NCBI RefSeq assembly: GCF_000970285.1
Contig: NZ_CP009516.1
Coordinates: 4,443,036 to 4,507,035, forward strand
From: Methanosarcina horonobensis HB-1 = JCM 15518
Lineage (GTDB): Archaea > Halobacteriota > Methanosarcinia > Methanosarcinales > Methanosarcinaceae
Direction of reading: 5' to 3'
Length of the DNA stretch: 64,000 bases
The position numbers were made by a program, and so were the translations under genes. Under the pieces are notes generated by a model. It made no database searches. It saw only the letters and a program-made list of their open reading frames with translations, and had not been told where the DNA came from. Positions 1 to 64,000 of the stretch are shown one piece after another; the first letter of the stretch is position 1, and every line of letters starts with the position of its first letter.

Positions 1-38
1 TCTGGCAGGACTAAATCCTGCCTTCAATCCTCTTTTTT
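1..38 (+). terminator. Hairpin plus T-run, probable terminator
   Basis: A 7-bp stem (GGCAGGA at 4-10 with TCCTGCC at 16-22, 5-nt loop) is followed by a run of six T at 33-38. Read on the plus strand it would end a transcript entering from the left edge. No gene is visible to its left, so the assignment is inferred from structure alone. Confidence 0.4.
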
Positions 39-138
39 GAAAAATACTTTCCTGAGCGTAGAGAGCCTCCTGTATGGTCTCAACTTTGAAAGTTCTAAAT
101 GTTTTATTTTCTCATAAGCTACTCATCAAAAGAGTATC

Positions 139-180
139 TGATATTGATCAATTGATCACAGTAGTAATTGATATTGATCA
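139..180. repeat. Direct repeat TGATATTGATCA with TGATCA palindromes
   Basis: TGATATTGATCA occurs at 139-150 and 169-180, and a further TTGATCA lies at 152-158, all in the spacer left of the GGPP synthase stop. The palindromic TGATCA core could be an operator for a gene beyond the left edge, but nothing in the window shows a partner. Confidence 0.3.
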
Positions 181-249
181 AAAAGAAAGTGGGAAACAAA
201 ACAAAAAAATTAGAAATTGAGATATGGATGAGCCAGAATCAGCTCATCC

Positions 250-1215
250 TCAATATTCTCTTGAGATCATATAGTCAGCAATCTGAAGGAGAAGAGTTTT
301 TTCGGGACAGTCCCTGAGGACATCCAGTTTTGCCTTACCTTCATTGATATATGAGATTGCAAGATTTTTCACATAACCGATTGACCCACATTCGGTCAGA
401 GTCCGAACGGCTGTTTCTGTTTCAGAGATAGTAGCTTCACCTTTTCCAAAGATGCCCAGCTCCACGCCTTTTCCGAAAGCATCAATGACAATGAGTGTGT
501 GTTTCCCTTCCATTAAGTCACTGCCCCTTACCTTTCCGAGCACTTCTTCAGGCGCGATCATATCAAGGACATCATCATACATCTGGAAGCCTATTCCTAT
601 AAGACGCCCATATTCGGATAAAGCCTCGGCAACTTCGTCAGAAGATCCTCCGAGGAGGGCACCGATTTTGGCTGCGGCTGCATAGAGGACAGAGGTCTTC
701 TTTTCCACCATCTCAATATACTCGGATTCCGTAACCTTTTCCCTTGTTTCGAAGTCCATATCAAGCCATTGCCCTTCACAGATTTCGGTACAGGTCTTTG
801 AGAGGATATCCATACACTTTAGAACCCTTACAGGCTCATTTTCGACTTTTGAGAGGATTTCGAAAGCTTTGGAATAAAGAGTGTCGCCTGCAAGAATTGC
901 TCCGGCTTCACCCCATCTAACATGGACTGCAGGCATTCCTCTGCGGATATCGTCTTTATCCATTATATCATCATGGATCAGAGTGAAATTATGTACAAGT
1001 TCAACAGCGACTGCTGCAGGCAAAACGGACTTGAGATCGGAACCGACAGCTTCTGCTGCCAGGATGAGAACTGCCGGACGAAGGCGCTTTCCCCCGGCAT
1101 CCACAAGGTAACGGGAAGCTTTGTACAGCTCCTCGGGGCTGGTCACCGGAAGCAATTCATCAATTGCAGCATCAACATGAGAACTTCTTTTTTTAATTTC
1201 ATCAACAAGCGTCAT
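250..1215 (-). CDS. idsA: Geranylgeranyl diphosphate synthase (trans-polyprenyl synthetase)
   Basis: Condenses IPP with allylic diphosphates to give the C20 precursor of archaeal ether lipids. The two aspartate-rich motifs are present: DDIMD near residue 85 followed by RR, and DDVLD near residue 215. The residue five places before the first motif is Phe, a bulky side chain known in type I archaeal GGPP synthases to limit the chain at C20. The start chosen is the ATG at 1215, preceded by GTGAT; a GTG at 1224 and an ATG at 1221 lie just upstream in frame. The gene lies 35 bp downstream of RNase J on the same strand and closes a block that also holds mvk, ipk and fni, so the last mevalonate-pathway steps and prenyl chain elongation sit together. 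Confidence 0.93.
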   Translation of the reverse strand: MTLVDEIKKRSSHVDAAIDELLPVTSPEELYKASRYLVDAGGKRLRPAVLILAAEAVGSDLKSVLPAAVAVELVHNFTLIHDDIMDKDDIRRGMPAVHVRWGEAGAILAGDTLYSKAFEILSKVENEPVRVLKCMDILSKTCTEICEGQWLDMDFETREKVTESEYIEMVEKKTSVLYAAAAKIGALLGGSSDEVAEALSEYGRLIGIGFQMYDDVLDMIAPEEVLGKVRGSDLMEGKHTLIVIDAFGKGVELGIFGKGEATISETETAVRTLTECGSIGYVKNLAISYINEGKAKLDVLRDCPEKTLLLQIADYMISREY

Positions 1216-1250
1216 AAGCATCACGAGATACGGGGTTTTTCATTATAGGG

Positions 1251-2594
1251 TTACTCTTCTATATATAACACTTCGCCGTTTCTGAGAAGGTGTACGGTAT
1301 CTCCGAGTACATACCCCGCATCTTCTGCCATTTCGATGTAGTGCCCGTGCATTTCCATATCTCCGTGGGCAGGAATCACATGTTCGGGATTAATCATGCG
1401 CAGAAGTTCCCAGTGGTCTTCCCTGTATGCGTGCCCTGAAACGTGGACGTTGTCATAGATCCTGCCGCCCTTCATTTTGAGTTTGGTTTCAAGAGCATAG
1501 CGGTTTGCCTGAGTCATCGGGCTCGGGATCACGTTTGCAGAGAAAATGATCTTGTCCCCAGGCTCAACTGTATAGGGAGTTTCCCCGTTTGCAACCCTCA
1601 CAAGAATGGAACCTGGCTCCCCCTGGTGTCCTGTGACAATAGGCAGATACTTGTTTTTGCCTTCCTGCATGATGCGCTTGAATGCCCTATCGACATCCTT
1701 TCTCGTGCCGTAAATCTCCACATTGGAAGGAAGCTCAAGATAACCGACATCTCTGGCAGCACCCACATAACGTTCCATTGAGCGCCCCATAAGCACCGGA
1801 ATCCTGCCCATCTCTTCGGCAGCCTCGATAATCGCTTTGAGCCTGGCAATGTGAGAGGCAAAGGTCGTAATGATCATACCGACATCAGATTCTTCCGTAC
1901 CGAGAAGGACATCCCTTACCATGTCTTTTGCAATCTGTTCGGAAGGAGTCTTGCCCGAGCGTCCGGCATTCGTGCTCTCTGTAATCATTGCAATGACCCC
2001 TTCCTTTCCAAGGGATTTGAAGCGGTCAAAGTCAGGAGCCTCACCCATTGTCGGAGTCCTGTCCAGCTTGAAGTCACATGCATAAAGGACAGCTCCTGCC
2101 GGAGTGTGCACAGCTGCGAGTACACAGTCAATGATACTGTGCTGGACTCTGATGAATTCTATAGAAATATCTTCCGTGACCTGGTAGGTCCCACCTGCCT
2201 GCAGAGGGATTACCCTGTTGCAAACCTCAAATTTGCGTTCAGACTCAATCTGTTGCTTGATGATGGCTGCTGTATAGGGGGTAGCAAGTATGGGGGCGTT
2301 ATACCTGTGGGCAAGCTTAGGGATCGCACCTACATGGTCAAGGTGCCCGTGAGTACAGACGATTGCCCTTACAGTCCCGTTGATTTCTTTCATAATAGTA
2401 TCATCAGGAATTGCACCCATCTCGATCAGTTCAAGAGAATGCATTTTGTCAATCTCGACATCCTCGTGAATTTGAACCCTGTCAAGTCTGAGTCCCATAT
2501 CAAGAATAACAATATCTTCACCTATAATGACAGCAGTCATGTTGCGGCCCATTTCATTATAGCCGCCGACTGCAACAATGCCTATTTCAGTCAT
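1251..2594 (-). CDS. rnj: Ribonuclease J (archaeal beta-CASP metallo-beta-lactamase)
   Basis: A 447-residue cytoplasmic ribonuclease; archaeal RNase J enzymes are 5'-to-3' exonucleases in RNA decay. The metallo-beta-lactamase zinc motif HGHLDH is near residue 82, and the beta-CASP region carries TTFASHIARL and TGHQGEPGS. A late His (SGHAYREDH) and PAHGDMEMH fit the C-terminal metal-site motifs of the family. A purine-rich GAGGTT precedes the ATG. It is followed closely by idsA, with which it probably shares a transcript. Its own upstream spacer is unusually long (1.4 kb), so it likely has its own promoter. The same gene neighbourhood with mevalonate-pathway genes is common in euryarchaea. Confidence 0.93.
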   Translation of the reverse strand: MTEIGIVAVGGYNEMGRNMTAVIIGEDIVILDMGLRLDRVQIHEDVEIDKMHSLELIEMGAIPDDTIMKEINGTVRAIVCTHGHLDHVGAIPKLAHRYNAPILATPYTAAIIKQQIESERKFEVCNRVIPLQAGGTYQVTEDISIEFIRVQHSIIDCVLAAVHTPAGAVLYACDFKLDRTPTMGEAPDFDRFKSLGKEGVIAMITESTNAGRSGKTPSEQIAKDMVRDVLLGTEESDVGMIITTFASHIARLKAIIEAAEEMGRIPVLMGRSMERYVGAARDVGYLELPSNVEIYGTRKDVDRAFKRIMQEGKNKYLPIVTGHQGEPGSILVRVANGETPYTVEPGDKIIFSANVIPSPMTQANRYALETKLKMKGGRIYDNVHVSGHAYREDHWELLRMINPEHVIPAHGDMEMHGHYIEMAEDAGYVLGDTVHLLRNGEVLYIEE

Positions 2595-3972
2595 ATTTTT
2601 TTAACCTCATATTTAATTTATTGAATATCTTATCCTTATGAAAACCGAAACCTCAAAAACAGATCCGGTAACGGACTTAAATCAATGACCATGAATGTAA
2701 ACGTGTAATGGAAAAGCATGGAATCATAATATTGAATCATCTTTTTAGAAAAGTCACTTATGAAAGCTACTTTTATACCCTTGAAGAAGTCCCCTCCTGG
2801 ATCAATTGCACCAGGCTGCAGTTCCTAGCAGAATAATACACTTTAAATATATATTTGTTTCAGTATACAAATATTTTGACCTGCCAGAATTTTCGGAAAC
2901 TAACTCCGATCCTGTTCTTATGTAACTAAGATTTCCAAAAGGACTTCTAACTTACAGAGAAATTCGGATCCGAACATTCTCTATACTCACTTTCGGTATT
3001 CTTCCTTAGTTACAACTACTCTCAAAAAGCCTGTTTCCAAACAGACTCCAGATTAAGGGTAAGCTTCTACGTTTAAGTGACTTTACTAAACTATTTTCAA
3101 CTATATTCTATACTAAAGTGATCTATTCTTCCATTTTCCAACGACTTATTATAATCCAATGTTTATTTTTTATAGTCCAATAATTTATTTTTATATTCCT
3201 AATTATTTCCTTTATTCCAGTATTTTCCAGATTGCAGTCGATTCAACATGGAATTTATTTTACTGCTTGCTGAATGACTTTCTTTATAATTGGTTCCTTA
3301 CTTCAGTAGTTCGTAAATAGTTCCTGATTTAATGAACATAAGAAATGACTTTTAATATATCAATTTCTTAAGTGACGCGGAAGTTTTTTAAAGAAACTAA
3401 TTCTTAAACAAAGGTCTTAAAGGATCAATTCTTTGAATTAATCCCTGAATCAATGATTTTTAAGGAGCTAGTTCGCGCTCTGTAATAGTGATAACCTGGA
3501 ATTAAGCTCTATTCCGTGAAATTCTATTCTGAGCTAAATCTATTATGCTAATTATACTTATCTGAATTACCGAATTATCTGAATTACCGGAGTTAACTCA
3601 TTACTTTACGATGTTACATTGATCCAATAATATCCAGTAATATAGTAGTTTCATGCAAATTAATAATAAACTGCATCCTTTTACTCTTCAGGTATATCTA
3701 AAGGGAAACAAAGCTAACTACTTTTCCCTTGATAAGAGTCAGCGAGATCAATAAATTTTTTTGAATTCGTTTGAGTCAGAGCCATATAAGTGGGTCAATT
3801 CTAGCTAATATTAACTATTTCTTTTGAGACATTACTTCCGTTTTACCTATAAACGTTATCATGGAAAATCTGCAATTGAATAAACCTGTAATCGAATAAA
3901 TCTATAACGGGATATGCAGGCACACGAGGATAGAAGAGAGGGATTGTTAACAGTTGCATCCCTTTCCTTTGG
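2595..3972. other. 1.4-kb AT-rich intergenic region
   Basis: No convincing ORF, tRNA or GC-rich RNA is visible. It lies downstream of the IPP isomerase stop and upstream of RNase J. It holds a perfect 12-bp palindrome TTCGGATCCGAA (2963-2974), a direct repeat TTATCTGAATTACCG at 3558-3572 and 3575-3589, and an inverted pair AAGGGAAA / TTTCCCTT around 3700-3732 that may terminate the isomerase transcript. Its length is unusual for this gene-dense block. Confidence 0.6.
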
Positions 3973-5070
3973 TTAAAGCGCATTCTTTGGTAAAGAGAGG
4001 TCTTTTACATTAAAACCGCGCTGTTCAAGGTATTCGCGTGTCCATCCGGTCACAACAACCGAGGAATTATGCAGCGCCTGGATATTTGCACACCCGCAGA
4101 GAAACATTGCAGCTTTGAACTCTTCAAGCATACAGGAAAGAACTCTGACAACCGATTCTTTTCCATCAAGAGAAGGCCCCACAAAAGGCAGAGCTGCACT
4201 TGCCGCACTGGCTCCAAGAGAAATGGACTTTGCAATATCAAGTCCGTTTCGTACTCCACCAGTCGCGATAAGAGGAAGAGAAACCCTTGACTCTATCAGG
4301 CTGGCAACAGTCGGGATTCCGAAGTCCCAGAAAAGTTCCCCAAGGCGTTCAGAGACCGCATCCCTGCTTTCTTTTGCCCTGTAAACTTCAACTCCTGCCC
4401 AGCTCGTGCCGCCTGCACCTCCTACATCGATTGCAGAGGCTCCGGCTTTCTGAAGGAGAAGAGCATCCTCCCTGGAAATACCTGCCCCTGTTTCTTTCAC
4501 GATCACCGGGGTTTTGATCCCAGAACATATTTCAGTTATCATGTCCAGGCAACCGGTAGCATCCCTATCCCCTTCGGGCTGGACGGCTTCCTGCAGGAAG
4601 TTAAGGTGAATCGCAAGAGCATCGGCATCAATCATCTCAATGAGTTTTTCTACTCCTTCAACCCCGTACTGGCGGATCTGGGCAGCTCCAACATTTCCGT
4701 AGACAAAGGCATTCGGAGCCTCGTCCCTGACAATCCTGAAGGAATCTTCCTGAGCAGGGTCATCAATTGCAGCTCTCTGGCTGCCTACTCCGATTCCGAC
4801 TCCCAGCTCTTCGGCCGCAGCCGCAAGTGCAGCATTTACAGGGATTGTATCAGGGTGACCTCCTGTAATCGACGCAATTAAAAATGGAGCTTTAATGCGC
4901 TTTCCAAGGAAATCCACAGAAAGATCAAGCTCATCCATGTTTAATTCCGGAAGCGCCCTATGGATCAGGGTTACGTCTTCAAAGCCCGCACTTGCCTGTC
5001 TGGCTTCAACCGGACTTTCAGCGCAGAGCTTCAGATGTTCTATCTTTCTCCTGGAGGTAGTGTTGATCAT
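3973..5070 (-). CDS. fni: Isopentenyl-diphosphate delta-isomerase, type 2 (FMN)
   Basis: FMN- and NADPH-dependent interconversion of IPP and DMAPP. The 365-residue length fits the type 2 family. Visible motifs are the N-terminal RRKIEHL, PFLIASITGGH near residue 63, GNVGAAQI, the VKETGAGIS strand near residue 195, GGAGGTSWAGVE near 221 and the glycine-rich phosphate-binding GGVRNGLDIAKSI near 275. The ATG overlaps the ipk stop (ATGA), showing translational coupling. With ipk and mvk it forms the end of the archaeal modified mevalonate pathway. Confidence 0.95.
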   Translation of the reverse strand: MINTTSRRKIEHLKLCAESPVEARQASAGFEDVTLIHRALPELNMDELDLSVDFLGKRIKAPFLIASITGGHPDTIPVNAALAAAAEELGVGIGVGSQRAAIDDPAQEDSFRIVRDEAPNAFVYGNVGAAQIRQYGVEGVEKLIEMIDADALAIHLNFLQEAVQPEGDRDATGCLDMITEICSGIKTPVIVKETGAGISREDALLLQKAGASAIDVGGAGGTSWAGVEVYRAKESRDAVSERLGELFWDFGIPTVASLIESRVSLPLIATGGVRNGLDIAKSISLGASAASAALPFVGPSLDGKESVVRVLSCMLEEFKAAMFLCGCANIQALHNSSVVVTGWTREYLEQRGFNVKDLSLPKNAL

Positions 5071-5858
5071 GCTTCATACCCTTTATCCGGACTGATCCTG
5101 GTCCCTATGGATTCCCCATTTAAGAACCTGTAAATATTATCCGCTTTTCCTGCATTGAATATATAGGAAGTAATACTAGAATTTTTGCTGAGTTCCAGAA
5201 GTTCCAGAACCTTCCCAAGCATCCCGCCTGTAACATCGGTACTTCCGGAACCTCTTATACAGTGTCGGAATTCTTCAAAGTTTTCAGGAGTTATCTCAGG
5301 TATGGGTTTTCCTTCCTTATCAAGCACACCATCCTCAGCCGAGCCTAGTCCGAGCCTGGTAATCCCAAGTTCCTTTGCCAGATAAGGAACGATCTGGTCT
5401 CCGGAAAGGATGCAGGTCCCGAGTTCAATGTCCATGGCAACATCTCCATGCAGTACAGGCACAAAGCCTTTTTCGAGCATGAGTTTTATGCTGTCAAGGT
5501 ACATGCTCTCTATCCTCCCGTTTCTGCACACCGCACAGCCCATAGGATGCACGGCAATGGCCCTGACTCCGAAACTATTCAGGGCATCCACCACCTTTGA
5601 AGCAAGTTTCTTTACGGATTCATGGGTTACAATCGCCCCTTCAGGGTCAAATGTCCTGTCAAGCCCATACTTTTTGGCATAGGTATGCCCGAAAGACCCG
5701 GCTCCGTGTACGACAATCATTTTTCCCCTGAAGCCTGAAACTTCCCGCGCAATTCTGAGAAGGTCAGCTTTTTTTACAACCCCTTCGTATGCGCCTTTGT
5801 CAGTAATGGCGCTGCCTCCTAGTTTAAGGATAACAGGTTCGGTTGAAGTGTTCATCAT
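5067..5858 (-). CDS. ipk: Isopentenyl phosphate kinase
   Basis: Phosphorylates isopentenyl phosphate to IPP, the step specific to the archaeal mevalonate route. It is an amino acid kinase fold of 263 residues. The N-terminal KLGGSAITDK binds ATP phosphates, and HGAGSFGH near residue 50 carries the glycine loop and the conserved active-site His of this family. GDVAMD and LSGDQIVPYLA follow, and TDVTGGMLGK forms the C-terminal nucleotide site. The stop overlaps the fni start. Position next to mvk and fni supports this over a generic AAK kinase. Confidence 0.94.
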   Translation of the reverse strand: MMNTSTEPVILKLGGSAITDKGAYEGVVKKADLLRIAREVSGFRGKMIVVHGAGSFGHTYAKKYGLDRTFDPEGAIVTHESVKKLASKVVDALNSFGVRAIAVHPMGCAVCRNGRIESMYLDSIKLMLEKGFVPVLHGDVAMDIELGTCILSGDQIVPYLAKELGITRLGLGSAEDGVLDKEGKPIPEITPENFEEFRHCIRGSGSTDVTGGMLGKVLELLELSKNSSITSYIFNAGKADNIYRFLNGESIGTRISPDKGYEA

Positions 5859-5987
5859 ATCACTTAATGCCTTTTTTAAATAACTTTCAACTTATAATAA
5901 AAGATCACAATTTCTGTAACAATCATAACAAAATGGGAGATAAAAAGTTATCTTATTTGCAGGAAAAATTCTCCTAAGTACCTTTGT

Positions 5988-6905
5988 TCAGTCAACCTTC
6001 AGCCCCTGTTCCGTGGGTTTTGTGATGGTCACTTTGCCCCCTGCACCTGCAATTGCTTCAGCTACGTGAGTGCACTTCTGCGGTGCCGTTAGTGCAACCA
6101 TACAGCCGCCGCCTCCGGCTCCCGTAATCTTTGCCCCGAAAGCTCCTGCTGCCCTTGCAGAATAGATCAGCTGTGAAAGCTCAAGGATGTTTACCCCAAG
6201 TGCATCAAGCAGCCCTTGGTTCACATTCATAAGCCTGCCAATGGAAGCATAGTCTCCAGATAGCACAAGATTTTCTCCGATTCTGGAGATTTTGCCAATA
6301 GAAGTCATGAGAGGCACGATAAGTTCAGGGTAACTCTCACGAAGCTGCCTGACACTTGCTACAAGTTCTTTAGTAGAAGAGAAAACTCCGGTATCCCCTA
6401 TGACAATTCCGCAGTCAGGAGTCTTCAGTTTTTTTCTCTCAGGGATGGTAACAACTCCTCCGAAAGTAGAGACATAGGTATCTGTAGGGCTTGCCACACC
6501 CTGCACTTTTATTTCAACCTCATGCCCCAGTTTTGCAATCTCTTCGAGGGACAGACCGCATCCAAGCAGTTCGTTGAGAGCTCCTATACTTGCAATAGTA
6601 ACTGCAGCAGATGACCCGAGCCCTGAACCTACGGGGATATCCGAATCAACAGTTAAAAAAATACCTTTTATGGGGACAAACTCTCTCATTTTCTCAATTA
6701 CTGCAGAAACATAGGGATGTCTTTCAAAATCAAGGCCTGTTCTGCCAATCTGTGACTGGATAGTTATGGAGTCATTTAACTCCACCCGCACCCGGGTTCT
6801 CAACTCTACTGCACATGCTATTGCGGTTTCTCCGTAAACAACCGCATGCTCTCCGAAAAGATAGATTTTCCCGGGCGCAGAACATGAAACCATATTATTC
6901 CTCAA
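5988..6905 (-). CDS. mvk: Mevalonate kinase
   Basis: Phosphorylates mevalonate, entering the lipid-precursor pathway. It is a GHMP kinase of 305 residues, typical for the archaeal form. The N-terminal substrate motif PGKIYLFGEHAVVYG is near residue 10, the ATP loop PVGSGLGSSAAVT near 90 and the C-terminal motif KITGAGGGGCMVAL near 262. It lies 130 bp upstream of ipk on the same strand. No phosphomevalonate kinase or diphosphomevalonate decarboxylase is in the window, in keeping with the modified pathway. Confidence 0.95.
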   Translation of the reverse strand: MRNNMVSCSAPGKIYLFGEHAVVYGETAIACAVELRTRVRVELNDSITIQSQIGRTGLDFERHPYVSAVIEKMREFVPIKGIFLTVDSDIPVGSGLGSSAAVTIASIGALNELLGCGLSLEEIAKLGHEVEIKVQGVASPTDTYVSTFGGVVTIPERKKLKTPDCGIVIGDTGVFSSTKELVASVRQLRESYPELIVPLMTSIGKISRIGENLVLSGDYASIGRLMNVNQGLLDALGVNILELSQLIYSARAAGAFGAKITGAGGGGCMVALTAPQKCTHVAEAIAGAGGKVTITKPTEQGLKVD

Positions 6906-7090
6906 CAGTTTTTCAATTTTTGCTGAATTTGAGCATGTTAAGTAATTAACTTTACCCTTAGAAGGCTAGCTATGAGTAAAAGTAAAAATAGTATAAAAAA
7001 ACCTATCCCTGCCCAGGCTTTATTCCGGATATTTTGAATAATCAAAAGAAATTTTTCTGGTTTTCTTTAAATCTATCTGCTAGTTTTCAG

Positions 7091-7888
7091 TTATTCAACA
7101 ATGATTGCAGCATACCCGACAACAGCCTCCGTATCTCCGGAAACCTCCCCGCTGTTTGTATACTTGAGCAGAGTGGCTTTTGAACCCCCTAGCTTTTGAG
7201 AAGCTGAAAGCATTGCAGTAATGGGTCCGTATCCGCAGACCGAAGCATTTCTTCGATAAAGCCGATCGTACATTCCTGAGATATTGAAATTCAGGATAGC
7301 ATCTATGACTTCGGAATCTATTTCCTTTGCACGTTCGGCAGTCTCATAGTGAGTGAAATCGCTGGATGCTATGATGACAGCACGTTTTCCGCTTTTGGAA
7401 ATAAGATCGGCAACAAGATTTCCTACTTCAACTGCCGTTTCTTCATCCTGCATGCCCATACAGATAGGAAGAATTTTAAAATCTCGCTCGAAGCGGTACT
7501 GAAGGAAAGGAAGCTGAACTTCAATAGAATGCTCATATTTGTGCCCGAGTTCGTCTGCATCAACGATGCTCCCAAGAAATCCGTCTGCAAGTTCGAGATC
7601 AACATCAAGATTTCCAAGGGGAGTTTTCCATGTTTCCCTGGATACTGATACTGGCGAACCATACCCCGTATGATTGGGACCAAAAATAATATAGGTATCG
7701 GCTTCTGGGAGAGTCGCATAGACATGTGCAGCTACTTTCCCGGAATAAACATACCCGGCATGCGGGCAAACAGCCCCCAGGACTTCCCGCTCCCGGATCT
7801 CCAGGCCTTCGAAACATCGTTTAAGTTCTTTCTCCAGATTTTCACAACGCAGGGGATAGAACTGCCCTGCAACTGCTGGCTGTCTCAT
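7091..7888 (-). CDS. MEMO1 family protein
   Basis: Archaeal relative of MEMO, a fold related to class III non-heme dioxygenases; the biochemical role in archaea is unknown. Conserved family signatures are PAVAGQFYP at the N-terminus, CPHAGYVYSG near residue 43, FGPNHTG near 73, HSIEVQLPFLQ near 120 and SSDFTHY near 180; the histidines in these motifs form the metal-like site of the fold. The ATG at 7888 is placed 5 nt after GGTGAT; a TTG two codons earlier is less likely. It sits between rps2 and mvk, an arrangement often seen in euryarchaeal genomes. Confidence 0.9.
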   Translation of the reverse strand: MRQPAVAGQFYPLRCENLEKELKRCFEGLEIREREVLGAVCPHAGYVYSGKVAAHVYATLPEADTYIIFGPNHTGYGSPVSVSRETWKTPLGNLDVDLELADGFLGSIVDADELGHKYEHSIEVQLPFLQYRFERDFKILPICMGMQDEETAVEVGNLVADLISKSGKRAVIIASSDFTHYETAERAKEIDSEVIDAILNFNISGMYDRLYRRNASVCGYGPITAMLSASQKLGGSKATLLKYTNSGEVSGDTEAVVGYAAIIVE

Positions 7889-7962
7889 TTCCAATCACCC
7901 ATAATATAAGATATGGGCAATTTTTATAAACCCTTGCAGTATGCAGGACGGATGTCCCGAAA

Positions 7963-8712
<750 letters not shown>

Positions 8713-8773
8713 TCATAATATATAGAATCAACATAAAATTCATTCAGCGTCTGAAAGTATCCCAATTACGTTT

Positions 8774-9333
<560 letters not shown>

Positions 9334-9341
9334 AACTTTCC

Positions 9342-9752
<411 letters not shown>

Positions 9753-9759
9753 TCACCCA

Positions 9760-10609
<850 letters not shown>

Positions 10610-10650
10610 TCACGCGGAAAAAATCCCTATCGCGTTCGAACATCGCTATA

Positions 10651-10690
10651 ACTGCCGCAGCTCAAAAGCTCGGGGCAGTAAATTAAATAT
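10651..10690 (-). promoter_or_regulatory. Hairpin and AT-rich box in the ribosomal operon leader
   Basis: ACTGCC (10651-10656) pairs with GGCAGT (10674-10679), enclosing an AGCT/AGCT inner stem. Next to it, GATATTTAAT at 10681-10690 (minus strand) is a possible TATA box. The element is about 80-115 bp upstream of the L18e start. It could be part of the promoter or of an RNA leader; the start of transcription cannot be fixed from the sequence. Confidence 0.35.
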
Positions 10691-10699
10691 CAAGCGATT

Positions 10700-11306
10700 A
10701 GTCGGATTGGTATGATGTGAATAACATTTCTAGTACATAAAGATTATGTGCATCGATAATTCCTAAAAATGTTCATTCTTTCTCTATTAACTTGTACCTC
10801 TCAGAATGTTACATGGACCAAAGCTGTACTGGTATTTCTCACTGTAAGGATTGCATAAAGTATACCAGATAAAACTGGCTTTCTAAGTTAATTTGAGAAT
10901 TCCGGAAATGTGTTAAAGAGGGCCTCATTTTTATAATTAAAGGAATTATAATATTTGGGGAACAATCAAGATTGAGAGATCAATGTCATACTGAGTTAGT
11001 ACCTGATATGGGAGCGGGCGCTAAACGAACATTAGATTTCTTTGGAAATATTAAAACGAAGGCTGGAGATTGGCCGAGCCACAAAGAGAAAAGGCCGCGC
11101 GACTGGCCTGAATTGTACTTGTCTTACAGTGCAACGGTCACTATTAGAGTCAGAGCCCAGCGGGCAGGCTCGCTGGCTGCAATTGCTTCCGAATAGCTGA
11201 TCAAAATTGGATTGATACACATGGTAATCAAATTTTTGTTAATCGGAGAATGCTGAGCTTAATCTAAATTGATTAAACAAATGAGTGCGTACATGGTGAT
11301 ACTATT
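10700..11306. other. Intergenic region before the decarboxylase gene
   Basis: Divergent spacer between the ribosomal operon and the plus-strand decarboxylase. A GC-richer patch at about 11000-11200 contrasts with its AT-rich flanks and is open on both strands (74 codons plus from a TTG, 62 codons minus), but neither frame has a recognisable domain. It includes an inverted repeat AGCC(C)AGCG / CGCTGGCT near 11156-11180. It may be a relic of a lost gene or element; I cannot assign it. Confidence 0.4.
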
Positions 11307-12938
11307 ATGCCTGAGACAATTATTCGATATCTTCTAAACCGATTAAAACAGATGGGCATTAAGGATATTTTCGGTGTGCCGGGAGACTTTGCATTTCCTA
11401 TCAACGATGCCATCTGTGATGATAAAGAGCTGCACTGGATCAGCTGCTGTAATGAGCTGAACGCCGCTTATGCTGCTGACGGCTATGCTCGTATCAATGG
11501 CATGTCAGCGCTGTCTACTACTTTTGGGGTAGGTGAACTATCCGCACTATGCGGCATAGCAGGCTCCTATGCAGAGCACAATCTGGTATTTCATATTGTT
11601 GGAATGCCGGCAATGCAGGTTCAGGAGAAGCATGCTATAGTACATCATACGCTTGGCAACGGGGAATTCGACCAATTTATGACGATGGCTACTCAAGTGG
11701 TATGTGCAAAGACGATACTTACCCCGGAAAACTGCGTTCAAGAAGTCGAGCGTGTAATTGCGGCAGCTCTGGAGTACCGCCGTCCAGTCTATATTGCCAT
11801 AGCTCACAACTATGTGAATGAAAATATCTCCCTCTCTACGGCACCGGCAAACGTTCCTGTAAAAAGCGATCCTGAGGTGCTGGAAGAAGCGGTCTCGACC
11901 ATTGTAAACAGGTTGTCGAATGCAAGTAAAGCCTGTATTATGCCAGGTATCTTTGTAGAACGTTTTGGGCTCCGAGACTTAACTGCTGACATTGTTAGTT
12001 CTTCGGGTTTACCTTATGTGACCATGGCGATGGATAAATCAGTACTCGACGAAACTAATCCCTCCTATTCGGGATTATACATCGGACAGCTTGCGAACCC
12101 TGAAATAAGGGAATTCGTAGAATCCTGCGACTGCATACTTGCCATAGGCACTATCTTGTTTGACATTAACACGGGTTTGTTCACGGCGAAGCTGGATAAA
12201 TCCCGCATTATCAATATTATGCCTTCTGAAGTCCGTATAGGGCATGCCGATTACACGAATCTGAAAATGTCTGATGTACTTGAGGAACTCGTTAAAAGAC
12301 TTTATAAACGTACTGACGTAAAGGGACCTGTAGCTAAATTACCCACACTGCCGGATGTAGATGCCAACAACCCGATAACAGCTGATTATCTATATGCAAG
12401 CTATGCTAAATTTTTTAAGCCAGACGATATCATCATAGCGGATTCAGGTACATCCTTTTACGGTCTGCTGCCAGTACTTTTACCTGAAGGAGCCAGGTTC
12501 TACAGCCAGACCCTCTGGGGTGCAATAGGCTGGGCTACTCCGGCTTCCTTTGGCGCCGCACTGGCTGCCCCGGACCGACGGGTGATCCTTATAACGGGAG
12601 AAGGGGCGCACCAGATGACAGTTCAGGAGGTAGGTCAGTTTTGCCGCTATGGTCTGAAACCTGTTATTTTCGTACTGAATAATCAAGGCTACCTGATAGA
12701 AAGAATGCTGTCCAGGAAGTTAGATTATTGTTACAACGACCTGGGACAATGGAAATATCATGAATTACCAGAGGTACTTGGCTGCAGTGATTGGATAATG
12801 AGGAAAGCTGTCACCTGCGGCGACCTGGATAAGATCATGGAAGAACTGGAGAATACCAGGACAGGCGCATATATAGAAATCGTTACGCCAAAGTTGTCGG
12901 CACCCCAGATTATGGAGGCAATTCATAACAATTTGTGA
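11307..12938 (+). CDS. Thiamine-diphosphate 2-oxo acid decarboxylase (pyruvate/indolepyruvate decarboxylase family)
   Basis: Non-oxidative decarboxylation of a 2-oxo acid to an aldehyde, in the cytoplasm; the substrate (pyruvate, indolepyruvate, phenylpyruvate or a branched-chain acid) cannot be decided here. 543 residues. The catalytic set of pyruvate decarboxylase is intact at nearly the numbering of the Zymomonas enzyme: Asp27 in GVPGD, Glu50 in CCNELNAAYAADG, His113-His114 in VHHTLG, and the Glu of GYLIERM. The cofactor motif reads GEGAHQ...NNQG, a variant of GDG-NN. GGTGAT precedes the ATG by a normal spacing. It stands alone between long spacers, opposite to both neighbouring operons, and its family is mainly bacterial and fungal, so acquisition by transfer is plausible. 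Confidence 0.88.
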   Translation: MPETIIRYLLNRLKQMGIKDIFGVPGDFAFPINDAICDDKELHWISCCNELNAAYAADGYARINGMSALSTTFGVGELSALCGIAGSYAEHNLVFHIVGMPAMQVQEKHAIVHHTLGNGEFDQFMTMATQVVCAKTILTPENCVQEVERVIAAALEYRRPVYIAIAHNYVNENISLSTAPANVPVKSDPEVLEEAVSTIVNRLSNASKACIMPGIFVERFGLRDLTADIVSSSGLPYVTMAMDKSVLDETNPSYSGLYIGQLANPEIREFVESCDCILAIGTILFDINTGLFTAKLDKSRIINIMPSEVRIGHADYTNLKMSDVLEELVKRLYKRTDVKGPVAKLPTLPDVDANNPITADYLYASYAKFFKPDDIIIADSGTSFYGLLPVLLPEGARFYSQTLWGAIGWATPASFGAALAAPDRRVILITGEGAHQMTVQEVGQFCRYGLKPVIFVLNNQGYLIERMLSRKLDYCYNDLGQWKYHELPEVLGCSDWIMRKAVTCGDLDKIMEELENTRTGAYIEIVTPKLSAPQIMEAIHNNL

Positions 12939-13610
12939 GACCCGTCAAACAAAGTTGCCCTGCAGGCAGACTCTTATCCAAATCGTTCCAGAAAGCGTTG
13001 TAAAATGTTTGAGCTGGGTACAGAAAACTTCCAGGTGCAGTTCGTGTGACAAGAAGCTAAACGGATAATTGTGAGGAAATCACTACTTTAAAAATCATTA
13101 CGTAATTCATTCAAAATATCTCTTCTCAATGTGTATAGCTGGTAACAACCCCTTCTGAAATATCACTGAAATGAGAATGCGAGAAAGTAGTGCTTATCTT
13201 TCATATCACAGGTACCTCGTTTCCACACTCATGTTTCTTCTAAGATGTATATGCTCAGGCAATGGGCAAAATATTTGTTCTATTGATAAAAAATAATTGG
13301 TATTTTTACTTGAATATAGAAGATACGCTTATTATTACGAGAAGATCAAAGATTATGTGTAATATTTTGCTTCCTTTCATAAATACTCCAGCTTGCCCTA
13401 ATGATCATAATATATGAATGTTTTCAAATAAACTTCTTTATTTTGGGGAATAGACTCCTTTTAATCAACAATTTAATTTAGGAATTAGTGGCGGTTAATA
13501 GCAGGAAGCCTTCTTCATAAAAATGGATAGCAGGCATAAAAAGAAAGCACGTCTGGTACTTTCATGCTAATTAATTCAATTATTTTTTTCTCTATCCGAT
13601 CGTAACTCCA
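12939..13610. other. Intergenic region after the decarboxylase gene
   Basis: About 670 bp without a supported gene, AT-rich towards its right end. The first 150 bp is less AT-rich and may be decayed coding sequence, since a short open stretch from 13003 ends in a stop after 15 codons. No transposase, tRNA or strong terminator is seen. Both decarboxylase flanks are long, consistent with an inserted gene. Confidence 0.45.
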
Positions 13611-14120
13611 TTAATAAGAAAAACCAAGAACAGCCCTGGAAACCTTCTCAATTATCCCTTCTATCCTGCATCCGAACTTCTTTGCCACGATAAGTGCTAC
13701 TATCCTGATATCCACAAGATAAGAGAGATGGTCCTGCATGGAGTTTATCTCGGAAACAAGCCTCTGCCTGTTTATTCCCGTATCTGCGGAAATGAAGTCG
13801 AGGATCTGCTCAAAAGAGATTTCTTCCCTGCGCCTGGAATTCCCGAGTTTTCCGGGTTTCTCTTTAAGTTCGAGAAAATTCTCAGGAGGCTTAAAAGCAT
13901 GGGGAAGCCGGACACTCTCAACATCAAAACAGGGCACAATTACACCGTCCTTCAGGGAAAGCAGACCTGCTTCAAGGGCGCGGGCCTTTACTTCAGAAGC
14001 AGTTTTCGGGGAAAACCATTTCAGGTCAAAGGCAAGGGAAAACTCAAAGTCTTTTTCCGGAAGGGAATCTGCAAGATTTTTCTTAAAAGGAGCCGAAACA
14101 ACATGTTTAAGTTCTTCCAT
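13611..14120 (-). CDS. DUF2240 family protein
   Basis: A conserved archaeal protein of unknown function, 169 residues and soluble. Visible features are a basic N-terminal half with VSAPFKKN and DLKWFSP, a central Pro/Lys-rich linker near residues 76-98, and a helical C-terminal half (FEQILDFISADTGINRQRLVSEIN). The last part resembles a small DNA- or protein-binding helical domain. I recognise the family by overall sequence pattern only. It is separated from SerA by 190 bp and is probably transcribed separately. Confidence 0.65.
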   Translation of the reverse strand: MEELKHVVSAPFKKNLADSLPEKDFEFSLAFDLKWFSPKTASEVKARALEAGLLSLKDGVIVPCFDVESVRLPHAFKPPENFLELKEKPGKLGNSRRREEISFEQILDFISADTGINRQRLVSEINSMQDHLSYLVDIRIVALIVAKKFGCRIEGIIEKVSRAVLGFSY

Positions 14121-14308
14121 TCATGAACCTCGAAGAATACTTCGAAAAATAATGCATTTGGAAAGACAGTATAATATATAAGTCCCACCAGGATCAATCT
14201 CAGATCCGGGAAAAAAAATTCAGGGAAAAAGTAAGTGTCTCCGGCACAGAAAAATTAGACCTGCACCGGAATAAGATATTTTTCGGAATTATCCTTAATG
14301 CAATTTAC

Positions 14309-15889
14309 TTATGTGTTCAGAAGAGTCACAAGCTTGGCATTAAGAATACCTGGGACCTGCCTGACCTCATCAAGGATGGCATCGGAAACATCGGAGTCAA
14401 TGTTGAGAACCATCATGGTCACGCCTCCTACTTCTGATCTTCCGACCTGCATTCCCGAGATATTGATATTGTTTTTACCGAGCACCATGCAGCAGGGTCC
14501 GATTACATTTGGCTTGTTAATGTGTTTGGCAAAGATCATACGCCCGGCAGGGAAAATATCTACCGTGTCCTCATCAACGGAAACAATCTTGGGCTCATCT
14601 CCAACAACAGTTCCTGCAACCAGCTTTGAGGTTTCTGCGCTGGTAAGTTTGATGCTCATAGTGGAAGAATATTCCTCCGCAGATTCGGACTTGCTTTCCA
14701 CGACAGCGATTTTTCTTGACTTTGCAAGGGTTGGGGCATTGACATAATTTACCCCGGCTCCCAGAGCCATTTCAAGCAGTCCTTTGAGTGCGGAAACTGT
14801 GAGAGGTCTGGTATCTTTTCCGGAGATCTCCCCATTGTATCCGATTTCTACCTTTTCGTAGTTGCCGTCTACAAGCTGGCCTGCAATTTTGCCCATAAGC
14901 TCTGCTAGCCTTATGTATGGGGCAAGGACTGCCATAGCTTCGGGTTTTACGGAGGGGATATTGATTGCATTCTTTGCAAGCCCGCCGGAAAGAACAGAAA
15001 CAACTTCATTGGCAATATCGATTGCAACATTAACCTGAGCTTCCTGTGTGGAGGCACCGAGGTGAGGGGTTACGATAACGTTATCAAAGTTGAGGAGAGG
15101 GCTGCCAAAAGGAGGTTCTTCGACAAATACGTCAAGAGCTGCTCCGCCTACCTTGCCGCTCTCAAGGGCTCTTATCAGGGCTTCTTCACTGATAATGCCG
15201 CCGCGTGCGCAGTTAAGAATCTTGACTCCCTTCTTCATGAGGGCAAACTGCTCGTCATTGAGGATATTCCTGGTTTCCTTGATAAGAGGAGTGTGTACTG
15301 TGATGTAGTCAGCCTCTTTTGCGATCTCATTAACCGTAGCCAGCTTGACTCCGAGTTCCATAGCCCTCTTCTCGGAGATGAAAGGATCGTATCCCATAAG
15401 GTTCATTTCAAGCCCTGAGGCTCTCTTTGCGACTTCAGACCCTATCCTTCCGAGCCCTATAACTCCCAGGGTCTTGCCCTTGACTTCAACGCCCATGAAT
15501 TTGTTGCGCTTCCATTCCCTGGCTTTCAGGGAGGCATTTGCCTGCGGGATATTCCTTGACATTGCCATCATCATGGCAATTGTGTGTTCTGCTGCCGAAA
15601 TCATGTTTCCTTCGGGAGCGTTGGTAACGATAATTCCTTTCTTTGTGGCTGCATCCACATCCACATTGTCGACTCCGACCCCTGCCCTTCCGATAACCTT
15701 CAGGTTGTCAGCAGCCTCGATTATTCTCTGAGTAACCTGGGTACCGCTGCGTATTACAAGGGCATCGTAGCCTTTAATCTTTTCAACCAGCTCATCTTCC
15801 GAGAGTCCGGTGCTGACGTCAACATTAAAGTGTTCCTTTAGAATCTCCAAACCTTCATTGGAGAGTGAGTCGCTGACCAATACTTTCAT
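14309..15889 (-). CDS. serA: D-3-phosphoglycerate dehydrogenase
   Basis: First step of serine synthesis: oxidises 3-phosphoglycerate with NAD. 526 residues, the long form with a regulatory C-terminus. The NAD site GVIGLGRIGSEVAKRA is near residue 145; LNCARGGIISEEAL and the catalytic His of VTPHLGAST near 282 follow. After residue 310 come the allosteric substrate-binding (ASB) domain and a C-terminal ACT domain (VIGPCCMVLGKNNINISGM). The ATG at 15889 follows GGAG by 8 nt; an in-frame ATG 17 codons upstream would add a Cys/Leu-rich stretch alien to the family. Confidence 0.95.
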   Translation of the reverse strand: MKVLVSDSLSNEGLEILKEHFNVDVSTGLSEDELVEKIKGYDALVIRSGTQVTQRIIEAADNLKVIGRAGVGVDNVDVDAATKKGIIVTNAPEGNMISAAEHTIAMMMAMSRNIPQANASLKAREWKRNKFMGVEVKGKTLGVIGLGRIGSEVAKRASGLEMNLMGYDPFISEKRAMELGVKLATVNEIAKEADYITVHTPLIKETRNILNDEQFALMKKGVKILNCARGGIISEEALIRALESGKVGGAALDVFVEEPPFGSPLLNFDNVIVTPHLGASTQEAQVNVAIDIANEVVSVLSGGLAKNAINIPSVKPEAMAVLAPYIRLAELMGKIAGQLVDGNYEKVEIGYNGEISGKDTRPLTVSALKGLLEMALGAGVNYVNAPTLAKSRKIAVVESKSESAEEYSSTMSIKLTSAETSKLVAGTVVGDEPKIVSVDEDTVDIFPAGRMIFAKHINKPNVIGPCCMVLGKNNINISGMQVGRSEVGGVTMMVLNIDSDVSDAILDEVRQVPGILNAKLVTLLNT

Positions 15890-16044
15890 GTCAATTTCTC
15901 CAGATAAATACGATAAACATGAGATGCAAAGTTTTAACAAAGGATACCAATCAACTTAATCACACTTAAGCGTTGTCACATGTTTTTAGATAGGAATTCC
16001 TCACTAATTCTTCATATTTTGGAAATTAAAGCCCGTTATGCAGG

Positions 16045-16911
16045 TTAACCTACAAGCCTTATAATCCCGATTTTCGGTTCGTAACATTGCCCTCCTGCAA
16101 GAAGAGAGCGGACAACTTCTTCTACTACCTCTTCGGGAACGCCTCTTGATACTGCAGCATTTACAAAAGAGGCGTAATCAACTCCTTTGCCTCCACCCAT
16201 TTCCCTTAGAAGTTCAAGTACGAACTCCTTCTGATCAGCCTTGGCTTCTGCAGTATCTTCGGCTTCAAAATTAAGAGCTTTCAGCCCTTCCCTGATAGAA
16301 GCCCTGAGCTGCTTTGCAAATTCCTGGGGGGCGCGTTCCCTTTCAAGGATAATGGAAATCCCTTCAGCAAGCTCTTCGGAAACTCCCCTTTCAAGCAGGT
16401 ATTCTCTGAGTGTTTCTCCGCGGTATCCGCTCGCAAGGGCATCCGAAAAAACCTCAAGCCTGTCAACTGTCTGTTCCGCAGTATCAACAACCCATCTGTT
16501 GCGGATTTCTTCATCCACCACATTTACCTCTTCTGCCCGGATAGAGATGAAAACCGAGCCTGGTTCGGGTTCATAAATCCTGGCTTTTCCTGTGAGAGCT
16601 ATGAAAGCAGGAACTTGAGCCGTTGAAAAGAAAATAGAAGCATCAGGCTGGAACTGTCCTGCATATACCGTAAATGCCCCTGTAGGGTCAACTATTCTGG
16701 CTTTCCACATTTCGTTTTGCGTGCCTATGCTATCCAGTTCGGTAAGCACCCCGACTGCAAAGACACGGTTGAGAATAAGTCCCAGAGGGCTGATAAGAAG
16801 GTTAGGGGATTTAGAATCGGCTTCAGACGCAGGTCTTTCCGATTTCTCAAGTTCCCTACAGGCTTCAAATTCCTTTGCAAAAACCCTTTTTGCGATTTCC
16901 CGTTTAAGCAA
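16045..16911 (-). CDS. RPA-associated protein (COG3390 family)
   Basis: Partner of archaeal replication protein A; the family is encoded next to an RPA gene and binds it, as shown in haloarchaea. 288 residues. An OB-like fold occupies about 45-135 (NRVFAVGVLTEL ... VDPTGAFTVYAGQFQPD), followed by a helical region and a C-terminal winged-helix-like segment (VDYASFVNAAVSRGVPEEVVEEVVRSLL). The start is a TTG overlapping the RPA gene end by 8 bp, with GGAGGG 8 nt before it, so translation is coupled to RPA. Confidence 0.85.
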   Translation of the reverse strand: MLKREIAKRVFAKEFEACRELEKSERPASEADSKSPNLLISPLGLILNRVFAVGVLTELDSIGTQNEMWKARIVDPTGAFTVYAGQFQPDASIFFSTAQVPAFIALTGKARIYEPEPGSVFISIRAEEVNVVDEEIRNRWVVDTAEQTVDRLEVFSDALASGYRGETLREYLLERGVSEELAEGISIILERERAPQEFAKQLRASIREGLKALNFEAEDTAEAKADQKEFVLELLREMGGGKGVDYASFVNAAVSRGVPEEVVEEVVRSLLAGGQCYEPKIGIIRLVG

Positions 16912-18265
16912 GGCTTATCCCTCCTCTGGAAACCCCTGAACCAGGGTATTCTTCATCCAGTCCGAGCCTGCGTAATAGCTCAACAACTCTGACAGCCAGG
17001 TCATCTTCAGGCACCCAGGCGCTTTCTGCAACAAAAGAAACTCCATATTCTCCATTTGAAGAATTCCCACGCACTGCCAGGTAACGGCCTGTAAGAATTC
17101 GTCTCAGGTCTTCATAAACCGCGTCTTTAGAAATATCGGAAAACATGAGCTGTTCAGCTTCTTCAAGTGTTTTCCCGTAGATGACTTCTGCAAGTTCCCT
17201 TGGAAACATGACTGACATTGCCCCTGTCCCGTCATCCAGTACAGCTTTAATCCGCATGTCCCTTACGCCCTCCACCTTGCCGTGCACCCTGCAGTTTGCT
17301 TTCAGAACAACGCGACTGCACTCGGGACAGCGGGAAATTATCCCGGAACCCGGCCTGACGGAAACAACATTGCCTGCGGCAACTACATCGAACATGCTGT
17401 CCTTTGAGGCTATTTCTTCAATTTTCAGGAGGGCAGGATCTTTTGCAGCGGACTCGAAAGTGAAGGCAAGCTTTTCAGCTTCTTCAACTCCGACTGAAGA
17501 GACTTTAGTGCTGCTGATAAGATTGATCGAAGGCATTCCCCTGAACATGCGGATCTGAGCTCCTTCTATCCTGATTATGCTTCCTATGTCAATCCCCGGG
17601 AGTTCGACCCAGGCAGTAAAAGGCAGTCTGGCAGTCTCATCTGCGAGCACACCCGAAATCACTTTTGACTGCTTGCCCCTGACAGGGACTTCTCTGTGAG
17701 AAAGCCGGAGTATGCAGGCAACCGTGTTTACGGAAAAATCGGCAGCACCAATGTCAATTAATTTCTTTGCAGAGGTTTTGGAAAGTTCTGAGAGCTGGGG
17801 AATGGAAGAATCAGAAACTTTAGATACAAGAGACTGCTCTCCGATAGAGAGCCTGATCCTGTTCTGCCAGAGGCGGGTATAGGCATTTTTGATGTTGATT
17901 ACATCTCCGACCGAGCCCGGCAGTTCTTTCCAGGAAGAAAACATGACAGAGCCCGTTTCGTCTGCAAGAACCCCTGTATACAGCTTTGAAGGTCCCGCCT
18001 GAACGCCTTCCTGAGGACGGAGTGCCTTTTCTCCAATGTCCAGGATTCTGCCTATTATTTCAAAATTCTTAAGCGAAGCTGAAAGATCTTTTACCTTCAG
18101 GACTTTTCTTTTTCCACCGAACTTACGGAGTATGGTCTCTTTTGCAACCTCAGGCGGGACATGAAAAGCAAGAAGCTTATCAAACTCTGCCCGGATGCCA
18201 GTCTTATCGATATCTCCAAGCGCCCTGGTTAGCTCTTCAAGATGGGGCGCAATCTTTTCATCCAT
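16904..18265 (-). CDS. rpa: Replication protein A, zinc-finger type
   Basis: Single-stranded DNA-binding protein for replication and repair. 453 residues, with at least two OB folds (about 70-150 and 175-260) containing the repeated motif LADETGSVMFSSW / LADETARLPFTAWVELPG. A further OB-like region with a C2CH zinc finger follows: CPEC near residue 309 and CRVH eight residues later. This matches the two-OB, zinc-finger RPAs described in Methanosarcina in addition to the four-OB RPA1; which number this paralogue carries is not decidable here. Downstream is its associated protein, overlapping by 8 bp. Confidence 0.88.
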   Translation of the reverse strand: MDEKIAPHLEELTRALGDIDKTGIRAEFDKLLAFHVPPEVAKETILRKFGGKRKVLKVKDLSASLKNFEIIGRILDIGEKALRPQEGVQAGPSKLYTGVLADETGSVMFSSWKELPGSVGDVINIKNAYTRLWQNRIRLSIGEQSLVSKVSDSSIPQLSELSKTSAKKLIDIGAADFSVNTVACILRLSHREVPVRGKQSKVISGVLADETARLPFTAWVELPGIDIGSIIRIEGAQIRMFRGMPSINLISSTKVSSVGVEEAEKLAFTFESAAKDPALLKIEEIASKDSMFDVVAAGNVVSVRPGSGIISRCPECSRVVLKANCRVHGKVEGVRDMRIKAVLDDGTGAMSVMFPRELAEVIYGKTLEEAEQLMFSDISKDAVYEDLRRILTGRYLAVRGNSSNGEYGVSFVAESAWVPEDDLAVRVVELLRRLGLDEEYPGSGVSRGGISLA

Positions 18266-18634
18266 TTTAAGCCTCCATTTGAGACAATAATAAAACGATT
18301 CAAATATAAGGGTTTTAGCTTTTAAGGACTTTAGGTATAGGACTTAAGCACTTGAAGTACAGAGCAATAGCAAAAAAAAGACAAAATAACTTTGGATTGA
18401 GAATTATGAAGAAACGGTGGATAGATTGAGGACGGTAGAAGAAGGAATAACTTCAGATATTATTAAAAATTATGCTCAAAGTAAGGGAAACAAGGAAAAA
18501 AAAGTAGATTACAAACGAGAATAATTGGCTTTGGAATAATTTACATTATAACAAGTGCAGTGGCGCAAAAATACCCCGCTGCTTCAAATGGGAAGCGCCA
18601 CCGCAACTTTGATTTTTCTGCAGATCACAATTAT
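18266..18634. other. Intergenic region left of the LolA-like lipoprotein
   Basis: About 370 bp containing the RPA promoter region at the left and, at 18560-18601, a terminator-like hairpin belonging to the lipoprotein transcript. The middle is AT-rich and shows no ORF of note. Confidence 0.5.
18560..18601 (-). terminator. Long stem-loop downstream of the lipoprotein gene
   Basis: GTGGCGC (18560-18566) pairs perfectly with GCGCCAC (18595-18601), with a CCC/GGG pair available inside the loop. It lies 34 bp beyond the stop of the minus-strand lipoprotein gene and is markedly GC-richer than its surroundings. A terminator or RNA-stabilising 3' structure is the simplest reading. Confidence 0.5.
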
Positions 18635-19753
18635 TTATGACTTTTCTGAAATCGATTCCGCTATTTTGAATATTTCATCCTCTTCCAGGGGTACACCAAG
18701 GAGAAGATTAATATCTCCCAGCTTCCATCTCAACGTTTTTGCTTCCCCCGAAACATATTTTCCTTCTGTCCCATTAATCTTAACATCAGTACCGTTACTC
18801 ATAAATATAGAATAGGTGGAGGCGTTCTTATATACGGTTTCAGTGAGAACAATACTGGCTTTTATGCTGGCTCCTTCCTTTGCATATATCAGTTCGACTG
18901 TTTCGTAATGACTATCCGGGTCCGAGGAATATTCACTGTTGTTGGTGATTATTGAATAGCTGAATTTATAGCCTTCAGGCAGGTATTCAGGAGTAAGGAT
19001 TTTAAAACTGGCTCTATTTCTGGCTTCTTCAAGGCTCAATTCTTCATACGGCTTTATTTCCCCTAAATCAACTATTTTTGCGCCATCCGGGATTTCGAAT
19101 TGAAACTCAGAGTCTGGGATCCCTGTATTAACTTTCAGGTCTCGAATTTCGTTTTTATCAGTTAGATTTCCATCGGCGTTATAAAACTCATACCTAAGAG
19201 GCATCCATGTTTCCTGGTCTACCCAGATTTTTATCTTAGATATCAGCTCATAATCCCTATCTGTTTCTTTCGGAATTATCTCCAGCAGATAAGCGGTTCT
19301 TCCATCTACACTCTCTACGCCAAGTAGTGTTACATTATGATCGTTCAGGAACTCGTTTATAGTATTAATGTAGTCTTCTTTCGGAGCCCCGGAATTATTC
19401 GGGAGTTTTTCTTTCAGGACCGTGTTCGTATCCTGGAAGTAACTCCACGCAATTTCACCATCCGATACATCGATCTGATCACCTTCCCCCGGTCTCGTTA
19501 TAATTTCTTTGAACTTATCAGGTTTTTTGAACATATATTTACATTCGATTTCTTCAGTCTTTCCTTCGGCGTAAGAGGTCATATGCATTGTATATGAATA
19601 ATCTTGAATGCTGTCCTGTTTATCCATCATCTGGGTCGCAATTTCTTCTGCACTCGGGTTTTCTTCCGTGCAGCCTGAGGCAAAGAGTGCTACAGCTATA
19701 AGTGTCAGCACAAGTATCGATTTGAACTTTTTTGTTATCGTCACGCTATTCAT
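18635..19753 (-). CDS. Surface lipoprotein with LolA-like and DUF4367-like domains
   Basis: A 372-residue predicted lipoprotein. A signal peptide (about 28 residues, LVLTLIAVALFASGC) ends in a lipobox with Cys28. Residues 35-220 look like an outer-membrane lipoprotein carrier (LolA/LppX-like) beta fold: SIQDYSYTMHM, MPLRYEFYNADG and a FEIPDGAKIVD end motif. After that, FKILTPEYLPEGYKF through LLGVPLEEDEIFKIAESI resembles DUF4367. In archaea such proteins sit outside the membrane and have no known lipoprotein-sorting role, so the fold is assigned but not the function. It has long flanking spacers and no operon partner. Confidence 0.8.
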   Translation of the reverse strand: MNSVTITKKFKSILVLTLIAVALFASGCTEENPSAEEIATQMMDKQDSIQDYSYTMHMTSYAEGKTEEIECKYMFKKPDKFKEIITRPGEGDQIDVSDGEIAWSYFQDTNTVLKEKLPNNSGAPKEDYINTINEFLNDHNVTLLGVESVDGRTAYLLEIIPKETDRDYELISKIKIWVDQETWMPLRYEFYNADGNLTDKNEIRDLKVNTGIPDSEFQFEIPDGAKIVDLGEIKPYEELSLEEARNRASFKILTPEYLPEGYKFSYSIITNNSEYSSDPDSHYETVELIYAKEGASIKASIVLTETVYKNASTYSIFMSNGTDVKINGTEGKYVSGEAKTLRWKLGDINLLLGVPLEEDEIFKIAESISEKS

Positions 19754-20520
19754 CCTTCAATACGTTAATTTTAAGTTACAGTTAATGATAATATTACTTC
19801 CGCTTATTATTGCTTTTACTTATTATTACTTCAACTTATTATTACTTCTACTCATTTCCAAGAAATTAGACAAAAAGCCTAAATATTTCCAAAAACAAAT
19901 TTATTTAACTTGTATGTTTAGAGTTAGACAAACCTAAAAAGAATATTTAAGCTATGGAAACTACTTTTTGCCTATCCTTATTAACATGTTTGAAAAAAAT
20001 AATTAAAATTGATAACAAATATACTAGATTTATATATTATTCTACATATCTCCAGGTTGTTTGATGGAGTGGACAGAAGGATTAAATAGTGTGGGATATT
20101 TCTATTTATTTACCAGAAAAAATATTAAAATAGAGTTTTAGACTTCATATCATAGCTTCAGTTTTACAGTCGGATTTACCAGAACCGACCAGTTAATAAA
20201 CAAATTCCTATTTTAATCTATTATCTCTACTTTTCAAGGACAATTGTTCAGAAATTATGATTCCAAAGATATATCTTTTCAGACAAAATGGCAGTGTACC
20301 TAATTTTCTGTAAAATCACAAATCTCAATAAGTTATTGAGGAAGAAATTCAACATTAAAAGAACCAAATTTCATTCAGTATTCAATAATTTGACTTTGAT
20401 TTTACAGCAAATTTGCAACATTGCCCGGACAAAATCCGAAGAAAAGAGAATTAGAAGCTTTTAAAAAGATAAAACAAAATGAAGGAATTATAAAGAAATG
20501 GAAGAGTAAAAGGGGAACTG
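19754..20520. other. Divergent intergenic region with AT-rich tandem repeats
   Basis: About 770 bp between the divergent lipoprotein and beta-helix genes. At about 19797-19855 a unit close to ACTTATTATTACTTCA is repeated three times imperfectly, right upstream of the lipoprotein start. The rest is AT-rich with several possible TATA boxes; one plus-strand open stretch upstream of the beta-helix gene shows no start signal and is not called. Confidence 0.45.
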
Positions 20521-21612
20521 ATGATGGAAAATACAAAAGAAAGGAACCTACTGGCAATAAAAATAATAGCCGCACTTATTCTGGCAGTTATATTCACATC
20601 TTCTTCTGCTTCTGCAGCAAATTTAAAGGTAGATCCTTCAGTAGAAGGAGGCTATACTACAATACAGGCTGCAGTAGACGCTGCAAATGCCGGAGACACT
20701 ATTTTTGTAAGTCCCGGAACTTATGTTGAAAACCTCAAAATAGACAAACAGGTAAGAGTCTGGTCAGACTCAAGAAACCCTGAAAATACGGTTGTAAAGC
20801 CAGCTGACCCTGCGGAAAGCGTTGTAGAAATAACAGCAGAAAGAGCAACATTCAGCGGTTTTGGAGTAGGGGATTCGGAAAAAGCAGGAATTTTACTCAA
20901 AGGGGCTAAGAACTGCTATATCAACAATAACAGGGTACAGAATGCAGAATATGGAATTCTTCTGCAGGATGCAGAGAGTAATGACATAAACGGGAATATA
21001 ATAACCCTGAACGAAATAGGACTAAGGCTCGAAGGCTCTAAATCGAACACTATTCAGGATAACCTTATTGCTTATAACTACGGGCTCGGAGTTTCTCTGG
21101 AAGAAAGCAGCAGAAACATTTTCTTTAATAATTACTTCAAAAACGCCGAAAACGTAGAAGGCAATGCCGTAAACGCGGATAATAGCTGGCAGAGTACCCT
21201 TACGGTCAAAAGTAACCTTATCAGGGGTCCTTATATCGGCGGGAATTTCTGGGCAGACCTTGAGGGTAAAGGCTACAGCGAGACCTGTACGGATGAAAAC
21301 AGCAATGGAATATGTGATGCTTCATATGCGATAACAGGAGGCGGATCGGATAATTCCCCGCTCTTCCCGAAAGTCCGGAGTGGTATTACAGCCCTGGAAA
21401 GCAAACTGGATGCCGAAGCTTACGAACAGGGCATATCGGCCAGAGAGAAAGCAGAAAATGAGACTATGGCCCCTGTAGAAAGACAAACAGAAGCAACTGA
21501 AGAAAAACCCCCCGAAGCGGAAGCTTCAGAAGAAAACGCAGCCCCAGCACCTAGTCTTGCAGTTACAGTTCTGGTGGTAGGAGCAGCTTATCTCATGAAG
21601 CGGAGAAAGTGA
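20521..21612 (+). CDS. NosD-type parallel beta-helix surface protein
   Basis: A 363-residue exported protein. It has a signal peptide (IIAALILAVIFTSSSASA), then the YTTIQAAVDAANAGDTIFVSPGTYVENL segment typical of the start of NosD/PbH1 beta-helices. Beta-helix turns follow to about residue 215 (NCYINNNRVQNAEYGILLQ, SNDINGNIITLNEIGLRLE). A Ca-like motif DENSNGICD is near residue 260. A Glu/Ala/Pro-rich linker and a C-terminal membrane helix ending KRRK anchor it in the cell membrane. An ATG one codon later (20524) is an equal start. Likely an S-layer-associated carbohydrate-binding or -modifying protein; no catalytic residues are recognised. Confidence 0.82.
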   Translation: MMENTKERNLLAIKIIAALILAVIFTSSSASAANLKVDPSVEGGYTTIQAAVDAANAGDTIFVSPGTYVENLKIDKQVRVWSDSRNPENTVVKPADPAESVVEITAERATFSGFGVGDSEKAGILLKGAKNCYINNNRVQNAEYGILLQDAESNDINGNIITLNEIGLRLEGSKSNTIQDNLIAYNYGLGVSLEESSRNIFFNNYFKNAENVEGNAVNADNSWQSTLTVKSNLIRGPYIGGNFWADLEGKGYSETCTDENSNGICDASYAITGGGSDNSPLFPKVRSGITALESKLDAEAYEQGISAREKAENETMAPVERQTEATEEKPPEAEASEENAAPAPSLAVTVLVVGAAYLMKRRK

Positions 21613-21805
21613 AGAAAAGAGAAAAATCAAGGCTTACCTGGGTGCTCCACAGAAAAACTGAAGGATATCCAACTTAACTTAACTAAAAATAAAGAGAAGA
21701 TAATGGATTGTAGGGCCAGTTGCGGAAAAAGCCCAAGAAAAGCTAAATCTACCAGAACAAGGTAAAAACATCAATTTTCTCAGACAAAATCAAAGACCTC
21801 CACCG

Positions 21806-21851
21806 TCCATTATTATTAAATTTTTTGGTGGTTTTATTTAAAAATAATGGA
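21806..21851. terminator. Stem-loop between convergent genes
   Basis: TCCATTATT (21806-21814) pairs with AATAATGGA (21843-21851) over 9 bp, with a T-rich loop. It lies about 190 bp past the plus-strand beta-helix stop and may end transcription from either side. Confidence 0.35.
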
Positions 21852-21858
21852 TAAAAAG

Positions 21859-21880
21859 CCCTTTTAAATATAAAAAAGGG
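21859..21880. terminator. Short stem-loop between convergent genes
   Basis: CCCTTTT (21859-21865) pairs with AAAAGGG (21874-21880), flanked by A/T runs. Together with the adjacent stem-loop this looks like a bidirectional terminator region. Confidence 0.4.
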
Positions 21881-22132
21881 ATAAGAAGGCCAGTCAGTTA
21901 GATGGAGTCGTTCTTCTTACCCTTGATCCTATTTTTAATATATTTGGTTTAAATATGTCTGGTTAATACATTTGGTTTAAAATATTTACTGCTTTTTACT
22001 GTAATATATCAGGCTATATTACTTTATTACTTCCTGTCAAGTTCTTTACTATCAAGCTGACAGTGACTTTCCTGCTTTGCTGAATGCATATGCAGGACTC
22101 TTAATATAGAGCGTGTTATCGTGTCTATTGAA

Positions 22133-23101
22133 TTAGTTGTCAAGAGAGCCATATCCGTACCCTTTGGCTACCCAATTCTCAACACTGTGATCGGATGGGC
22201 CCAGTATGTTTGTGCCTGATCCTACCTCAACGTAAGGGGACACGTTCCACATAACGTTATCATGAACGCTAATTGACCCTTTTGCATTCCAGTTTCCAAT
22301 GCCTGCACTGCTGCTTGATCCTTTGTAATCATGCATAATGTTGTGATGGACATTCACATTTGTCAGTGTATTTTCCAGCTCAACACAGCACCATCCGGAC
22401 CCTGCGCTACCTGTGAAGGTATTATGGTCAACCTCAATATTTGCGCAGTTGTCTACCCTGGCACCTGTGTTGGTCTGAACCTCAACATAACAGTTATACA
22501 TTCTGGAATCCTTGGTGCCGGACAAAAATGATACGCCATCGTGTCCTGAGGACTGCATTCTGCAGTTATATACCTCTATTCCAGAACTCTTACTGATTCT
22601 AACACCATCACCATACAGATAGCGAGTAAGTAAGATATCATGTACTTTACTATCGGTTACAGATGTGAATTTTATGCAGTTTCGATAGGCTCCATGACCT
22701 CCATCACCAGGTCCGGTTGCTGTACTCTGAAATTGAAGATGGGATATTTCAACGTTAGAAACACCTGATCCGAATATATATGCAGGTGATCCTTCGGAAT
22801 TGCAGACTGAACCTTTAGCAAAGATTATTGTACTGTCGCCTGCACCTTTCAGTACTACATTGGATTTCAAAATTATAGGTGCACTTATCTCATAAGTGCC
22901 AGCACTGAGGATAACATATCCAGGGTTGCTTGCTGTTGCTCCTGATGCTACGGAATTTATTGCGTTATTGATTGCAGTTTGGGCATCTGACCCGGAGGTC
23001 GGACTTACGGTTACTGTATTCTGTGCGCCTAACGCCGCGGGTACGGTTGTTAAAATAAGGCATGCTGCTAGGAATAGGGTTCCTATCTGTCTTTTTAGCA
23101 T
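22133..23101 (-). CDS. Secreted right-handed beta-helix protein (pectate-lyase/disaggregatase-like fold)
   Basis: A 322-residue exported protein with signal peptide FLAACLILTTVPAALGA (cleavage near residue 26). The rest reads as a parallel beta-helix: GTYEISAPIILKSNVVLKGAGDSTIIF is the typical first coils of polygalacturonase/pectate-lyase-like folds, and HDGVSFLSGTKDSRMYNCYVE and NIEVDHNTFTGSAG are later coils. It has no membrane anchor, so it is secreted or wall-bound. Methanosarcina disaggregatase-related proteins share such helices, and a role in matrix polysaccharide cleavage or binding is possible but unproven. A strong GGTGAT precedes the ATG. The 5' end is duplicated just upstream. 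Confidence 0.8.
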   Translation of the reverse strand: MLKRQIGTLFLAACLILTTVPAALGAQNTVTVSPTSGSDAQTAINNAINSVASGATASNPGYVILSAGTYEISAPIILKSNVVLKGAGDSTIIFAKGSVCNSEGSPAYIFGSGVSNVEISHLQFQSTATGPGDGGHGAYRNCIKFTSVTDSKVHDILLTRYLYGDGVRISKSSGIEVYNCRMQSSGHDGVSFLSGTKDSRMYNCYVEVQTNTGARVDNCANIEVDHNTFTGSAGSGWCCVELENTLTNVNVHHNIMHDYKGSSSSAGIGNWNAKGSISVHDNVMWNVSPYVEVGSGTNILGPSDHSVENWVAKGYGYGSLDN

Positions 23102-23158
23102 CGTATCACCTTTGGGTTGGATTCAGAATTTTGGGTTAACTCAAAAAACTATAGGTAA

Positions 23159-23239
23159 CTATAGATCTCCAACAGCTGATACGGTTGTCATAATAAGACA
23201 TGCTGTAAGGAATAGGGTTTCCTGCTTCATTTTTAGCAT
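23159..23239 (-). pseudogene. Duplicated 5' fragment of the beta-helix gene
   Basis: A 26-codon open frame from ATG at 23239 to TAG at 23159 reads MLKMKQETLFLTACLIMTTV then SAVGDL. It closely matches the signal peptide of the adjacent secreted protein (MLKRQIGTLFLAACLILTTV). The upstream 45 bp, including the GGCGATAC ribosome-binding region, also matches the real gene's leader. The unit is therefore a tandem duplication with a 138-bp period that left a signal peptide without a mature domain. Confidence 0.75.
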
Positions 23240-23930
23240 CGTATCGCCTCTGGATTGGATTTAGAATTTGAGTAAACTCAAAAACTCCAGGATGATCGTA
23301 AATCTTTCCCGGATATTTCTCAAAATTCCATATTACGTCGTACTCATAATGTTTTTCCGAACTATCTAATTAGACCGAGTATGTATTAAACATCTAATTA
23401 TGCCGGATCTATACGGTAATTCAAAAATCTAATTACGTCTGCGTAATATTTTTGAATCTATCCAATTCGATTCTCTGCGTTTTGTGGGGCGGACACGGTG
23501 CAGAGGATTTTCATTCTCCAATTACATTATAGGGATCAGTCACTGGAGGTAGAGTTGAAATTAGAGTTTTACTTTATAGCGTTCAAACTTCGTTGCTGAC
23601 CACAGGAATTTACTCCTTTGATCAACTATTATCTGCTCACCAATCAGACATCCAGCCAGTCGATTCCTGTGAGAAGTTTGTAGCTATTTAGTGTTTTGTT
23701 TATATTACTGAGTCGACATATAAGGTTCATAAGGGTTATATTATAAAAGATTTTGCATTTATATGAGAAAATTGGAAAGAAATAACATCAAATAACAAAT
23801 AATGAACAAAAAATAGCAAAATTTAAGTGAATAACGAAGAAAGCTCAAAGTTAAAGGAAAGTAGATAAAAGAAAAAGGAAAGTAGATAAAAGAAAAAGGA
23901 CAGTTCTCTACCCCTTTTCATTTTGAAAAA
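23240..23930. other. Upstream region of the beta-helix gene with repeats and a large inverted repeat
   Basis: About 690 bp without a supported gene. ATCTAATTA occurs three times (23364-23372, 23392-23400, 23427-23435). A 97-nt inverted-repeat structure lies at 23584-23680. A second TATA-like run lies near 23697-23706 on the minus strand, about 20-25 bp before the right edge of that structure. Confidence 0.5.
23584..23680 (-). ncRNA. Candidate structured RNA or leader (nested inverted repeats)
   Basis: CAAACTTC (23584-23591) pairs with GAAGTTTG (23673-23680), and inside it CACAGGAAT (23601-23609) pairs with ATTCCTGTG (23663-23671). On the minus strand a TATA-like AATATAAAC sits just upstream, placing a transcript start close to the outer stem. 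No protein explains it. It could be the 5' end of a long leader of the beta-helix gene or a separate small RNA. Confidence 0.35.
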
Positions 23931-25646
23931 TCACTTGTGGGCAAAGTACGCCACAACTTCTTCTCCGTTTACGGCGTCGATTCTGCAGAAACCGAAGCGT
24001 TCAAACTGGACTATTTTATCAAGCTCGGTCTCAATCCCACGCTCTCCAATTCCTTCGATATCGCCCTCAGGTCCGCGAACTTTTACAGGAATTCCGTCAA
24101 TGGGTGCCCAGTGGATAATTTTCCCTTTTGCTTTTTTGAGGTCTTCGAGAGAGGTTTCGGAGCGTTTTACCCGCAGTGGAGAAAGAGATGTAATCTCAAC
24201 GTTGCAGAGGTCTTTTAAGCGAAGGACAGAACCTACATTGAGTTTTTCGATATCTTCTGAACAGACAAGAACCTTATTTTCTATAGGGATTTCCCTCATT
24301 CCTCTTGCATGGTTTGTGGGGTGGCGGGGAACCTTTGCAACTACAGGCTTCATACCTTCAATTTCAAGTTCAACAGGGTCCCAGACAAAGAAGTATCTGT
24401 TTGCAATGGGGTCCACGATTTTGCGGTTCTCGGCATAGAGGGACTCCATACTAATGCTCACGTCAGTCATCCCGACTCCCATCTCAATCATGAACTTTTT
24501 GAGAGCTTCAGCCTGTATTCCGCGGCGCCTGATTGCACGGATTGTCGGCAGGCGGGGATCATCCCAGCCGCTGTATTCTCCGGCTTCGATAGATTTCCTA
24601 AGAGTGCTTGTGCTGAACTTTCCGAACTCATGAATCTTAACCCTGCCCCAGTGGGTTGTTTTAGGGTATTTCCAGCCAAAATATTTATAGATATATCCCT
24701 GCCGTTTTTCGCTGTCTATAAGGTCTTTGCCCCGAATAATGTGGGTCATACCAAGCTCGTGGTCTTCGATAGCGCCTGCAAAGTCAAGAAGGGGCCAGAC
24801 AATATACTTATTTCCGATTTCAGGGCGGGGATGGGACATTTTTCTGATCCTGAATGCTCCCCAGTCCCGAAGTGCAGGGTCTTTGTGCTCTATATCGGTC
24901 TTTATACGCAGCACGGCCTGCTGGTCTTCGTATTCCCCGGCAAGCATCTTTTCCCAGTGCATGAGGTTTTCTTCAGGGCTTGCATCCCTATGCGGGCATG
25001 CCTGCTTGGCATCCTTTAATTGTTTGAATTCTTCCCCTCTACAGAAACAGACATACGCTTTGCCTATTTCGATGAGCTTTCTTGCGTAATCGTAATAGAT
25101 AGGAAAATGATCTGAGGCATAAACAACCTGGTCAGGTACAACACCGAGCCATTTGAAGTCATCCAGGTACCAGTCATAGGCCTCAAGCATGGGGCGTTTT
25201 ATATCCGGATCAGTGTCGTCAAAACGCAGGATAAATTTTCCATCATACATTTTCACATACTCGGAATTGACCACCATCCCCCTAGAACTGCCAAGGGTCG
25301 CAGGTCCATTGGGGTTAGGGGCAAAGCGCATTACAACTTTACCTGTTTCTGCCCCCGGAAGGGGTTTTAAGCCTTTGTCAGGCTCTTTTTTTACACTCAG
25401 AGCTTCTATAAGTTCAGGAGCTATTTCCGACAGGCGGGCTTCCCAGGCTTCAGGGCTTCCTTTAGCAATTTCGGAAACAATACTTTCAAGAGCAGCAGAT
25501 ACTCCACTGGGGTCAGCTCTTAACTGAGGGCATTCCCCCATAACTTTACCCATAACAGCTTTAGGCTGAGGGGCTTTTCCGTATTTTACAGCGTTTTGAA
25601 GGGCGTATTTTTCAATTATTTTAATATCTTCAGGATTTAATGTCAT
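23931..25646 (-). CDS. gltX: Glutamyl-tRNA synthetase, archaeal type
   Basis: Charges tRNA-Glu; 571 residues. An archaeal N-terminal helical domain (about 1-100) precedes the class I catalytic core. The HIGH-equivalent segment is APNPNGPATLGSSRG near residue 109, the KMSKS-equivalent is FSTSTLRKS near 350, and the archaeal/eukaryotic beta-barrel anticodon-binding domain completes the C-terminus. Glutamyl-tRNA is also the substrate of HemA, encoded 7 kb away in the tetrapyrrole cluster, and of the Glu-tRNA amidotransferase route to Gln-tRNA. It is well separated from its neighbours. Confidence 0.96.
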   Translation of the reverse strand: MTLNPEDIKIIEKYALQNAVKYGKAPQPKAVMGKVMGECPQLRADPSGVSAALESIVSEIAKGSPEAWEARLSEIAPELIEALSVKKEPDKGLKPLPGAETGKVVMRFAPNPNGPATLGSSRGMVVNSEYVKMYDGKFILRFDDTDPDIKRPMLEAYDWYLDDFKWLGVVPDQVVYASDHFPIYYDYARKLIEIGKAYVCFCRGEEFKQLKDAKQACPHRDASPEENLMHWEKMLAGEYEDQQAVLRIKTDIEHKDPALRDWGAFRIRKMSHPRPEIGNKYIVWPLLDFAGAIEDHELGMTHIIRGKDLIDSEKRQGYIYKYFGWKYPKTTHWGRVKIHEFGKFSTSTLRKSIEAGEYSGWDDPRLPTIRAIRRRGIQAEALKKFMIEMGVGMTDVSISMESLYAENRKIVDPIANRYFFVWDPVELEIEGMKPVVAKVPRHPTNHARGMREIPIENKVLVCSEDIEKLNVGSVLRLKDLCNVEITSLSPLRVKRSETSLEDLKKAKGKIIHWAPIDGIPVKVRGPEGDIEGIGERGIETELDKIVQFERFGFCRIDAVNGEEVVAYFAHK

Positions 25647-25888
25647 AGAAGCTTCTCCAGGAGTAAACCTTGATTTAACCGTGATTGTATGATGAGAATA
25701 TTAAGTAAATCTAATCGTGTGTAGGTAAACCTACGGAAAGGTAGGCATTTCCAGATAGATATTGAATCTGATGATTGCGGAAAAAACATGTAAATAGGAT
25801 TATAAAAAGTCACCGAACCCCTGGATTTCAGGAAAAGAACCCTGTAGCAAAAAAGCACACTCTGGAAGGGCCTTCAGGGTTAGAGCCT

Positions 25889-26197
25889 TTATTTTGGAAT
25901 GGCAGCTTCAATTTCCCGGATACGGGATACTTTCTCATTGATCTTGCCGAGTTCACTCTCAAAGTCCTGCAGGAACTTAGGGACAGCATCCCCTGGAACA
26001 GCCCCCTGAGCTGAAGGTTTGATAAGGTTTGCCTGTTCGAGGACTCGAAGAGAATAGCGTACCTTATGGTTCTGCATCCCGGTAACTTCTGCAAGTTTAA
26101 GGATTCCTATGGGACCTTCTTCGATTACCTTTTTGAGTACAATCAAGTGGCGCTCTGTAAGGTCAAGCTCAGTTGCAATATGCTCAAGCAGCATCAT
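25889..26197 (-). CDS. Small winged-helix DNA-binding protein
   Basis: A 102-residue archaeal protein. Residues 15-65 form a winged-helix pattern (LTERHLIVLKKVIEEGPIGILKLAEVTGMQNHKVRYSLRVLE) with a recognition helix around MQNHKVRYSLRVL; the C-terminal third is a charged helix (FESELGKINEKVSRIREIEAA) suited to dimerisation. Its ATG overlaps the stop of the FAH-family gene by 4 bp, so the two are coupled. The target is unknown. Confidence 0.7.
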   Translation of the reverse strand: MMLLEHIATELDLTERHLIVLKKVIEEGPIGILKLAEVTGMQNHKVRYSLRVLEQANLIKPSAQGAVPGDAVPKFLQDFESELGKINEKVSRIREIEAAIPK

Positions 26198-26928
26198 ACG
26201 ACCTCGTTTCTAAGTGTTCCTATTCCCTGGATCTCAATTTCCACAGTATCTCCCCTATGAAGTTCTCCAACCCCGGAGGGTGTACCGGTAGCAATCACAT
26301 CTCCTACTTCCAGAGTCATAATCTCGGTGATGAATTCGATAAGATAGGGAATGTCAAAAATCAGGTTTGAAGTGCTTGATGCCTGTTTTGTCACCCCGTT
26401 TACCCTGCAGGTAATGTTCGTATCTGAAATATCGATTTCTTCCGTAGAGACAATATAGGGCCCCAGGGCTGCAAATGTATCAAAACTTTTTGCCCTTGTC
26501 CACTGCCCGTCTTTTCGCTGGAGATCACGTGCGGTCACATCATTAAAGCAGGTATAGCCTGCAATGACATCCCCGGCCCTTTCGGCTGAGATGTTTTTAC
26601 AGCGCTTTCCGATCACGACTGCAAGTTCGGCTTCATAATCAACCCTCGAACTGGATGGAGGGAAAATGATCTTGTCTCCATGCCCTATAACCGCAGAAGG
26701 AGGCTTTAAAAAGAGAACAGGGGTCTCAGGAATTTCCATGGAAAACTCTTCGGCATGATCCTTATAGTTCAGGCCGACACAGACAATTTTAGAAGGAAAG
26801 GAAGGGGGCAGAACACGAAGTTCCGAGAGTTCAAATGTCCCGGCAGAAGTTCCTCCATTGGGATATACCCGCCCATTCTCGATTTCTCCATAAAAAACGT
26901 TATCTCCTGACCTGAACCTTCCAATCAT
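26194..26928 (-). CDS. Fumarylacetoacetate hydrolase family protein
   Basis: A 244-residue FAH-fold enzyme, the single-domain type seen in acylpyruvate hydrolases, oxaloacetate decarboxylases and 2-hydroxyhepta-2,4-diene-1,7-dioate isomerases. Family motifs are CVGLNYKDHAEE near residue 50, VIGHGDKIIFPP near 85, the metal-ligand DYEAELAVVIGK near 100, GYTCFNDVTARDLQ near 128 and ATGTPSGVG near 220. The metal-binding acids (E in YEAE and D in NDVTARD) are present. The substrate is not decidable from sequence. It is coupled to the winged-helix gene and downstream of pyrK. Confidence 0.85.
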   Translation of the reverse strand: MIGRFRSGDNVFYGEIENGRVYPNGGTSAGTFELSELRVLPPSFPSKIVCVGLNYKDHAEEFSMEIPETPVLFLKPPSAVIGHGDKIIFPPSSSRVDYEAELAVVIGKRCKNISAERAGDVIAGYTCFNDVTARDLQRKDGQWTRAKSFDTFAALGPYIVSTEEIDISDTNITCRVNGVTKQASSTSNLIFDIPYLIEFITEIMTLEVGDVIATGTPSGVGELHRGDTVEIEIQGIGTLRNEVV

Positions 26929-27005
26929 AGTTTTGCCTTCCTCGTCCTCTTTTTACGGAGCTTTTTATCCGCTTTCTTTCATTTTTTAAAAGGATATATC
27001 AAAAC

Positions 27006-27785
27006 TTAAATTTTAACTCTTCGCCCGCTGGCATCACGTGAATATTTTCCGAGTTCCGAACCAATTAGTTGAACTCCTGAAAACACAGGTCCATCCTTAC
27101 AGACCCTGAGTCCTGACTGATCAATGCAGCATGCCCCGCAGACTCCGATACCGCATTTGAAATAGCGGTGCAGGCTGAACTCTGACTTTTCCAGAACTTT
27201 CTTCTCTTCAAGGAGCCTGAAAACCGAAGCCATCATTATTTCAGGCCCGCAGACAGCAATTCTATCATAAGCTGCAACATCGAGGTTTTTGAGGGCATCG
27301 GTTACAAACCCTTTAACTCCTTTTGAACCATCATCGGTAGACACATATACCTTTCCGAGAGCTTCGAAGCGCTCTTCAAAAAGAAGGTCTCCTGCATTCC
27401 GTGCCCCAAGAACAGTATTCACTTCCGCACCTGCTGCAGAGGCTGCCTCTGCATACGGAGACAGGGGAGCAGCTCCGACCCCGCCGGCAATAATGAGTAA
27501 TTTTTCATCTTTAGCAGGAAGAGTAAAGCCCTTTCCGAAAGGACCCCTGAGCCCGAAGGAATCTCCTTCTTTTAACTCGAAGAGTTTTGAGGTTGCCTCA
27601 CCTACTTTCTGGACGGTTATGGAATTATTTCTGGAGAGCCCCATGGGAACCTCGTCCACGCCCCTGACCCAGACCATAACAAACTGGCCTGGCTCCATAT
27701 CCTCAAACCTGTGGTCAAAGAAAAAAGTCCTGACCAGGGGAGATTCTTCAGTTATCTGTGTTATTATGGCATTAAGAGGAAGCAT
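27006..27785 (-). CDS. pyrK: Dihydroorotate dehydrogenase electron transfer subunit
   Basis: FAD and [2Fe-2S] subunit that passes electrons from PyrD to NAD in class 1B dihydroorotate dehydrogenase. 259 residues. The ferredoxin-reductase-like FAD domain includes GQFVMVW and [12 protein letters not shown]-binding [13 protein letters not shown] is near residue 100; and the C-terminal cysteines [10 protein letters not shown] ... RVC near 212-230 bind the cluster. Start and pyrD stop overlap by one base (TGATG), so the subunits are made together. Confidence 0.94.
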
Positions 27786-28690
27786 CAGACCACCTCGTGG
27801 GCAAGCCCTATGATTTTCTTTATATCCGAATAGCCTTTTCTCCTGAGGAAGGCTTCTATTCCCGAATCGATTTCAGAGAATACATCGACCCTGTCATATA
27901 CCGCAGACCCGACCTGGACAGCTGCTGCCCCTGCCATCATCATTTCTACAGCGTCCTTCCAGGAAGAAACCCCCCCTACACCAATTACCGGGATTTCGAG
28001 AGCAGTGTAAAGGTCGTAAACACATTTGATGGCTACGGGTTTTACAGCTTTTCCGGAAAGCCCTCCTGAACGGTTTCCAAGCACAGGAAATCCGGATTCA
28101 ATGTCAATAGCCATTCCTTTTACTGTGTTGATTGCAACAACAGCGTCCGCACCCCCGGACTCGGCTGCATTTCCGATGCATGTGATATCCGCAACATTGG
28201 GAGTCAGCTTAACCCAGACAGGGACATTAACAACGTCCTTCACTGCTGCCGTAACTGCCTCAACAAGGCAGGGATTCGAACCTATTGCAGCCCCGTAACC
28301 CTCAGCATGAGGGCAGCTCACATTAAGTTCGAAAGCATCAGGCTTTGAAGGAAGCAGGCCCTCGGCAACTTCAGCAAACTCGGAAGGAGTACCGCCAAAA
28401 ATACTTGCAATCACAGGGGCTGCGGAGTTCTCTTTTGCAAACTCGAGCTCCTGAAGGAAGCCGGGATAGGAAGGATTCGGAAGCCCCATGGCATTTAAAA
28501 AGCCGCAGTCCAGCCTGATCATGCTCGGGTTTGGGTGTCCGGTCTTTGGGGCAGGACCTATTGATTTGGTCACAACTGCACCAGCTCCCCCTTCACGTGC
28601 GACCCTGCAGAGGGAAGCGCCGGTTGTCCCTAGCACCCCGGCTGCAAGAATAGTAGGATTTTTTAATTTAAGTCCGGTGAGAGTATACAT
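27785..28690 (-). CDS. pyrD: Dihydroorotate dehydrogenase, class 1B catalytic subunit
   Basis: FMN enzyme oxidising dihydroorotate in pyrimidine synthesis. About 301 residues with a TIM-barrel pattern. Key segments are [14 protein letters not shown] at the N-terminus, [11 protein letters not shown], the [13 protein letters not shown] loop with the active-site Cys of class 1 enzymes near residue 128, [12 protein letters not shown] near 163 and [19 protein letters not shown] near 245. The ATG at 28690 has GGAG seven bases before it; an ATG 13 codons upstream lies within the hemC end and lacks such a site. Confidence 0.94.
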
Positions 28691-28728
28691 TAAATAACTC
28701 CGTTTCCTGCCCACAGGCAGTTTCTGCA

Positions 28729-29682
28729 TCAGTAGTCGTACGAATTTTCTGAACCGGATGCGTTTCTGGAAATCTGAAGGAGCGCTTCTTCAGCCAGCCT
28801 CCTGCCTCCCATTTCCACAAGCCTGTGCCCGAGTTCCCTGGCTTTCTCAATGCCACCGCGCATAGGGATAAATTCATCAATCCTGACAGCTTCCCCGCCG
28901 TCAAGGGAAAGGACTTCAGCCCTAACATGAATTTCTGTTTTATCGGGTGTAATTTCAGCATACGAGCCTACGGGAGTTGTACAGCCCCCTCCGAGCTCTG
29001 AAATAAGGATACGTTCAATTTCGGTAGCAATCCGGCTCTCGGTATGGTCAAGCATGGAAACTGCGGCTTCAGCTTCAGTACCTGCTCTTGTTACTATTGC
29101 AACCGTACCCTGGTTAGGGGAAGGGCAAAAAAAGTCAGGGGAAAGGATTTCTCCTTCGATCTCCCAGCCCATGCGTTCGAGACCTGCTTTTGCGAGCAGA
29201 ATTCCGTCATACTGCCCTTCTTTAAGTTTTCTGAGCCTGGTATCGATGTTGCCTCTGAGATCCTGGGTAATAAGGTCAGGCCTGTACCTCTTGATCTGGG
29301 CAGTCCTTCTCAGGGAACTGGTACCTATAATGGACTGTTCGGGCAGTTCGTCAAGAGGAGTCCCGTCATATGTGATCAGGACATCAAATGGGGTGTCGCG
29401 CTTCAGAACCGCAGCAGTAGGAAGAGTCTGCGGACGGATCGTGGGCATATCCTTCATAGAATGGACAGCGATATCGATTTCTCCTGCAAGCATAACATCG
29501 TCCAGCTCCCGGACAAAAGCCCCAACTCCTCCGGATACGGCATGCAGAGGGCGGTCAGTAAACCGATCTCCGCTGGTTTTTATTATCTTAATACTGGTTT
29601 CAACGCCCTGCTCTTTAAGCAGGTTTGCAACATTTCTGGTCTGGGCAAGCGCAAGCTGGCTGCCCCGGGTACCTATTATCAT
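28729..29682 (-). CDS. hemC: Hydroxymethylbilane synthase (porphobilinogen deaminase)
   Basis: Joins four porphobilinogens into hydroxymethylbilane. 317 residues. Signatures are GTRGSQLALAQT at the start, VHSMKDMP with the catalytic Asp region near residue 78, GTSSLRRTAQ near 120, DLRGNIDTRLRKL near 140 and LGGGCTTPVGSYA near 240, whose Cys carries the dipyrromethane cofactor. GAGGATT precedes the ATG. Last heme-pathway gene of the minus-strand cluster; uroporphyrinogen III synthase (hemD) does not follow and must be elsewhere. Confidence 0.96.
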   Translation of the reverse strand: MIIGTRGSQLALAQTRNVANLLKEQGVETSIKIIKTSGDRFTDRPLHAVSGGVGAFVRELDDVMLAGEIDIAVHSMKDMPTIRPQTLPTAAVLKRDTPFDVLITYDGTPLDELPEQSIIGTSSLRRTAQIKRYRPDLITQDLRGNIDTRLRKLKEGQYDGILLAKAGLERMGWEIEGEILSPDFFCPSPNQGTVAIVTRAGTEAEAAVSMLDHTESRIATEIERILISELGGGCTTPVGSYAEITPDKTEIHVRAEVLSLDGGEAVRIDEFIPMRGGIEKARELGHRLVEMGGRRLAEEALLQISRNASGSENSYDY

Positions 29683-29763
29683 GTAGAATCCTCAAACGTT
29701 TTCAAACATAAGTTCTGAGAAACATAAGTTCTCAGAAGTATGATTTTTCAGAGATATAAGTTC

Positions 29764-31038
29764 TCAGAGATTTTCCATATAAGCTTCAAGGGTCTTTTCA
29801 ATATCTTCGTCACTGTGGGCTGCAGATATGAAATTGGTCTCAAACTGGGACGGAGGCAGGAAAACCCCGCTTGCAAGCATCCTGTGGAAGAAAGCAAGGT
29901 ATCCTTCCTTGTCACATTTCAGGACCTCCTGATAGTTATGAGGCTCGTCCCCGAAGAAGATCTTGAACATGGAAGCAATTCCGCATACATTGTAAGCAAG
30001 CCCTTCATCCTCAACGATTTCGGAAAGTACAGCTCTCATGTAGTCTCCTGTCGAATTCAGTTTTTCATGAACTCTTTCCTCTTTCAGGTAATCAACCATG
30101 GCAATGCCTGCAGCCACGGAACACGGGCTCCCGCTGAAGGTTCCTGCCTGGTAGACAGCTCCTGAGGGTGCGATCATTTCCATAATCTCACGCTTACCTC
30201 CGAAGACTCCTATGGGTAGACCTCCGCCCACTATCTTTCCGAGGGTGGTCATGTCAGGCACGACCCCGAAGTATTCCTGCGCCCCTCCCATTGCGAGCCT
30301 GAACCCTGTGATGACCTCATCGAAAATGAGAAGCACATCGTTTTCTTCCGTGAGTTTTCTGAGCTCTTCAAGGTATCCCGGCAATGGAAGAACAGGCCCT
30401 ATATTGCCAAGCACGGGTTCTATGATCACTGCTGCAAGGTCATCCCTGTTCTTTTCAACAAGCCCGGTCATAATTTCAATATCATTGTATGGAGCCTGCA
30501 GGGTATGCTTCGTGAAATCTGCAGGAATTCCAAGGGAATCGGGTTCTCCAAGGGTCGTAGCCCCGGAACCTGCCTTTACAAGAACGGCGTCATGAGCACC
30601 GTGAAATCCGCCTTCGATCTTGATGAATTTATTTCTACGTGTAAAACCGCGGGCAAGGCGGAGGGCACTCATGGTTGCTTCCGTGCCTGTGGATACGAAA
30701 CGGAGCATGTCAATGCTGGGATAATAGCTTGCAACCTTTTCAGCAAGGTTCACTTCAAGCTCGGTAGGTGTCCCGTAGAGCCAGCCCTTATCAAGCTGTT
30801 GCTTGATTGCTTCCTTTATTACCGGGTGGTTGTGCCCGAGGACAGCAGGACCGTAGGCGAGGCAGTAGTCAATGTATTCGTTTCCGTCAAGATCCCTTAT
30901 CTTTGAGCCATCCGCCGACGCGGTATAGAAAGGATAGGGCTTGATTGCTCTCACCGGGCTGCTAACCCCGCCCGGAATAAGGGTTTTTGCTTTCTCATAC
31001 ATCTGTCTGGACTTCTCAAGTGTAACCTCAGATATCAT
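29764..31038 (-). CDS. hemL: Glutamate-1-semialdehyde 2,1-aminomutase
   Basis: PLP enzyme that forms 5-aminolevulinate from glutamate semialdehyde, the product of HemA. 424 residues, class III aminotransferase fold. Motifs are [11 protein letters not shown] near residue 21, [14 protein letters not shown] near 118, the FDEVITGFR segment near 240 and [14 protein letters not shown] near 263 with the PLP-binding Lys. GGTGAG precedes the ATG by 6 nt. The 395-bp spacer to hemB suggests a separate promoter or a processed transcript. Confidence 0.96.
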
Positions 31039-31433
31039 GAAATCTCACCGGATGGACTTAACTTTGATAAAGGGGTGTAAATAGTTAAATTGAGTAACTG
31101 GTTAAATTTAATGGATTAATCAAAGTGAAGAAGCTTCGGAATAATTCCGAATTATAGTAAGCTCTGACTTATAGCAAGCCTCTGGATTAAGCTAATTCTC
31201 TTTTCTGTGCTCCTTACTTATCCTTATAACAGAGCCTTCCCCTATTAAGCAGTTATTGATAGAGGTAGTTATCATGACTGCATACAGGTAGTTATGATGA
31301 TCGAATATAGTAATTATGATGGTTGCATACAGGCAAATTAACAGGCAAATTCAGAAACAAAATATAAAAAGGAGGGGAAAAGAAAAACCTGAATGAAACC
31401 CCTTAAAAACAGGAATGCATGGAAAAGAAACTG
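31039..31433. other. Spacer between hemB and hemL with short tandem repeats
   Basis: About 395 bp, no gene. Three imperfect tandem units of 22-23 bp starting GTAGTTATcATGA begin at 31265, 31288 and 31310, followed by GCAAATTAACAG / GCAAATTCAG. It probably contains the hemL promoter. Confidence 0.45.
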
Positions 31434-32408
31434 TTATTTCAACATTCGAGCAGCATCTTTTGCAAAGTAAGTAATAATGAAATCCGCCCCAGCCCTTTTG
31501 ATAGAGATAAGGGACTCATAAATAGCTTTTTTCTCATCAATCCACCCATTGGCTGCAGCGGCTTTGATCATAGAATACTCTCCGCTTACATTGTACGCGG
31601 CTGTTGGCATGCCAAACTCGCTCTTGACCCTGTATATGATATCAAGGTAAGGAAGAGCAGGCTTTACCATAAGAATATCCGCCCCTTCTGCCACGTCAAG
31701 GGTTACTTCCCTGAGAGCCTCATCGCTGTTTGCGGGGTCCATCTGGTAGGTCGAGCGGTCTCCGAAGGAATAACCGGATTCGGCAGCTTCCCTGAAAGGT
31801 CCATAGAAACAGGAGTGGTACTTTGCGGCATAGGACATAATTGGAATGTTCTCAAATCCTCTAAAGTCAAGTGCCTGCCGGATTGCATCTACCATTCCGT
31901 CCATCATTCCGGAAGGAGCTACCATGTCGGCTCCGGATTTTGCATGGCTCACGGCAATTTTTCCCAGGACTTCGAGGGTAGGGTCATTAAGGACTTCTTT
32001 GGTTTCAAAATCAATTATCCCACAGTGCCCATGGCTTGTATATTCGCACATGCAGATGTCCGTGATCACCACAAGCCTGTCTCCGAGTTCAGCTTTGATC
32101 CTCCTTACAGCTTCCTGGACCACATCGGCTTCCCCGCAGGAAGAGCTGCCCTCAGCGTCCTTGAATGCTGGAACTCCGAAAAGGATCACTGCAGGAATCC
32201 CGAGGTCTGCAATCTCTTTTGCCTCATTTGCAACCTCGGAGAGGGGGAGGTTGTATATTCCCGGCATGGAAGAAATCTCTACAGGTGAATCGAGATTCTC
32301 GTTCACGAAAATAGGCATGACCAGGTCGTCCACGGATAAGGTGGTCTCACGCACAAGGTCCTTGATCTTCCCTTTTCTCAACCTTCTCAACCTGACTTCT
32401 GGAAACAT
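31434..32408 (-). CDS. hemB: Delta-aminolevulinic acid dehydratase (porphobilinogen synthase)
   Basis: Condenses two 5-aminolevulinates to porphobilinogen. 324 residues. The zinc-type metal site is present as [12 protein letters not shown] near residue 120; VAPSGMMDG near 166 and the two active-site lysines, AAKYHS near 196 and [10 protein letters not shown] near 248, are intact. GGAGTGATC precedes the ATG. It lies between hemA and hemL in pathway order. Confidence 0.96.
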
Positions 32409-32504
32409 GTGATCACTCCTGAAATTAAAAGTTTTACCTGTAAATTGATTTAGTTTGATTATTTTTACCTGTGAATTAATTCTGTTTTACGGTACGCTTT
32501 GACT

Positions 32505-33851
32505 TTAATCTTTTACAGCGTACTCCTCTTTAACCGCTGCCTGTTCTTTTGTACAGCCCGGTTCTATTTGTTCGAACTTTACCTGTTTTATTTTTTCAAG
32601 TTTTACCTTATCCTTTTCGAGGCAGAAGACCCTTGAGACCACATCAAGAAACTCTTCGTTTCCCAGTTCTGCAGCCTGACGGAGGACTTTGGTAGGTTCT
32701 GCCAGGATCTTGTTAACAATCGAATGAGTAAGGTCGTCAAGCACCTCGATTTCGATATCTCCTATAGTATGATATGAACTGAGTCGGTTGACTGCCTTTT
32801 GCCGCTCCCTTATGCGGACGTCATAGACCTGCTTGTAAAGCTCGGAAATCAAACGGTCGGCTTTCTGGCGCTTGTACTGGAGATTCAAAAGCCTGATCTC
32901 TTCCTGAATAATGGCTTCAGCCTTTTTTGCCTCTTCTTTTCGCATCTTCAGGGTTCTTTCACTTATGACCCTAAGGTTATCAATATTGCAGAGTTCGACG
33001 TTTTCGAGCTCCACAACGGATTCCTCAATGTCTCTGGGATTTGCAATATCGATAAGAAGTAGCTTTCTTTCCCTGTCATTTATGGCCTCTTCAACGATTT
33101 CCCGAGTAAGAATGTAATGGGGAGCTCCGGTGCCGCTGATCACGACATCAGCGCCCGGAAGGTAGTCCCTGATATCATCAAGCCTGACTGCGTGTCCGCC
33201 GAGTTCGTAGGCGATTTCTTCAGCTTTCTTGAAGGTACGGTTTGCAATGTAAATGGCTTCGATGTCTTTTTCGGCAAGAGCTTTTGCGACCAGGACTCCT
33301 ATTTCCCCGGCTCCGATTACAAGCACGGATTTTCCCGTAAGTCCTCCGAAGATATCTTCGGCAAGGTCAACAGCCGCAGAGCCTATGGAGACCGAACCTT
33401 TATTGATTCGGGTCTCATTCCTGATCCTTTTGCCTACCTGAATAGCCTTATCAAAAGCTGTATCAAGAATCTTGCCGGTTGTTCCGGCTTTCTTTGAATA
33501 AGCATAGAGGTCCTTTATCTGCCCGAGGATCTGGTCTTCTCCTACAATCATGGATTCAAGCCCCCCTGAAAGCCTGAGCAGGTGTTCAAGGGACTCATCA
33601 TGCCCGTAAAAGTCAATGATATGGGTGGAAGCTCCCATTTCTTTTGCAAAAGAGAAAAGTACACTGCTGCTCTTGGGGGAAACAACGTAGATTTCAACAC
33701 GGTTGCAGGTTTTTAAGACGACGCACTCGTACACATACTCATGGTTGTACAGGTTATGGAGCAGCCCGTCCAGATCTCCGTGCCAGGCGGACTCCATTTC
33801 CTCAACTTTTGCTTTTTTATGGGATATAACCATACTTGAGATTTCTGTCAC
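32505..33851 (-). CDS. hemA: Glutamyl-tRNA reductase
   Basis: NADPH-dependent reduction of glutamyl-tRNA to glutamate-1-semialdehyde, the committed step to siroheme, heme, F430 and corrinoids. 448 residues. The catalytic Cys lies in KTCNRVEIY near residue 50, the NADP site is VLVIGAGEIGVLVAKA near 176, and a dimerising helical tail follows. A GTG start is preceded by GGAGG. The last 40 residues form a charged tail rich in Lys/Glu (LEKDKVKLEKIKQVKFEQIE) beyond the usual end. Confidence 0.96.
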   Translation of the reverse strand: MTEISSMVISHKKAKVEEMESAWHGDLDGLLHNLYNHEYVYECVVLKTCNRVEIYVVSPKSSSVLFSFAKEMGASTHIIDFYGHDESLEHLLRLSGGLESMIVGEDQILGQIKDLYAYSKKAGTTGKILDTAFDKAIQVGKRIRNETRINKGSVSIGSAAVDLAEDIFGGLTGKSVLVIGAGEIGVLVAKALAEKDIEAIYIANRTFKKAEEIAYELGGHAVRLDDIRDYLPGADVVISGTGAPHYILTREIVEEAINDRERKLLLIDIANPRDIEESVVELENVELCNIDNLRVISERTLKMRKEEAKKAEAIIQEEIRLLNLQYKRQKADRLISELYKQVYDVRIRERQKAVNRLSSYHTIGDIEIEVLDDLTHSIVNKILAEPTKVLRQAAELGNEEFLDVVSRVFCLEKDKVKLEKIKQVKFEQIEPGCTKEQAAVKEEYAVKD

Positions 33852-34039
33852 AGAGAGCCTCCGGATAGAGTGAATAAGGAAATAGAATGAATAATATAAG
33901 GAGTTGTAGATTAAACTTTGTCCGGAAATCCTCAGCCATTTTTCACCAAAGGGTTTCCATTAAAGGATAATTGTTCGAAGTTGTTAAAGATTGTTTGAGA
34001 CTATTAGATGTTGTTAGAGATTACCGAAATCGTTAGAGA

Positions 34040-34702
34040 TTATTCGAGATTACCTGAAATTATTGAATATGCTTCTTTTGCTGCCTTTTCATATGATTCT
34101 GAAAAGCCATTCCAGACACTTTTGCTTTCAAGGACTTTCCATAGAAGGGCTTTCCTTTTCTTCTGTTCTTTTACGTTCAGCTTGAGGTAACTCCTGAGTT
34201 CGTCCTGAAGCCGGATCATATCGGAATATGCAGGAGTTATCACACCTTCTATTTGCCTGCGGGTGTATTTGGAGACCGCAGGACTGTGCCCGAGGGTGGA
34301 AATCCCTATCACAAGGTCTCCTCTTTTGATGACTGAAGGGATTACAACACTACCTAAAGCATCCACCTGATTAATCAAAATATCGCTTTCCCCTGCAATA
34401 TCAGTGATCTTCCGGTTAAGGTCGGAACTGCTCGTTGCAGGGATAACAAGAAAAGCACCTGAAATGATTTTCCTGAGTTCGGAGTCATCTGCTGCCGTAA
34501 GGTCAAGTCTTGACAACCTGATCTGTCCTGATGCCTCAAGTTCCTGCAGCCTTTCTGAAAAGTCGAGGCTGACAACAATGGTGTCCGCACAGCCGCAGAA
34601 AAGTTCAGCCTTGCGTTCTCCGACAGACCCGCCTCCGAAAATCACTATTTTCCTGCCTGAAAGGTCAAGCATGAGGGGGAGAAAGTTGTTTGCTTCAGCC
34701 AT
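34040..34702 (-). CDS. sirC: Precorrin-2 dehydrogenase / sirohydrochlorin ferrochelatase-like protein
   Basis: Met8/CysG N-terminal-type enzyme that oxidises precorrin-2 to sirohydrochlorin with NAD and may also insert iron. 220 residues. The N-terminal Rossmann motif KIVIFGGGSVGERKAELF is at about 15-32, INQVDALGSVVIPS near 107 and the helical C-terminal region from about 150. No SUMT domain is fused. Placed between ahbB and hemA, it supplies sirohydrochlorin for siroheme, heme via Ahb proteins, F430 and cobamides. Confidence 0.88.
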   Translation of the reverse strand: MAEANNFLPLMLDLSGRKIVIFGGGSVGERKAELFCGCADTIVVSLDFSERLQELEASGQIRLSRLDLTAADDSELRKIISGAFLVIPATSSSDLNRKITDIAGESDILINQVDALGSVVIPSVIKRGDLVIGISTLGHSPAVSKYTRRQIEGVITPAYSDMIRLQDELRSYLKLNVKEQKKRKALLWKVLESKSVWNGFSESYEKAAKEAYSIISGNLE

Positions 34703-34779
34703 CTTCAGGAACCTCGAATATAAAATACTATACCTGGGATATAAAATACATCAATAAGAATACATTAATCAGTCAGCCT

Positions 34780-35238
34780 TTAAAGCCTAACTCCTGTTTT
34801 CTTGAACTCTTTTTCACTGAAGAAAAGGGTGTAGTCCTTAATTCCGGTAGCTCCCGAAATTTTCTCAGCCACTTTTTCGCAGTCTTCGGGGTTATAGGAA
34901 TGGACCATTGTAAACAGGTTATACTGCCAGTCAGGATAGCGGGGGCGTTCATAACAGTGCGTAACTTCGGGAAATTCAGCCATGATATTCCCTACCGTTT
35001 CGATCTGCTCATCAGGAACATTCCAGACACACATTGCATTTGCTGTTATGCCTATAGCCCTGTGCCCTATTGAAGCCGCAAAGCGACGGATCTTCCCAGC
35101 CTTCTGGAGGTTTTTAAGCCTGTCAACAACCTCCTGTTCACTGATTCCAAGTTCGGCAGCAAACCCTTTGAAAGGAGAATGAGTGATAGGAATTCCGTCC
35201 TGCACGAGTTTGAGCAGTTTTACATCCGTTTTATCCAT
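34780..35238 (-). CDS. ahbB: Siroheme decarboxylase subunit AhbB
   Basis: With AhbA removes the C12 and C18 acetate carboxyls of siroheme to give didecarboxysiroheme in the alternative heme pathway. 152 residues in the Lrp/AsnC fold: a winged-helix region (DVKLLKLVQDGIPI ... VVDRLKNLQKAGKIRRFAA) then the RAM-like domain with HRAIGITANAMCVW and HCYERPRYPDWQYNLFTMVH. The YERPRYPDWQYN segment is typical of the siroheme-binding subunit rather than a regulator. The ATG at 35238 sits after AGGTGA, overlapping the ahbA end region; longer in-frame starts would run inside ahbA. Confidence 0.9.
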   Translation of the reverse strand: MDKTDVKLLKLVQDGIPITHSPFKGFAAELGISEQEVVDRLKNLQKAGKIRRFAASIGHRAIGITANAMCVWNVPDEQIETVGNIMAEFPEVTHCYERPRYPDWQYNLFTMVHSYNPEDCEKVAEKISGATGIKDYTLFFSEKEFKKTGVRL

Positions 35239-35242
35239 AATT

Positions 35243-36852
<1,610 letters not shown>

Positions 36853-37151
36853 AAATTAATGGTTTATATTATGGAAGTCAGAGTTAGTGAATTTATAAAT
36901 TCAAGATTCGGAGATTTGCACCATTAGAGAATTGAATATAGGTCAGGATCAATATGACTTAAAGTTAGTATAATTGAAACTTGAGAGGTCATATTAATAA
37001 AGTAATATTAATATTCTGCCATTTCAAACGGTGACCTGTAAAAAGAGAACAGAAAGTCAGGTATTTATCTGACTGGGACCCGAGTTTTTACGATTAAATA
37101 GTCAAACATCTGCCTGAACAGGGAGAAAAAAAAGGTAAGATCAGAAGTTGT

Positions 37152-37661
37152 TCAGGTTGATATCAGTTGCTGCCACCCTCCAAGTTGTTCCCACCTTAAC
37201 TCTTCTCCATATGGGTTCGGATAATCAAATTCTCGTTCGAACACGATTATTGTCTGAACGTCGTACTCCATGTTATTTTCTAAATCGAGAGTAGTTTCGT
37301 ATTTGAATGGTTTTCGGTACGTTAAAATAATATCTTCTTCATAAAGTAATGTGTAAGGTATTTCTTCGTCTTCATATGGTTTATATTCCCTTGAGAGTAT
37401 CTGGATTCTGGTCGGGATAACATCAGTTTGTGAATTTTCAGCAAAACTGTATTCATAGGCCTGTTTATCTCTATAATTAATATCCGTTGACAGAGTAACC
37501 TGTGTATGTGTCTCATTAATTTTAGAGGAATTATACCAGCTGAAATCAGTAATTTCTACATTGTTCCCGGAAAGACCAGATTCAAACGGGAAGTACCAGG
37601 CAACAATTGCAATCAAAGATATTATAGTTAAAATGCCTAAGCCTATAAGGGCTTTTTTCAA
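37152..37661 (-). CDS. Membrane-anchored extracellular domain, probably the displaced 3' part of the NosD gene
   Basis: 169 residues from a TTG: a membrane helix (ALIGLGILTIISLIAIVAWYF), then a hydrophilic domain with sequons such as NSS, NET that would lie outside. I do not recognise the domain. No ribosome-binding site precedes the TTG. In the same frame, open sequence continues upstream for over 30 codons through another membrane helix (IPIYILILLAGAGLAYYL) and KRSLLKK, up to a seven-base homopolymer where the NosD gene ends. A one-base shift there would join the two into one protein of about 540 residues with a helical hairpin and both large domains outside. Confidence 0.6.
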   Translation of the reverse strand: MKKALIGLGILTIISLIAIVAWYFPFESGLSGNNVEITDFSWYNSSKINETHTQVTLSTDINYRDKQAYEYSFAENSQTDVIPTRIQILSREYKPYEDEEIPYTLLYEEDIILTYRKPFKYETTLDLENNMEYDVQTIIVFEREFDYPNPYGEELRWEQLGGWQQLIST

Positions 37662-37764
37662 CAGGGATCTTTTCTGTAAGTAATATGCAAGACCGGCTCC
37701 TGCCAGAAGAATAAGGATATAAATTGGTATGGAGGAAGAAGGTAGGTTATCGTCTCCTTTTTTA

Positions 37765-38790
37765 TTATTTAAAAAAATATTCTCCTTGATTAGTGTTGTT
37801 TTTGTTTAAATTTGAGTAGAAGTAGAATAGCCCATACTCATTATTAGAGCTAAAAGTATTGTTTGTAACAAGATTATTGCTGGAATCTCCGATTGAAATA
37901 CCATTGGAATTATTAGATAAACTATTTATATCTAGAATATTTCTATCAGAAGATAGAAGATAGACGCCAGAGTTTCCATTTTCTATGAGAATGTTATCTT
38001 TTAAGTTATTTGACTCTGAGATCCATAAAAGAAAGCCAGATTGTTTGTTGTTACCAGCAATGTTATCCACTATTATACTTTCGAGAGAGACGGTTAGACA
38101 AAGCCCGTACTTGTTCGTGAAAAACTGGTTATTTGTTAAGTTATTGGCACTTGATTTCCTGAGAGCAATTCCATAGTTTTCATTATTACTGGCATTGTTG
38201 TTGGCTAAAGTATTTTGATTTGATAGATTCAGGTAAAGCCCACGTTTATTTCCAATGATGAGATTGTTCGTCAAATCATTGTCTTTCGAATTAATCAGAT
38301 AGATTCCATGCAGAGTGTTTGCGAATAGAGTATTATTCTCAATGCTGCATCCGGAAGAGGTATTTAGAACAAGGCCATCCTGAACATTTGAAATGATATT
38401 ATTTTGAACAAGCGAGTTACTGACCCCGTCCAATAAGATTCCCAAGGTTTGATTTTCACTGCTGTTCCCGGAAATTGTCAGGTTGGTTATTTCTACATTG
38501 TCTGATGTAACATGGATTATCGGTAGAGAAGAGAAGTCAGGGTTTATAATTACATCTTCCGGGTTGCGAGAAATAGAACCGATTTTTAATTGTTTATCGA
38601 TAGTAAGAGTTTCCGAATAGTTTCCTTTGTAGATCAGGATTGAGTCATTTTCCTGTGCAAAGTTTATTGCTTCCTGTATAGAAGAAAAATTACTATTCTC
38701 ATTATTAATATCCACCGTAATCGTAGTAGCAGATGCGCAATTGATTGTAAAAATAATCAGCAATATCGTAGAGATATTTTTAAGTTCCAT
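37765..38790 (-). CDS. NosD-type beta-helix surface protein, 3' end possibly frameshifted
   Basis: About 341 residues: signal peptide (TILLIIFTINCASA), the SSIQEAINFAQENDSILIYKGNYSETL motif of NosD proteins, then regular beta-helix coils of the NxLxxNxxxxNxxGIxLxxS type (NDLTNNLIIGNKRGLYL, NNLTNNQFFTNKYGLCL). The ATG at 38790 (MELKNIST) is taken; a start 19 codons earlier adds an unlikely stretch. The frame ends NTNQGEYFFK directly after a run of seven T, whereas the neighbouring frame continues through the anchor expected for this class. So the stop is probably the result of a frameshift. Confidence 0.78.
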   Translation of the reverse strand: MELKNISTILLIIFTINCASATTITVDINNENSNFSSIQEAINFAQENDSILIYKGNYSETLTIDKQLKIGSISRNPEDVIINPDFSSLPIIHVTSDNVEITNLTISGNSSENQTLGILLDGVSNSLVQNNIISNVQDGLVLNTSSGCSIENNTLFANTLHGIYLINSKDNDLTNNLIIGNKRGLYLNLSNQNTLANNNASNNENYGIALRKSSANNLTNNQFFTNKYGLCLTVSLESIIVDNIAGNNKQSGFLLWISESNNLKDNILIENGNSGVYLLSSDRNILDINSLSNNSNGISIGDSSNNLVTNNTFSSNNEYGLFYFYSNLNKNNTNQGEYFFK

Positions 38791-38870
38791 ACCATAACGT
38801 CCGGCATAATTACATAGGTAAAATAAGGAGTGAACTAAAAAGTTCACTTCAAACTTTTCATTTCATACTC

Positions 38871-40035
38871 TTATCCCAAGTAGTAATATCCAATTGAGGA
38901 GCTATCACTTGCTCCTATGTACTCATAGACATTTTCTTCGTAGTTGAAAGTAGTATCAGCTGAATTATACCAATACATCGTATTTGATCCAGTCCAAGTA
39001 TTTGGATCATTTAATTGGAAGTATGGATTTACACCGTCGGAGTCGTATCCTCTAAGAACTACTGCATGGCAAACACCCCATCTGCTTTCTTCTATAAGAA
39101 AGAACGGTCTTCCGCGATCAATCATATCTTCAATTTGATCGATAGTATAGGAGAGTGATGGAGAGTGATCCAGTTCTTAAACCTTTGATTAAAGATACTC
39201 CTTGATGATCCAGATAATCTTGAGCTTGTCCAGCACTCATAGGAGCACAACCATTATAATCCCAGATGCTCCATATAGTTGGATGGTTACCGGACCAGTA
39301 TTCTTCAAGCATTGCAGCAGAAGCCTCACCACAAGCTTGGCTTGCAGCATCGTAGTCTCCTTCTTCTGTGTATATCTCCCATTGACTTCTTTGAGGAACA
39401 GTCAGGAATTTACTGCTTTTGATTGTTGCAGTTGGACTAACATTTTCATACATACTGATAGATGATCCCAAGAGACCTATTTCACATTCAATTCCGTTCT
39501 TTACAACTTTCCCAACAATGCATCCGTTTCCATCTTCATAGAATTCTCCATGTAAGTTGTATTTTCCCTTTTTATCTTGAAGATCGACGTAAGTTGCGTA
39601 CATTTCTCTCGCGCCTTCATAACGGGTCATTGTCATGTTGTCTACTTTAGAGTAAATAGGTTTGGCTCCTTCTGGAACATCCCATCCTATGAATACTTGA
39701 GTTGCTTCACCGGATAATTGAACTTTCTCCTCTTCTCCATCAAGTGGGATTATGCCCTCAAGAACAACAAAGTTGTTCTTATCGATGGTGCCTGATAGAT
39801 AAGCTGTCGCTGATTTTTTAGTAGTGTTTGCTGTGCTCAAGTCAGTGATCTTTTTGTCATCTAGAGGAATTATCAGAACCCCATCTTTTTGATCCATTGT
39901 TAAGGTAACTTGTTTGATATCTGAGCTATCAGACAATGTTTCTTCTTGGGCGCTTACCATTGGTACAAATGCCATGCTTATCAGCAGCATTGCGGTGAGT
40001 AGCGCGCCAGCTCCAAATTTTCTGTTTGCAATCAT
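38871..40035 (-). pseudogene. C39-type papain-like peptidase gene broken by a 10-bp tandem duplication
   Basis: Exported peptidase of the C39 (BtpA-like/NlpC-type papain fold) group. The first 301 codons hold a signal peptide (LTAMLLISMAFVPMVSA), a beta-rich propeptide-like domain, and SQACGEASAAMLEEYW with the catalytic Cys. The remaining 84 codons, in another frame, hold HAVVLRGYDSDG with the catalytic His and LNDPNTW with the third residue. The break is at two adjacent copies of GGAGAGTGAT (39150-39159 and 39160-39169). Deleting one copy restores KGLRTGSLSYTIDQIEDMI and a single frame across the gene. The ATG at 40035 follows GAGGT. As written, the product lacks His and is inactive. Confidence 0.85.
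39150..39169 (-). repeat. 10-bp tandem duplication causing the frameshift
   Basis: GGAGAGTGAT twice in a row. Ten is not a multiple of three, so the extra copy shifts the frame of the peptidase gene; removal of either copy rejoins it exactly. Confidence 0.9.
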
Positions 40036-40052
40036 TCTTTTACCTCGTGATT

Positions 40053-40103
40053 TTATTCCCGAGGCAAGAACAGACAAACCTTAAGTACCCTTAAAACTAT
40101 CAT
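40053..40103 (-). CDS. Short upstream ORF, conserved leader peptide candidate
   Basis: Sixteen residues, MIVLRVLKVCLFLPRE, with a GAGGTGA ribosome-binding site close to the ATG. The equivalent ORF upstream of the UAG-containing surface protein reads MPVLRVLKACMILPLE from its second ATG. Of the fifteen codons after Met, five are identical and five differ only synonymously. It ends 18 bp before the peptidase start, a spacing that allows coupling. Function unknown. Confidence 0.45.
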   Translation of the reverse strand: MIVLRVLKVCLFLPRE

Positions 40104-40200
40104 TTCCTCACCTCAGGGCATGTGAAGTTCAAATGTGCTCTGGAAAGTTTGTTTGGACTTCACATTCAAAAATGTCTCATAACCTTCTCCTATACATTTA
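40053..40200 (-). promoter_or_regulatory. Leader element copy 1: TATA box, 5' hairpin and short ORF
   Basis: Reading on the minus strand: a TATA-like CTATACATTTA region (40190-40200 plus-strand view), a near-perfect 14-bp inverted repeat (40152-40165 with 40120-40133, one mismatch) enclosing the core AAACTTTCCAGAG, then a 16-codon ORF from ATG 40103 to TAA 40053 (MIVLRVLKVCLFLPRE) behind GAGGTGA. The peptidase ATG follows 18 bp later. Two related copies lie at 41870-42012 and 48797-48933. Confidence 0.6.
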
Positions 40201-40454
40201 TTACGATGATGAACTTTTCATCAGCCCGATTGACATTCATTAAACCAGTCCTCTTTTTCATCAAAAATGACGGAATTTCAGAGCTCTAACTGACATCTGA
40301 AATTCAACCCACTTTTAGCAAATAACCTGCATATTCTTTCCTTCACTTAGCTATAAAATTAACAAAAAAGGTGGCAATATACATGCCCTAACAAAAGAAA
40401 AGAATATATTATGTCAAAACAATTTAATAAGAAAGCGAGGAAAAAAATATATAG

Positions 40455-41315
40455 ATGCGGCGACAGGAAATGAACGGATTCGAAATTTATAAGAAAATGG
40501 ACGATGACGCTCAGGCAGTACATAGGTCAAGACTTCTAACAGAGATACTTCTATCGTTAAACGAAGAAAGCAGAAAGCTTTCCCAGTTATGCGAAATTAC
40601 CGGGAGCACGTCCCAGGCACTAATTCCAAAGCTCAGGAGACTGGAAGCAGATCATTTGATAGAAACAAAAGAACGCGAATATTTCCTGACACCGGCAGGA
40701 AAAATTGTGGCTTCAGGAATAGCTGACTCTTTTGTAATATTTTGGGCGATTAATAAATTTAAGCATTTCTGGTTGAGACATTACCTCGAAGAAATTCCCA
40801 GTCCTCTGTTAAAAGAAATAGGATGTCTTCACGAGTCTGAAATCCTCAAGGATCGAGGCATGAAAATCCTTAATGTTTACAACAACCAGTTAGAAATGAT
40901 TAAAGAAGCAGACCATATATATGGTATATCGTCTGTGGTAACCGAAGGATATGCTGATTCTATCTCTGAAAGAGTGAAAGAAGGAATCCCTGTTGAGCTT
41001 ATAGTTTCTCTTCACGTTGCAGAAGAATTGAAGCGATCACCTTACGTAAAAAAACTAGCCACATTGAAAGGTTATAAGAATTTTAAGTTAATGCTTATGA
41101 ACGAAGATATTAAAGTGGGACTTATTGTTACGGATAAACGTCTTTCTCTGAATCTGTACAAAAAAGAAGGTATTGAGTACGACATAAGCACAGGCCTGTT
41201 TAGTTCTGACTCGAAAGCTATCGAATGGGGAGAGAGGCTTTTCTGGTATTGTAAAGGGAAAACAGATTTCACAAAATTTCAATGGCGTAAAACTTGTCAG
41301 AGAATACCTGGATAA
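40455..41315 (+). CDS. Winged-helix transcriptional regulator with FilR1-type domain
   Basis: A 286-residue regulator of a family expanded in Methanosarcina. Residues 25-90 form an ArsR-like winged helix (LLTEILLSLNEESRKLSQLCEITGSTSQALIPKLRRLEADHLI) with wing KEREYFLTPAGK. The C-terminal half (about 130-275) is the FilR1/DUF1724-like sensor domain (YGISSVVTEGYADSISERVKEGIPVELIVS). The ATG at 40455 is used; an ATG at 40470 is possible. It is the only plus-strand gene in the surface-protein island, divergent from the peptidase and convergent with 41316, and may control one or both. Confidence 0.8.
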   Translation: MRRQEMNGFEIYKKMDDDAQAVHRSRLLTEILLSLNEESRKLSQLCEITGSTSQALIPKLRRLEADHLIETKEREYFLTPAGKIVASGIADSFVIFWAINKFKHFWLRHYLEEIPSPLLKEIGCLHESEILKDRGMKILNVYNNQLEMIKEADHIYGISSVVTEGYADSISERVKEGIPVELIVSLHVAEELKRSPYVKKLATLKGYKNFKLMLMNEDIKVGLIVTDKRLSLNLYKKEGIEYDISTGLFSSDSKAIEWGERLFWYCKGKTDFTKFQWRKTCQRIPG

Positions 41316-41756
41316 TCATCTTCTAAAACCATTTCTATCTCTACCAGTTTCTATCTTTACCATTGTCGTTATTGGATACCTGTTTTCCCAATCTATAACT
41401 ATGATAGCTGTGCTCCAACGATGTAAAGGTATTGAAACATTTGCTTCTTCAGTTCCATTATCCAGTGTAGTCCTGAATGTATACTCTTTCATATTAACAG
41501 AATGTAGAAGACTAGACGGCTTTGCCTCATAAATCGTTTCGTTTGGATGCAGCCTGTATGATTCTTTGAATATGGAACTGTTATGCGAGTCCAATACTTC
41601 TACAGTTACTTCATGGGCCTTTGTATCGTTATTTCTGATTTCAAAAAAATCAGGTAAGGCTGGACCGCCTGCAAGAAGCATCAACGCATAATAGCCCACA
41701 ATTGCAACTACGGGTATGATCAGCAAGAGAAAAAGTATTTTTTTAAGACTTTGCAT
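41316..41756 (-). CDS. Small membrane-anchored extracellular protein
   Basis: 146 residues, no family recognised. An N-terminal membrane helix (ILFLLLIIPVVAIVGYYALMLLA) is followed by a beta-rich outer domain (FFEIRNNDTKAHEVTVEVLDSHNSS ... YTFRTTLDNGTEEANVSIPL) with several N-glycosylation sequons, resembling a small immunoglobulin-like or DUF-type cell-surface domain. Ends one base from the convergent regulator gene. A decayed copy of the shared leader element lies upstream. Confidence 0.6.
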   Translation of the reverse strand: MQSLKKILFLLLIIPVVAIVGYYALMLLAGGPALPDFFEIRNNDTKAHEVTVEVLDSHNSSIFKESYRLHPNETIYEAKPSSLLHSVNMKEYTFRTTLDNGTEEANVSIPLHRWSTAIIVIDWENRYPITTMVKIETGRDRNGFRR

Positions 41757-42231
41757 TTAAAATCCCTTCTATTATAGAAGAAGATTTGATATCTCCTTCA
41801 AAATCTCCAAAAGGAGTACTCCTACTCCAAACCCTTTACTATTTATCTATTTCACTTCTGACTATTTCCTGGAAAGCTAGGATCAGGCAAGTTTTAATTA
41901 TTCACAAAGTTAACATAAACCCATGCCTCGGACAAGATATGGATCAGGATCAAATACACTCTGGAAGTCGTTTGAACTATATAAACTGTTTTTCTAACAC
42001 ATTCTATATAAATTATAAAGTTTTTAGTCAGATTGCCAGACAATTCATGCTTAATTTATGACTGTATATTTCAATAGTAATACTTCATATGACAGATTGT
42101 ATGATACTTGAATGGAAGCATAGTGTGTCTATGGCTGCTGTCAGTATTTTCGAGGAGAGGAAAAAGCACCTAAAGATTTATAAAGGGCTTTTCTCCTGAA
42201 AACCGCGTTTCGGATCACGCCGGATCACGTC
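41757..42231. other. Intergenic region with leader element copy 3
   Basis: About 475 bp. The left part holds leader element copy 3 (41870-42012). The right part has a 22-codon open stretch (plus strand, from 42130) with no family and a direct repeat CGGATCACGCCGGATCACG near 42208. No supported gene. Confidence 0.4.
41870..42012 (-). promoter_or_regulatory. Leader element copy 3, decayed
   Basis: The plus-strand view shows TCTATATAAA (42003-42012), the core CTCTGGAAGTCGTTTGAACT, and GGATCAGGCAAG, all in the same order as in copy 2. The TATA-to-TGAACT distance (25 bp) is nearly the same as in copy 2 (23 bp). The hairpin is weak and the short ORF is interrupted by stops, so the RNA part has decayed while the promoter spacing persists. 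It lies upstream of the membrane protein at 41316-41756. Confidence 0.5.
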
Positions 42232-42630
42232 TTAAGTGTCATCTTCTAAAACTTCTTTAATTACAGTTTTTGTAGTCCATTCAGGCAACTCGTCAACCTT
42301 TTCAATAGATATCACCGTCCCGTTTGGAGTGTCAACAGTTATCATGCAAAATTCTCCACCGGTCATTTGTGAATAAGTTGATGTTACAGACCCGTTCAGT
42401 GAGTCAGCTTCCCTGTAGAGGTTTTCCAGAGAGTCATCCGGTCCGATGGTTTTTAATGTACCATTTTGCATTTCAACAGTTATTTCGTGGACATACCAGC
42501 CGTTAATCCGAATATATCCTATAGACTCCCCAGTTTCATTGAAAATTGCACCTGCACCTGAATAGTTCCCTTTTGTCAGGTTTTGAAAACCGCTATCATT
42601 AGCATATAAAGGAGGTGTTAAGAATAGCAT
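42232..42630 (-). CDS. Hypothetical secreted protein
   Basis: 132 residues, family not recognised. It starts with only a short hydrophobic stretch (MLFLTPPLYANDSG) that looks like the end of a signal peptide, so it may be truncated or start elsewhere. The rest is a soluble beta-rich domain with a repeated motif type (ITVEMQNGTLKTIGPDDS and ITVDTPNGTVISIEKVDE). The ATG comes 2 bp after the stop of the DUF3160 pseudogene and after AAGGTG, so it was probably the last gene of that transcript. Confidence 0.55.
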   Translation of the reverse strand: MLFLTPPLYANDSGFQNLTKGNYSGAGAIFNETGESIGYIRINGWYVHEITVEMQNGTLKTIGPDDSLENLYREADSLNGSVTSTYSQMTGGEFCMITVDTPNGTVISIEKVDELPEWTTKTVIKEVLEDDT

Positions 42631-42632
42631 CT

Positions 42633-45021
42633 TTACACCTTAAAAGACTCAACCCATTCCGGTCTTTCAGGAGGGTTATTGTTCAGCATTATCCTCCATT
42701 CTTCATCAGTCAACCTTTTTCCTGAAGGCTGCCAGAATTCATAATAACTCATTACAGGACCTGCTCCAAGAACGATCCTGCCGTCAGGCTGTTTATAAGC
42801 CACTACTATCAGATCCAGTTTTCCGGTCCCTTCTTCCAAAACGCTCCCCGAATTTGTATAGACATCTGCAACCATAACAGAGCTCTGGGCGTCACCATCG
42901 ATGTCCTCAAGCATCGGAGCTATGTTCTGGTCGAAATTTCTAATGAGTTCATACTCTTCATCCGTCAGCTCTTTGTTTTCAAGTTCTTTAATAGAGATTT
43001 CCAGTAGTTTTTCAAGAGTGTTTTCAAGAGTTGAAAAATCGTTATCCGACTGCTCATCAAGTACTTTCATTTCGGCCAGCCCGGAATGTGCCATTTTTGT
43101 AAGAGCAAGCATCCTGGCATAGAATTCGGGAACCGGCTCCACATATCCTTGAACCGGTTTCTCCTCAGGCGGCACGTAGGGAGCACCTGTAAAGTAAGCC
43201 TGCTTTGCATAGAGGATAGTATCATGCCTTAGCTCGGCCCAGGAGGCAAGGGCGGTGTTAAGCTGCTTATCTTCCCAGGCTTCGGTCTGCATAAAAGTAG
43301 GATAACCCGCCGGATAACTTACAAGGAGAGGCTTTAAAGCATACAATTGAGCCCAGTAGAGATTTTTATTCCAATCATCTTCATTAAGAGCTCCAAATTC
43401 ATATTCAAGAGATCGATAGCGCACTTTATAATCTTCGTTTTCGGAAATGCTCAGGTTTATAAGATGTTCTCTGGCTCTTTCAGAACCGAGAAGATACATT
43501 ATATTCAGAGCAGGAGTACCGAGCTTATGGAGAATATAGGAGTCTGGGACGTATCGTTGACCCATGAACCTGAAACCTTTTGTAGCATCAAGAGTTTCGT
43601 TTTCAGTTTCGGAACTGCAAGAATTATTTTCCCTGTTCCGCCATAGATTTTCGGACCTTCATATTTTTCCAGTTCCACTTTCAGTGCCGTGAGAGTTTCG
43701 TTGTCGAAGCTTACTCTTTCTCTATCGTCCCCAAAAACAGCATCAAGAGCTTCTGCATATTCATAGGGCCCAAGGTCATCGGAAAAACCAACATAGAAAG
43801 CTGTTACATCGTAGATTCGATCCCATCTGGCCCGGAGGTTTTCGTCCCTGTCAAAATGGTCAGAAATTAAAAGGGCCTGAAAAGTCTGAACTCTTGCTTT
43901 CTTATCTAATTCTTCCAATGCTGAGCTTTCTGTCATTGATTCTTCTGTTGTTGATTCTTCTGCTGTTGATTCTTCTGCAGTAATCATGCCTGACCGGAGC
44001 AGCATACTTATTCTACCGTGCCACATCATGGCCTTGAAGTAGTTCATCAGTTTTTCAGAGGATGTGTAGTGCCCTCTTGGGACGTACTGAGAGTAATCTT
44101 CTTGATACAGGAAAATCGGGGAGGTCTCAAAACCTTCGTGAGCTTCTATCAAAGCGAGTTCAGCTTCAACGTTTTCTTTTACAAATGAAGGGACTTCAAA
44201 GCTATGTTTTTCGGAACCCTGATCCTCTGTAGATTTGGCTTCGATCCTGTTTGGATCTGATTTCCCTTCAAGCAAACTAAGAGCAACTGCAAAATATGCA
44301 ACATTTCTTCTTGCAGCTTCTGTTACTTCTTCATCTGAATTGTTTTCTTTTGCCTCGTTATAGTCCTCTATGGAAGCTTCAAGAAAAGCTTTGTCAAGTT
44401 CCCAGAGCTTATCGTAAAACTCCTCTTCCTCGATTCTCTTTAAAGTCTCATCAAACTGGATATGGTAGAGATGAAGAAGAGAATCCGTTGTGACGAAGAT
44501 CGGGACACCAGCCACTTTAAGGCTCCTGTAAGTCGCATTTACCTGCTCCGCTTTAAATCGATTATTAGTAACATCATTTTCAATTACAACAAACCCATTT
44601 TTGTACAGTAAGTTCCTGTTTTCGTTTATAAGGGGAATCTGTTGAGTGAAAAGATAATAATTCTCAAGCTCCGAAGCCTTTAGAGGCAAAGAATAAGCGG
44701 GGACATCAGCCTCAAACTGCAGGTTTTCTTTGCTGTAATATCTGGAAAAGGAGCTTTCCTTTTCAATTTCAAGGGTATTGCTCTTTTCAAAAAATTCTCT
44801 ACAGGAACAGTTTCCCAGGTATTGTTAAACGAAACACCCAGTCTATCGGTCATTTCTTTCTGGCGTGTTTCTGTAACAGGGTCGCTATTGCTGGCGTTCA
44901 GGTTATCAGCCATTTCTTCCAATTCGGTTTCTTTTACTGTCCCGCTGCTGTCAATGCAGCCGGACCCAGAAACAAGTGTTATCGCCAGCAGGAAGATAAC
45001 CATCAATGCATTTATTTTCAA
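42633..45021 (-). pseudogene. DUF3160 lipoprotein gene, copy A, with two frameshifts
   Basis: Tandem paralogue of the intact gene at 45108-47402, aligning end to end. The 5' part (45021 to about 44790) keeps the lipoprotein signal (VSGSGC) and starts with TTG as copy B does. Frame is lost at a run of six A on the plus strand (44789-44794), where copy B has one base more; the protein resumes at residues equivalent to PAYSLPLKASELENY. It is lost again near 43615, where copy B has GGAACCTGCAAG and this copy GGAACTGCAAG. The three pieces together cover the whole family domain up to ERPEWVESF. A small EEST-type repeat (about 43920-43980) is unique to this copy. Either a pseudogene or, for the homopolymer site, a base-calling problem. 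Confidence 0.8.
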
Positions 45022-45107
45022 GTGAAATCCCTCACATCTTGATTTTGATTTTAGTAAACAGGCTCAAAAAAGAAAGTGAAAAAAGAAGCTACTGAGAATA
45101 GTATCTT

Positions 45108-47402
45108 TTATCCCCTAAAGGATTCAACCCATTCCGGCCTTTCAGGAGGGTTATTGTTCAGCATTATCCTCCATTCTTCATCAGTCAATCGTTCTCCTGA
45201 AGGCTGCCAGAATTCATAATAACTCATTACAGGACCTGCTCCAAGCACGATCCTGCCGTCAGGCTGTTTGTACGCTACTACTATCAGGTCCAGTTTCCCT
45301 GTCCCTTCTTCCAGAACACTTCCTCCCGGACCTGTATAAACATCTGCAACCAGAGTGGACATCTGGGACTTTATATCCACATTCTCAAGCATTGGGGATA
45401 TATTCTGATCGAAATTTCTTATGAACTCATACTCTTCATCCGTAAGCTCTTTGTTTTCAAGTTCTTTAATTGAGATTTCCAGCAGCCTTTCAAGGGTGTT
45501 TTCAAGAGTTGAAAAGTCTTTATCCGACTGCTCATCAAGCACTTCCATTTTAGCAAGCCCGCTATGTGCCATTTTTGTAAGAGCAATCATCCTAGCATAG
45601 AACTCAGGCACTGGCTCCACATAACCCTCCACAGGCTTTTCTTCCGGAATTTGGACAGAACCTGTGAAGTAGGCCTGCTTTGCATAGAGAATAGTATCAT
45701 GCCTGAGTTCTGTCCAGGAAGCAAGAGCTGTATTAAGCTGTTTATCTTCCCAGGCTTCGGTCTGCATGAAGGTAGGATAACCTTCTGGATAGCTTACAAG
45801 AAGGGGCTTTAAGGTGTATAATTGAGCCCAGTAAAGGTCTTTGTTCCAGTCTTCTTCATCAAAAGCTCCAAATTCTTTTTCCAGAGATAGGTGGCTATTT
45901 TTATGTTCTTCACTTTCAGAAATACCCATGTTTTTCAGGTGCTCTCTGGCCCTTTCAGAACCGAGAAGATCCATGATGTTCAGGGCAGGAGTACCGAGCT
46001 TATGGAGAACATAGGAATCAGGGATGTAGCGTTGACCCATGAACCTGAAACCTTTTGTAGCATCAAGAGTTTTGTTTTCAGTTTCGGAACCTGCAAGAAT
46101 TATTTTCCCTGTCCCGCCGTAGATTTTCGGACTTTTATATATTTCCAGCTCGGTTTTCAGTTCTGCCAGGCTTTCATTATTGAAACTCACTCCATACCTA
46201 TTCCCCCCAAAGACAGTATCCAGAACTTTTGCGTATTCATAGGGCCCGAGATCGTCGGAAAAACCGACATAGAAAGCCGTTACCTCGTAAATTCTATCCC
46301 ACCTGTCTCTGAGGCCTTTGTCCCTGTCAAAATGGTCAGAAATTAAAAAGGCCTGAATAGTCTGAATTTTTGCTTCCTTTTCCGGGTCTTCTGAAGAAAT
46401 CATTTCCGGCTGAAGTAGCATACTGATTCTGCCGTGCCACATCATAGCCATAAAATAGTTCTTCAGTTTCTCAGAGTGAGTGTAATGTCCCCTTGGGGTG
46501 TACTGAGAGTAATCTTCTCCGTACTTGAAAATTGGAGATATTCCTCCCTCCTGTTCCTCTATCAGGTGCAGTTCAGTGTCTACATCTATTTTTACAAAAG
46601 AAGGAATTTCAAAACTGTATTTTTTTGCTTCCTGAGAATCGAATAGTGCAATTTCCCCAAAATTCTCCCATGATTGCCCTATCTGGTCGGATTTCGGTTC
46701 AAGAAGGCTCAAAGCAACCGCAAAATATGCTACATTTCTTCTTGCAGCTTCTTTTTCTAGTCCTGATGCACTGTCATAATCCTCTACGGAGGCTTCAAGG
46801 AGAGCTTTGTCAAGTTTCCACAGCTCATCGTAAAATTTCCCTGATTCCGCCCTTTTTAGCGTCTCATCAAACTGGATGTGATAAAGGTGAAGAAGAGAAT
46901 CAGACGTAATGAAAATAGGAACATCAGCCACTTTCAGGTCTCTGTAAGTATCATTTACCCGTGTGTTCCCTGCTCCGGGCAGGTTTTCAATAGCCCGATT
47001 TTCAATTACAACAAACCCATTTTTGTACAGCAAATTCCTGCTTTCGTTCGTCAGGGGAATATTTTGGATGAAATCACCATAGTTTGAAATTTCGGATGCC
47101 TCAAGAGGTAAAGAATAAGTGGGAACGGAAGCTCCAAACTGTAGATTTTCTTTACTGTAATATCCAGAAAAAGAGCTTTGCTTTTCAAGTTCAATAGTAT
47201 TGCTCTTTTCGGAGAAATTTTCAACAGGTGAAGGGGCAGAGGTGTCATAGAAAAAGGTATCATTGGATATATTATCCAGGTTATCTGTAATCCCTTCCAT
47301 GCCGGTTTCTTTAACTGGTTCACTACTGCTGTCAATGCAGCCTGATCCAAATATCAATGAAACCATCAGTAAAAAAATAACTATCAATTCACTTATTTTC
47401 AA
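45108..47402 (-). CDS. DUF3160 family surface lipoprotein, copy B
   Basis: 764 residues. Signal peptide with lipobox (FLLMVSLIFGSGC, Cys22), a Ser/Glu-rich linker to about residue 90, then the DUF3160 domain to the end: ESRNLLYKNGFVVIEN, FITSDSLLHLYHIQFDETL near 165, MMWHGRISMLLQPEM near 318, SERAREHLKN, WAQLYTLKPLL and the C-terminal VLGAGPVMSYYEFWQP. The function of the family is unknown; it is common on the surface of Methanosarcina and some bacteria. The start is a TTG preceded by GTGAGGAA. Codon and motif identity with copy A shows a recent tandem duplication. Confidence 0.85.
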   Translation of the reverse strand: MKISELIVIFLLMVSLIFGSGCIDSSSEPVKETGMEGITDNLDNISNDTFFYDTSAPSPVENFSEKSNTIELEKQSSFSGYYSKENLQFGASVPTYSLPLEASEISNYGDFIQNIPLTNESRNLLYKNGFVVIENRAIENLPGAGNTRVNDTYRDLKVADVPIFITSDSLLHLYHIQFDETLKRAESGKFYDELWKLDKALLEASVEDYDSASGLEKEAARRNVAYFAVALSLLEPKSDQIGQSWENFGEIALFDSQEAKKYSFEIPSFVKIDVDTELHLIEEQEGGISPIFKYGEDYSQYTPRGHYTHSEKLKNYFMAMMWHGRISMLLQPEMISSEDPEKEAKIQTIQAFLISDHFDRDKGLRDRWDRIYEVTAFYVGFSDDLGPYEYAKVLDTVFGGNRYGVSFNNESLAELKTELEIYKSPKIYGGTGKIILAGSETENKTLDATKGFRFMGQRYIPDSYVLHKLGTPALNIMDLLGSERAREHLKNMGISESEEHKNSHLSLEKEFGAFDEEDWNKDLYWAQLYTLKPLLVSYPEGYPTFMQTEAWEDKQLNTALASWTELRHDTILYAKQAYFTGSVQIPEEKPVEGYVEPVPEFYARMIALTKMAHSGLAKMEVLDEQSDKDFSTLENTLERLLEISIKELENKELTDEEYEFIRNFDQNISPMLENVDIKSQMSTLVADVYTGPGGSVLEEGTGKLDLIVVAYKQPDGRIVLGAGPVMSYYEFWQPSGERLTDEEWRIMLNNNPPERPEWVESFRG

Positions 47403-47504
47403 GTCGGATTCCTCACATTTTGATTTTAAAAGGCAAATTCATAAAAATAAAAATTAAATAATAAGAAAATTCAGGCAAGATATAACAATTAGAGAGTAAC
47501 AGGA

Positions 47505-47672
47505 CTAATTTTTTAATATAATTACTCCGAAAATTAACAATAATGTTGCACATAACCCAATTGCTACAACATGGTTGATGTCCTCTATTGGAAATGCAGT
47601 GATTTTTCTGTCGTTTACTTGAGTAGAGAAATTTAATGTAGAATTTTCTAATCCACCACTACTGCCTGAAAC
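47505..47672 (-). other. Open-frame extension beyond the in-frame UAG (readthrough region)
   Basis: 55 sense codons continue in frame after the UAG at 47673-47675, ending at a second UAG (47505-47507). They encode a Ser/Gly/Asn linker (VSGSSGGLENSTLNFSTQVN) and a C-terminal membrane helix (VVAIGLCATLLLIFGVIIL) with a KN tail, the expected anchor for this class of surface protein. If the second UAG were also decoded, 16 more residues follow to a TAA at 47454. Confidence 0.6.
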
Positions 47673-48653
47673 CTAGCTGAAGGACTGAAAATGTGAATCG
47701 TCATAAAGGTAATCAAAACGGACCATGCCTTTCTTGTTGTAGAACACAACGGAAACACCATCAAGACCGGCTTTAATCGCATGTTCTTTCATAATATTGC
47801 AAATTTCGTTAAGTTTATTCTTTGAATAAACCGTTTCCTCTTCTTTATAATAAAGTTCTATTGGAAAAACTTCATCCATCATCTCTGAACCGTAGGAAAT
47901 TATCGGCCCTTCAGGGTAGAAGTATGGCTTTATTTCATCAAGAGAACTATTTTTTATAACTTGTAAGGATGAAGAATTAGACAAATAATAGTAAAGCACC
48001 GGAAATTCAACATCTGTCAGTTGAACAACGTTCCTGCCAAATGTAGAATTACTTTCAGGAAAATAGAACATTGCCGGTTTATTCCAGAGACAAAACATAA
48101 CCGGGACTTCATCAAGTCCGGCTTTAATCGCGTTATTTTTTACAATGTTGTAGATTTCTTTTAACTCATTTTCTGAATAGATAGTTCTACTACCTTCATA
48201 ATCATAGAGTTTAATCAAGAAATACCCGGGCATAGGACCGGATCCGTAATCGACTATCGGACCATCAGGATAGAGGTAAGGCTTTACTTCAAAAATAGAA
48301 CTGTCTCTTACATCCTGCAGGGTTGAACTGAACTCAGCCAGCTGAGAGGTGTTTTTAATTTCCGGAACACTTCCATACGCTTTTAGCACACTGGGGTCGT
48401 ATATCTTACTTTCAGGATCAGTACAGTTTTTAAGAGATTCTTTACTTAACTTTGAGAGCAGGGAGATTATTTCCTCCGGGTTATCGTGCCAGGAATAGTA
48501 TGGCACATTATACATGGGTATTTCTGACCAGTGAATTGTTTTCTCTGTAATTTCATCCTGGTCAGGTAAATAGAAACTATCTGCAAGTGCAGGTTCTGAA
48601 AGCAGGATTAGAACCAAAAAAACAATAAGTAGTCTTAATGGTTTTCTACTCAT
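47673..48653 (-). CDS. Secreted protein with internal duplication, ended or interrupted by UAG
   Basis: 326 residues up to the UAG; family not recognised. The signal peptide is LLIVFLVLILLSEPALA. Two homologous modules follow, at about residues 115-205 and 238-310. Both read KPYxYPxGPIxxYGSxxM, then a YSxNxLxEIxNIxKxxAIKAGLDxVxVxF segment. A domain duplication is therefore clear. Every other intact gene in the window whose stop I checked ends in TAA or TGA; here UAG is followed by an in-frame anchor. In Methanosarcina UAG can be read as pyrrolysine. The alternative is a nonsense mutation that turned an anchored protein into a secreted one. Leader element copy 2 lies upstream. Confidence 0.75.
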   Translation of the reverse strand: MSRKPLRLLIVFLVLILLSEPALADSFYLPDQDEITEKTIHWSEIPMYNVPYYSWHDNPEEIISLLSKLSKESLKNCTDPESKIYDPSVLKAYGSVPEIKNTSQLAEFSSTLQDVRDSSIFEVKPYLYPDGPIVDYGSGPMPGYFLIKLYDYEGSRTIYSENELKEIYNIVKNNAIKAGLDEVPVMFCLWNKPAMFYFPESNSTFGRNVVQLTDVEFPVLYYYLSNSSSLQVIKNSSLDEIKPYFYPEGPIISYGSEMMDEVFPIELYYKEEETVYSKNKLNEICNIMKEHAIKAGLDGVSVVFYNKKGMVRFDYLYDDSHFQSFS

Positions 48654-48796
48654 ATTATCACCAAGATTCCCCTGAAATTGAAAAAGTACGAAAGTAACTA
48701 TTCAAATTTACAAAACTCCTCCACCAGTAGTCCCTATGCTTCAATAATCATCCTTAGTTCCGTAATTCCTGTTTACCATGCCTTTGACTCTATCCT

Positions 48797-48853
48797 TTAC
48801 TCCAGAGGCAGGATCATGCAAGCCTTAAGAACCCTCAAAACCGGCATAGCCAT
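48797..48853 (-). CDS. Short upstream ORF, second copy of the leader peptide candidate
   Basis: Eighteen residues, MAMPVLRVLKACMILPLE, or sixteen from the second ATG (48847). It matches the peptide of copy 1 over its whole length, with mostly synonymous or conservative changes. The ribosome-binding site is weaker than in copy 1. Function unknown. Confidence 0.4.
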   Translation of the reverse strand: MAMPVLRVLKACMILPLE

Positions 48854-48933
48854 GTCTCTGAAAAGTGGAGTTCAGGTGAGTCTGGAAAGTATATTTGAAC
48901 TCCATAATTGATTTTTAACAGACTCTATATAAA
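48797..48933 (-). promoter_or_regulatory. Leader element copy 2: TATA box, 5' hairpin and short ORF
   Basis: Plus-strand view: TCTATATAAA (48924-48933) is a strong TATA box on the minus strand; TGAACTCCA (48896-48904) pairs with TGGAGTTCA (48866-48874) over 9 bp around the core ACTTTCCAGA; and an ORF runs from ATG 48853 to TAA 48797. The hairpin begins 20 bp after the TATA box, so it would form at the very 5' end of the RNA. The downstream gene starts 144 bp after the short ORF. Confidence 0.6.
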
Positions 48934-49246
48934 TTTTCTAGCCAGATCATCAAACTGACATTTTTTCGTATTCTTTTAAAGTACGAAATTATTTCCTGAT
49001 CTTCGATTGTTCGAGACTATGGACAGAAAACTTATAAGGCTATAGTTACTGCAGGTGTTTTTGACAGTGCAAAAAAAGAAATTTCATGAGTCTACAACTA
49101 TTTACATCGAAATTCAAGCAAACTCATCTGAATCAAACGACTACGTGCCGGATTATCTTTAATAGGATTAAAAAAGTAATTTGCGGCGGAAAGTACATGA
49201 TCAGAGTAAGTTATGAAAATCAAAGCCGCAATTGTACGTATTTCCT

Positions 49247-50344
49247 TTATTCCAGCAGAGTCCTTGGATTAATAAAACCGCTCCTGAGCATATGGTCAGC
49301 AAGGGCAAGAGCAACCATAGCTTCGGCAACCGGCACCATACGCGGGGGAATCGTGGGGTCGTGCCGCCCTTTGATAACGATATCAGTGTTTTCCAGAGTT
49401 GTAAGGTCAACGGTTTGCTGAAGTTTGCTAATGGAAGGTGTGGGTTTTACTGCCGCCCTGCAAACGATATCCAGACCTGTCGAAATTCCTCCAAGAATCC
49501 CGCCTGCGTTATTGCTTGGACAGGTGATTTTTCCGTCCTCCATGCGGAAGGAGTCATTCATCTCACTTCCACGCATGCGGGCTGCCTCAAATCCGGCTCC
49601 GATTTCAAAGCCTTTGACCGCGGGGATACTCATAAGAGCTTTTGCAAAGTCTGCATCAAGCCTGTCAAATACGGGTTCTCCAAGGCCTGCAGGCACACCT
49701 TTTATAATAAGCTCGACAATCCCGCCGACGCTGTCTCCTTCCTGCCTCAGCGCTGCAACCCTTTCAAGCATTTTCTTTGCAGCTTCTGGGTCTGCGCAGC
49801 GAACAGGAGTTTTTTCGACATTTTCGAGGATTTCTTCAAAAGAGAGAGGTTTTGCCCGGATCCCGCCGAGTTCGAGCACGTGCCCTGCAATCCGGATACC
49901 AAAATGGGAAAGTAGAAGCTTTGCCAGGGCGCCGCCTGCAACCCTGCCTATAGTCTCGCGGGCTGAAGACCTGCCTCCTCCTCGATGGTCTCTTATTCCG
50001 TATCTTGCCATGTAAGTAAAGTCAGCATGTCCTGGGCGAGGGGTATTTTTAATAGCATCATAAGAAGAGGATCGAGCATCAGAGTTCCAGACCAGCATGG
50101 AGATGGGAGTGCCCGTGCTCATGCCTTCGAAAATTCCGGAAAGTATCTCCACCCTGTCAGCCTCATTTCTCGGTGTGGAGACTTCACTCTGCCCAGGGCG
50201 CCGCCTGTCCAGTTCTTTCTGGATGTCAGCTTCTGAAAAAGGAAGCCCTGCAGGCAGCCCGTCAACCACGACACCGACAGCCCTGCCGTGAGACTCGCCC
50301 CAGGTCGTGATTTGAAACATTTGCCCGAAAACGTTTCCAGCCAT
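49247..50344 (-). CDS. aroC: Chorismate synthase
   Basis: Last step of the shikimate pathway, EPSP to chorismate, needing reduced FMN. 365 residues. Family signatures are [21 protein letters not shown] near residue 11, [36 protein letters not shown] near 113 and the C-terminal [17 protein letters not shown] near 327. It lies 5 bp downstream of the CDF transporter gene and is probably co-transcribed with it. Confidence 0.97.
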
Positions 50345-50349
50345 GCATC

Positions 50350-51240
50350 TTAACTGGTTTTTTTGGTATTTGATCCTTGGGGTAAGGCGGGCTCAAGGTG
50401 CACAACCACATCAGTAACGTCCTCGTATTCGGCTTTCAGCATTTTGCTTACTCTGTGAGCAATAAGATGGGCTTCTTCCAGAGGCATGTCAGGCTGTACA
50501 AGCACATGCATATCTATTCGGATATCCCCCATTCCTCCGCGAGTCCTGATCTTATGGCAGCCCAGTACTCCTTCAACCCCCAGGGCAAGTCTGCATATCT
50601 CTTCTTCCTCAAGCCTGGACATATCGAGCAGGACCTTTGAGCTTTCCTTCATAATCCGGAACCCGGCCCTGAAGATAATAAGGGATATAAGAAGAGCAAT
50701 TACAGGGTCAAGAAGAGGAAAGCCCAGCCTTACGGCAGCCAGGCTTACTATTACTGAAAGAGAAACATAAATATCGCTTTTTGTATGTAATGAGTCAGCA
50801 ATAAGGACCTGGCTTTTCAGGGATAAACCCTGTCTGTACTCATAATGAGTAACCAGATAGTTAATGCACATCGTGCCCAGTATAATGAGAAAACTGATAG
50901 CTGTTACCTCAGGTACACTCCGGACAAGAAAACGGTCAAATGCATTCCGGAAAATCTCAAAACCCACATAAAGAAGGAGCAGGGAAATAAAAATAGAGGC
51001 TACCGTTTCATATTTATGGTGGCCGTAAGGGTGCTCTTTATCCGGAGGGCGTGCTGCAATGAAACTTCCTATTAGTCCTACAATGTTTGAGACCCCATCG
51101 AAAAGAGAATGATAACCATCTGCGGTCATACTGAGAGCACCGCTCAGGGTTCCGTAGATAATTTTAGCAAAAGCTACGGCAAGGTTCAGGAAAAGTACAA
51201 GCACAAGAACTCGTTGGACTTTTTTAAACCTGTGTATCAC
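50350..51240 (-). CDS. Cation diffusion facilitator family transporter
   Basis: Exports divalent metal ions (Zn, Fe, Mn or Co) across the cell membrane by proton antiport; the metal is not decidable. About 296 residues with six predicted membrane helices in the first 200. The first metal site is in [19 protein letters not shown] and the matching site in [16 protein letters not shown] cytoplasmic C-terminal domain (about 205-296) carries [20 protein letters not shown] and [11 protein letters not shown]. The GTG at 51240 follows AGGGGATG; an upstream TTG (51288) has no such site. Confidence 0.88.
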
Positions 51241-51568
51241 CGGATAACATCCCCTAACTTCAAACCGCAAAATCAGGAAAGAAAACAAAAATCAAAGGCT
51301 ATGTAAGCCAGAGATAATGCTATTATTGTATACTAACTTGCGCTGTTTTATATTATAATATTCTGCTGTCATTAAAATGCAGATTGTCCACTGTTAAGCA
51401 GTTAATATTTTGGGACTCTGGTTTTCTAATATAGTTGAAGATTAAACCTGAAGTGATCGAAACCTATCGGGCAGTAGTAAATAGTGCCTGTCAAAAAATA
51501 GAAAAAAGAAAGTTAACAAATAAGTTGGGAGTTAAAAAGGACAAGAAGGGAAACAAAAAAAGAATATT

Positions 51569-52312
51569 TCAGCAGCCTGCACCTGTCCACAGCATGTAAG
51601 CTTCAACTATTTCCTGCCCTTCAAGGAAGATAAGCCCGTGATCTTTGCCATATTCTTTAGATTTTTCTTTTGAAAGAGCTTTTCCGCTCTCATCGTCCAA
51701 CATCTCACAGACAACCATTGCAGGGGTGATTCCTGCCATCCGGGCAAGAGCGACTGAAAGTTCGGTCTGACCCATACGCTCATCAAGAAGACCTTCGGCA
51801 GCCCTCAGGAGAGCCACGTGCCCCGGAGTTCTGAACTCGTTTCCAAAACGGACTCCGTTTCCTGAAAGGGATCCTTCTGTGATTTCTCCTATTTTCCTGA
51901 TTGTAAGAGCTCTTTCAATATCAGGAATACCTGTCCTTGTATCCCTGTGGTTGACCCAGAGAGAGAAAGAAGAATGTGAATCGTATTTAAGATCCCCGTC
52001 TTTTTCAACTACTTCTCCAAGGGAGTCGCTGGTTTTGCTGGCTTCTCTGACAAGTTCTGCCATAAAGGGTAATTTGAGCTGCTTTGATGCCACAGGGTCC
52101 ACTGCAACGCAGATAAGCCCGCCTGCATCTTTTCGCATCCACTTCACATCCGTGTAAGTGACAACCTTTGCAGGGATTACAAGATCTGTTTCTCCTTCCC
52201 TGGAGTCCGAGTCATAGATCTGGATCATTTTCCCGGCACGCAGGGCTTCCAGCGCCCTGTTGATGTTCTCGTTACCGTACTTCAGGCATTCGTATACCGT
52301 GCTCTCACTCAT
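51569..52312 (-). CDS. ribB: 3,4-dihydroxy-2-butanone 4-phosphate synthase
   Basis: Makes the four-carbon precursor of riboflavin from ribulose 5-phosphate. 247 residues. Motifs are IYDSDSREGETDLVIPA near residue 33 with the catalytic acids, DAGGLICVAV near 61, HRDTRTGIPD near 120 and FRTPGHVALLRAAEGLLDERMGQTEL near 160. It overlaps the ribK gene (TAATG), so the two riboflavin/FMN genes are coupled. Confidence 0.95.
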   Translation of the reverse strand: MSESTVYECLKYGNENINRALEALRAGKMIQIYDSDSREGETDLVIPAKVVTYTDVKWMRKDAGGLICVAVDPVASKQLKLPFMAELVREASKTSDSLGEVVEKDGDLKYDSHSSFSLWVNHRDTRTGIPDIERALTIRKIGEITEGSLSGNGVRFGNEFRTPGHVALLRAAEGLLDERMGQTELSVALARMAGITPAMVVCEMLDDESGKALSKEKSKEYGKDHGLIFLEGQEIVEAYMLWTGAGC

Positions 52313-52995
52313 TACTGTCCCTCCGTACCCTGCTTTTTTAGCCTTGTCACAATTTTATCTCCGTCTTTTAATTTCAGGGCATCCCTGAGTTTTACCGGTG
52401 CAATAATCTCAATTAAATCTGAAGGGTAATGCGTCCTGTCAGGGACGACAACAGCAGCCTCTATGCCCCCTACTCTGACAGGATAACAGTTTCCACCCCC
52501 GAAAGTGCGTTCCCCGTCATTGAAACCGTCTATCCGGACAGCAGGCATTTCTCGCAGCCTGTTTCGAAGAGCTGAGCTGTTTTCCGAAAGCTGCACGTTA
52601 AGGGTTCCCGGAAAGGGTACGAAGTGCAGTTTTTCTTCAAATTGTTTCCTGTATCCGGGGATGTTTATATAGTACTGACCTTCGCCAAGGCCTTTAAGCA
52701 CGTTTCCTTCTAGTTCCAGAGTATCGGGCTCTGAGGAAAATATCCTGCTGTATTCAACATATTCGTTCTTTAGGATTTCAATCCCTTTTTCTGTCATTTT
52801 TATCAACTGGCCACCGGGAACTATTTTTCTTTCAATTAGCCGCTCTTCCTCAAGCTGTTTTAGCTTTCGTGCTGCGGTTTTGGAACTATCCCCCGTATGC
52901 TTGTGAAACTCACTAGAAGAGACCTTAACAGTTTTATTTACTGCCCCTCTGAGGGCAAGTTTCTTCAGGTATTCAATGTCCGACACGCTCGGCAC
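52312..52995 (-). CDS. ribK: CTP-dependent riboflavin kinase with N-terminal winged helix
   Basis: Archaeal enzyme making FMN from riboflavin with CTP. 227 residues. The N-terminal 90 residues are a winged-helix domain (SSEFHKHTGDSSKTAARKLKQLEEERLIERK) that may bind DNA. The cradle-loop-barrel kinase domain follows with GLGEGQYYINIPGYRKQFEEKL near 107, FPGTLNVQL near 132, GGGNCYPVRVGG and HYPSDLIEIIAPVKLRDALKLKDGD. The fused helix domain raises the chance that the enzyme regulates its own operon. Confidence 0.93.
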   Translation of the reverse strand: MPSVSDIEYLKKLALRGAVNKTVKVSSSEFHKHTGDSSKTAARKLKQLEEERLIERKIVPGGQLIKMTEKGIEILKNEYVEYSRIFSSEPDTLELEGNVLKGLGEGQYYINIPGYRKQFEEKLHFVPFPGTLNVQLSENSSALRNRLREMPAVRIDGFNDGERTFGGGNCYPVRVGGIEAAVVVPDRTHYPSDLIEIIAPVKLRDALKLKDGDKIVTRLKKQGTEGQ

Positions 52996-53179
52996 CCATA
53001 TTGCCTTAATTTTGAGATGCGTCTCAATTATGAGATACTAGACTACGCGTTTCAATATAATAAAACTTTTGATATCGAGCAGACTGATAGGAAACAGGAA
53101 GCAGTATTCCTAACATGCATATAAAAAGCTTTACGAAACTATTAAGTAGAATAAGAAGAATTAAAAAATCAGACTTGCC

Positions 53180-53674
53180 ATGACACAGCATATCAAAATA
53201 GAATGTCCCTCATGTTCGCCTGAGGAAAGAGTCTCGCATGAACTGATAAAACTTGGAATAAGCCCTCTGGTGCACTGCCTTGAGTGCGGGCTTGTTTACG
53301 TTGCCCAGGGGATAAAAATTCCTGAAAAAGTAAGCGTAAGGGTCTTCGTAAACAGGATAGAGCAGCCCTTCACCCGCTGGGTAAAGCTGAGTGCCGGAGA
53401 ACTTCTATGCGAAGATGAAGAAATAGTCCTGGATAAAGTAAAAACCGGCGACGGCAGCCCATTTGTTATAACTTCGCTCCAGGTTGGAGTAAGGAGGGTT
53501 TCTTCTGCCCTTGCTGAGGAGCTTGACACAATCTGGGCAAGACCTCTGAACGAAATTACTTTCGCAAAGAGAAGAAAAACAAGGCAAAAACACCCGATAT
53601 CCTCTGAAAACATGACATCCGTAGCTGGAATTTCTGTTCCTTCAGAATGCTTGAAAGCAGTCCAGGAAAGCTGA
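53180..53674 (+). CDS. HVO_0476-type zinc finger protein
   Basis: 164 residues. The N-terminal zinc ribbon has CPSC (residues 10-13) and CLEC (34-37), followed by a beta-rich domain (VSVRVFVNRIEQPF ... EIVLDKVKTGDGSPFVITSLQVG). The C-terminal 30 residues are basic then unstructured. It is a shorter paralogue of the next gene. Function is not known. No clear ribosome-binding site is seen. Confidence 0.8.
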   Translation: MTQHIKIECPSCSPEERVSHELIKLGISPLVHCLECGLVYVAQGIKIPEKVSVRVFVNRIEQPFTRWVKLSAGELLCEDEEIVLDKVKTGDGSPFVITSLQVGVRRVSSALAEELDTIWARPLNEITFAKRRKTRQKHPISSENMTSVAGISVPSECLKAVQES

Positions 53675-53854
53675 TTTATAAACAGGCGATTACAGATCAT
53701 AAATCCTTAATATAGTGAAATTCTGCTTTTGCTCTTGCTTTTTTATTTTCCTGTAACTTTTTTTCTTCCTGACAACTCCGGCAGAATACATTCTGGAAAA
53801 CATCACCGGAGAAGTTAAGTATTTAGTATCTTGAATCCATCTATTGATTAGACT

Positions 53855-54490
53855 ATGATGAGAGAAATTGAAGTGGAGTGCCCCTCATGCTCTCCGAGAG
53901 AGGAAATAGGGCACGAGGTCCTTAAAGAAGGACAGAGTCCGCTTGTCCGCTGTCTTGAGTGCGGACAGGTACATGCAGCGAAGATAAAAACCCCTAAATC
54001 AGTCAGTTTGAAGGTTATAGTAAGCAAACAGGATATTTCGAATACCTACAAAACCGAACTCGATTCCGAGACTATCCTTCAGGTAGACGACGAACTGGTT
54101 GTTGACGATGAAGAAACAGGTGTAGTCTGTCCTATCCTGATTACAGCCCTTGATGCGGGAGGAAAAAGGGTCAAAGTAGCTAAGGCAGAAAACACCGAAA
54201 CAATATGGGGGAGAGCCATCGATGAGGTGACTGTAAAGTTTTCTGCACAGGAAGGAACTGAAAAAACAGAGGTAATTGAAAAACGCGTTCCTGGAGATTA
54301 CGAATTTGTTGTGGGAGCGGAAGAAAAAGTTGGGAACACCCGCCTTTTCATCAACAAAATAAAAGTCAGAGACGGAATATTCAGGTCCAGAAAAGGCGAT
54401 GTCGTACTTGCAAAATATGTGAAAAGGATTTTTGCCAGAAAGAAGGGGGATGGTTCTGGTCAACGCAGTTTCAGAAAAGGACCGTGGTGA
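53855..54490 (+). CDS. HVO_0476-type zinc finger protein, longer paralogue
   Basis: 211 residues. The zinc ribbon CPSC (10-13) / CLEC (34-37) and the following beta domain match the preceding gene ([39 protein letters not shown]). It continues with a second beta-rich region to residue 190 ([23 protein letters not shown]) and a basic C-terminus. The last 40 bases overlap the start of pcm. A role in RNA or protein binding is possible but not shown. Confidence 0.8.
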
Positions 54491-55166
54491 GGATAGAAAA
54501 AAAAGAGAAGAAGAGAGAGAAGAGTTCGAAAAGCTCCGCAAGCTTCTTGTAGAAGGGCTTGAAGGTTTCGTACTGGACGAAAAAGTGCTCAGGGCCATGC
54601 TCCGTGTTCCCAGGCACATGTTTGTTCCGGAATATGAGCAAAGGGCAGCTTATACGGACAGGCCCCTGGAAATCGGCCATGGGCAAACGATATCTGCCCC
54701 TCATATGGTTGCTATCATGTGTGAAGTCCTAGAGCTGTCTGAAGGACATAAAGTCCTGGAAATAGGGGCAGGTTCCGGATACAATGCTGCAGTGATGGCA
54801 GAGCTTGTAGGAAAAACCGGGCATGTTTACACTGTAGAACGAATAGATTCTCTTGTAGATTTTGCAAGGAATAACCTGAAGGAAACAGGGTATGATAACG
54901 TTACAGTATTACTTGAAAATGGGTCAATGGGTTACCCCGAGTATGCGCCTTATGATAGAATAGCTGTAACATGTGCAGCACCCTCTATTCCAGAGCCTCT
55001 GCTGGAACAGCTGAAACCCGGAGGTATACTGGTAATTCCTGTAGGAAATTATTCGCAGGAGCTTATAAAGGTTAAAAAAGATAGTAAGGGCAATATACAC
55101 AGGAAAAAAAAAGGCGACGTTGTTTTCGTACCTTTGATTGGTAAATATGGCTTCCGAAGAGGTTAA
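54450..55166 (+). CDS. pcm: Protein-L-isoaspartate O-methyltransferase
   Basis: Repairs isoaspartyl residues in damaged proteins using SAM. About 238 residues. Family motifs are [17 protein letters not shown] near residue 45, the [16 protein letters not shown] segment near 71, the SAM-binding [16 protein letters not shown] near 97, [21 protein letters not shown] and the [12 protein letters not shown] loop. An Arg/Glu-rich N-terminal helix of about 25 residues precedes the domain. The ATG at 54450 follows a GGGGG run; the gene overlaps the upstream zinc-finger gene by 41 bp, so the exact start is uncertain. Confidence 0.92.
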
Positions 55167-55279
55167 GACTGCAAAAACTGTCGCTGAAAAGAGATACGAA
55201 ATAAGTCTGTAGGAATCTTCTTTAATAAATTAAAAAAAATTAAATAAGGTATTAATAAGTGTGAAATTAACTACTTGAT

Positions 55280-55744
55280 ATGGACATCGACATATACGAG
55301 GACTTTGAAGAAATTCGTGTCAAAGATGTATATATAGTCGACGTCTTCAACGACCCCACACCTGTTGTACTTCTTGAGAATTTAAAAGGTGAGATGCTTC
55401 CGATTTATATCGGGCATCTGGAAGCCCTTTCAATAGGAAATGTGCTTAAAAATATCTCTCCTCCTCGCCCCATGGCGCACGACCTGATGGTCAATATTTT
55501 TGACCGCCTGGGAATTAAAATTGAGGGCGTAATGATCGATGACAAGGTGGATAGAGTATATTATGCCCGCCTTCTGGTAAGAAAAGATAATAACATAATG
55601 CAGTTTGATGCAAGGCCAAGCGACTGCATTGCCCTCGCTCTCCGGGTGGGAGCTCCGATAAGGATAAAAAAGAAAGTGCTGGAATGTTCCGAGATAGAGA
55701 TGTCCAGACTTGAAGGGGCACGAGTGATGAACATTTTTGGTTAA
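55280..55744 (+). CDS. Bifunctional nuclease family protein (DUF151)
   Basis: 154 residues of the DUF151 family, first described as a plant nuclease and frequent in archaea. It carries PVVLLENLKGEMLPIYIGHLEALSI near residue 35, RPMAHDLMVNIFDRLGI near 69 and FDARPSDCIALALRVGAPI near 116. The archaeal role is unknown. Its promoter region is AT-rich and it appears to be transcribed alone. Confidence 0.88.
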   Translation: MDIDIYEDFEEIRVKDVYIVDVFNDPTPVVLLENLKGEMLPIYIGHLEALSIGNVLKNISPPRPMAHDLMVNIFDRLGIKIEGVMIDDKVDRVYYARLLVRKDNNIMQFDARPSDCIALALRVGAPIRIKKKVLECSEIEMSRLEGARVMNIFG

Positions 55745-55940
55745 GTCCCGGCGTCTTTTGCATAAGTTCTGGTTTAGTTATCTATCTTTGCCTTACCTTA
55801 AGTACTCCATTTCTGCCTCTTCTAACAGCCTCCGTCTTTTCTAACAACTTTTATCACTTCCAGCAGCCTGCCGCCTTTTCGACATTTATCGGTTTAATTT
55901 CAATAAGCTTTTAATAACAGTTAATTTCATTATCCCTTAG

Positions 55941-56762
55941 ATGCTCACCAAAAGAATCATACCATGCCTTGATGTAACCCTTGACAGAGCAGGCGGCTGT
56001 GTTGTCAAGGGCGTGGAGTTTGTGGACCTGAAAGAAGCCGGAGACCCTGTGGAGCTCGCCAAGCGTTATAATGAAGACGGTGCGGACGAGCTTGTTTTTC
56101 TGGATATCACAGCTTCCGCTCACGGCAGGGAAACCATGATCGATGTCATCGAAAGGACTGCAGACGAAGTCTTCATCCCTCTCACTGTGGGAGGCGGGAT
56201 CAGTTCGATTGATGCCATCCGACAGATCCTCAGGGCAGGCGCTGATAAAGTTTCTGTCAATACCTCAGCCGTGAAGAATCCTGACTTTATCAAAGAGTCT
56301 TCCGACATATTCGGAGCCCAGTGCATTGTTACTGCTATTGACTGCAGACGAAACACAGATGTAAAGAACAATCCTGAAAAGACTATTCTCGAGCTGGAAG
56401 ACGGGACTCCTGCCTGGTACGAAGTGGTAGTTTACGGAGGTAGGGAAGCCACAGGAATTGATGCCGTGCAGTGGGCAAGAAGAGCAGAAGAGCTGGGCTC
56501 CGGAGAAATCCTGCTTACAAGCATGGATAGGGATGGAACATGCGCGGGCTATGATCTCCCCATCACAAGGAAACTCTCAGAAGAACTGGATATTCCAATT
56601 ATCGCTTCGGGAGGAGTCGGAAATCCGCAGCACATCTATGAAGGGTTTTCTGAAGGAAAAGCCGATGCTGCCCTTGCAGCAAGTATCTTCCACTTTAGCG
56701 AATATTCGGTACGGGAAGTAAAAGAGTACCTTAGAGAGAGGGAAATTCCTGTAAGGCTATGA
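55941..56762 (+). CDS. hisF: Imidazole glycerol phosphate synthase subunit HisF
   Basis: Cyclase subunit of histidine biosynthesis. 273 residues forming a TIM barrel: IIPCLDV near residue 6 with the catalytic Asp, [11 protein letters not shown] near 49, IPLTVGGGI near 79, [10 protein letters not shown] near 99, IVTAIDCRR near 128 with the second catalytic Asp, [16 protein letters not shown] near 193 and IIASGGVG near 223. No other his gene is adjacent; partner HisH must be elsewhere. No Shine-Dalgarno site is visible. Confidence 0.96.
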
Positions 56763-56904
56763 ACTACTAAAAAAGGACAGCAGGATATCTATCCGGGCAG
56801 ATATCTGTCAACTGGATGTTCTCGAGGTGGACATTTTGTCAGGGTTATCAGTTTAGACATTAACGAAAGAGAATTAAACAAAATATTGGCAGAGGAGAAA
56901 AGAG

Positions 56905-57192
56905 ATGGAAATTTCAGAGTTTCAGAAGCTTATGCATGAACTCTATGCCCATAATGACAGAAGGCGAGGAGGAAAGGCTACAATGCTCTGGCTTGTGGAA
57001 GAGGTAGGAGAACTTGCCGAAGCCATTCGCAGAGAAGAGCCTGAGAACATAGAAGAGGAACTTTCAGACTGCTTTGCCTGGATAGGAGCTCTTGCCAACC
57101 TTTACGGAGTCGATCTGGAAAAGGCATTCCTTAAAAAGTACCCCGGGGTCTGTCCCACCTGCAAGCAAAAGCCCTGTATCTGTACAGATTAA
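56905..57192 (+). CDS. MazG-type nucleotide pyrophosphohydrolase
   Basis: 95 residues, single-domain MazG fold. The metal-binding pattern WLVEEVGELAEAIRRE (E30-E34 region) and IEEELSDCFAWIGALA supply the four acidic ligands. The C-terminus adds CPTCKQKPCIC, a probable metal-binding knuckle that follows the domain in archaeal members. It likely hydrolyses non-canonical or excess NTPs. GGAG precedes the ATG. Confidence 0.85.
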   Translation: MEISEFQKLMHELYAHNDRRRGGKATMLWLVEEVGELAEAIRREEPENIEEELSDCFAWIGALANLYGVDLEKAFLKKYPGVCPTCKQKPCICTD

Positions 57193-57433
57193 GTACAGGT
57201 TATATAGCAGTACTTCCGGCATGAAGAGAGCCTGAAACTCAGAACTTTTTATTTTAAGAATCTTTGTTTGCCGGAGAGATATTTTCCAGGCTTCAGTTAA
57301 TTCGAGACTTTACTCTTTGGTTTTCTTTCCTTTAATTATTATATTAACTCTCAGATATTTTGAGATACTTTTTTATTTATTAGAGGTAATCTCTTATCTG
57401 AAATTTATTCTTTATTTATCGGGGTAATAAAAG

Positions 57434-57835
57434 ATGTCAGAGACACAAACTATGGAAGTTCTTGAAGGCTTGCAATTGAAGATCCTGAACAATACCGAGG
57501 AGAACTTTGTGCTTCAGGCTCAGAAGATTGAAAAAGGGATGTACAAAAAAGGCCACACGGCTCCGGAAAATGTCGGGTCCTATGAGGAAAAAAGCTTTGA
57601 GCTCGTTGCATGTGAAGGGAGCTGTGAGGGTGGAGCGGATATTGAAGGCTGGATCAAGTATGGCATAGGGTGCTCGGAAGGATACTTCAAAATACACTTC
57701 AAATATACAGGAAAGCAGGACAAAGTCAGCTATTCCTGTGAATCCCACATGCACGATGGAAAAGTACTCTGCGAGACCTCAAAAGATCAGGAAAACAGCA
57801 GGATTGTGACCTGGATAGTTGGACCAAAGGTATAA
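57434..57835 (+). CDS. Small beta-rich protein, aegerolysin-like at most
   Basis: 133 residues without signal peptide. The body looks like a beta-sandwich: LKILNNTEENFVLQAQKIEKG, then GSYEEKSFELVACEGSCEGGADIEGWIKYGI and FKIHFKYTGKQDKVSYSCE. The order of an N-terminal 'ILNNT' strand, an 'S...G...GAxIEGWIKY' central part and a final 'IVTWIVGPKV' recalls aegerolysin-type proteins, but the match is weak. Five cysteines may pair or bind metal. It has long spacers on both sides and a strong stem-loop downstream. Confidence 0.5.
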   Translation: MSETQTMEVLEGLQLKILNNTEENFVLQAQKIEKGMYKKGHTAPENVGSYEEKSFELVACEGSCEGGADIEGWIKYGIGCSEGYFKIHFKYTGKQDKVSYSCESHMHDGKVLCETSKDQENSRIVTWIVGPKV

Positions 57836-57902
57836 ACCCGAAAGAATTTCTTTTTGGATTCTGTCGGCAACACTATTCATAACCCCTATTATTTTGGCTC
57901 GG

Positions 57903-57939
57903 TCACAACCCTGGTTGTAAATCGCAACCTTGGTTGTGA
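57903..57939. terminator. Compound stem-loop between convergent genes
   Basis: TCACAACC (57903-57910) pairs with GGTTGTGA (57932-57939); alternatively ACAACC/GGTTGT and CAACC/GGTTG form two small neighbouring hairpins. It lies 70 bp after the plus-strand stop and before the convergent NmrA-like gene end. Confidence 0.45.
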
Positions 57940-57950
57940 TTTAGTGTTTT

Positions 57951-57979
57951 TTAGCAGAGCATTTTGTTTGTTCTGCTAA
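57951..57979. terminator. Stem-loop between convergent genes
   Basis: TTAGCAGA (57951-57958) pairs with TCTGCTAA (57972-57979) around a T-rich loop, preceded by a T-run. With the previous stem-loop it probably ends transcripts from both sides. Confidence 0.5.
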
Positions 57980-58043
57980 CTTACCCAATTATACCCCAAT
58001 TATACCCGGAAGTTTAGAAAAAAGAAGTTCCAATAAAGAAATT

Positions 58044-58898
58044 TTATATAACGTTTTTCAAGTACTTTTTGAAATCTGTAGGAAAACAAATCCGATTAGT
58101 CGTTTCATTTTTAGTTTTTCCGTCAATAACTGCTTTTGTCATAAGTACAAGATTTTTTGCCCCATCTTTTGAGAACCCTGCCTGTACCAGTGTACTTTCC
58201 CATTCCTCAGGCAGCACTTGCTGTAAAGTGACATTTCTATTCAGTACATCTTCAAATACTTTTGTTATGTCTGAAGAACTATAAGCACGAGGTCCTGTTA
58301 CTTCATATATTCTTTCAAGGGGAGTTTCGCATATCATCAAATCTGACAAGAATTCCGCAACATCTGGTGGAGCAATCATAGGTAACTTCATCTCAGGTGG
58401 GAAAAAAGTTGGCAGTATTCCATACTCCTTAACCGGTTCCAGATATCTAAGCCAGTTGCTAAAATAATAAGCAGGTCGAACAAAAATCTGTTCAATTTTA
58501 AGGTCAGAGAATGCGTGTTCCAGTATATAAGATGCTACCAGATTGCCTGTTCCAGATTCGTGCTGTGCTCCCATAGAAGATAAACCAATAATCTTAGTGA
58601 CTCCAGATGATGAAATAGCCTCTCTATAATTGTTTATAATCATTTGAGTTTCACTTATAAAGTTCTCAGATTGAGGATTTTCAGGTGTTAATAGAAAAAC
58701 CGAACTCCCACCTTGAAAGGCTACTTTTAAGGCTTCTACATCAAAATAATCTGCAATCTTAACCTCAGCTCCCTTATTTTTTAATTCCTGTGCTTTGAGA
58801 CCGTTTCGAATAACAGCTCTTACGGGTTGACCTTTCTTTAAAAGATTATCGACAAGCATTGAGCCTATCTGTCCTGTTGCTCCTAATATTAGATTCAA
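58044..58898 (-). CDS. NmrA-like NAD(P)-binding protein
   Basis: 284 residues, atypical short-chain dehydrogenase group (NmrA / NAD(P)H azoreductase-like). The N-terminal dinucleotide site is LILGATGQIGSMLVDNLLKKGQPVRAVIRN; the Asn/Tyr positions of classical catalytic SDRs are replaced, as in redox-sensing NmrA relatives. PAYYFSNWL near residue 147 and the GPRAYSSSDITKVFEDVL segment near 220 are typical. Such proteins are far commoner in bacteria; transfer is possible. Solitary, convergent with the gene before it and divergent from the U32 gene. Confidence 0.82.
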   Translation of the reverse strand: MNLILGATGQIGSMLVDNLLKKGQPVRAVIRNGLKAQELKNKGAEVKIADYFDVEALKVAFQGGSSVFLLTPENPQSENFISETQMIINNYREAISSSGVTKIIGLSSMGAQHESGTGNLVASYILEHAFSDLKIEQIFVRPAYYFSNWLRYLEPVKEYGILPTFFPPEMKLPMIAPPDVAEFLSDLMICETPLERIYEVTGPRAYSSSDITKVFEDVLNRNVTLQQVLPEEWESTLVQAGFSKDGAKNLVLMTKAVIDGKTKNETTNRICFPTDFKKYLKNVI

Positions 58899-59071
58899 TT
58901 TTATGCCTCCGGCCTCGCAAATAGTTTGCAGTTAAATCTAGTATGTAAATAGACTGATAGAGTTTTCTCTACATTAGATAATTCCATTAATTAAATAATT
59001 ACCAATCAGGTTCACCGAAGAGAGAAAGGATGCCAAAGCTTAATTAAGATCATATTCCGTAATCCCATCTG

Positions 59072-61675
59072 ATGAAGCCTGCAAAACCTGAACTGCTGGC
59101 TCCAGCCGGCGGCATGGAAGCCCTTATAGCAGCCGTAGAAAACGGAGCCGATGCTGTATACCTCGGAGCGAGGGCTTTTAGCGCCCGGGGATATGCATCC
59201 AATTTCTCAGAAGAAGAGCTTGAAAAAGCTATTGACTACGCTCATCTCAGAGGCGTGAAGATATACGTAACCGTGAATACCCTGCTCAAGGAAGAAGAAA
59301 TGGAAAGTGCCCTTATGCTGCTTTCCCGCCTGAGAGAAATGGGGACAGACGCGATCATCATTCAGGACCTAGGGCTTATTTCCCTTTCAAGAAAATACCT
59401 GCGTGACCTGCCGCTTCATGCAAGCACGCAGATGACCCTTCACAACAGTGGAGGAGTTAGATTTGTAAAAGAGCTTGGGATCGAAAGAGTTGTACTCTCG
59501 AGGGAAGTTTCACTTGAAGATATAAAAAAGGTAAAAGAAAGAAATGCTGTAGAGATTGAAGTTTTCATACACGGAGCTCTCTGCATTTCATATTCAGGTC
59601 AGTGCCTCCTGAGCAGCTTGATAGGAGGAAGGAGCGGAAACAGGGGATACTGCGCCCAGCCGTGCCGCAAAAAATACAGGCTGTATTGTGAAGGAAAACA
59701 GATTAAAACCAGCGGCAGTTACCTTTTGAGCCCGAAAGACCTTAACACGACCTCAGGCCTCGGCTCCCTTATAGACGCAGGAATCGAGTCTTTCAAAATT
59801 GAAGGCAGGATGAAAAGGCCGGAATATGTTGCAGGAGTTGTCAGGATCTACCGCCGCCTGATTGACAGATACCTGAAAAACCCTGCCGAGTACTCGGTTT
59901 CCGAAGAGGAACAGGAAAATCTTACCCAGCTTTTTAACCGCAGCTTTACTTCAGGCTACTTTTTTGGAAACCCTCGTGGAAAACTTATGAGCCGGGAAAA
60001 CCCGCATAACCGAGGGATCCCAGCAGGCAAGGTTGTCAGCTATGATAGGCGCACGAAACTCCTTCGTGTAAAGCTCTCAAACTCCCTCCGCCTGGGAGAC
60101 GGAATAATGGTCGAAAACGCCGAGACCCGGCCTGAAGATAAAGGAAAAATCATATCCTCAATGTACACTGAAAAAGGTCAGGTATACAGCGCAGGAAAAG
60201 ACGAAGTCGTAGAAATCCCCTTTGACTCAAGAGCTCCATCAGGAAGTACGGTTTACAGGACACACGACAAAAAGCTTATGGATTCCCTTAAAAAAGAAAG
60301 CGAATCCGGAAACCTGAGACCAAAGATCCCGATATCTCTCACAGCAATTATTACGCCAGGGAAACCTGCAAGGCTTGAAGTAAAGGACAGCAATTCAAAT
60401 ATGGTGACGGTTGAATCCGAATATCTGATCGAGAGGGCGAAGAGATCTCCAACCTCAAAAGCCCAGATAGAAAAACAGCTCAACAAGCTCGGAAACACTC
60501 TTTTTGAGGCATCTGAACTTAATGTAATTATAGAAGGAGATGTTTTTATTCCCGTAGGGCAACTGAATGATCTGAGAACGAAGGCAGTCTCTCAGCTTGA
60601 AAAACTGCGCATATCGAAATGGAAGCGAAAGCCTCTTGAGAATTTGCAGCTTCCTGCAACCGGAGAAAAGAAGGAAAAGGGAATAAAAGAAACAGGAGCG
60701 ATAGGAGAATTAGAGATAACAGGGAAAACAGAGAAAGTAAAAGCCCAGAGCCTTCCTGAAAAGCCCTTACTCTCGGTTTCCGTATATTCTTCTGAAGGGC
60801 TTGAAAAAGCTCTTGAAGGTGGAGCAGACTGTGTTTACCTCGGAGAAGGGCTTTTCAGGAAACCGAAAGTAGAAGAAAAAGAGAAAGACTCCAGTGAAAA
60901 GGGGGTTTTCAGCAGAAAACTTGGTTTTATTCTTGAAAATTCTATTCTGAAAACCAGAGTTGCAGGTAAGAAAATCTACTTCAACACTCCGAAAATAGTG
61001 AAGGATTCCGAAATGAAACAGGTGGAGGAAACTCTTTCCAGTGTGCAGAAATTCGGAGCTGACGGTGTACTTGTTTCAAACCTGGGAACATTTAACCTCG
61101 CAAAAGAAAAGGGGATCCCATGTATTGCAGATAGTCCCTTAAATATTTATAACGGCTATACTCTTTCTCTCCTTTTGCAAAATGGAGCAAAAGTGGTTGT
61201 AGCTTCTCCCGAATTAACGCTTGAAGAGCTCAAAGAAGTGGCTTCTTGCGGACCTGTAGAATGCATTGTTCATGGCCGCCTCGAACTGATGGAGTCGGAA
61301 CACTGCCTTGCAGGCGGGCTTCTGGATAAAAATGGAGAGCAGTGCAGCGCTCCCTGCAGCTCAGGAAATTTTAAGCTAGTAGATGAGAAGAGTTATGAGT
61401 TTCCCCTGCTCATGGATTACCAGTGCAGGACTCATTTACTGAACTCAAGATCCCTGTGTATGCTCGAAAATATTCCCACACTTATCGAAAGCGGAGTATC
61501 AAGCCTGAGAATCGAAACTCTGGGAATGGACAGCGTAGAAGAAATCAGGAAAGTTGTAGAAAAATATCGGAAAGCAGTTGACTCATTTTATGAGCCCGGA
61601 GAGAAGGCAACGGAAAAATGTGAGAGTTTAGGAAAAGGCTTTACCACAGGGCACTATTTCAGAGGCGTACAGTAA
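59072..61675 (+). CDS. Large U32 peptidase-family protein with DUF3656-like region
   Basis: 867 residues. The N-terminal U32 domain (1 to about 290) starts ELLAPAGGMEALIAAVENGADAVYLG and carries the U32 signature EVFIHGALCISYSGQCLLSS near residue 165, plus cysteines CAQPC for a possible Fe-S or zinc site. A central DUF3656-like part (about 330-530) is followed by a Lys/Glu-rich linker, and a second degenerate U32-like half begins near 570 (LEKALEGGADCVYLGEG). It later has CIVHGRLELMESEHCLAGG and CSAPC. Members of this group in bacteria act in RNA hydroxylation rather than proteolysis (RlhA, TrhP), so the peptidase name may be misleading. Confidence 0.88.
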   Translation: MKPAKPELLAPAGGMEALIAAVENGADAVYLGARAFSARGYASNFSEEELEKAIDYAHLRGVKIYVTVNTLLKEEEMESALMLLSRLREMGTDAIIIQDLGLISLSRKYLRDLPLHASTQMTLHNSGGVRFVKELGIERVVLSREVSLEDIKKVKERNAVEIEVFIHGALCISYSGQCLLSSLIGGRSGNRGYCAQPCRKKYRLYCEGKQIKTSGSYLLSPKDLNTTSGLGSLIDAGIESFKIEGRMKRPEYVAGVVRIYRRLIDRYLKNPAEYSVSEEEQENLTQLFNRSFTSGYFFGNPRGKLMSRENPHNRGIPAGKVVSYDRRTKLLRVKLSNSLRLGDGIMVENAETRPEDKGKIISSMYTEKGQVYSAGKDEVVEIPFDSRAPSGSTVYRTHDKKLMDSLKKESESGNLRPKIPISLTAIITPGKPARLEVKDSNSNMVTVESEYLIERAKRSPTSKAQIEKQLNKLGNTLFEASELNVIIEGDVFIPVGQLNDLRTKAVSQLEKLRISKWKRKPLENLQLPATGEKKEKGIKETGAIGELEITGKTEKVKAQSLPEKPLLSVSVYSSEGLEKALEGGADCVYLGEGLFRKPKVEEKEKDSSEKGVFSRKLGFILENSILKTRVAGKKIYFNTPKIVKDSEMKQVEETLSSVQKFGADGVLVSNLGTFNLAKEKGIPCIADSPLNIYNGYTLSLLLQNGAKVVVASPELTLEELKEVASCGPVECIVHGRLELMESEHCLAGGLLDKNGEQCSAPCSSGNFKLVDEKSYEFPLLMDYQCRTHLLNSRSLCMLENIPTLIESGVSSLRIETLGMDSVEEIRKVVEKYRKAVDSFYEPGEKATEKCESLGKGFTTGHYFRGVQ

Positions 61676-61699
61676 GAAATCCTGGCAGGTGAAAAAGAA

Positions 61700-62149
61700 A
61701 TGGAAAAAGCTGTAGTTTCAGGGCAGAATAAAAAGAAAATTTTCGTTTCAGGCTCTATCCGGGGAGGAAGAGAACTTCTTGAAACATACCGGTTTATGTG
61801 TGACGCTCTTGGAGAAACAGGAGCAGAAGTGCTCAGCTGGCATGTCGCAGATCCGGAGCTGGAAGAAACAGAATCAAAAATGACTGAACAGGAGATTTAT
61901 GATAGAGACATGGGTCTGCTTGCAAAAAGCGATGCGCTCATTGCTGAGGTGACAGTACCATCCACGGGTGTTGGCTATGAAATATGCAGGGCTCTTGACC
62001 AGAAAATTCCTGTGCTCTGCCTGCACAGGCCCGATGCGGTAGTTTCTGCAATGGTGCTTGGAAACCCCTATCCTTCAATGAAGGTACAGACTTATTCAAA
62101 CGAGGAAACACTTAAAAAAATTATTATTGAATTCATCCGGGCTCTCTGA
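61700..62149 (+). CDS. Nucleoside 2-deoxyribosyltransferase-like / DNPH1-like protein
   Basis: 149 residues. [21 protein letters not shown] near residue 12 is the nucleotide-binding start of the DNPH1 (Rcl) group, and [27 protein letters not shown] near 75-100 includes the catalytic acid and substrate loop. It likely hydrolyses the N-glycosidic bond of deoxynucleoside monophosphates. It starts 24 bp after the U32 gene, in the same orientation, so the two are probably co-transcribed. Confidence 0.82.
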
Positions 62150-62300
62150 AGAAAAATATGCCGTAAAATAGTTTTTGTTCCTTAAATAAAAAAGATCGAA
62201 TGACATTTTCACAGATGTCTGGCACAATTTTTTAAAAACCCATAACTGATTCATAAAACTCAATGATAAATATAAATAATTTGAACACTATGTATAATCT

Positions 62301-62558
62301 ATGGTAGTTGGTATTACCGAAATCTCAGTATTGATTCTGGCAGCAGTAGTGGCGTACGTGCTGTACAAAGTTCTCAAGACTGCCACCAGCCTTGCAGTAA
62401 ATGCAGTACTTGGGATCTTAACCCTGATCGTAGCAAAGTTTTTGCTGGGACTTGAAATCGCAATCACCTGGATAGCAGTCCTGATTTGTGCAATCGGAGG
62501 AATTTTCGGAGCCCTTGTAATAATAGTGCTCAATTATCTTAAGATAGCTTTTGTATGA
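62301..62558 (+). CDS. BofA-type small membrane protein
   Basis: 85 residues, almost wholly hydrophobic: three probable membrane segments (ISVLILAAVVAYVLYKVL, NAVLGILTLIVAKFLL and LICAIGGIFGALVIIVLNYL). The ATNxAVNAVLGIL-type motif, here TSLAVNAVLGILTL, is the one shared by the BofA / pro-sigma-K processing inhibitor family. Archaea have no sigma K, so the role must differ. It could also be an unrelated proteolipid. Solitary gene. Confidence 0.65.
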   Translation: MVVGITEISVLILAAVVAYVLYKVLKTATSLAVNAVLGILTLIVAKFLLGLEIAITWIAVLICAIGGIFGALVIIVLNYLKIAFV

Positions 62559-62666
62559 AAATAAAAACAAAAAGTAAAAATATGGTTGTTTTTAAAGTTG
62601 TGTAGAGGGTCTAAAACTGCAGCAAAGACAGGTGAGTCAGGAGTTAAGAAAAGATCCGAGTTAAAT

Positions 62667-63398
62667 TCAAAGTTTCCGGAAAACTCCCCTGACCATGTGC
62701 CTTAGATAAGATTTCCCTCTAAAAGTTTTCTCTTTTGTTATATTTTCCAGTTCAAGAACTTCAAATTCGTAAAAAAGTGCTTTAACTTCTTCTTCAGTAA
62801 AATAATGGTAGATTATGCCATTTTTCCGGGCAAAAGTTCGTTCTTCAAACAGGTTTGAAGGCTCTCCTCCGCAACGCATATCCTCGCAGCCGAAAGCCTC
62901 GAAAAAAACGAGACCTCCGCAACTGAGAAGACGGGAAAATTCCCTGACAGCAGCCTTCCGTTCTTCTTTAAAGAGATGCTGGAGTACCCCATAACAGATT
63001 ATTCCATCAAATGACCCGGACTTGAAAGGAAGAGTGTGCACGCTTGCCCCGAGATGTTCTGCAAACCTGCCGCTTCTTGCAAGCTGCATTCGGGAATTGC
63101 CAAGAGCAATTAAAGAAACATCCACACCTACCGCAGTGTAACTCCTCGAAAGCTCTCCAAGATACCTTCCGTCCCCTGAACCGGCATCCAGCACTCTCGC
63201 TCCCGGGGCAAGGTAAGCCTTCAGATCCCGGATAGAAGCAGGACCTCCCCATTTAAGGTGGGCATATTCTTTATTCCAGGCAAGAAAATGTTCCTTTGAA
63301 GAGCTTGCAGATTTTTCCATTGGTTTATCTATAATCTTTGTGTCTGTGTCTTCTATTTTCATATCCATTGTTTCCATATTCACCTGCCCTGTACTCAT
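62667..63398 (-). CDS. Class I SAM-dependent methyltransferase
   Basis: 243 residues. The methyltransferase domain starts near residue 35, with motif [16 protein letters not shown] near 70, the acidic GVDVSLIAL strand, [12 protein letters not shown] near 130 and [14 protein letters not shown] near 155. The N-terminal 35 residues are hydrophilic and repetitive ([15 protein letters not shown]). The substrate is unknown. Its ATG overlaps the LysRS stop by 4 bp, so it is translationally coupled to lysK. Confidence 0.85.
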
Positions 63399-64000
63399 GC
63401 GCGCTTTTCAGGGCTGTATGTTGAAGCTTCCCTGAACCTGGTTATCAGGAAATCTTCCTCAAAGGAGGATAAGAACCAGCCTGCTTTAGGGCCCGAACTC
63501 TGCCCGAGAATTGAGGTGTAAATAGCTTTGAAAAGGTCTTTAGGGTCTACCTGAGGAGCCGGCACATTTAGCTTTTCTGCAATCAGCCGATTCAGTTCGG
63601 AACCTTCGTCTTTTGCAGAGTAGACCAGCATATGATATTCTTCTCCGCTGATTTTGCCTTTTGCTTCAATAAGGTCTGCAAACGCCCCAAGGAAGACTTT
63701 CTGGAGTTCGGAAAGGGTTGCTACCTGCACGGGAACCTTTTCTTTTACGCTAAATTTCACAAACGGAGGAGCGTAGAGTTCAAGCCATTTTGAGACATTA
63801 TCTACAAGTTCCCTAATACACTTTTTATCTTCAATTGAAAAGCCTGAACGCTTTACAATTTGCAGGATCTGCTCGAAATCTCCCCTGGCAACCTGGAAAA
63901 TAGTAACCATCTGCTTGAAAGGAATTTCTGGATGACAGATGCCGGTAGCCCTGGACAGCTCGTAAATCCTCCTCTCAAAATCCCCGAGGGAGGGGTCATT
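63395..64000 (-). CDS. lysK: Lysyl-tRNA synthetase, class I, C-terminal part
   Basis: 201 residues of open frame that run off the right edge, so the gene is incomplete in the window. The segment matches the C-terminal anticodon-binding region of class I Lys[37 protein letters not shown], and the [10 protein letters not shown] ... [37 protein letters not shown] end. The catalytic HIGH and KMSKS motifs lie outside the window. Methanosarcina species carry class I LysRS beside class II LysRS and PylRS. The stop overlaps the methyltransferase start. Confidence 0.92.

Follow-up and report, generated by a model that had tools for sequence, protein, structure and literature searches.

A large family of folded mRNA leaders, proposed to act as translational switches, upstream of exported-protein genes in Methanosarcinales

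Judged by sequence comparison, three promoter/leader repeats on the minus strand of the window, i.e. the 64,000-nucleotide stretch of Methanosarcina horonobensis that was analysed, belong to a large family of folded mRNA leaders that had not been catalogued before. We propose, with a probability of about 0.58, that each copy joins a promoter to a cis-acting leader that would turn translation on or off by exchanging a long hairpin, P2/P3, for an alternative pairing, P4, over the ribosome binding site (RBS).

The original prediction of three related copies at 40053-40200, 41870-42012 and 48797-48933 holds: all three lie there on the minus strand and can be aligned with each other (copy 3 with copy 1, E=2e-12; copy 3 with copy 2, E=2e-9), and the existence of a genome-wide family excludes chance as the source of their likeness. 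From 5' to 3' there follow on one another a promoter, the palindrome P1 close to where transcription is predicted to start, a P2/P3 hairpin of about 60 nt and the start codon. The predicted spacing from TATA box to inverted repeat is borne out in copy 1, where the TATA box spans 40191-40200 and the repeat ends at 40165, leaving a gap of about 25 bp. In the plus-strand view the conserved core reads exactly TCTGGAAAGT in copies 1 and 3 and is shortened to CTCTGGAAGT in copy 2. The downstream similarity, described earlier as a shared stretch, is real and was understated, being the most conserved part, an element of about 60 nt at 40058-40117 (copy 1), 41876-41936 (copy 2) and 48802-48860 (copy 3). 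The features are as follows.

40188..40202, minus: copy 1 BRE/TATA region, AATAAATGTATAGG on the minus strand, read from the sequence; the same block is kept in many relatives
40120..40165, minus: copy 1 P1, centre ACTTTCCAGAG conserved within the inverted repeat ATGTGAAGTCCAAA...TTTGAACTTCACAT, where the transcript is predicted to start
40104..40117, minus: copy 1 P2 5' strand (segment 2), CCTGAGGTGAGGAA
40076..40098, minus: copy 1 P3 inner hairpin, AGTTTTAAG-GGTA-CTTAAGGTTT
40058..40070, minus: copy 1 P2 3' strand (segment 3), TTCTTGCCTCGGG, partner of segment 2 (P2) or of the RBS (P4)
40042..40047, minus: copy 1 RBS and P4 3' arm (segment 4), CGAGGT, complementing GCCTCG at 40060-40065
38871..40035, minus: copy 1 gene, exported protein MIANRKFGAGALLTAMLLISMAFVPMVSAQ... 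with a C39-peptidase-like C-terminus; frameshift near 39130
41860..42014, minus: copy 2, degenerate, whole element
about 42002-42012 and 41947-41982, minus: copy 2 TATA and P1 remnant
about 41920-41936 and 41876-41886, minus: copy 2 P2 5' strand and segment 3 remnant
41316..41756, minus: first intact ORF past copy 2, 146 aa, with a membrane-anchored N-terminus, some 100 nt past the element
48867..48903, minus: copy 3 P1, GGAGTTCAAATATACTTTCCAGACTCACCTGAACTCC
48802..48860, minus: copy 3 P2/P3 hairpin, CAGAGACATGG...CCTGCCTCTGG
48741..48779, minus: copy 3, decayed remains of the start of a gene for an exported protein, MVNRNYGTKDDY and stop (compare MIANRKFGxG)
47673..48653, minus: intact ORF for an exported protein, past copy 3

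Within the window, copy 1 alone is intact, and its own gene is frameshifted. A FilR1-type regulator gene adjoins this copy. The claim that all copies stand upstream of exported-protein genes applies to copy 1; copies 2 and 3 have decayed starts and do not directly precede intact genes. In copy 2 an RBS-like site has no ATG after it and the start-codon/signal-peptide region is decayed; about 100-140 nt separate copies 2 and 3 from the first long ORF behind each. A protein similar to that encoded by 47673..48653 is found behind a copy-3-like element in a relative (locus L086).

Further copies in related genomes, on which the original prediction had beforehand been made to depend, are found in 27 of 31 Methanosarcina genomes, in 67 of the 112 genomes of the host's family and in 98 of the 238 of its class. 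All hits fall inside one order, Methanosarcinales, where a single genome has as many as 38 copies; they spread over four families and have a low overall identity (61% as the column mean). Rfam covariance models gave no relevant match above the gathering threshold in the window from 36 to 52 kb and at eight element loci; a match to sRNA162 near copy 3 stays below it (31 bits, gathering threshold 78).

An exported protein has its start codon 10-17 nt past the modelled element, a near-constant gap that argues against a mobile element or MITE. A hydrophobic N-terminus is encoded after 102 of 124 copies, and the proteins in their mature form make up 37 groups with no relation to each other, in agreement with the earlier view that non-homologous exported proteins share one device. 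As with riboswitches, a conserved folded 5' UTR element precedes many genes. The term 'surface regulon' was loosely right in that the proteins are exported. A general S-layer or surface-protein leader is rejected, as the flanking DNA examined at 20 S-layer-domain matches of M. acetivorans contains no credible copy (best E=0.41); this points to a particular exported-protein regulon, not to surface proteins in general. The controlled set may include secreted proteases among modular exported proteins.

Comparison across the order demonstrates the conservation of the P2/P3 pairing. In an order-wide alignment not fitted to structure, the strands pair in 86% of cells and in at most 61% when slid, while 63 cells are changed on both sides compared to 28.4 ± 6 after shuffling, a count that none of 500 shuffles reaches. 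Permutation of the duplex yields z=-5.8; outside the genus the value is z=-4.6. P2/P3 is rich in G-U pairs, which P1 is not, and the P3 apex is highly conserved. RNAalifold returned no consensus structure from the order-wide MAFFT alignment; the structure appears with closer relatives or once the helices are named. A mini-hairpin of segments 1 and 2 (TGCC-CNRA-GGCA) was rejected, since it is conserved yet invariant and pairing of segment 1 (TGCC) with segment 2 has no covariation support.

The 3' strand of P2 (segment 3, TGCCTC) is able to pair with the RBS instead, giving P4, and because segment 3 is common to both, P2 and P4 are mutually exclusive. The P4 core (CCTC/GAGG) would match in any case, segment 2 and the RBS both being SD-like, so that only covariation of the flanks argues for P4. 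These flanks are paired in 50 of 78 cases compared to 20.7 in shuffled data (maximum 33; none of 2000 shuffles reaches the observed value), and the mean duplex energy is -9.2 against -7.3 kcal/mol permuted (0/300), although these figures, like the other permutation values, overstate significance because the copies are kin and not independent. The registers switch together: CCTC-C accompanies GGAG in 28 of the 32 GGAG leaders, CCTC-G occurs with CGAGG and CCTC-T with AGAGG. Mutually exclusive pairing over the RBS, a hallmark of riboswitches, is thus seen at the level of sequence. In isolation the ON fold is predicted to be favoured by a median of 6.3 kcal/mol, so that the OFF fold would need help. 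The RBS is on average 60% unpaired at 37 °C in the predicted default fold, with some copies favouring the closed fold.

In the mechanism we propose, transcription would start near P1, a probable operator of a putative DNA-binding regulator, and the leader RNA would adopt one of two folds that exclude each other. Fold A would join segment 2 (GAGGCA) to segment 3 in the long P2/P3 hairpin, leaving the RBS (segment 4, GAGG/GGAG) free and translation ON; in fold B, segments 3 and 4 would form P4, hiding the RBS and turning translation OFF. Some signal, be it a ligand, a protein, an RNA or the state of the ribosome, would tip the equilibrium between the folds. Many unrelated exported proteins appear to have gained the device by duplication along with their signal-peptide start, which would place them under common control. 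We infer the ON/OFF function, its direction, its trigger and the operator role of P1 from these comparisons. Tentatively, the family might represent a new archaeal class, a ligand-, protein- or secretion-state-sensing translational switch for exported proteins native to Methanosarcinales.

The original prediction had assigned post-transcriptional control to P1 itself, which as a 5'-terminal hairpin would serve RNA control or stability (e.g. exonuclease protection), the rest being incidental. P1 does lie at the predicted RNA 5' end, has a stable predicted fold and carries compensatory changes (A-U/G-C, G-C/C-G), but its A-C mismatches exceed G-U (55 versus 37, and 85 versus 39 in a second count), unlike those of P3 (23 versus 158). 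Moreover, 10 copies belonging to one promoter lineage carry the site inverted, loop included, another palindrome precedes P1 in some promoter types, and the downstream P2/P3 is the better conserved RNA part. Neither the mismatch ratio nor the inverted sites indicate RNA-level selection on the stem as a 5'-end stabiliser, and the two together are more readily explained by an operator in double-stranded DNA than by a hairpin in RNA. The palindromic P1 thus looks more like an operator, and in copy 1 probably is one (or a 5' hairpin). RNA-level action remains probable; the P2/P3 hairpin further downstream, with its alternative RBS pairing, is the likelier RNA device, and one consisting of the P1 hairpin seems unlikely. 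P1 as a free-standing genomic repeat was among the readings set aside. The exact-arm P1 pattern occurs in the host genome as 10 palindromes, two of which are element copies (4430358, 4491904); of the remaining eight, the two that were read (L217, L218) have no element.

A P2/P3 hairpin that binds a protein boosting translation or bringing mRNAs to the membrane, with P4 incidental, would fit the exported protein behind nearly every intact copy, the predicted ON default and the strongly conserved P3 apex. We consider such a constitutive or localising role doubtful, as covariation of the P4 flanks would not be expected and other exported proteins, the S-layer genes, lack the element. Alternatively, the leader's small ORF (copy 1, MIVLRVLKVCLFLPRE and stop; copy 3, MAMPVLRVLKACMILPLE and stop) could be translated, the position or stalling of the ribosome setting P2 versus P4. 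Of 116 copies, 63 have this frame open and with a start, compared to 4 and 2 for the other frames; an SD-like GAGG is present, the ORF ends just past segment 3, and translation of uORFs is known from M. mazei (PMC11456600). Against this, its openness is not above column composition (0.816 versus 0.854 shuffled), a clade with TGA at codon 5 retains the downstream sequence unchanged, frameshifting indels are present, and in the more distant families most of the copies read carry GAAGG in place of GAGG and are without the ORF, which makes leader-peptide attenuation distinctly improbable. A conserved leader peptide is rejected by the column-shuffle controls and the nonsense and frameshift clades, with no detectable coding selection. 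Tandem copies (genome G009), the decay of copies 2 and 3 and the common signal-peptide start show a cassette copied with the gene start. That the copies are functionless paralogues, with promoter, leader and signal peptide common merely by recent duplication, is nevertheless very hard to reconcile with conservation over four families at the low identity given above, with structure-preserving changes and with a leader that persists although the gene bodies are unrelated.

To our knowledge, archaea have few known cis-regulatory RNA switches of their own, and a family of this copy number would rank among the most abundant archaeal cis-regulatory RNA candidates. Long 5' UTRs are typical of these methane-metabolising archaea, and the translational switch family would account for part of them. 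It would also offer a testable route to the coordination of exported proteins in these organisms, with M. mazei and M. acetivorans as genetically accessible hosts for leader study.

Several known systems resemble the proposed switch in part. The S-layer gene slmA1 of Methanosarcina has a conserved 5' UTR of about 155 nt with predicted structure before a surface-protein gene (PMC3361143), whereas our element is not found at the M. acetivorans S-layer-domain loci. Stem-loop masking of an RBS is predicted among the long cold-induced 5' UTRs of the relative Methanolobus psychrophilus (PMC5378194); that case is an Hsp20 gene with alternative start sites and not a conserved family. The MM2442 5' UTR of M. 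mazei, described with sRNA162, is likewise a long Methanosarcina 5' UTR under RNA control, and the FilR1-type regulator gene beside copy 1 is a further likeness, but sRNA162 is a separate antisense RNA (PMC3510493) with just the sub-threshold match near copy 3. In an RNA thermometer the RBS lies in a melting helix, while the predicted default here, with the RBS mostly open, is the opposite of a simple thermometer, although the closed fold is favoured in some copies. The 1:2/2:3/3:4 leader-peptide attenuators (trp, ribosomal leader type) also have three complementary segments in a row, of which the middle strand is shared; our element would act on the RBS and not on a terminator, its 1:2 pairing is unproven, and its leader peptide lacks detectable coding selection. 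Translational riboswitches (TPP, crcB/fluoride; Rfam) likewise reside in the 5' leader and free or hide the RBS by alternative pairing. The element, which has no Rfam match at the loci tested and resembles them at the sequence level, differs in occurring up to 38 times per genome and in preceding genes for exported proteins rather than metabolic genes.

Three minus-strand copies of a promoter and leader element lie in the window at the predicted positions and belong to one homologous family (copy 3 against copy 1, E=2e-12; copy 3 against copy 2, E=2e-9). Read on that strand, each runs from a TATA box through a palindrome, P1 (pattern GGAGTTCAAA-..ACTTTCCAGAG..-TTTGAACTCC), and element B, about 60 bases with the consensus TGCCCGGAGGCATGATAATGTTAGCTTTGAGAATATTTAAGGCTTGCCTGATCTTGCCTC, to a ribosome-binding site (RBS) and start codon. 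While copy 1 is complete, the RBS/start-codon end is decayed in copies 2 and 3; copy 2 has no ATG, and in copy 3 a remnant, MVNRNYGTKDDY and a stop, comes after the element. The copy 1 gene encodes an exported C39-peptidase-like protein, and a single frameshift near 39130 divides it in two. The copies and their surroundings are:

39130-40035 and 38871-39125, minus strand, copy 1 gene in two pieces; frame 1 runs on into the peptidase C-terminus
40053-40200, minus strand, copy 1
40202-40225, minus strand, palindrome TGATGAAAAGTTCATCA just 5' of the TATA box, found in copy-1-type promoters and kept in close relatives
40455-41315, plus strand, FilR1-type methanogenesis regulator gene (PF08350), divergent from copy 1
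41870-42012, minus strand, copy 2
42633-45021 and 45108-47402, minus strand, two DUF3160 lipoprotein genes in tandem, roughly 80% alike, of which the downstream one is fragmented into several ORFs
48797-48933, minus strand, copy 3
48932-49078, minus strand, match to the Rfam family sRNA162, below threshold (31.4 bits; gathering threshold 78), directly 5' of copy 3

At four loci in relatives (L036, L060, L155, L156) a copy-3-like element precedes lipoproteins sharing the N-terminus of the DUF3160 pair.

DNA searches with copy 1 and copy 3 each matched 27 of 31 genus genomes. A covariance model, R1, trained on 39 copies, also recovered the further Methanosarcina copies anticipated by the original prediction, with as many as 38 in one genome. 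It matched 27 of 31 genomes in the genus, 67 of 112 in the family (10 of 14 genera) and 98 of 238 in the class (18 of 39 genera), and the matches listed all come from the window's own order. The window's own 5.02-Mb genome holds 17 full-length matches at E<1e-6. As a negative control, S-layer-domain loci of a 5,751,492-base relative, presumably M. acetivorans, gave a best match of only E=0.41 with filters off. Rfam returned no relevant match to the leader at 36-52 kb of the window or at eight element loci. One relative carries a tandem cluster of many element and exported-protein units (G009:C1:2844549-2876060). At G000:C1:2056846-2056913 a 91% copy of the copy 1 promoter and P1 stands without element B, probably a recombination remnant, with an apparent transposase gene nearby.

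Behind 102 of 124 distinct copies comes an ORF whose N-terminus is strongly hydrophobic, most starting about 10-17 bases past the modelled element end (typical start M..KKKFGIG.LLLAMLLVSMAFVPAVSA). In their mature parts, 106 proteins of this kind sort into 37 groups, with no similarity detected between groups; among ten tested with Pfam, matches include C39-like, matrixin (M10) and subtilase (S8) peptidases and HEAT repeats, while four had none at E 0.01. Placement before non-homologous exported genes holds for most of the family; copies 2 and 3, with their decayed start-codon ends, have no intact gene immediately behind them. Together, the hydrophobic N-termini and unrelated mature parts indicate that leader and signal-peptide start were copied as one unit onto many exported proteins unrelated to one another.

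The P1 hairpin had been proposed as a post-transcriptional or stability device. Since RNA stems tolerate G-U but not A-C, P1 seemingly does not evolve as an RNA stem of the minus strand: 103 copies contain 37 G-U against 55 A-C cells (39 against 85 in the within-family count). The corresponding figures are 158 and 23 for P3, and about 65 and 15 for P2 minus its first pair. Moreover, one promoter lineage has 10 copies in which the entire P1 site, together with its centre, stands in the opposite orientation, an arrangement compatible with a protein-binding site on double-stranded DNA. These patterns argue against the RNA device and suggest that P1, near the transcription start, is probably a DNA operator for a putative regulator; it may still have an RNA role. 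Some Methanosarcina lineages and other genera apparently have a second promoter architecture: at six loci (L084, L159, L168, L130, L134, L145) a second palindrome (e.g. GAACATTTAAAAAGATGTTC, CACATTGTAAGAATGTG) lies directly 5' of P1, and the TATA box seems to lie farther 5'.

For element B, RNAalifold on 39 genus copies returned P1 and a long hairpin, P2/P3, and single-sequence folds reach -30 to -59 kcal/mol. On A5, a MAFFT alignment of 76 order-wide copies fitted to no structure, RNAalifold returned no structure. With P2/P3 named on A5, pairing holds in 86.2% of cells, compared with no more than 61.1% when partners are slid; 63 cells are changed on both sides, compared with 28.4 ± 6 shuffled (0/500), and covariation scores 0.243, compared with 0.198 ± 0.006. 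In duplex-energy permutation of P2/P3, the 45 representatives sharing less than 82% identity gave z=-5.8 (0/500), and a set of 27 copies from beyond the genus gave z=-4.6. Comparison thus shows P2/P3, like the family and its placement, to be conserved.

The 3' strand of P2, segment 3 (TGCCTC), has a second complementary partner in the RBS 12-14 bases downstream. This alternative pairing, P4, occurs as:

CCTCG..CGAGG
CCTCT..AGAGG
CTCCTG..CAGGAG
CTCCTAG..CTAGGAG

Segment 2 is SD-like, as is the RBS, so a match of the 4-base core on its own would be coincidental; the flanks carry the information. The flanking pair is kept in 50 of 78 unique leaders, where 20.7 would be expected and the highest of 2000 shuffles reached 33. 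Of 32 GGAG leaders, 28 carry CCTC-C, and matched duplexes average -9.2 against -7.3 ± 0.19 kcal/mol permuted (0/300). As the copies share kinship, these figures are not probabilities. Across leaders P4 thus covaries. Energy estimates favour the P2 fold, with an open RBS, by a median of 6.3 kcal/mol; several copies are near balance or reversed, including window copy 1 (+2.7).

A leader ORF (consensus MIALRVLKACLILPLE and a stop) overlaps P2/P3 and may be translated. It is intact in 63 copies out of 116; the two alternative frames give 4 and 2. Selection as a peptide is unsupported: the frame is no more open than column shuffling predicts (0.816 against 0.854), in one clade the sequence beyond a TGA at codon 5 is retained, and most copies examined in more distant families lack the ORF.

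The best-supported reading is a cis-acting translational leader with mutually exclusive 2:3 and 3:4 pairing, behind a promoter with a common operator. We infer its function, direction and trigger: 2:3 pairing would be ON and 3:4 pairing OFF. Long 5' UTRs have been described for Methanosarcina; sRNA162 acts on the MM2442 leader (PMC3510493), the slmA1 leader has a predicted structure (PMC3361143), a stem-loop is predicted to mask an RBS in Methanolobus psychrophilus (PMC5378194) and uORFs are translated in M. mazei (PMC11456600). Among the open-licence papers searched we found no description of this leader family, and an earlier one may exist elsewhere. Although membership of either class is not claimed, since the leader ORF lacks the signs of a selected peptide and riboswitches are defined by ligand binding whereas this leader is known from its sequence, it would work much as a translational riboswitch or attenuator does.

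Follow-up and report, generated by a model that had tools for sequence, protein, structure and literature searches.

A species-private in-frame amber codon between the domains and the membrane anchor of a Methanosarcina surface protein, a candidate for partial suppression by pyrrolysine

What becomes of a gene that acquires an in-frame UAG in a host able to decode this codon as pyrrolysine (Pyl)? The question is raised by a gene on the minus strand of a 64,000-nucleotide stretch of the Methanosarcina horonobensis HB-1 = JCM 15518 genome (the whole of the DNA analysed, here called the window), whose reading frame meets UAG and then stays open through a predicted membrane anchor. A previous, sequence-only reading proposed a pyrrolysine-containing surface protein, with a recent nonsense mutation as the main alternative. 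The features of the locus are these:

47673–48653, minus strand: open reading frame with an ATG start at 48653, 326 codons, ending in TAG; the product if UAG terminates
47673–48653, minus strand: within this frame, a signal peptide and two domain copies of about 90 residues, 54% identical over 87 amino acids
48579–48653, minus strand: N-terminal hydrophobic segment, probable signal peptide, MSRKPLRLLIVFLVLILLSEPALAD, judged from sequence and from a helix at residues 5–23 in a low-confidence model
47673–47675, minus strand: in-frame TAG, private to the window genome; CCG, TTG, CTG or CTA in relatives and TCG in distant copies
47508–47672, minus strand: 55-codon C-terminal tail, homologous to the orthologues' uninterrupted C-terminus and made up of a Ser/Gly/Asn linker and a transmembrane helix
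47505–47507, minus strand: second TAG, at the ancestral stop position; TAA in the orthologues of G094 and G099

The UAG at 47673 and the 55 open sense codons behind it were confirmed, on the minus strand after 326 codons, and the 326-codon body contains no other stop or frameshift. The tail (VSGSSGGLENSTLNFSTQVNDRKITAFPIEDINHVVAIGLCATLLLIFGVIILKN) has the linker and membrane helix previously recognised: the highest mean hydropathy over any 19 residues is 3.0, consistent with a transmembrane helix, and the tail matches orthologous C-termini. The description of a secreted protein with a duplicated domain is also borne out. The second TAG (47507–47505), missing from that description, is followed by 16 further codons in frame and then TAA.

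No protein family from Pfam or NCBIfam was found for the protein. Its AlphaFold model is poor (pLDDT 51), a PDB fold search returned no match at E ≤ 0.001, and a PDB sequence search gave a single match at E = 0.97. Within the window genome, the two domains match the N-terminal part of one secreted protein (L002) at E about 1e-10. This protein continues into a GDSGGP-containing, trypsin-like segment, for which the serine-protease match is weak. Two secreted trypsin-like proteins of this genome (L002:1318–2490 and L006:2316–3134) carry the same domain at their N-terminus, where it is covered by no Pfam family. By analogy with the propeptides of secreted serine proteases, the protein may be a stand-alone module that binds trypsin-like serine proteases. 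Elsewhere in the window, a DUF3160 gene at 42633–45021 on the minus strand is broken into three open reading frames in three frames. It adjoins an intact copy at 45108–47402, and a tblastn search with the intact copy matches all three frames in order.

Stop-codon usage gives a first measure of how unusual the amber codon is. Among 55 non-overlapping window ORFs of at least 100 amino acids, TAG ends only the 326-codon frame, so the earlier observation, that every other intact gene checked ends in TAA or TGA, holds. Sampling 864 kb of the genome gave 521 ORFs of 150 amino acids or more, of which 20 (3.8%) stop at TAG; TAG is thus an ordinary, rare terminator in this genome. Extensions past TAG are mostly as short as those past TAA and TGA. 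An open run of at least 55 codons follows 13 of 273 TAA and 14 of 225 TGA stops (about 5–6%), so the length of the tail alone proves nothing. Codon usage is equally uninformative as to coding: the codon-usage score of post-stop extensions shows no excess after TAG, the 55-codon tail itself scores low (0.024), and the runs that score high behind TAA and TGA seem, judging by their length, to be next genes in the same frame. Of the sampled TAG ORFs with long extensions, the third (L098) looks spurious: Pfam gave no match for it, and its coding score is low.

Homology is more telling. The family was searched genome-wide and orthologue codons were aligned to the window gene, with one genome per species. 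An uninterrupted full-length orthologue (71% identity) was found in G094 (Methanosarcina sp. DH2), and a second with an uninterrupted tail in G099, where the sequence includes an assembly gap. Both are syntenic with the window gene, sharing its gene neighbourhood, and both end in ...AAIGLCATLLxIFGIIIVKN-TAA. Searching with the tail by itself gave good matches only in these two (E = 1e-15 and 1e-13), with weaker matches in G075, which we take to be M. acetivorans C2A, and marginal ones in G087 (UBA293) and G089 (UBA402). The two good matches go beyond chance, and judged from these alignments the tail is the protein's genuine ancestral C-terminus. The C-terminus has taken other courses as well. 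In the G075 orthologue the linker is kept, but a frameshift has removed the anchor; what is left of it lies decayed in another frame, with charged residues in its helix (L011, about 2580–2720). The anchor therefore seems dispensable there, its loss being tolerated. The distant copies in G089, G102 (M. spelaei MC-15) and G081 (L012, L013 and L014) end, by eye, in a PGF-CTERM-like tail (PGFGLLG...KLKKK) and not in an anchor; the NCBIfam PGF-CTERM model matched neither of the two distant copies scanned. In G082 the gene survives as a degenerate copy (L016), disrupted by frameshifts and stops and lying beside a secreted trypsin-like gene.

At the position of the amber codon, the aligned codon is CCG in G094, TTG in G099, CTG in G087, CTA in G075 and TCG in the distant copies; TAG was found there in no relative with the gene. 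A single substitution would turn either TTG or TCG into TAG, and the TAG probably arose by one base change. PylS scored above the curated cut-off in 27 of the 31 Methanosarcina genomes searched, including G094, G099, G087 and G075, so the absence of UAG from these four is not for want of machinery and the codon is private to the window genome. The sequence-only reading had named this comparison as a check on its proposal, counting sense codons in orthologues, with this strain alone mutated, as evidence against it. At the species level that is the outcome, with sense codons there throughout. A pyrrolysine protein in the sense of a conserved or selected use of Pyl is not supported; the UAG position is not conserved in the orthologues, as it would be in a conserved pyrrolysine protein.

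The tail nonetheless shows no decay. Measured against G094, the 326 codons upstream of the TAG have an omega of 0.32; for the 55 codons downstream the value is 0.25, and for the final 30 it is 0.13. On this comparison the body of the gene is undamaged and constrained by purifying selection; neither the relaxed selection nor the further disabling changes that would mark a pseudogene were seen in it. At codons where G094 and G099 agree, the tail carries 10 synonymous and 8 nonsynonymous changes specific to the window genome, and this is an excess over the synonymous share of 23% expected without selection (binomial p = 0.0025); the synonymous proportion does not differ between tail and body (p = 0.78). 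All these figures come from small counts in pairwise alignments, with the branching order of the genomes still unsettled. The tail is seven whole codons shorter than in both orthologues. Protein-level selection therefore acted on the tail over much of the branch. What this branch test implies depends on the age of the TAG, and the closest genomes that carry the gene already differ by 19–25% of its nucleotides. A tail undecayed over the branch means that the TAG is either recent or read through, two cases that the selection test does not separate.

Whether readthrough is to be expected depends on the host. As the sequence-only reading had supposed, this host is equipped to decode UAG as Pyl: the window genome encodes PylS, with a tRNA-Pyl of anticodon CTA just upstream of its gene, as would the host of a conserved pyrrolysine protein, and it has MttB and MtmB genes with one in-frame TAG each. 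No PYLIS-like structure was recognised: no Rfam match came near its gathering score, and the RNA after the UAG, where PYLIS dependence would call for a stable hairpin within about 100 nt, is predicted to fold no better than shuffled sequences (z = 0.35). Readthrough levels differ from gene to gene. PYLIS is not essential for Pyl insertion (review, PMC2933860), and no cis element is required (PMC8211752). An amber codon placed in E. coli uidA gave 20–30% apparent readthrough in M. acetivorans, a species for which a pylT deletion has also been described (PMC2933860). Given the Pyl machinery and this behaviour of an arbitrary UAG, a mixture would be the expected default in the window species, mostly secreted protein with a minority of anchored, Pyl-containing protein.

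Taking these results together, we consider it probable that the amber codon is a lineage-specific, near-neutral mutation that is partly suppressed by Pyl. In the window lineage alone, one substitution, the simplest being from TTG or TCG, would have created the TAG, so that a surface protein formerly anchored by its tail came to have an amber codon separating its second domain from the anchor. Ribosomes would mostly terminate at the UAG, giving a secreted protein of 326 residues, and occasional insertion of pyrrolysine, at residue 327, would give an anchored protein of 382 residues. Mostly termination with some Pyl insertion would follow from the presence of Pyl-tRNA and from there being no special context known to be needed. 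The amber codon itself would be nearly neutral, and not a selected switch.

The recent nonsense mutation that the sequence-only reading set against its own proposal proves the better starting point. In its plain form, every ribosome would stop at the UAG, so that the protein loses its anchor and is simply secreted, with the tail left as a dead remnant too young to have decayed. The privacy of the TAG and the ordinary fold of the downstream RNA suit this explanation well, as does the decay of the same gene elsewhere (the frameshift loss of the anchor in G075, the degenerate copy in G082) and, in the window itself, the breaking of the adjoining DUF3160 paralogue by frameshifts. However, the tail is in frame with its helix intact and an omega as low as that of the body, and with a host Pyl-tRNA and the 20–30% readthrough of an arbitrary amber codon in M. 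acetivorans (PMC2933860), zero readthrough would be surprising. We therefore think a plain nonsense mutation unlikely as it stands; it needs the addition of partial suppression by Pyl, which is expected in this host.

A different possibility is a switch kept by selection, in which the growth substrate sets the level of Pyl-tRNA and hence the ratio of secreted to anchored protein, with more of it anchored on methylamines. The UAG does divide the protein precisely into a complete secreted part and an anchor, the tail is under purifying selection and the Pyl machinery is present. Yet UAG is conserved in no relative, though most also have PylS, no PYLIS-like element was found at the locus and the anchor is dispensable in G075, all of which makes a selected switch very improbable. 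Equally little credence can be given to a sequencing or assembly error at 47673–47675: the TAG is one base from TTG or TCG and occurs in only one genome, but that genome is a single 5.02-Mb contig, 99.95% complete, the change is a substitution, unlike the homopolymer indels typical of errors, and no further stop or frameshift occurs in the gene body.

Partial suppression of a near-neutral amber mutation can be set beside known systems. The methylamine methyltransferases have their UAG at a place conserved within each class, and the Pyl there is catalytic. The window gene resembles MtmB, MtbB and MttB in having an in-frame UAG with coding sequence after it, as MtmB and MttB do in the window genome, but its UAG, private to one genome, falls within a linker, and its product is not an enzyme of that pathway. 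To our knowledge, few non-methyltransferase amber examples of the present sort have been documented. Neutral amber gain has been discussed for other genes (PMC3639795). The closest precedent is Thg1 (tRNA-His guanylyltransferase) of M. acetivorans, whose species-private in-frame amber codon a review describes as neutral (PMC2933860). The two cases share a UAG private to one species, a sense codon in relatives, a Pyl-decoding host and no role in methylamine metabolism; for the window gene, the restriction to one species was found with one genome per species. In our genome set, the Thg1 frame of G075 has 144 codons, against 243–286 in the other genomes with a full-length match. The two differ in that the UAG of Thg1 interrupts an enzyme and is reported there to be translatable as Pyl, whereas in the window gene it separates two domains from an anchor and Pyl insertion is only predicted. 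Because of this position, both products of the window gene may be stable. We therefore place the window gene, as a candidate, alongside Thg1. Many prokaryotic genes have also been reported to show low dN/dS downstream of in-frame stops, most cases being assumed by the authors not to represent functional recoding (Belinky et al. 2021, PMC7918605). Those cases are similar in that a stop lies inside a gene with purifying selection still visible downstream, but they come from a bacteria-wide survey, and the window host has a dedicated UAG-decoding tRNA.

By itself, the locus does not demonstrate a new role for pyrrolysine. It does offer a clean natural case of what an amber mutation does in an organism able to decode it, and raises the questions of whether such a gene yields both protein forms in measurable proportions and whether, in such organisms, amber mutations are longer-lived than ochre or opal ones.
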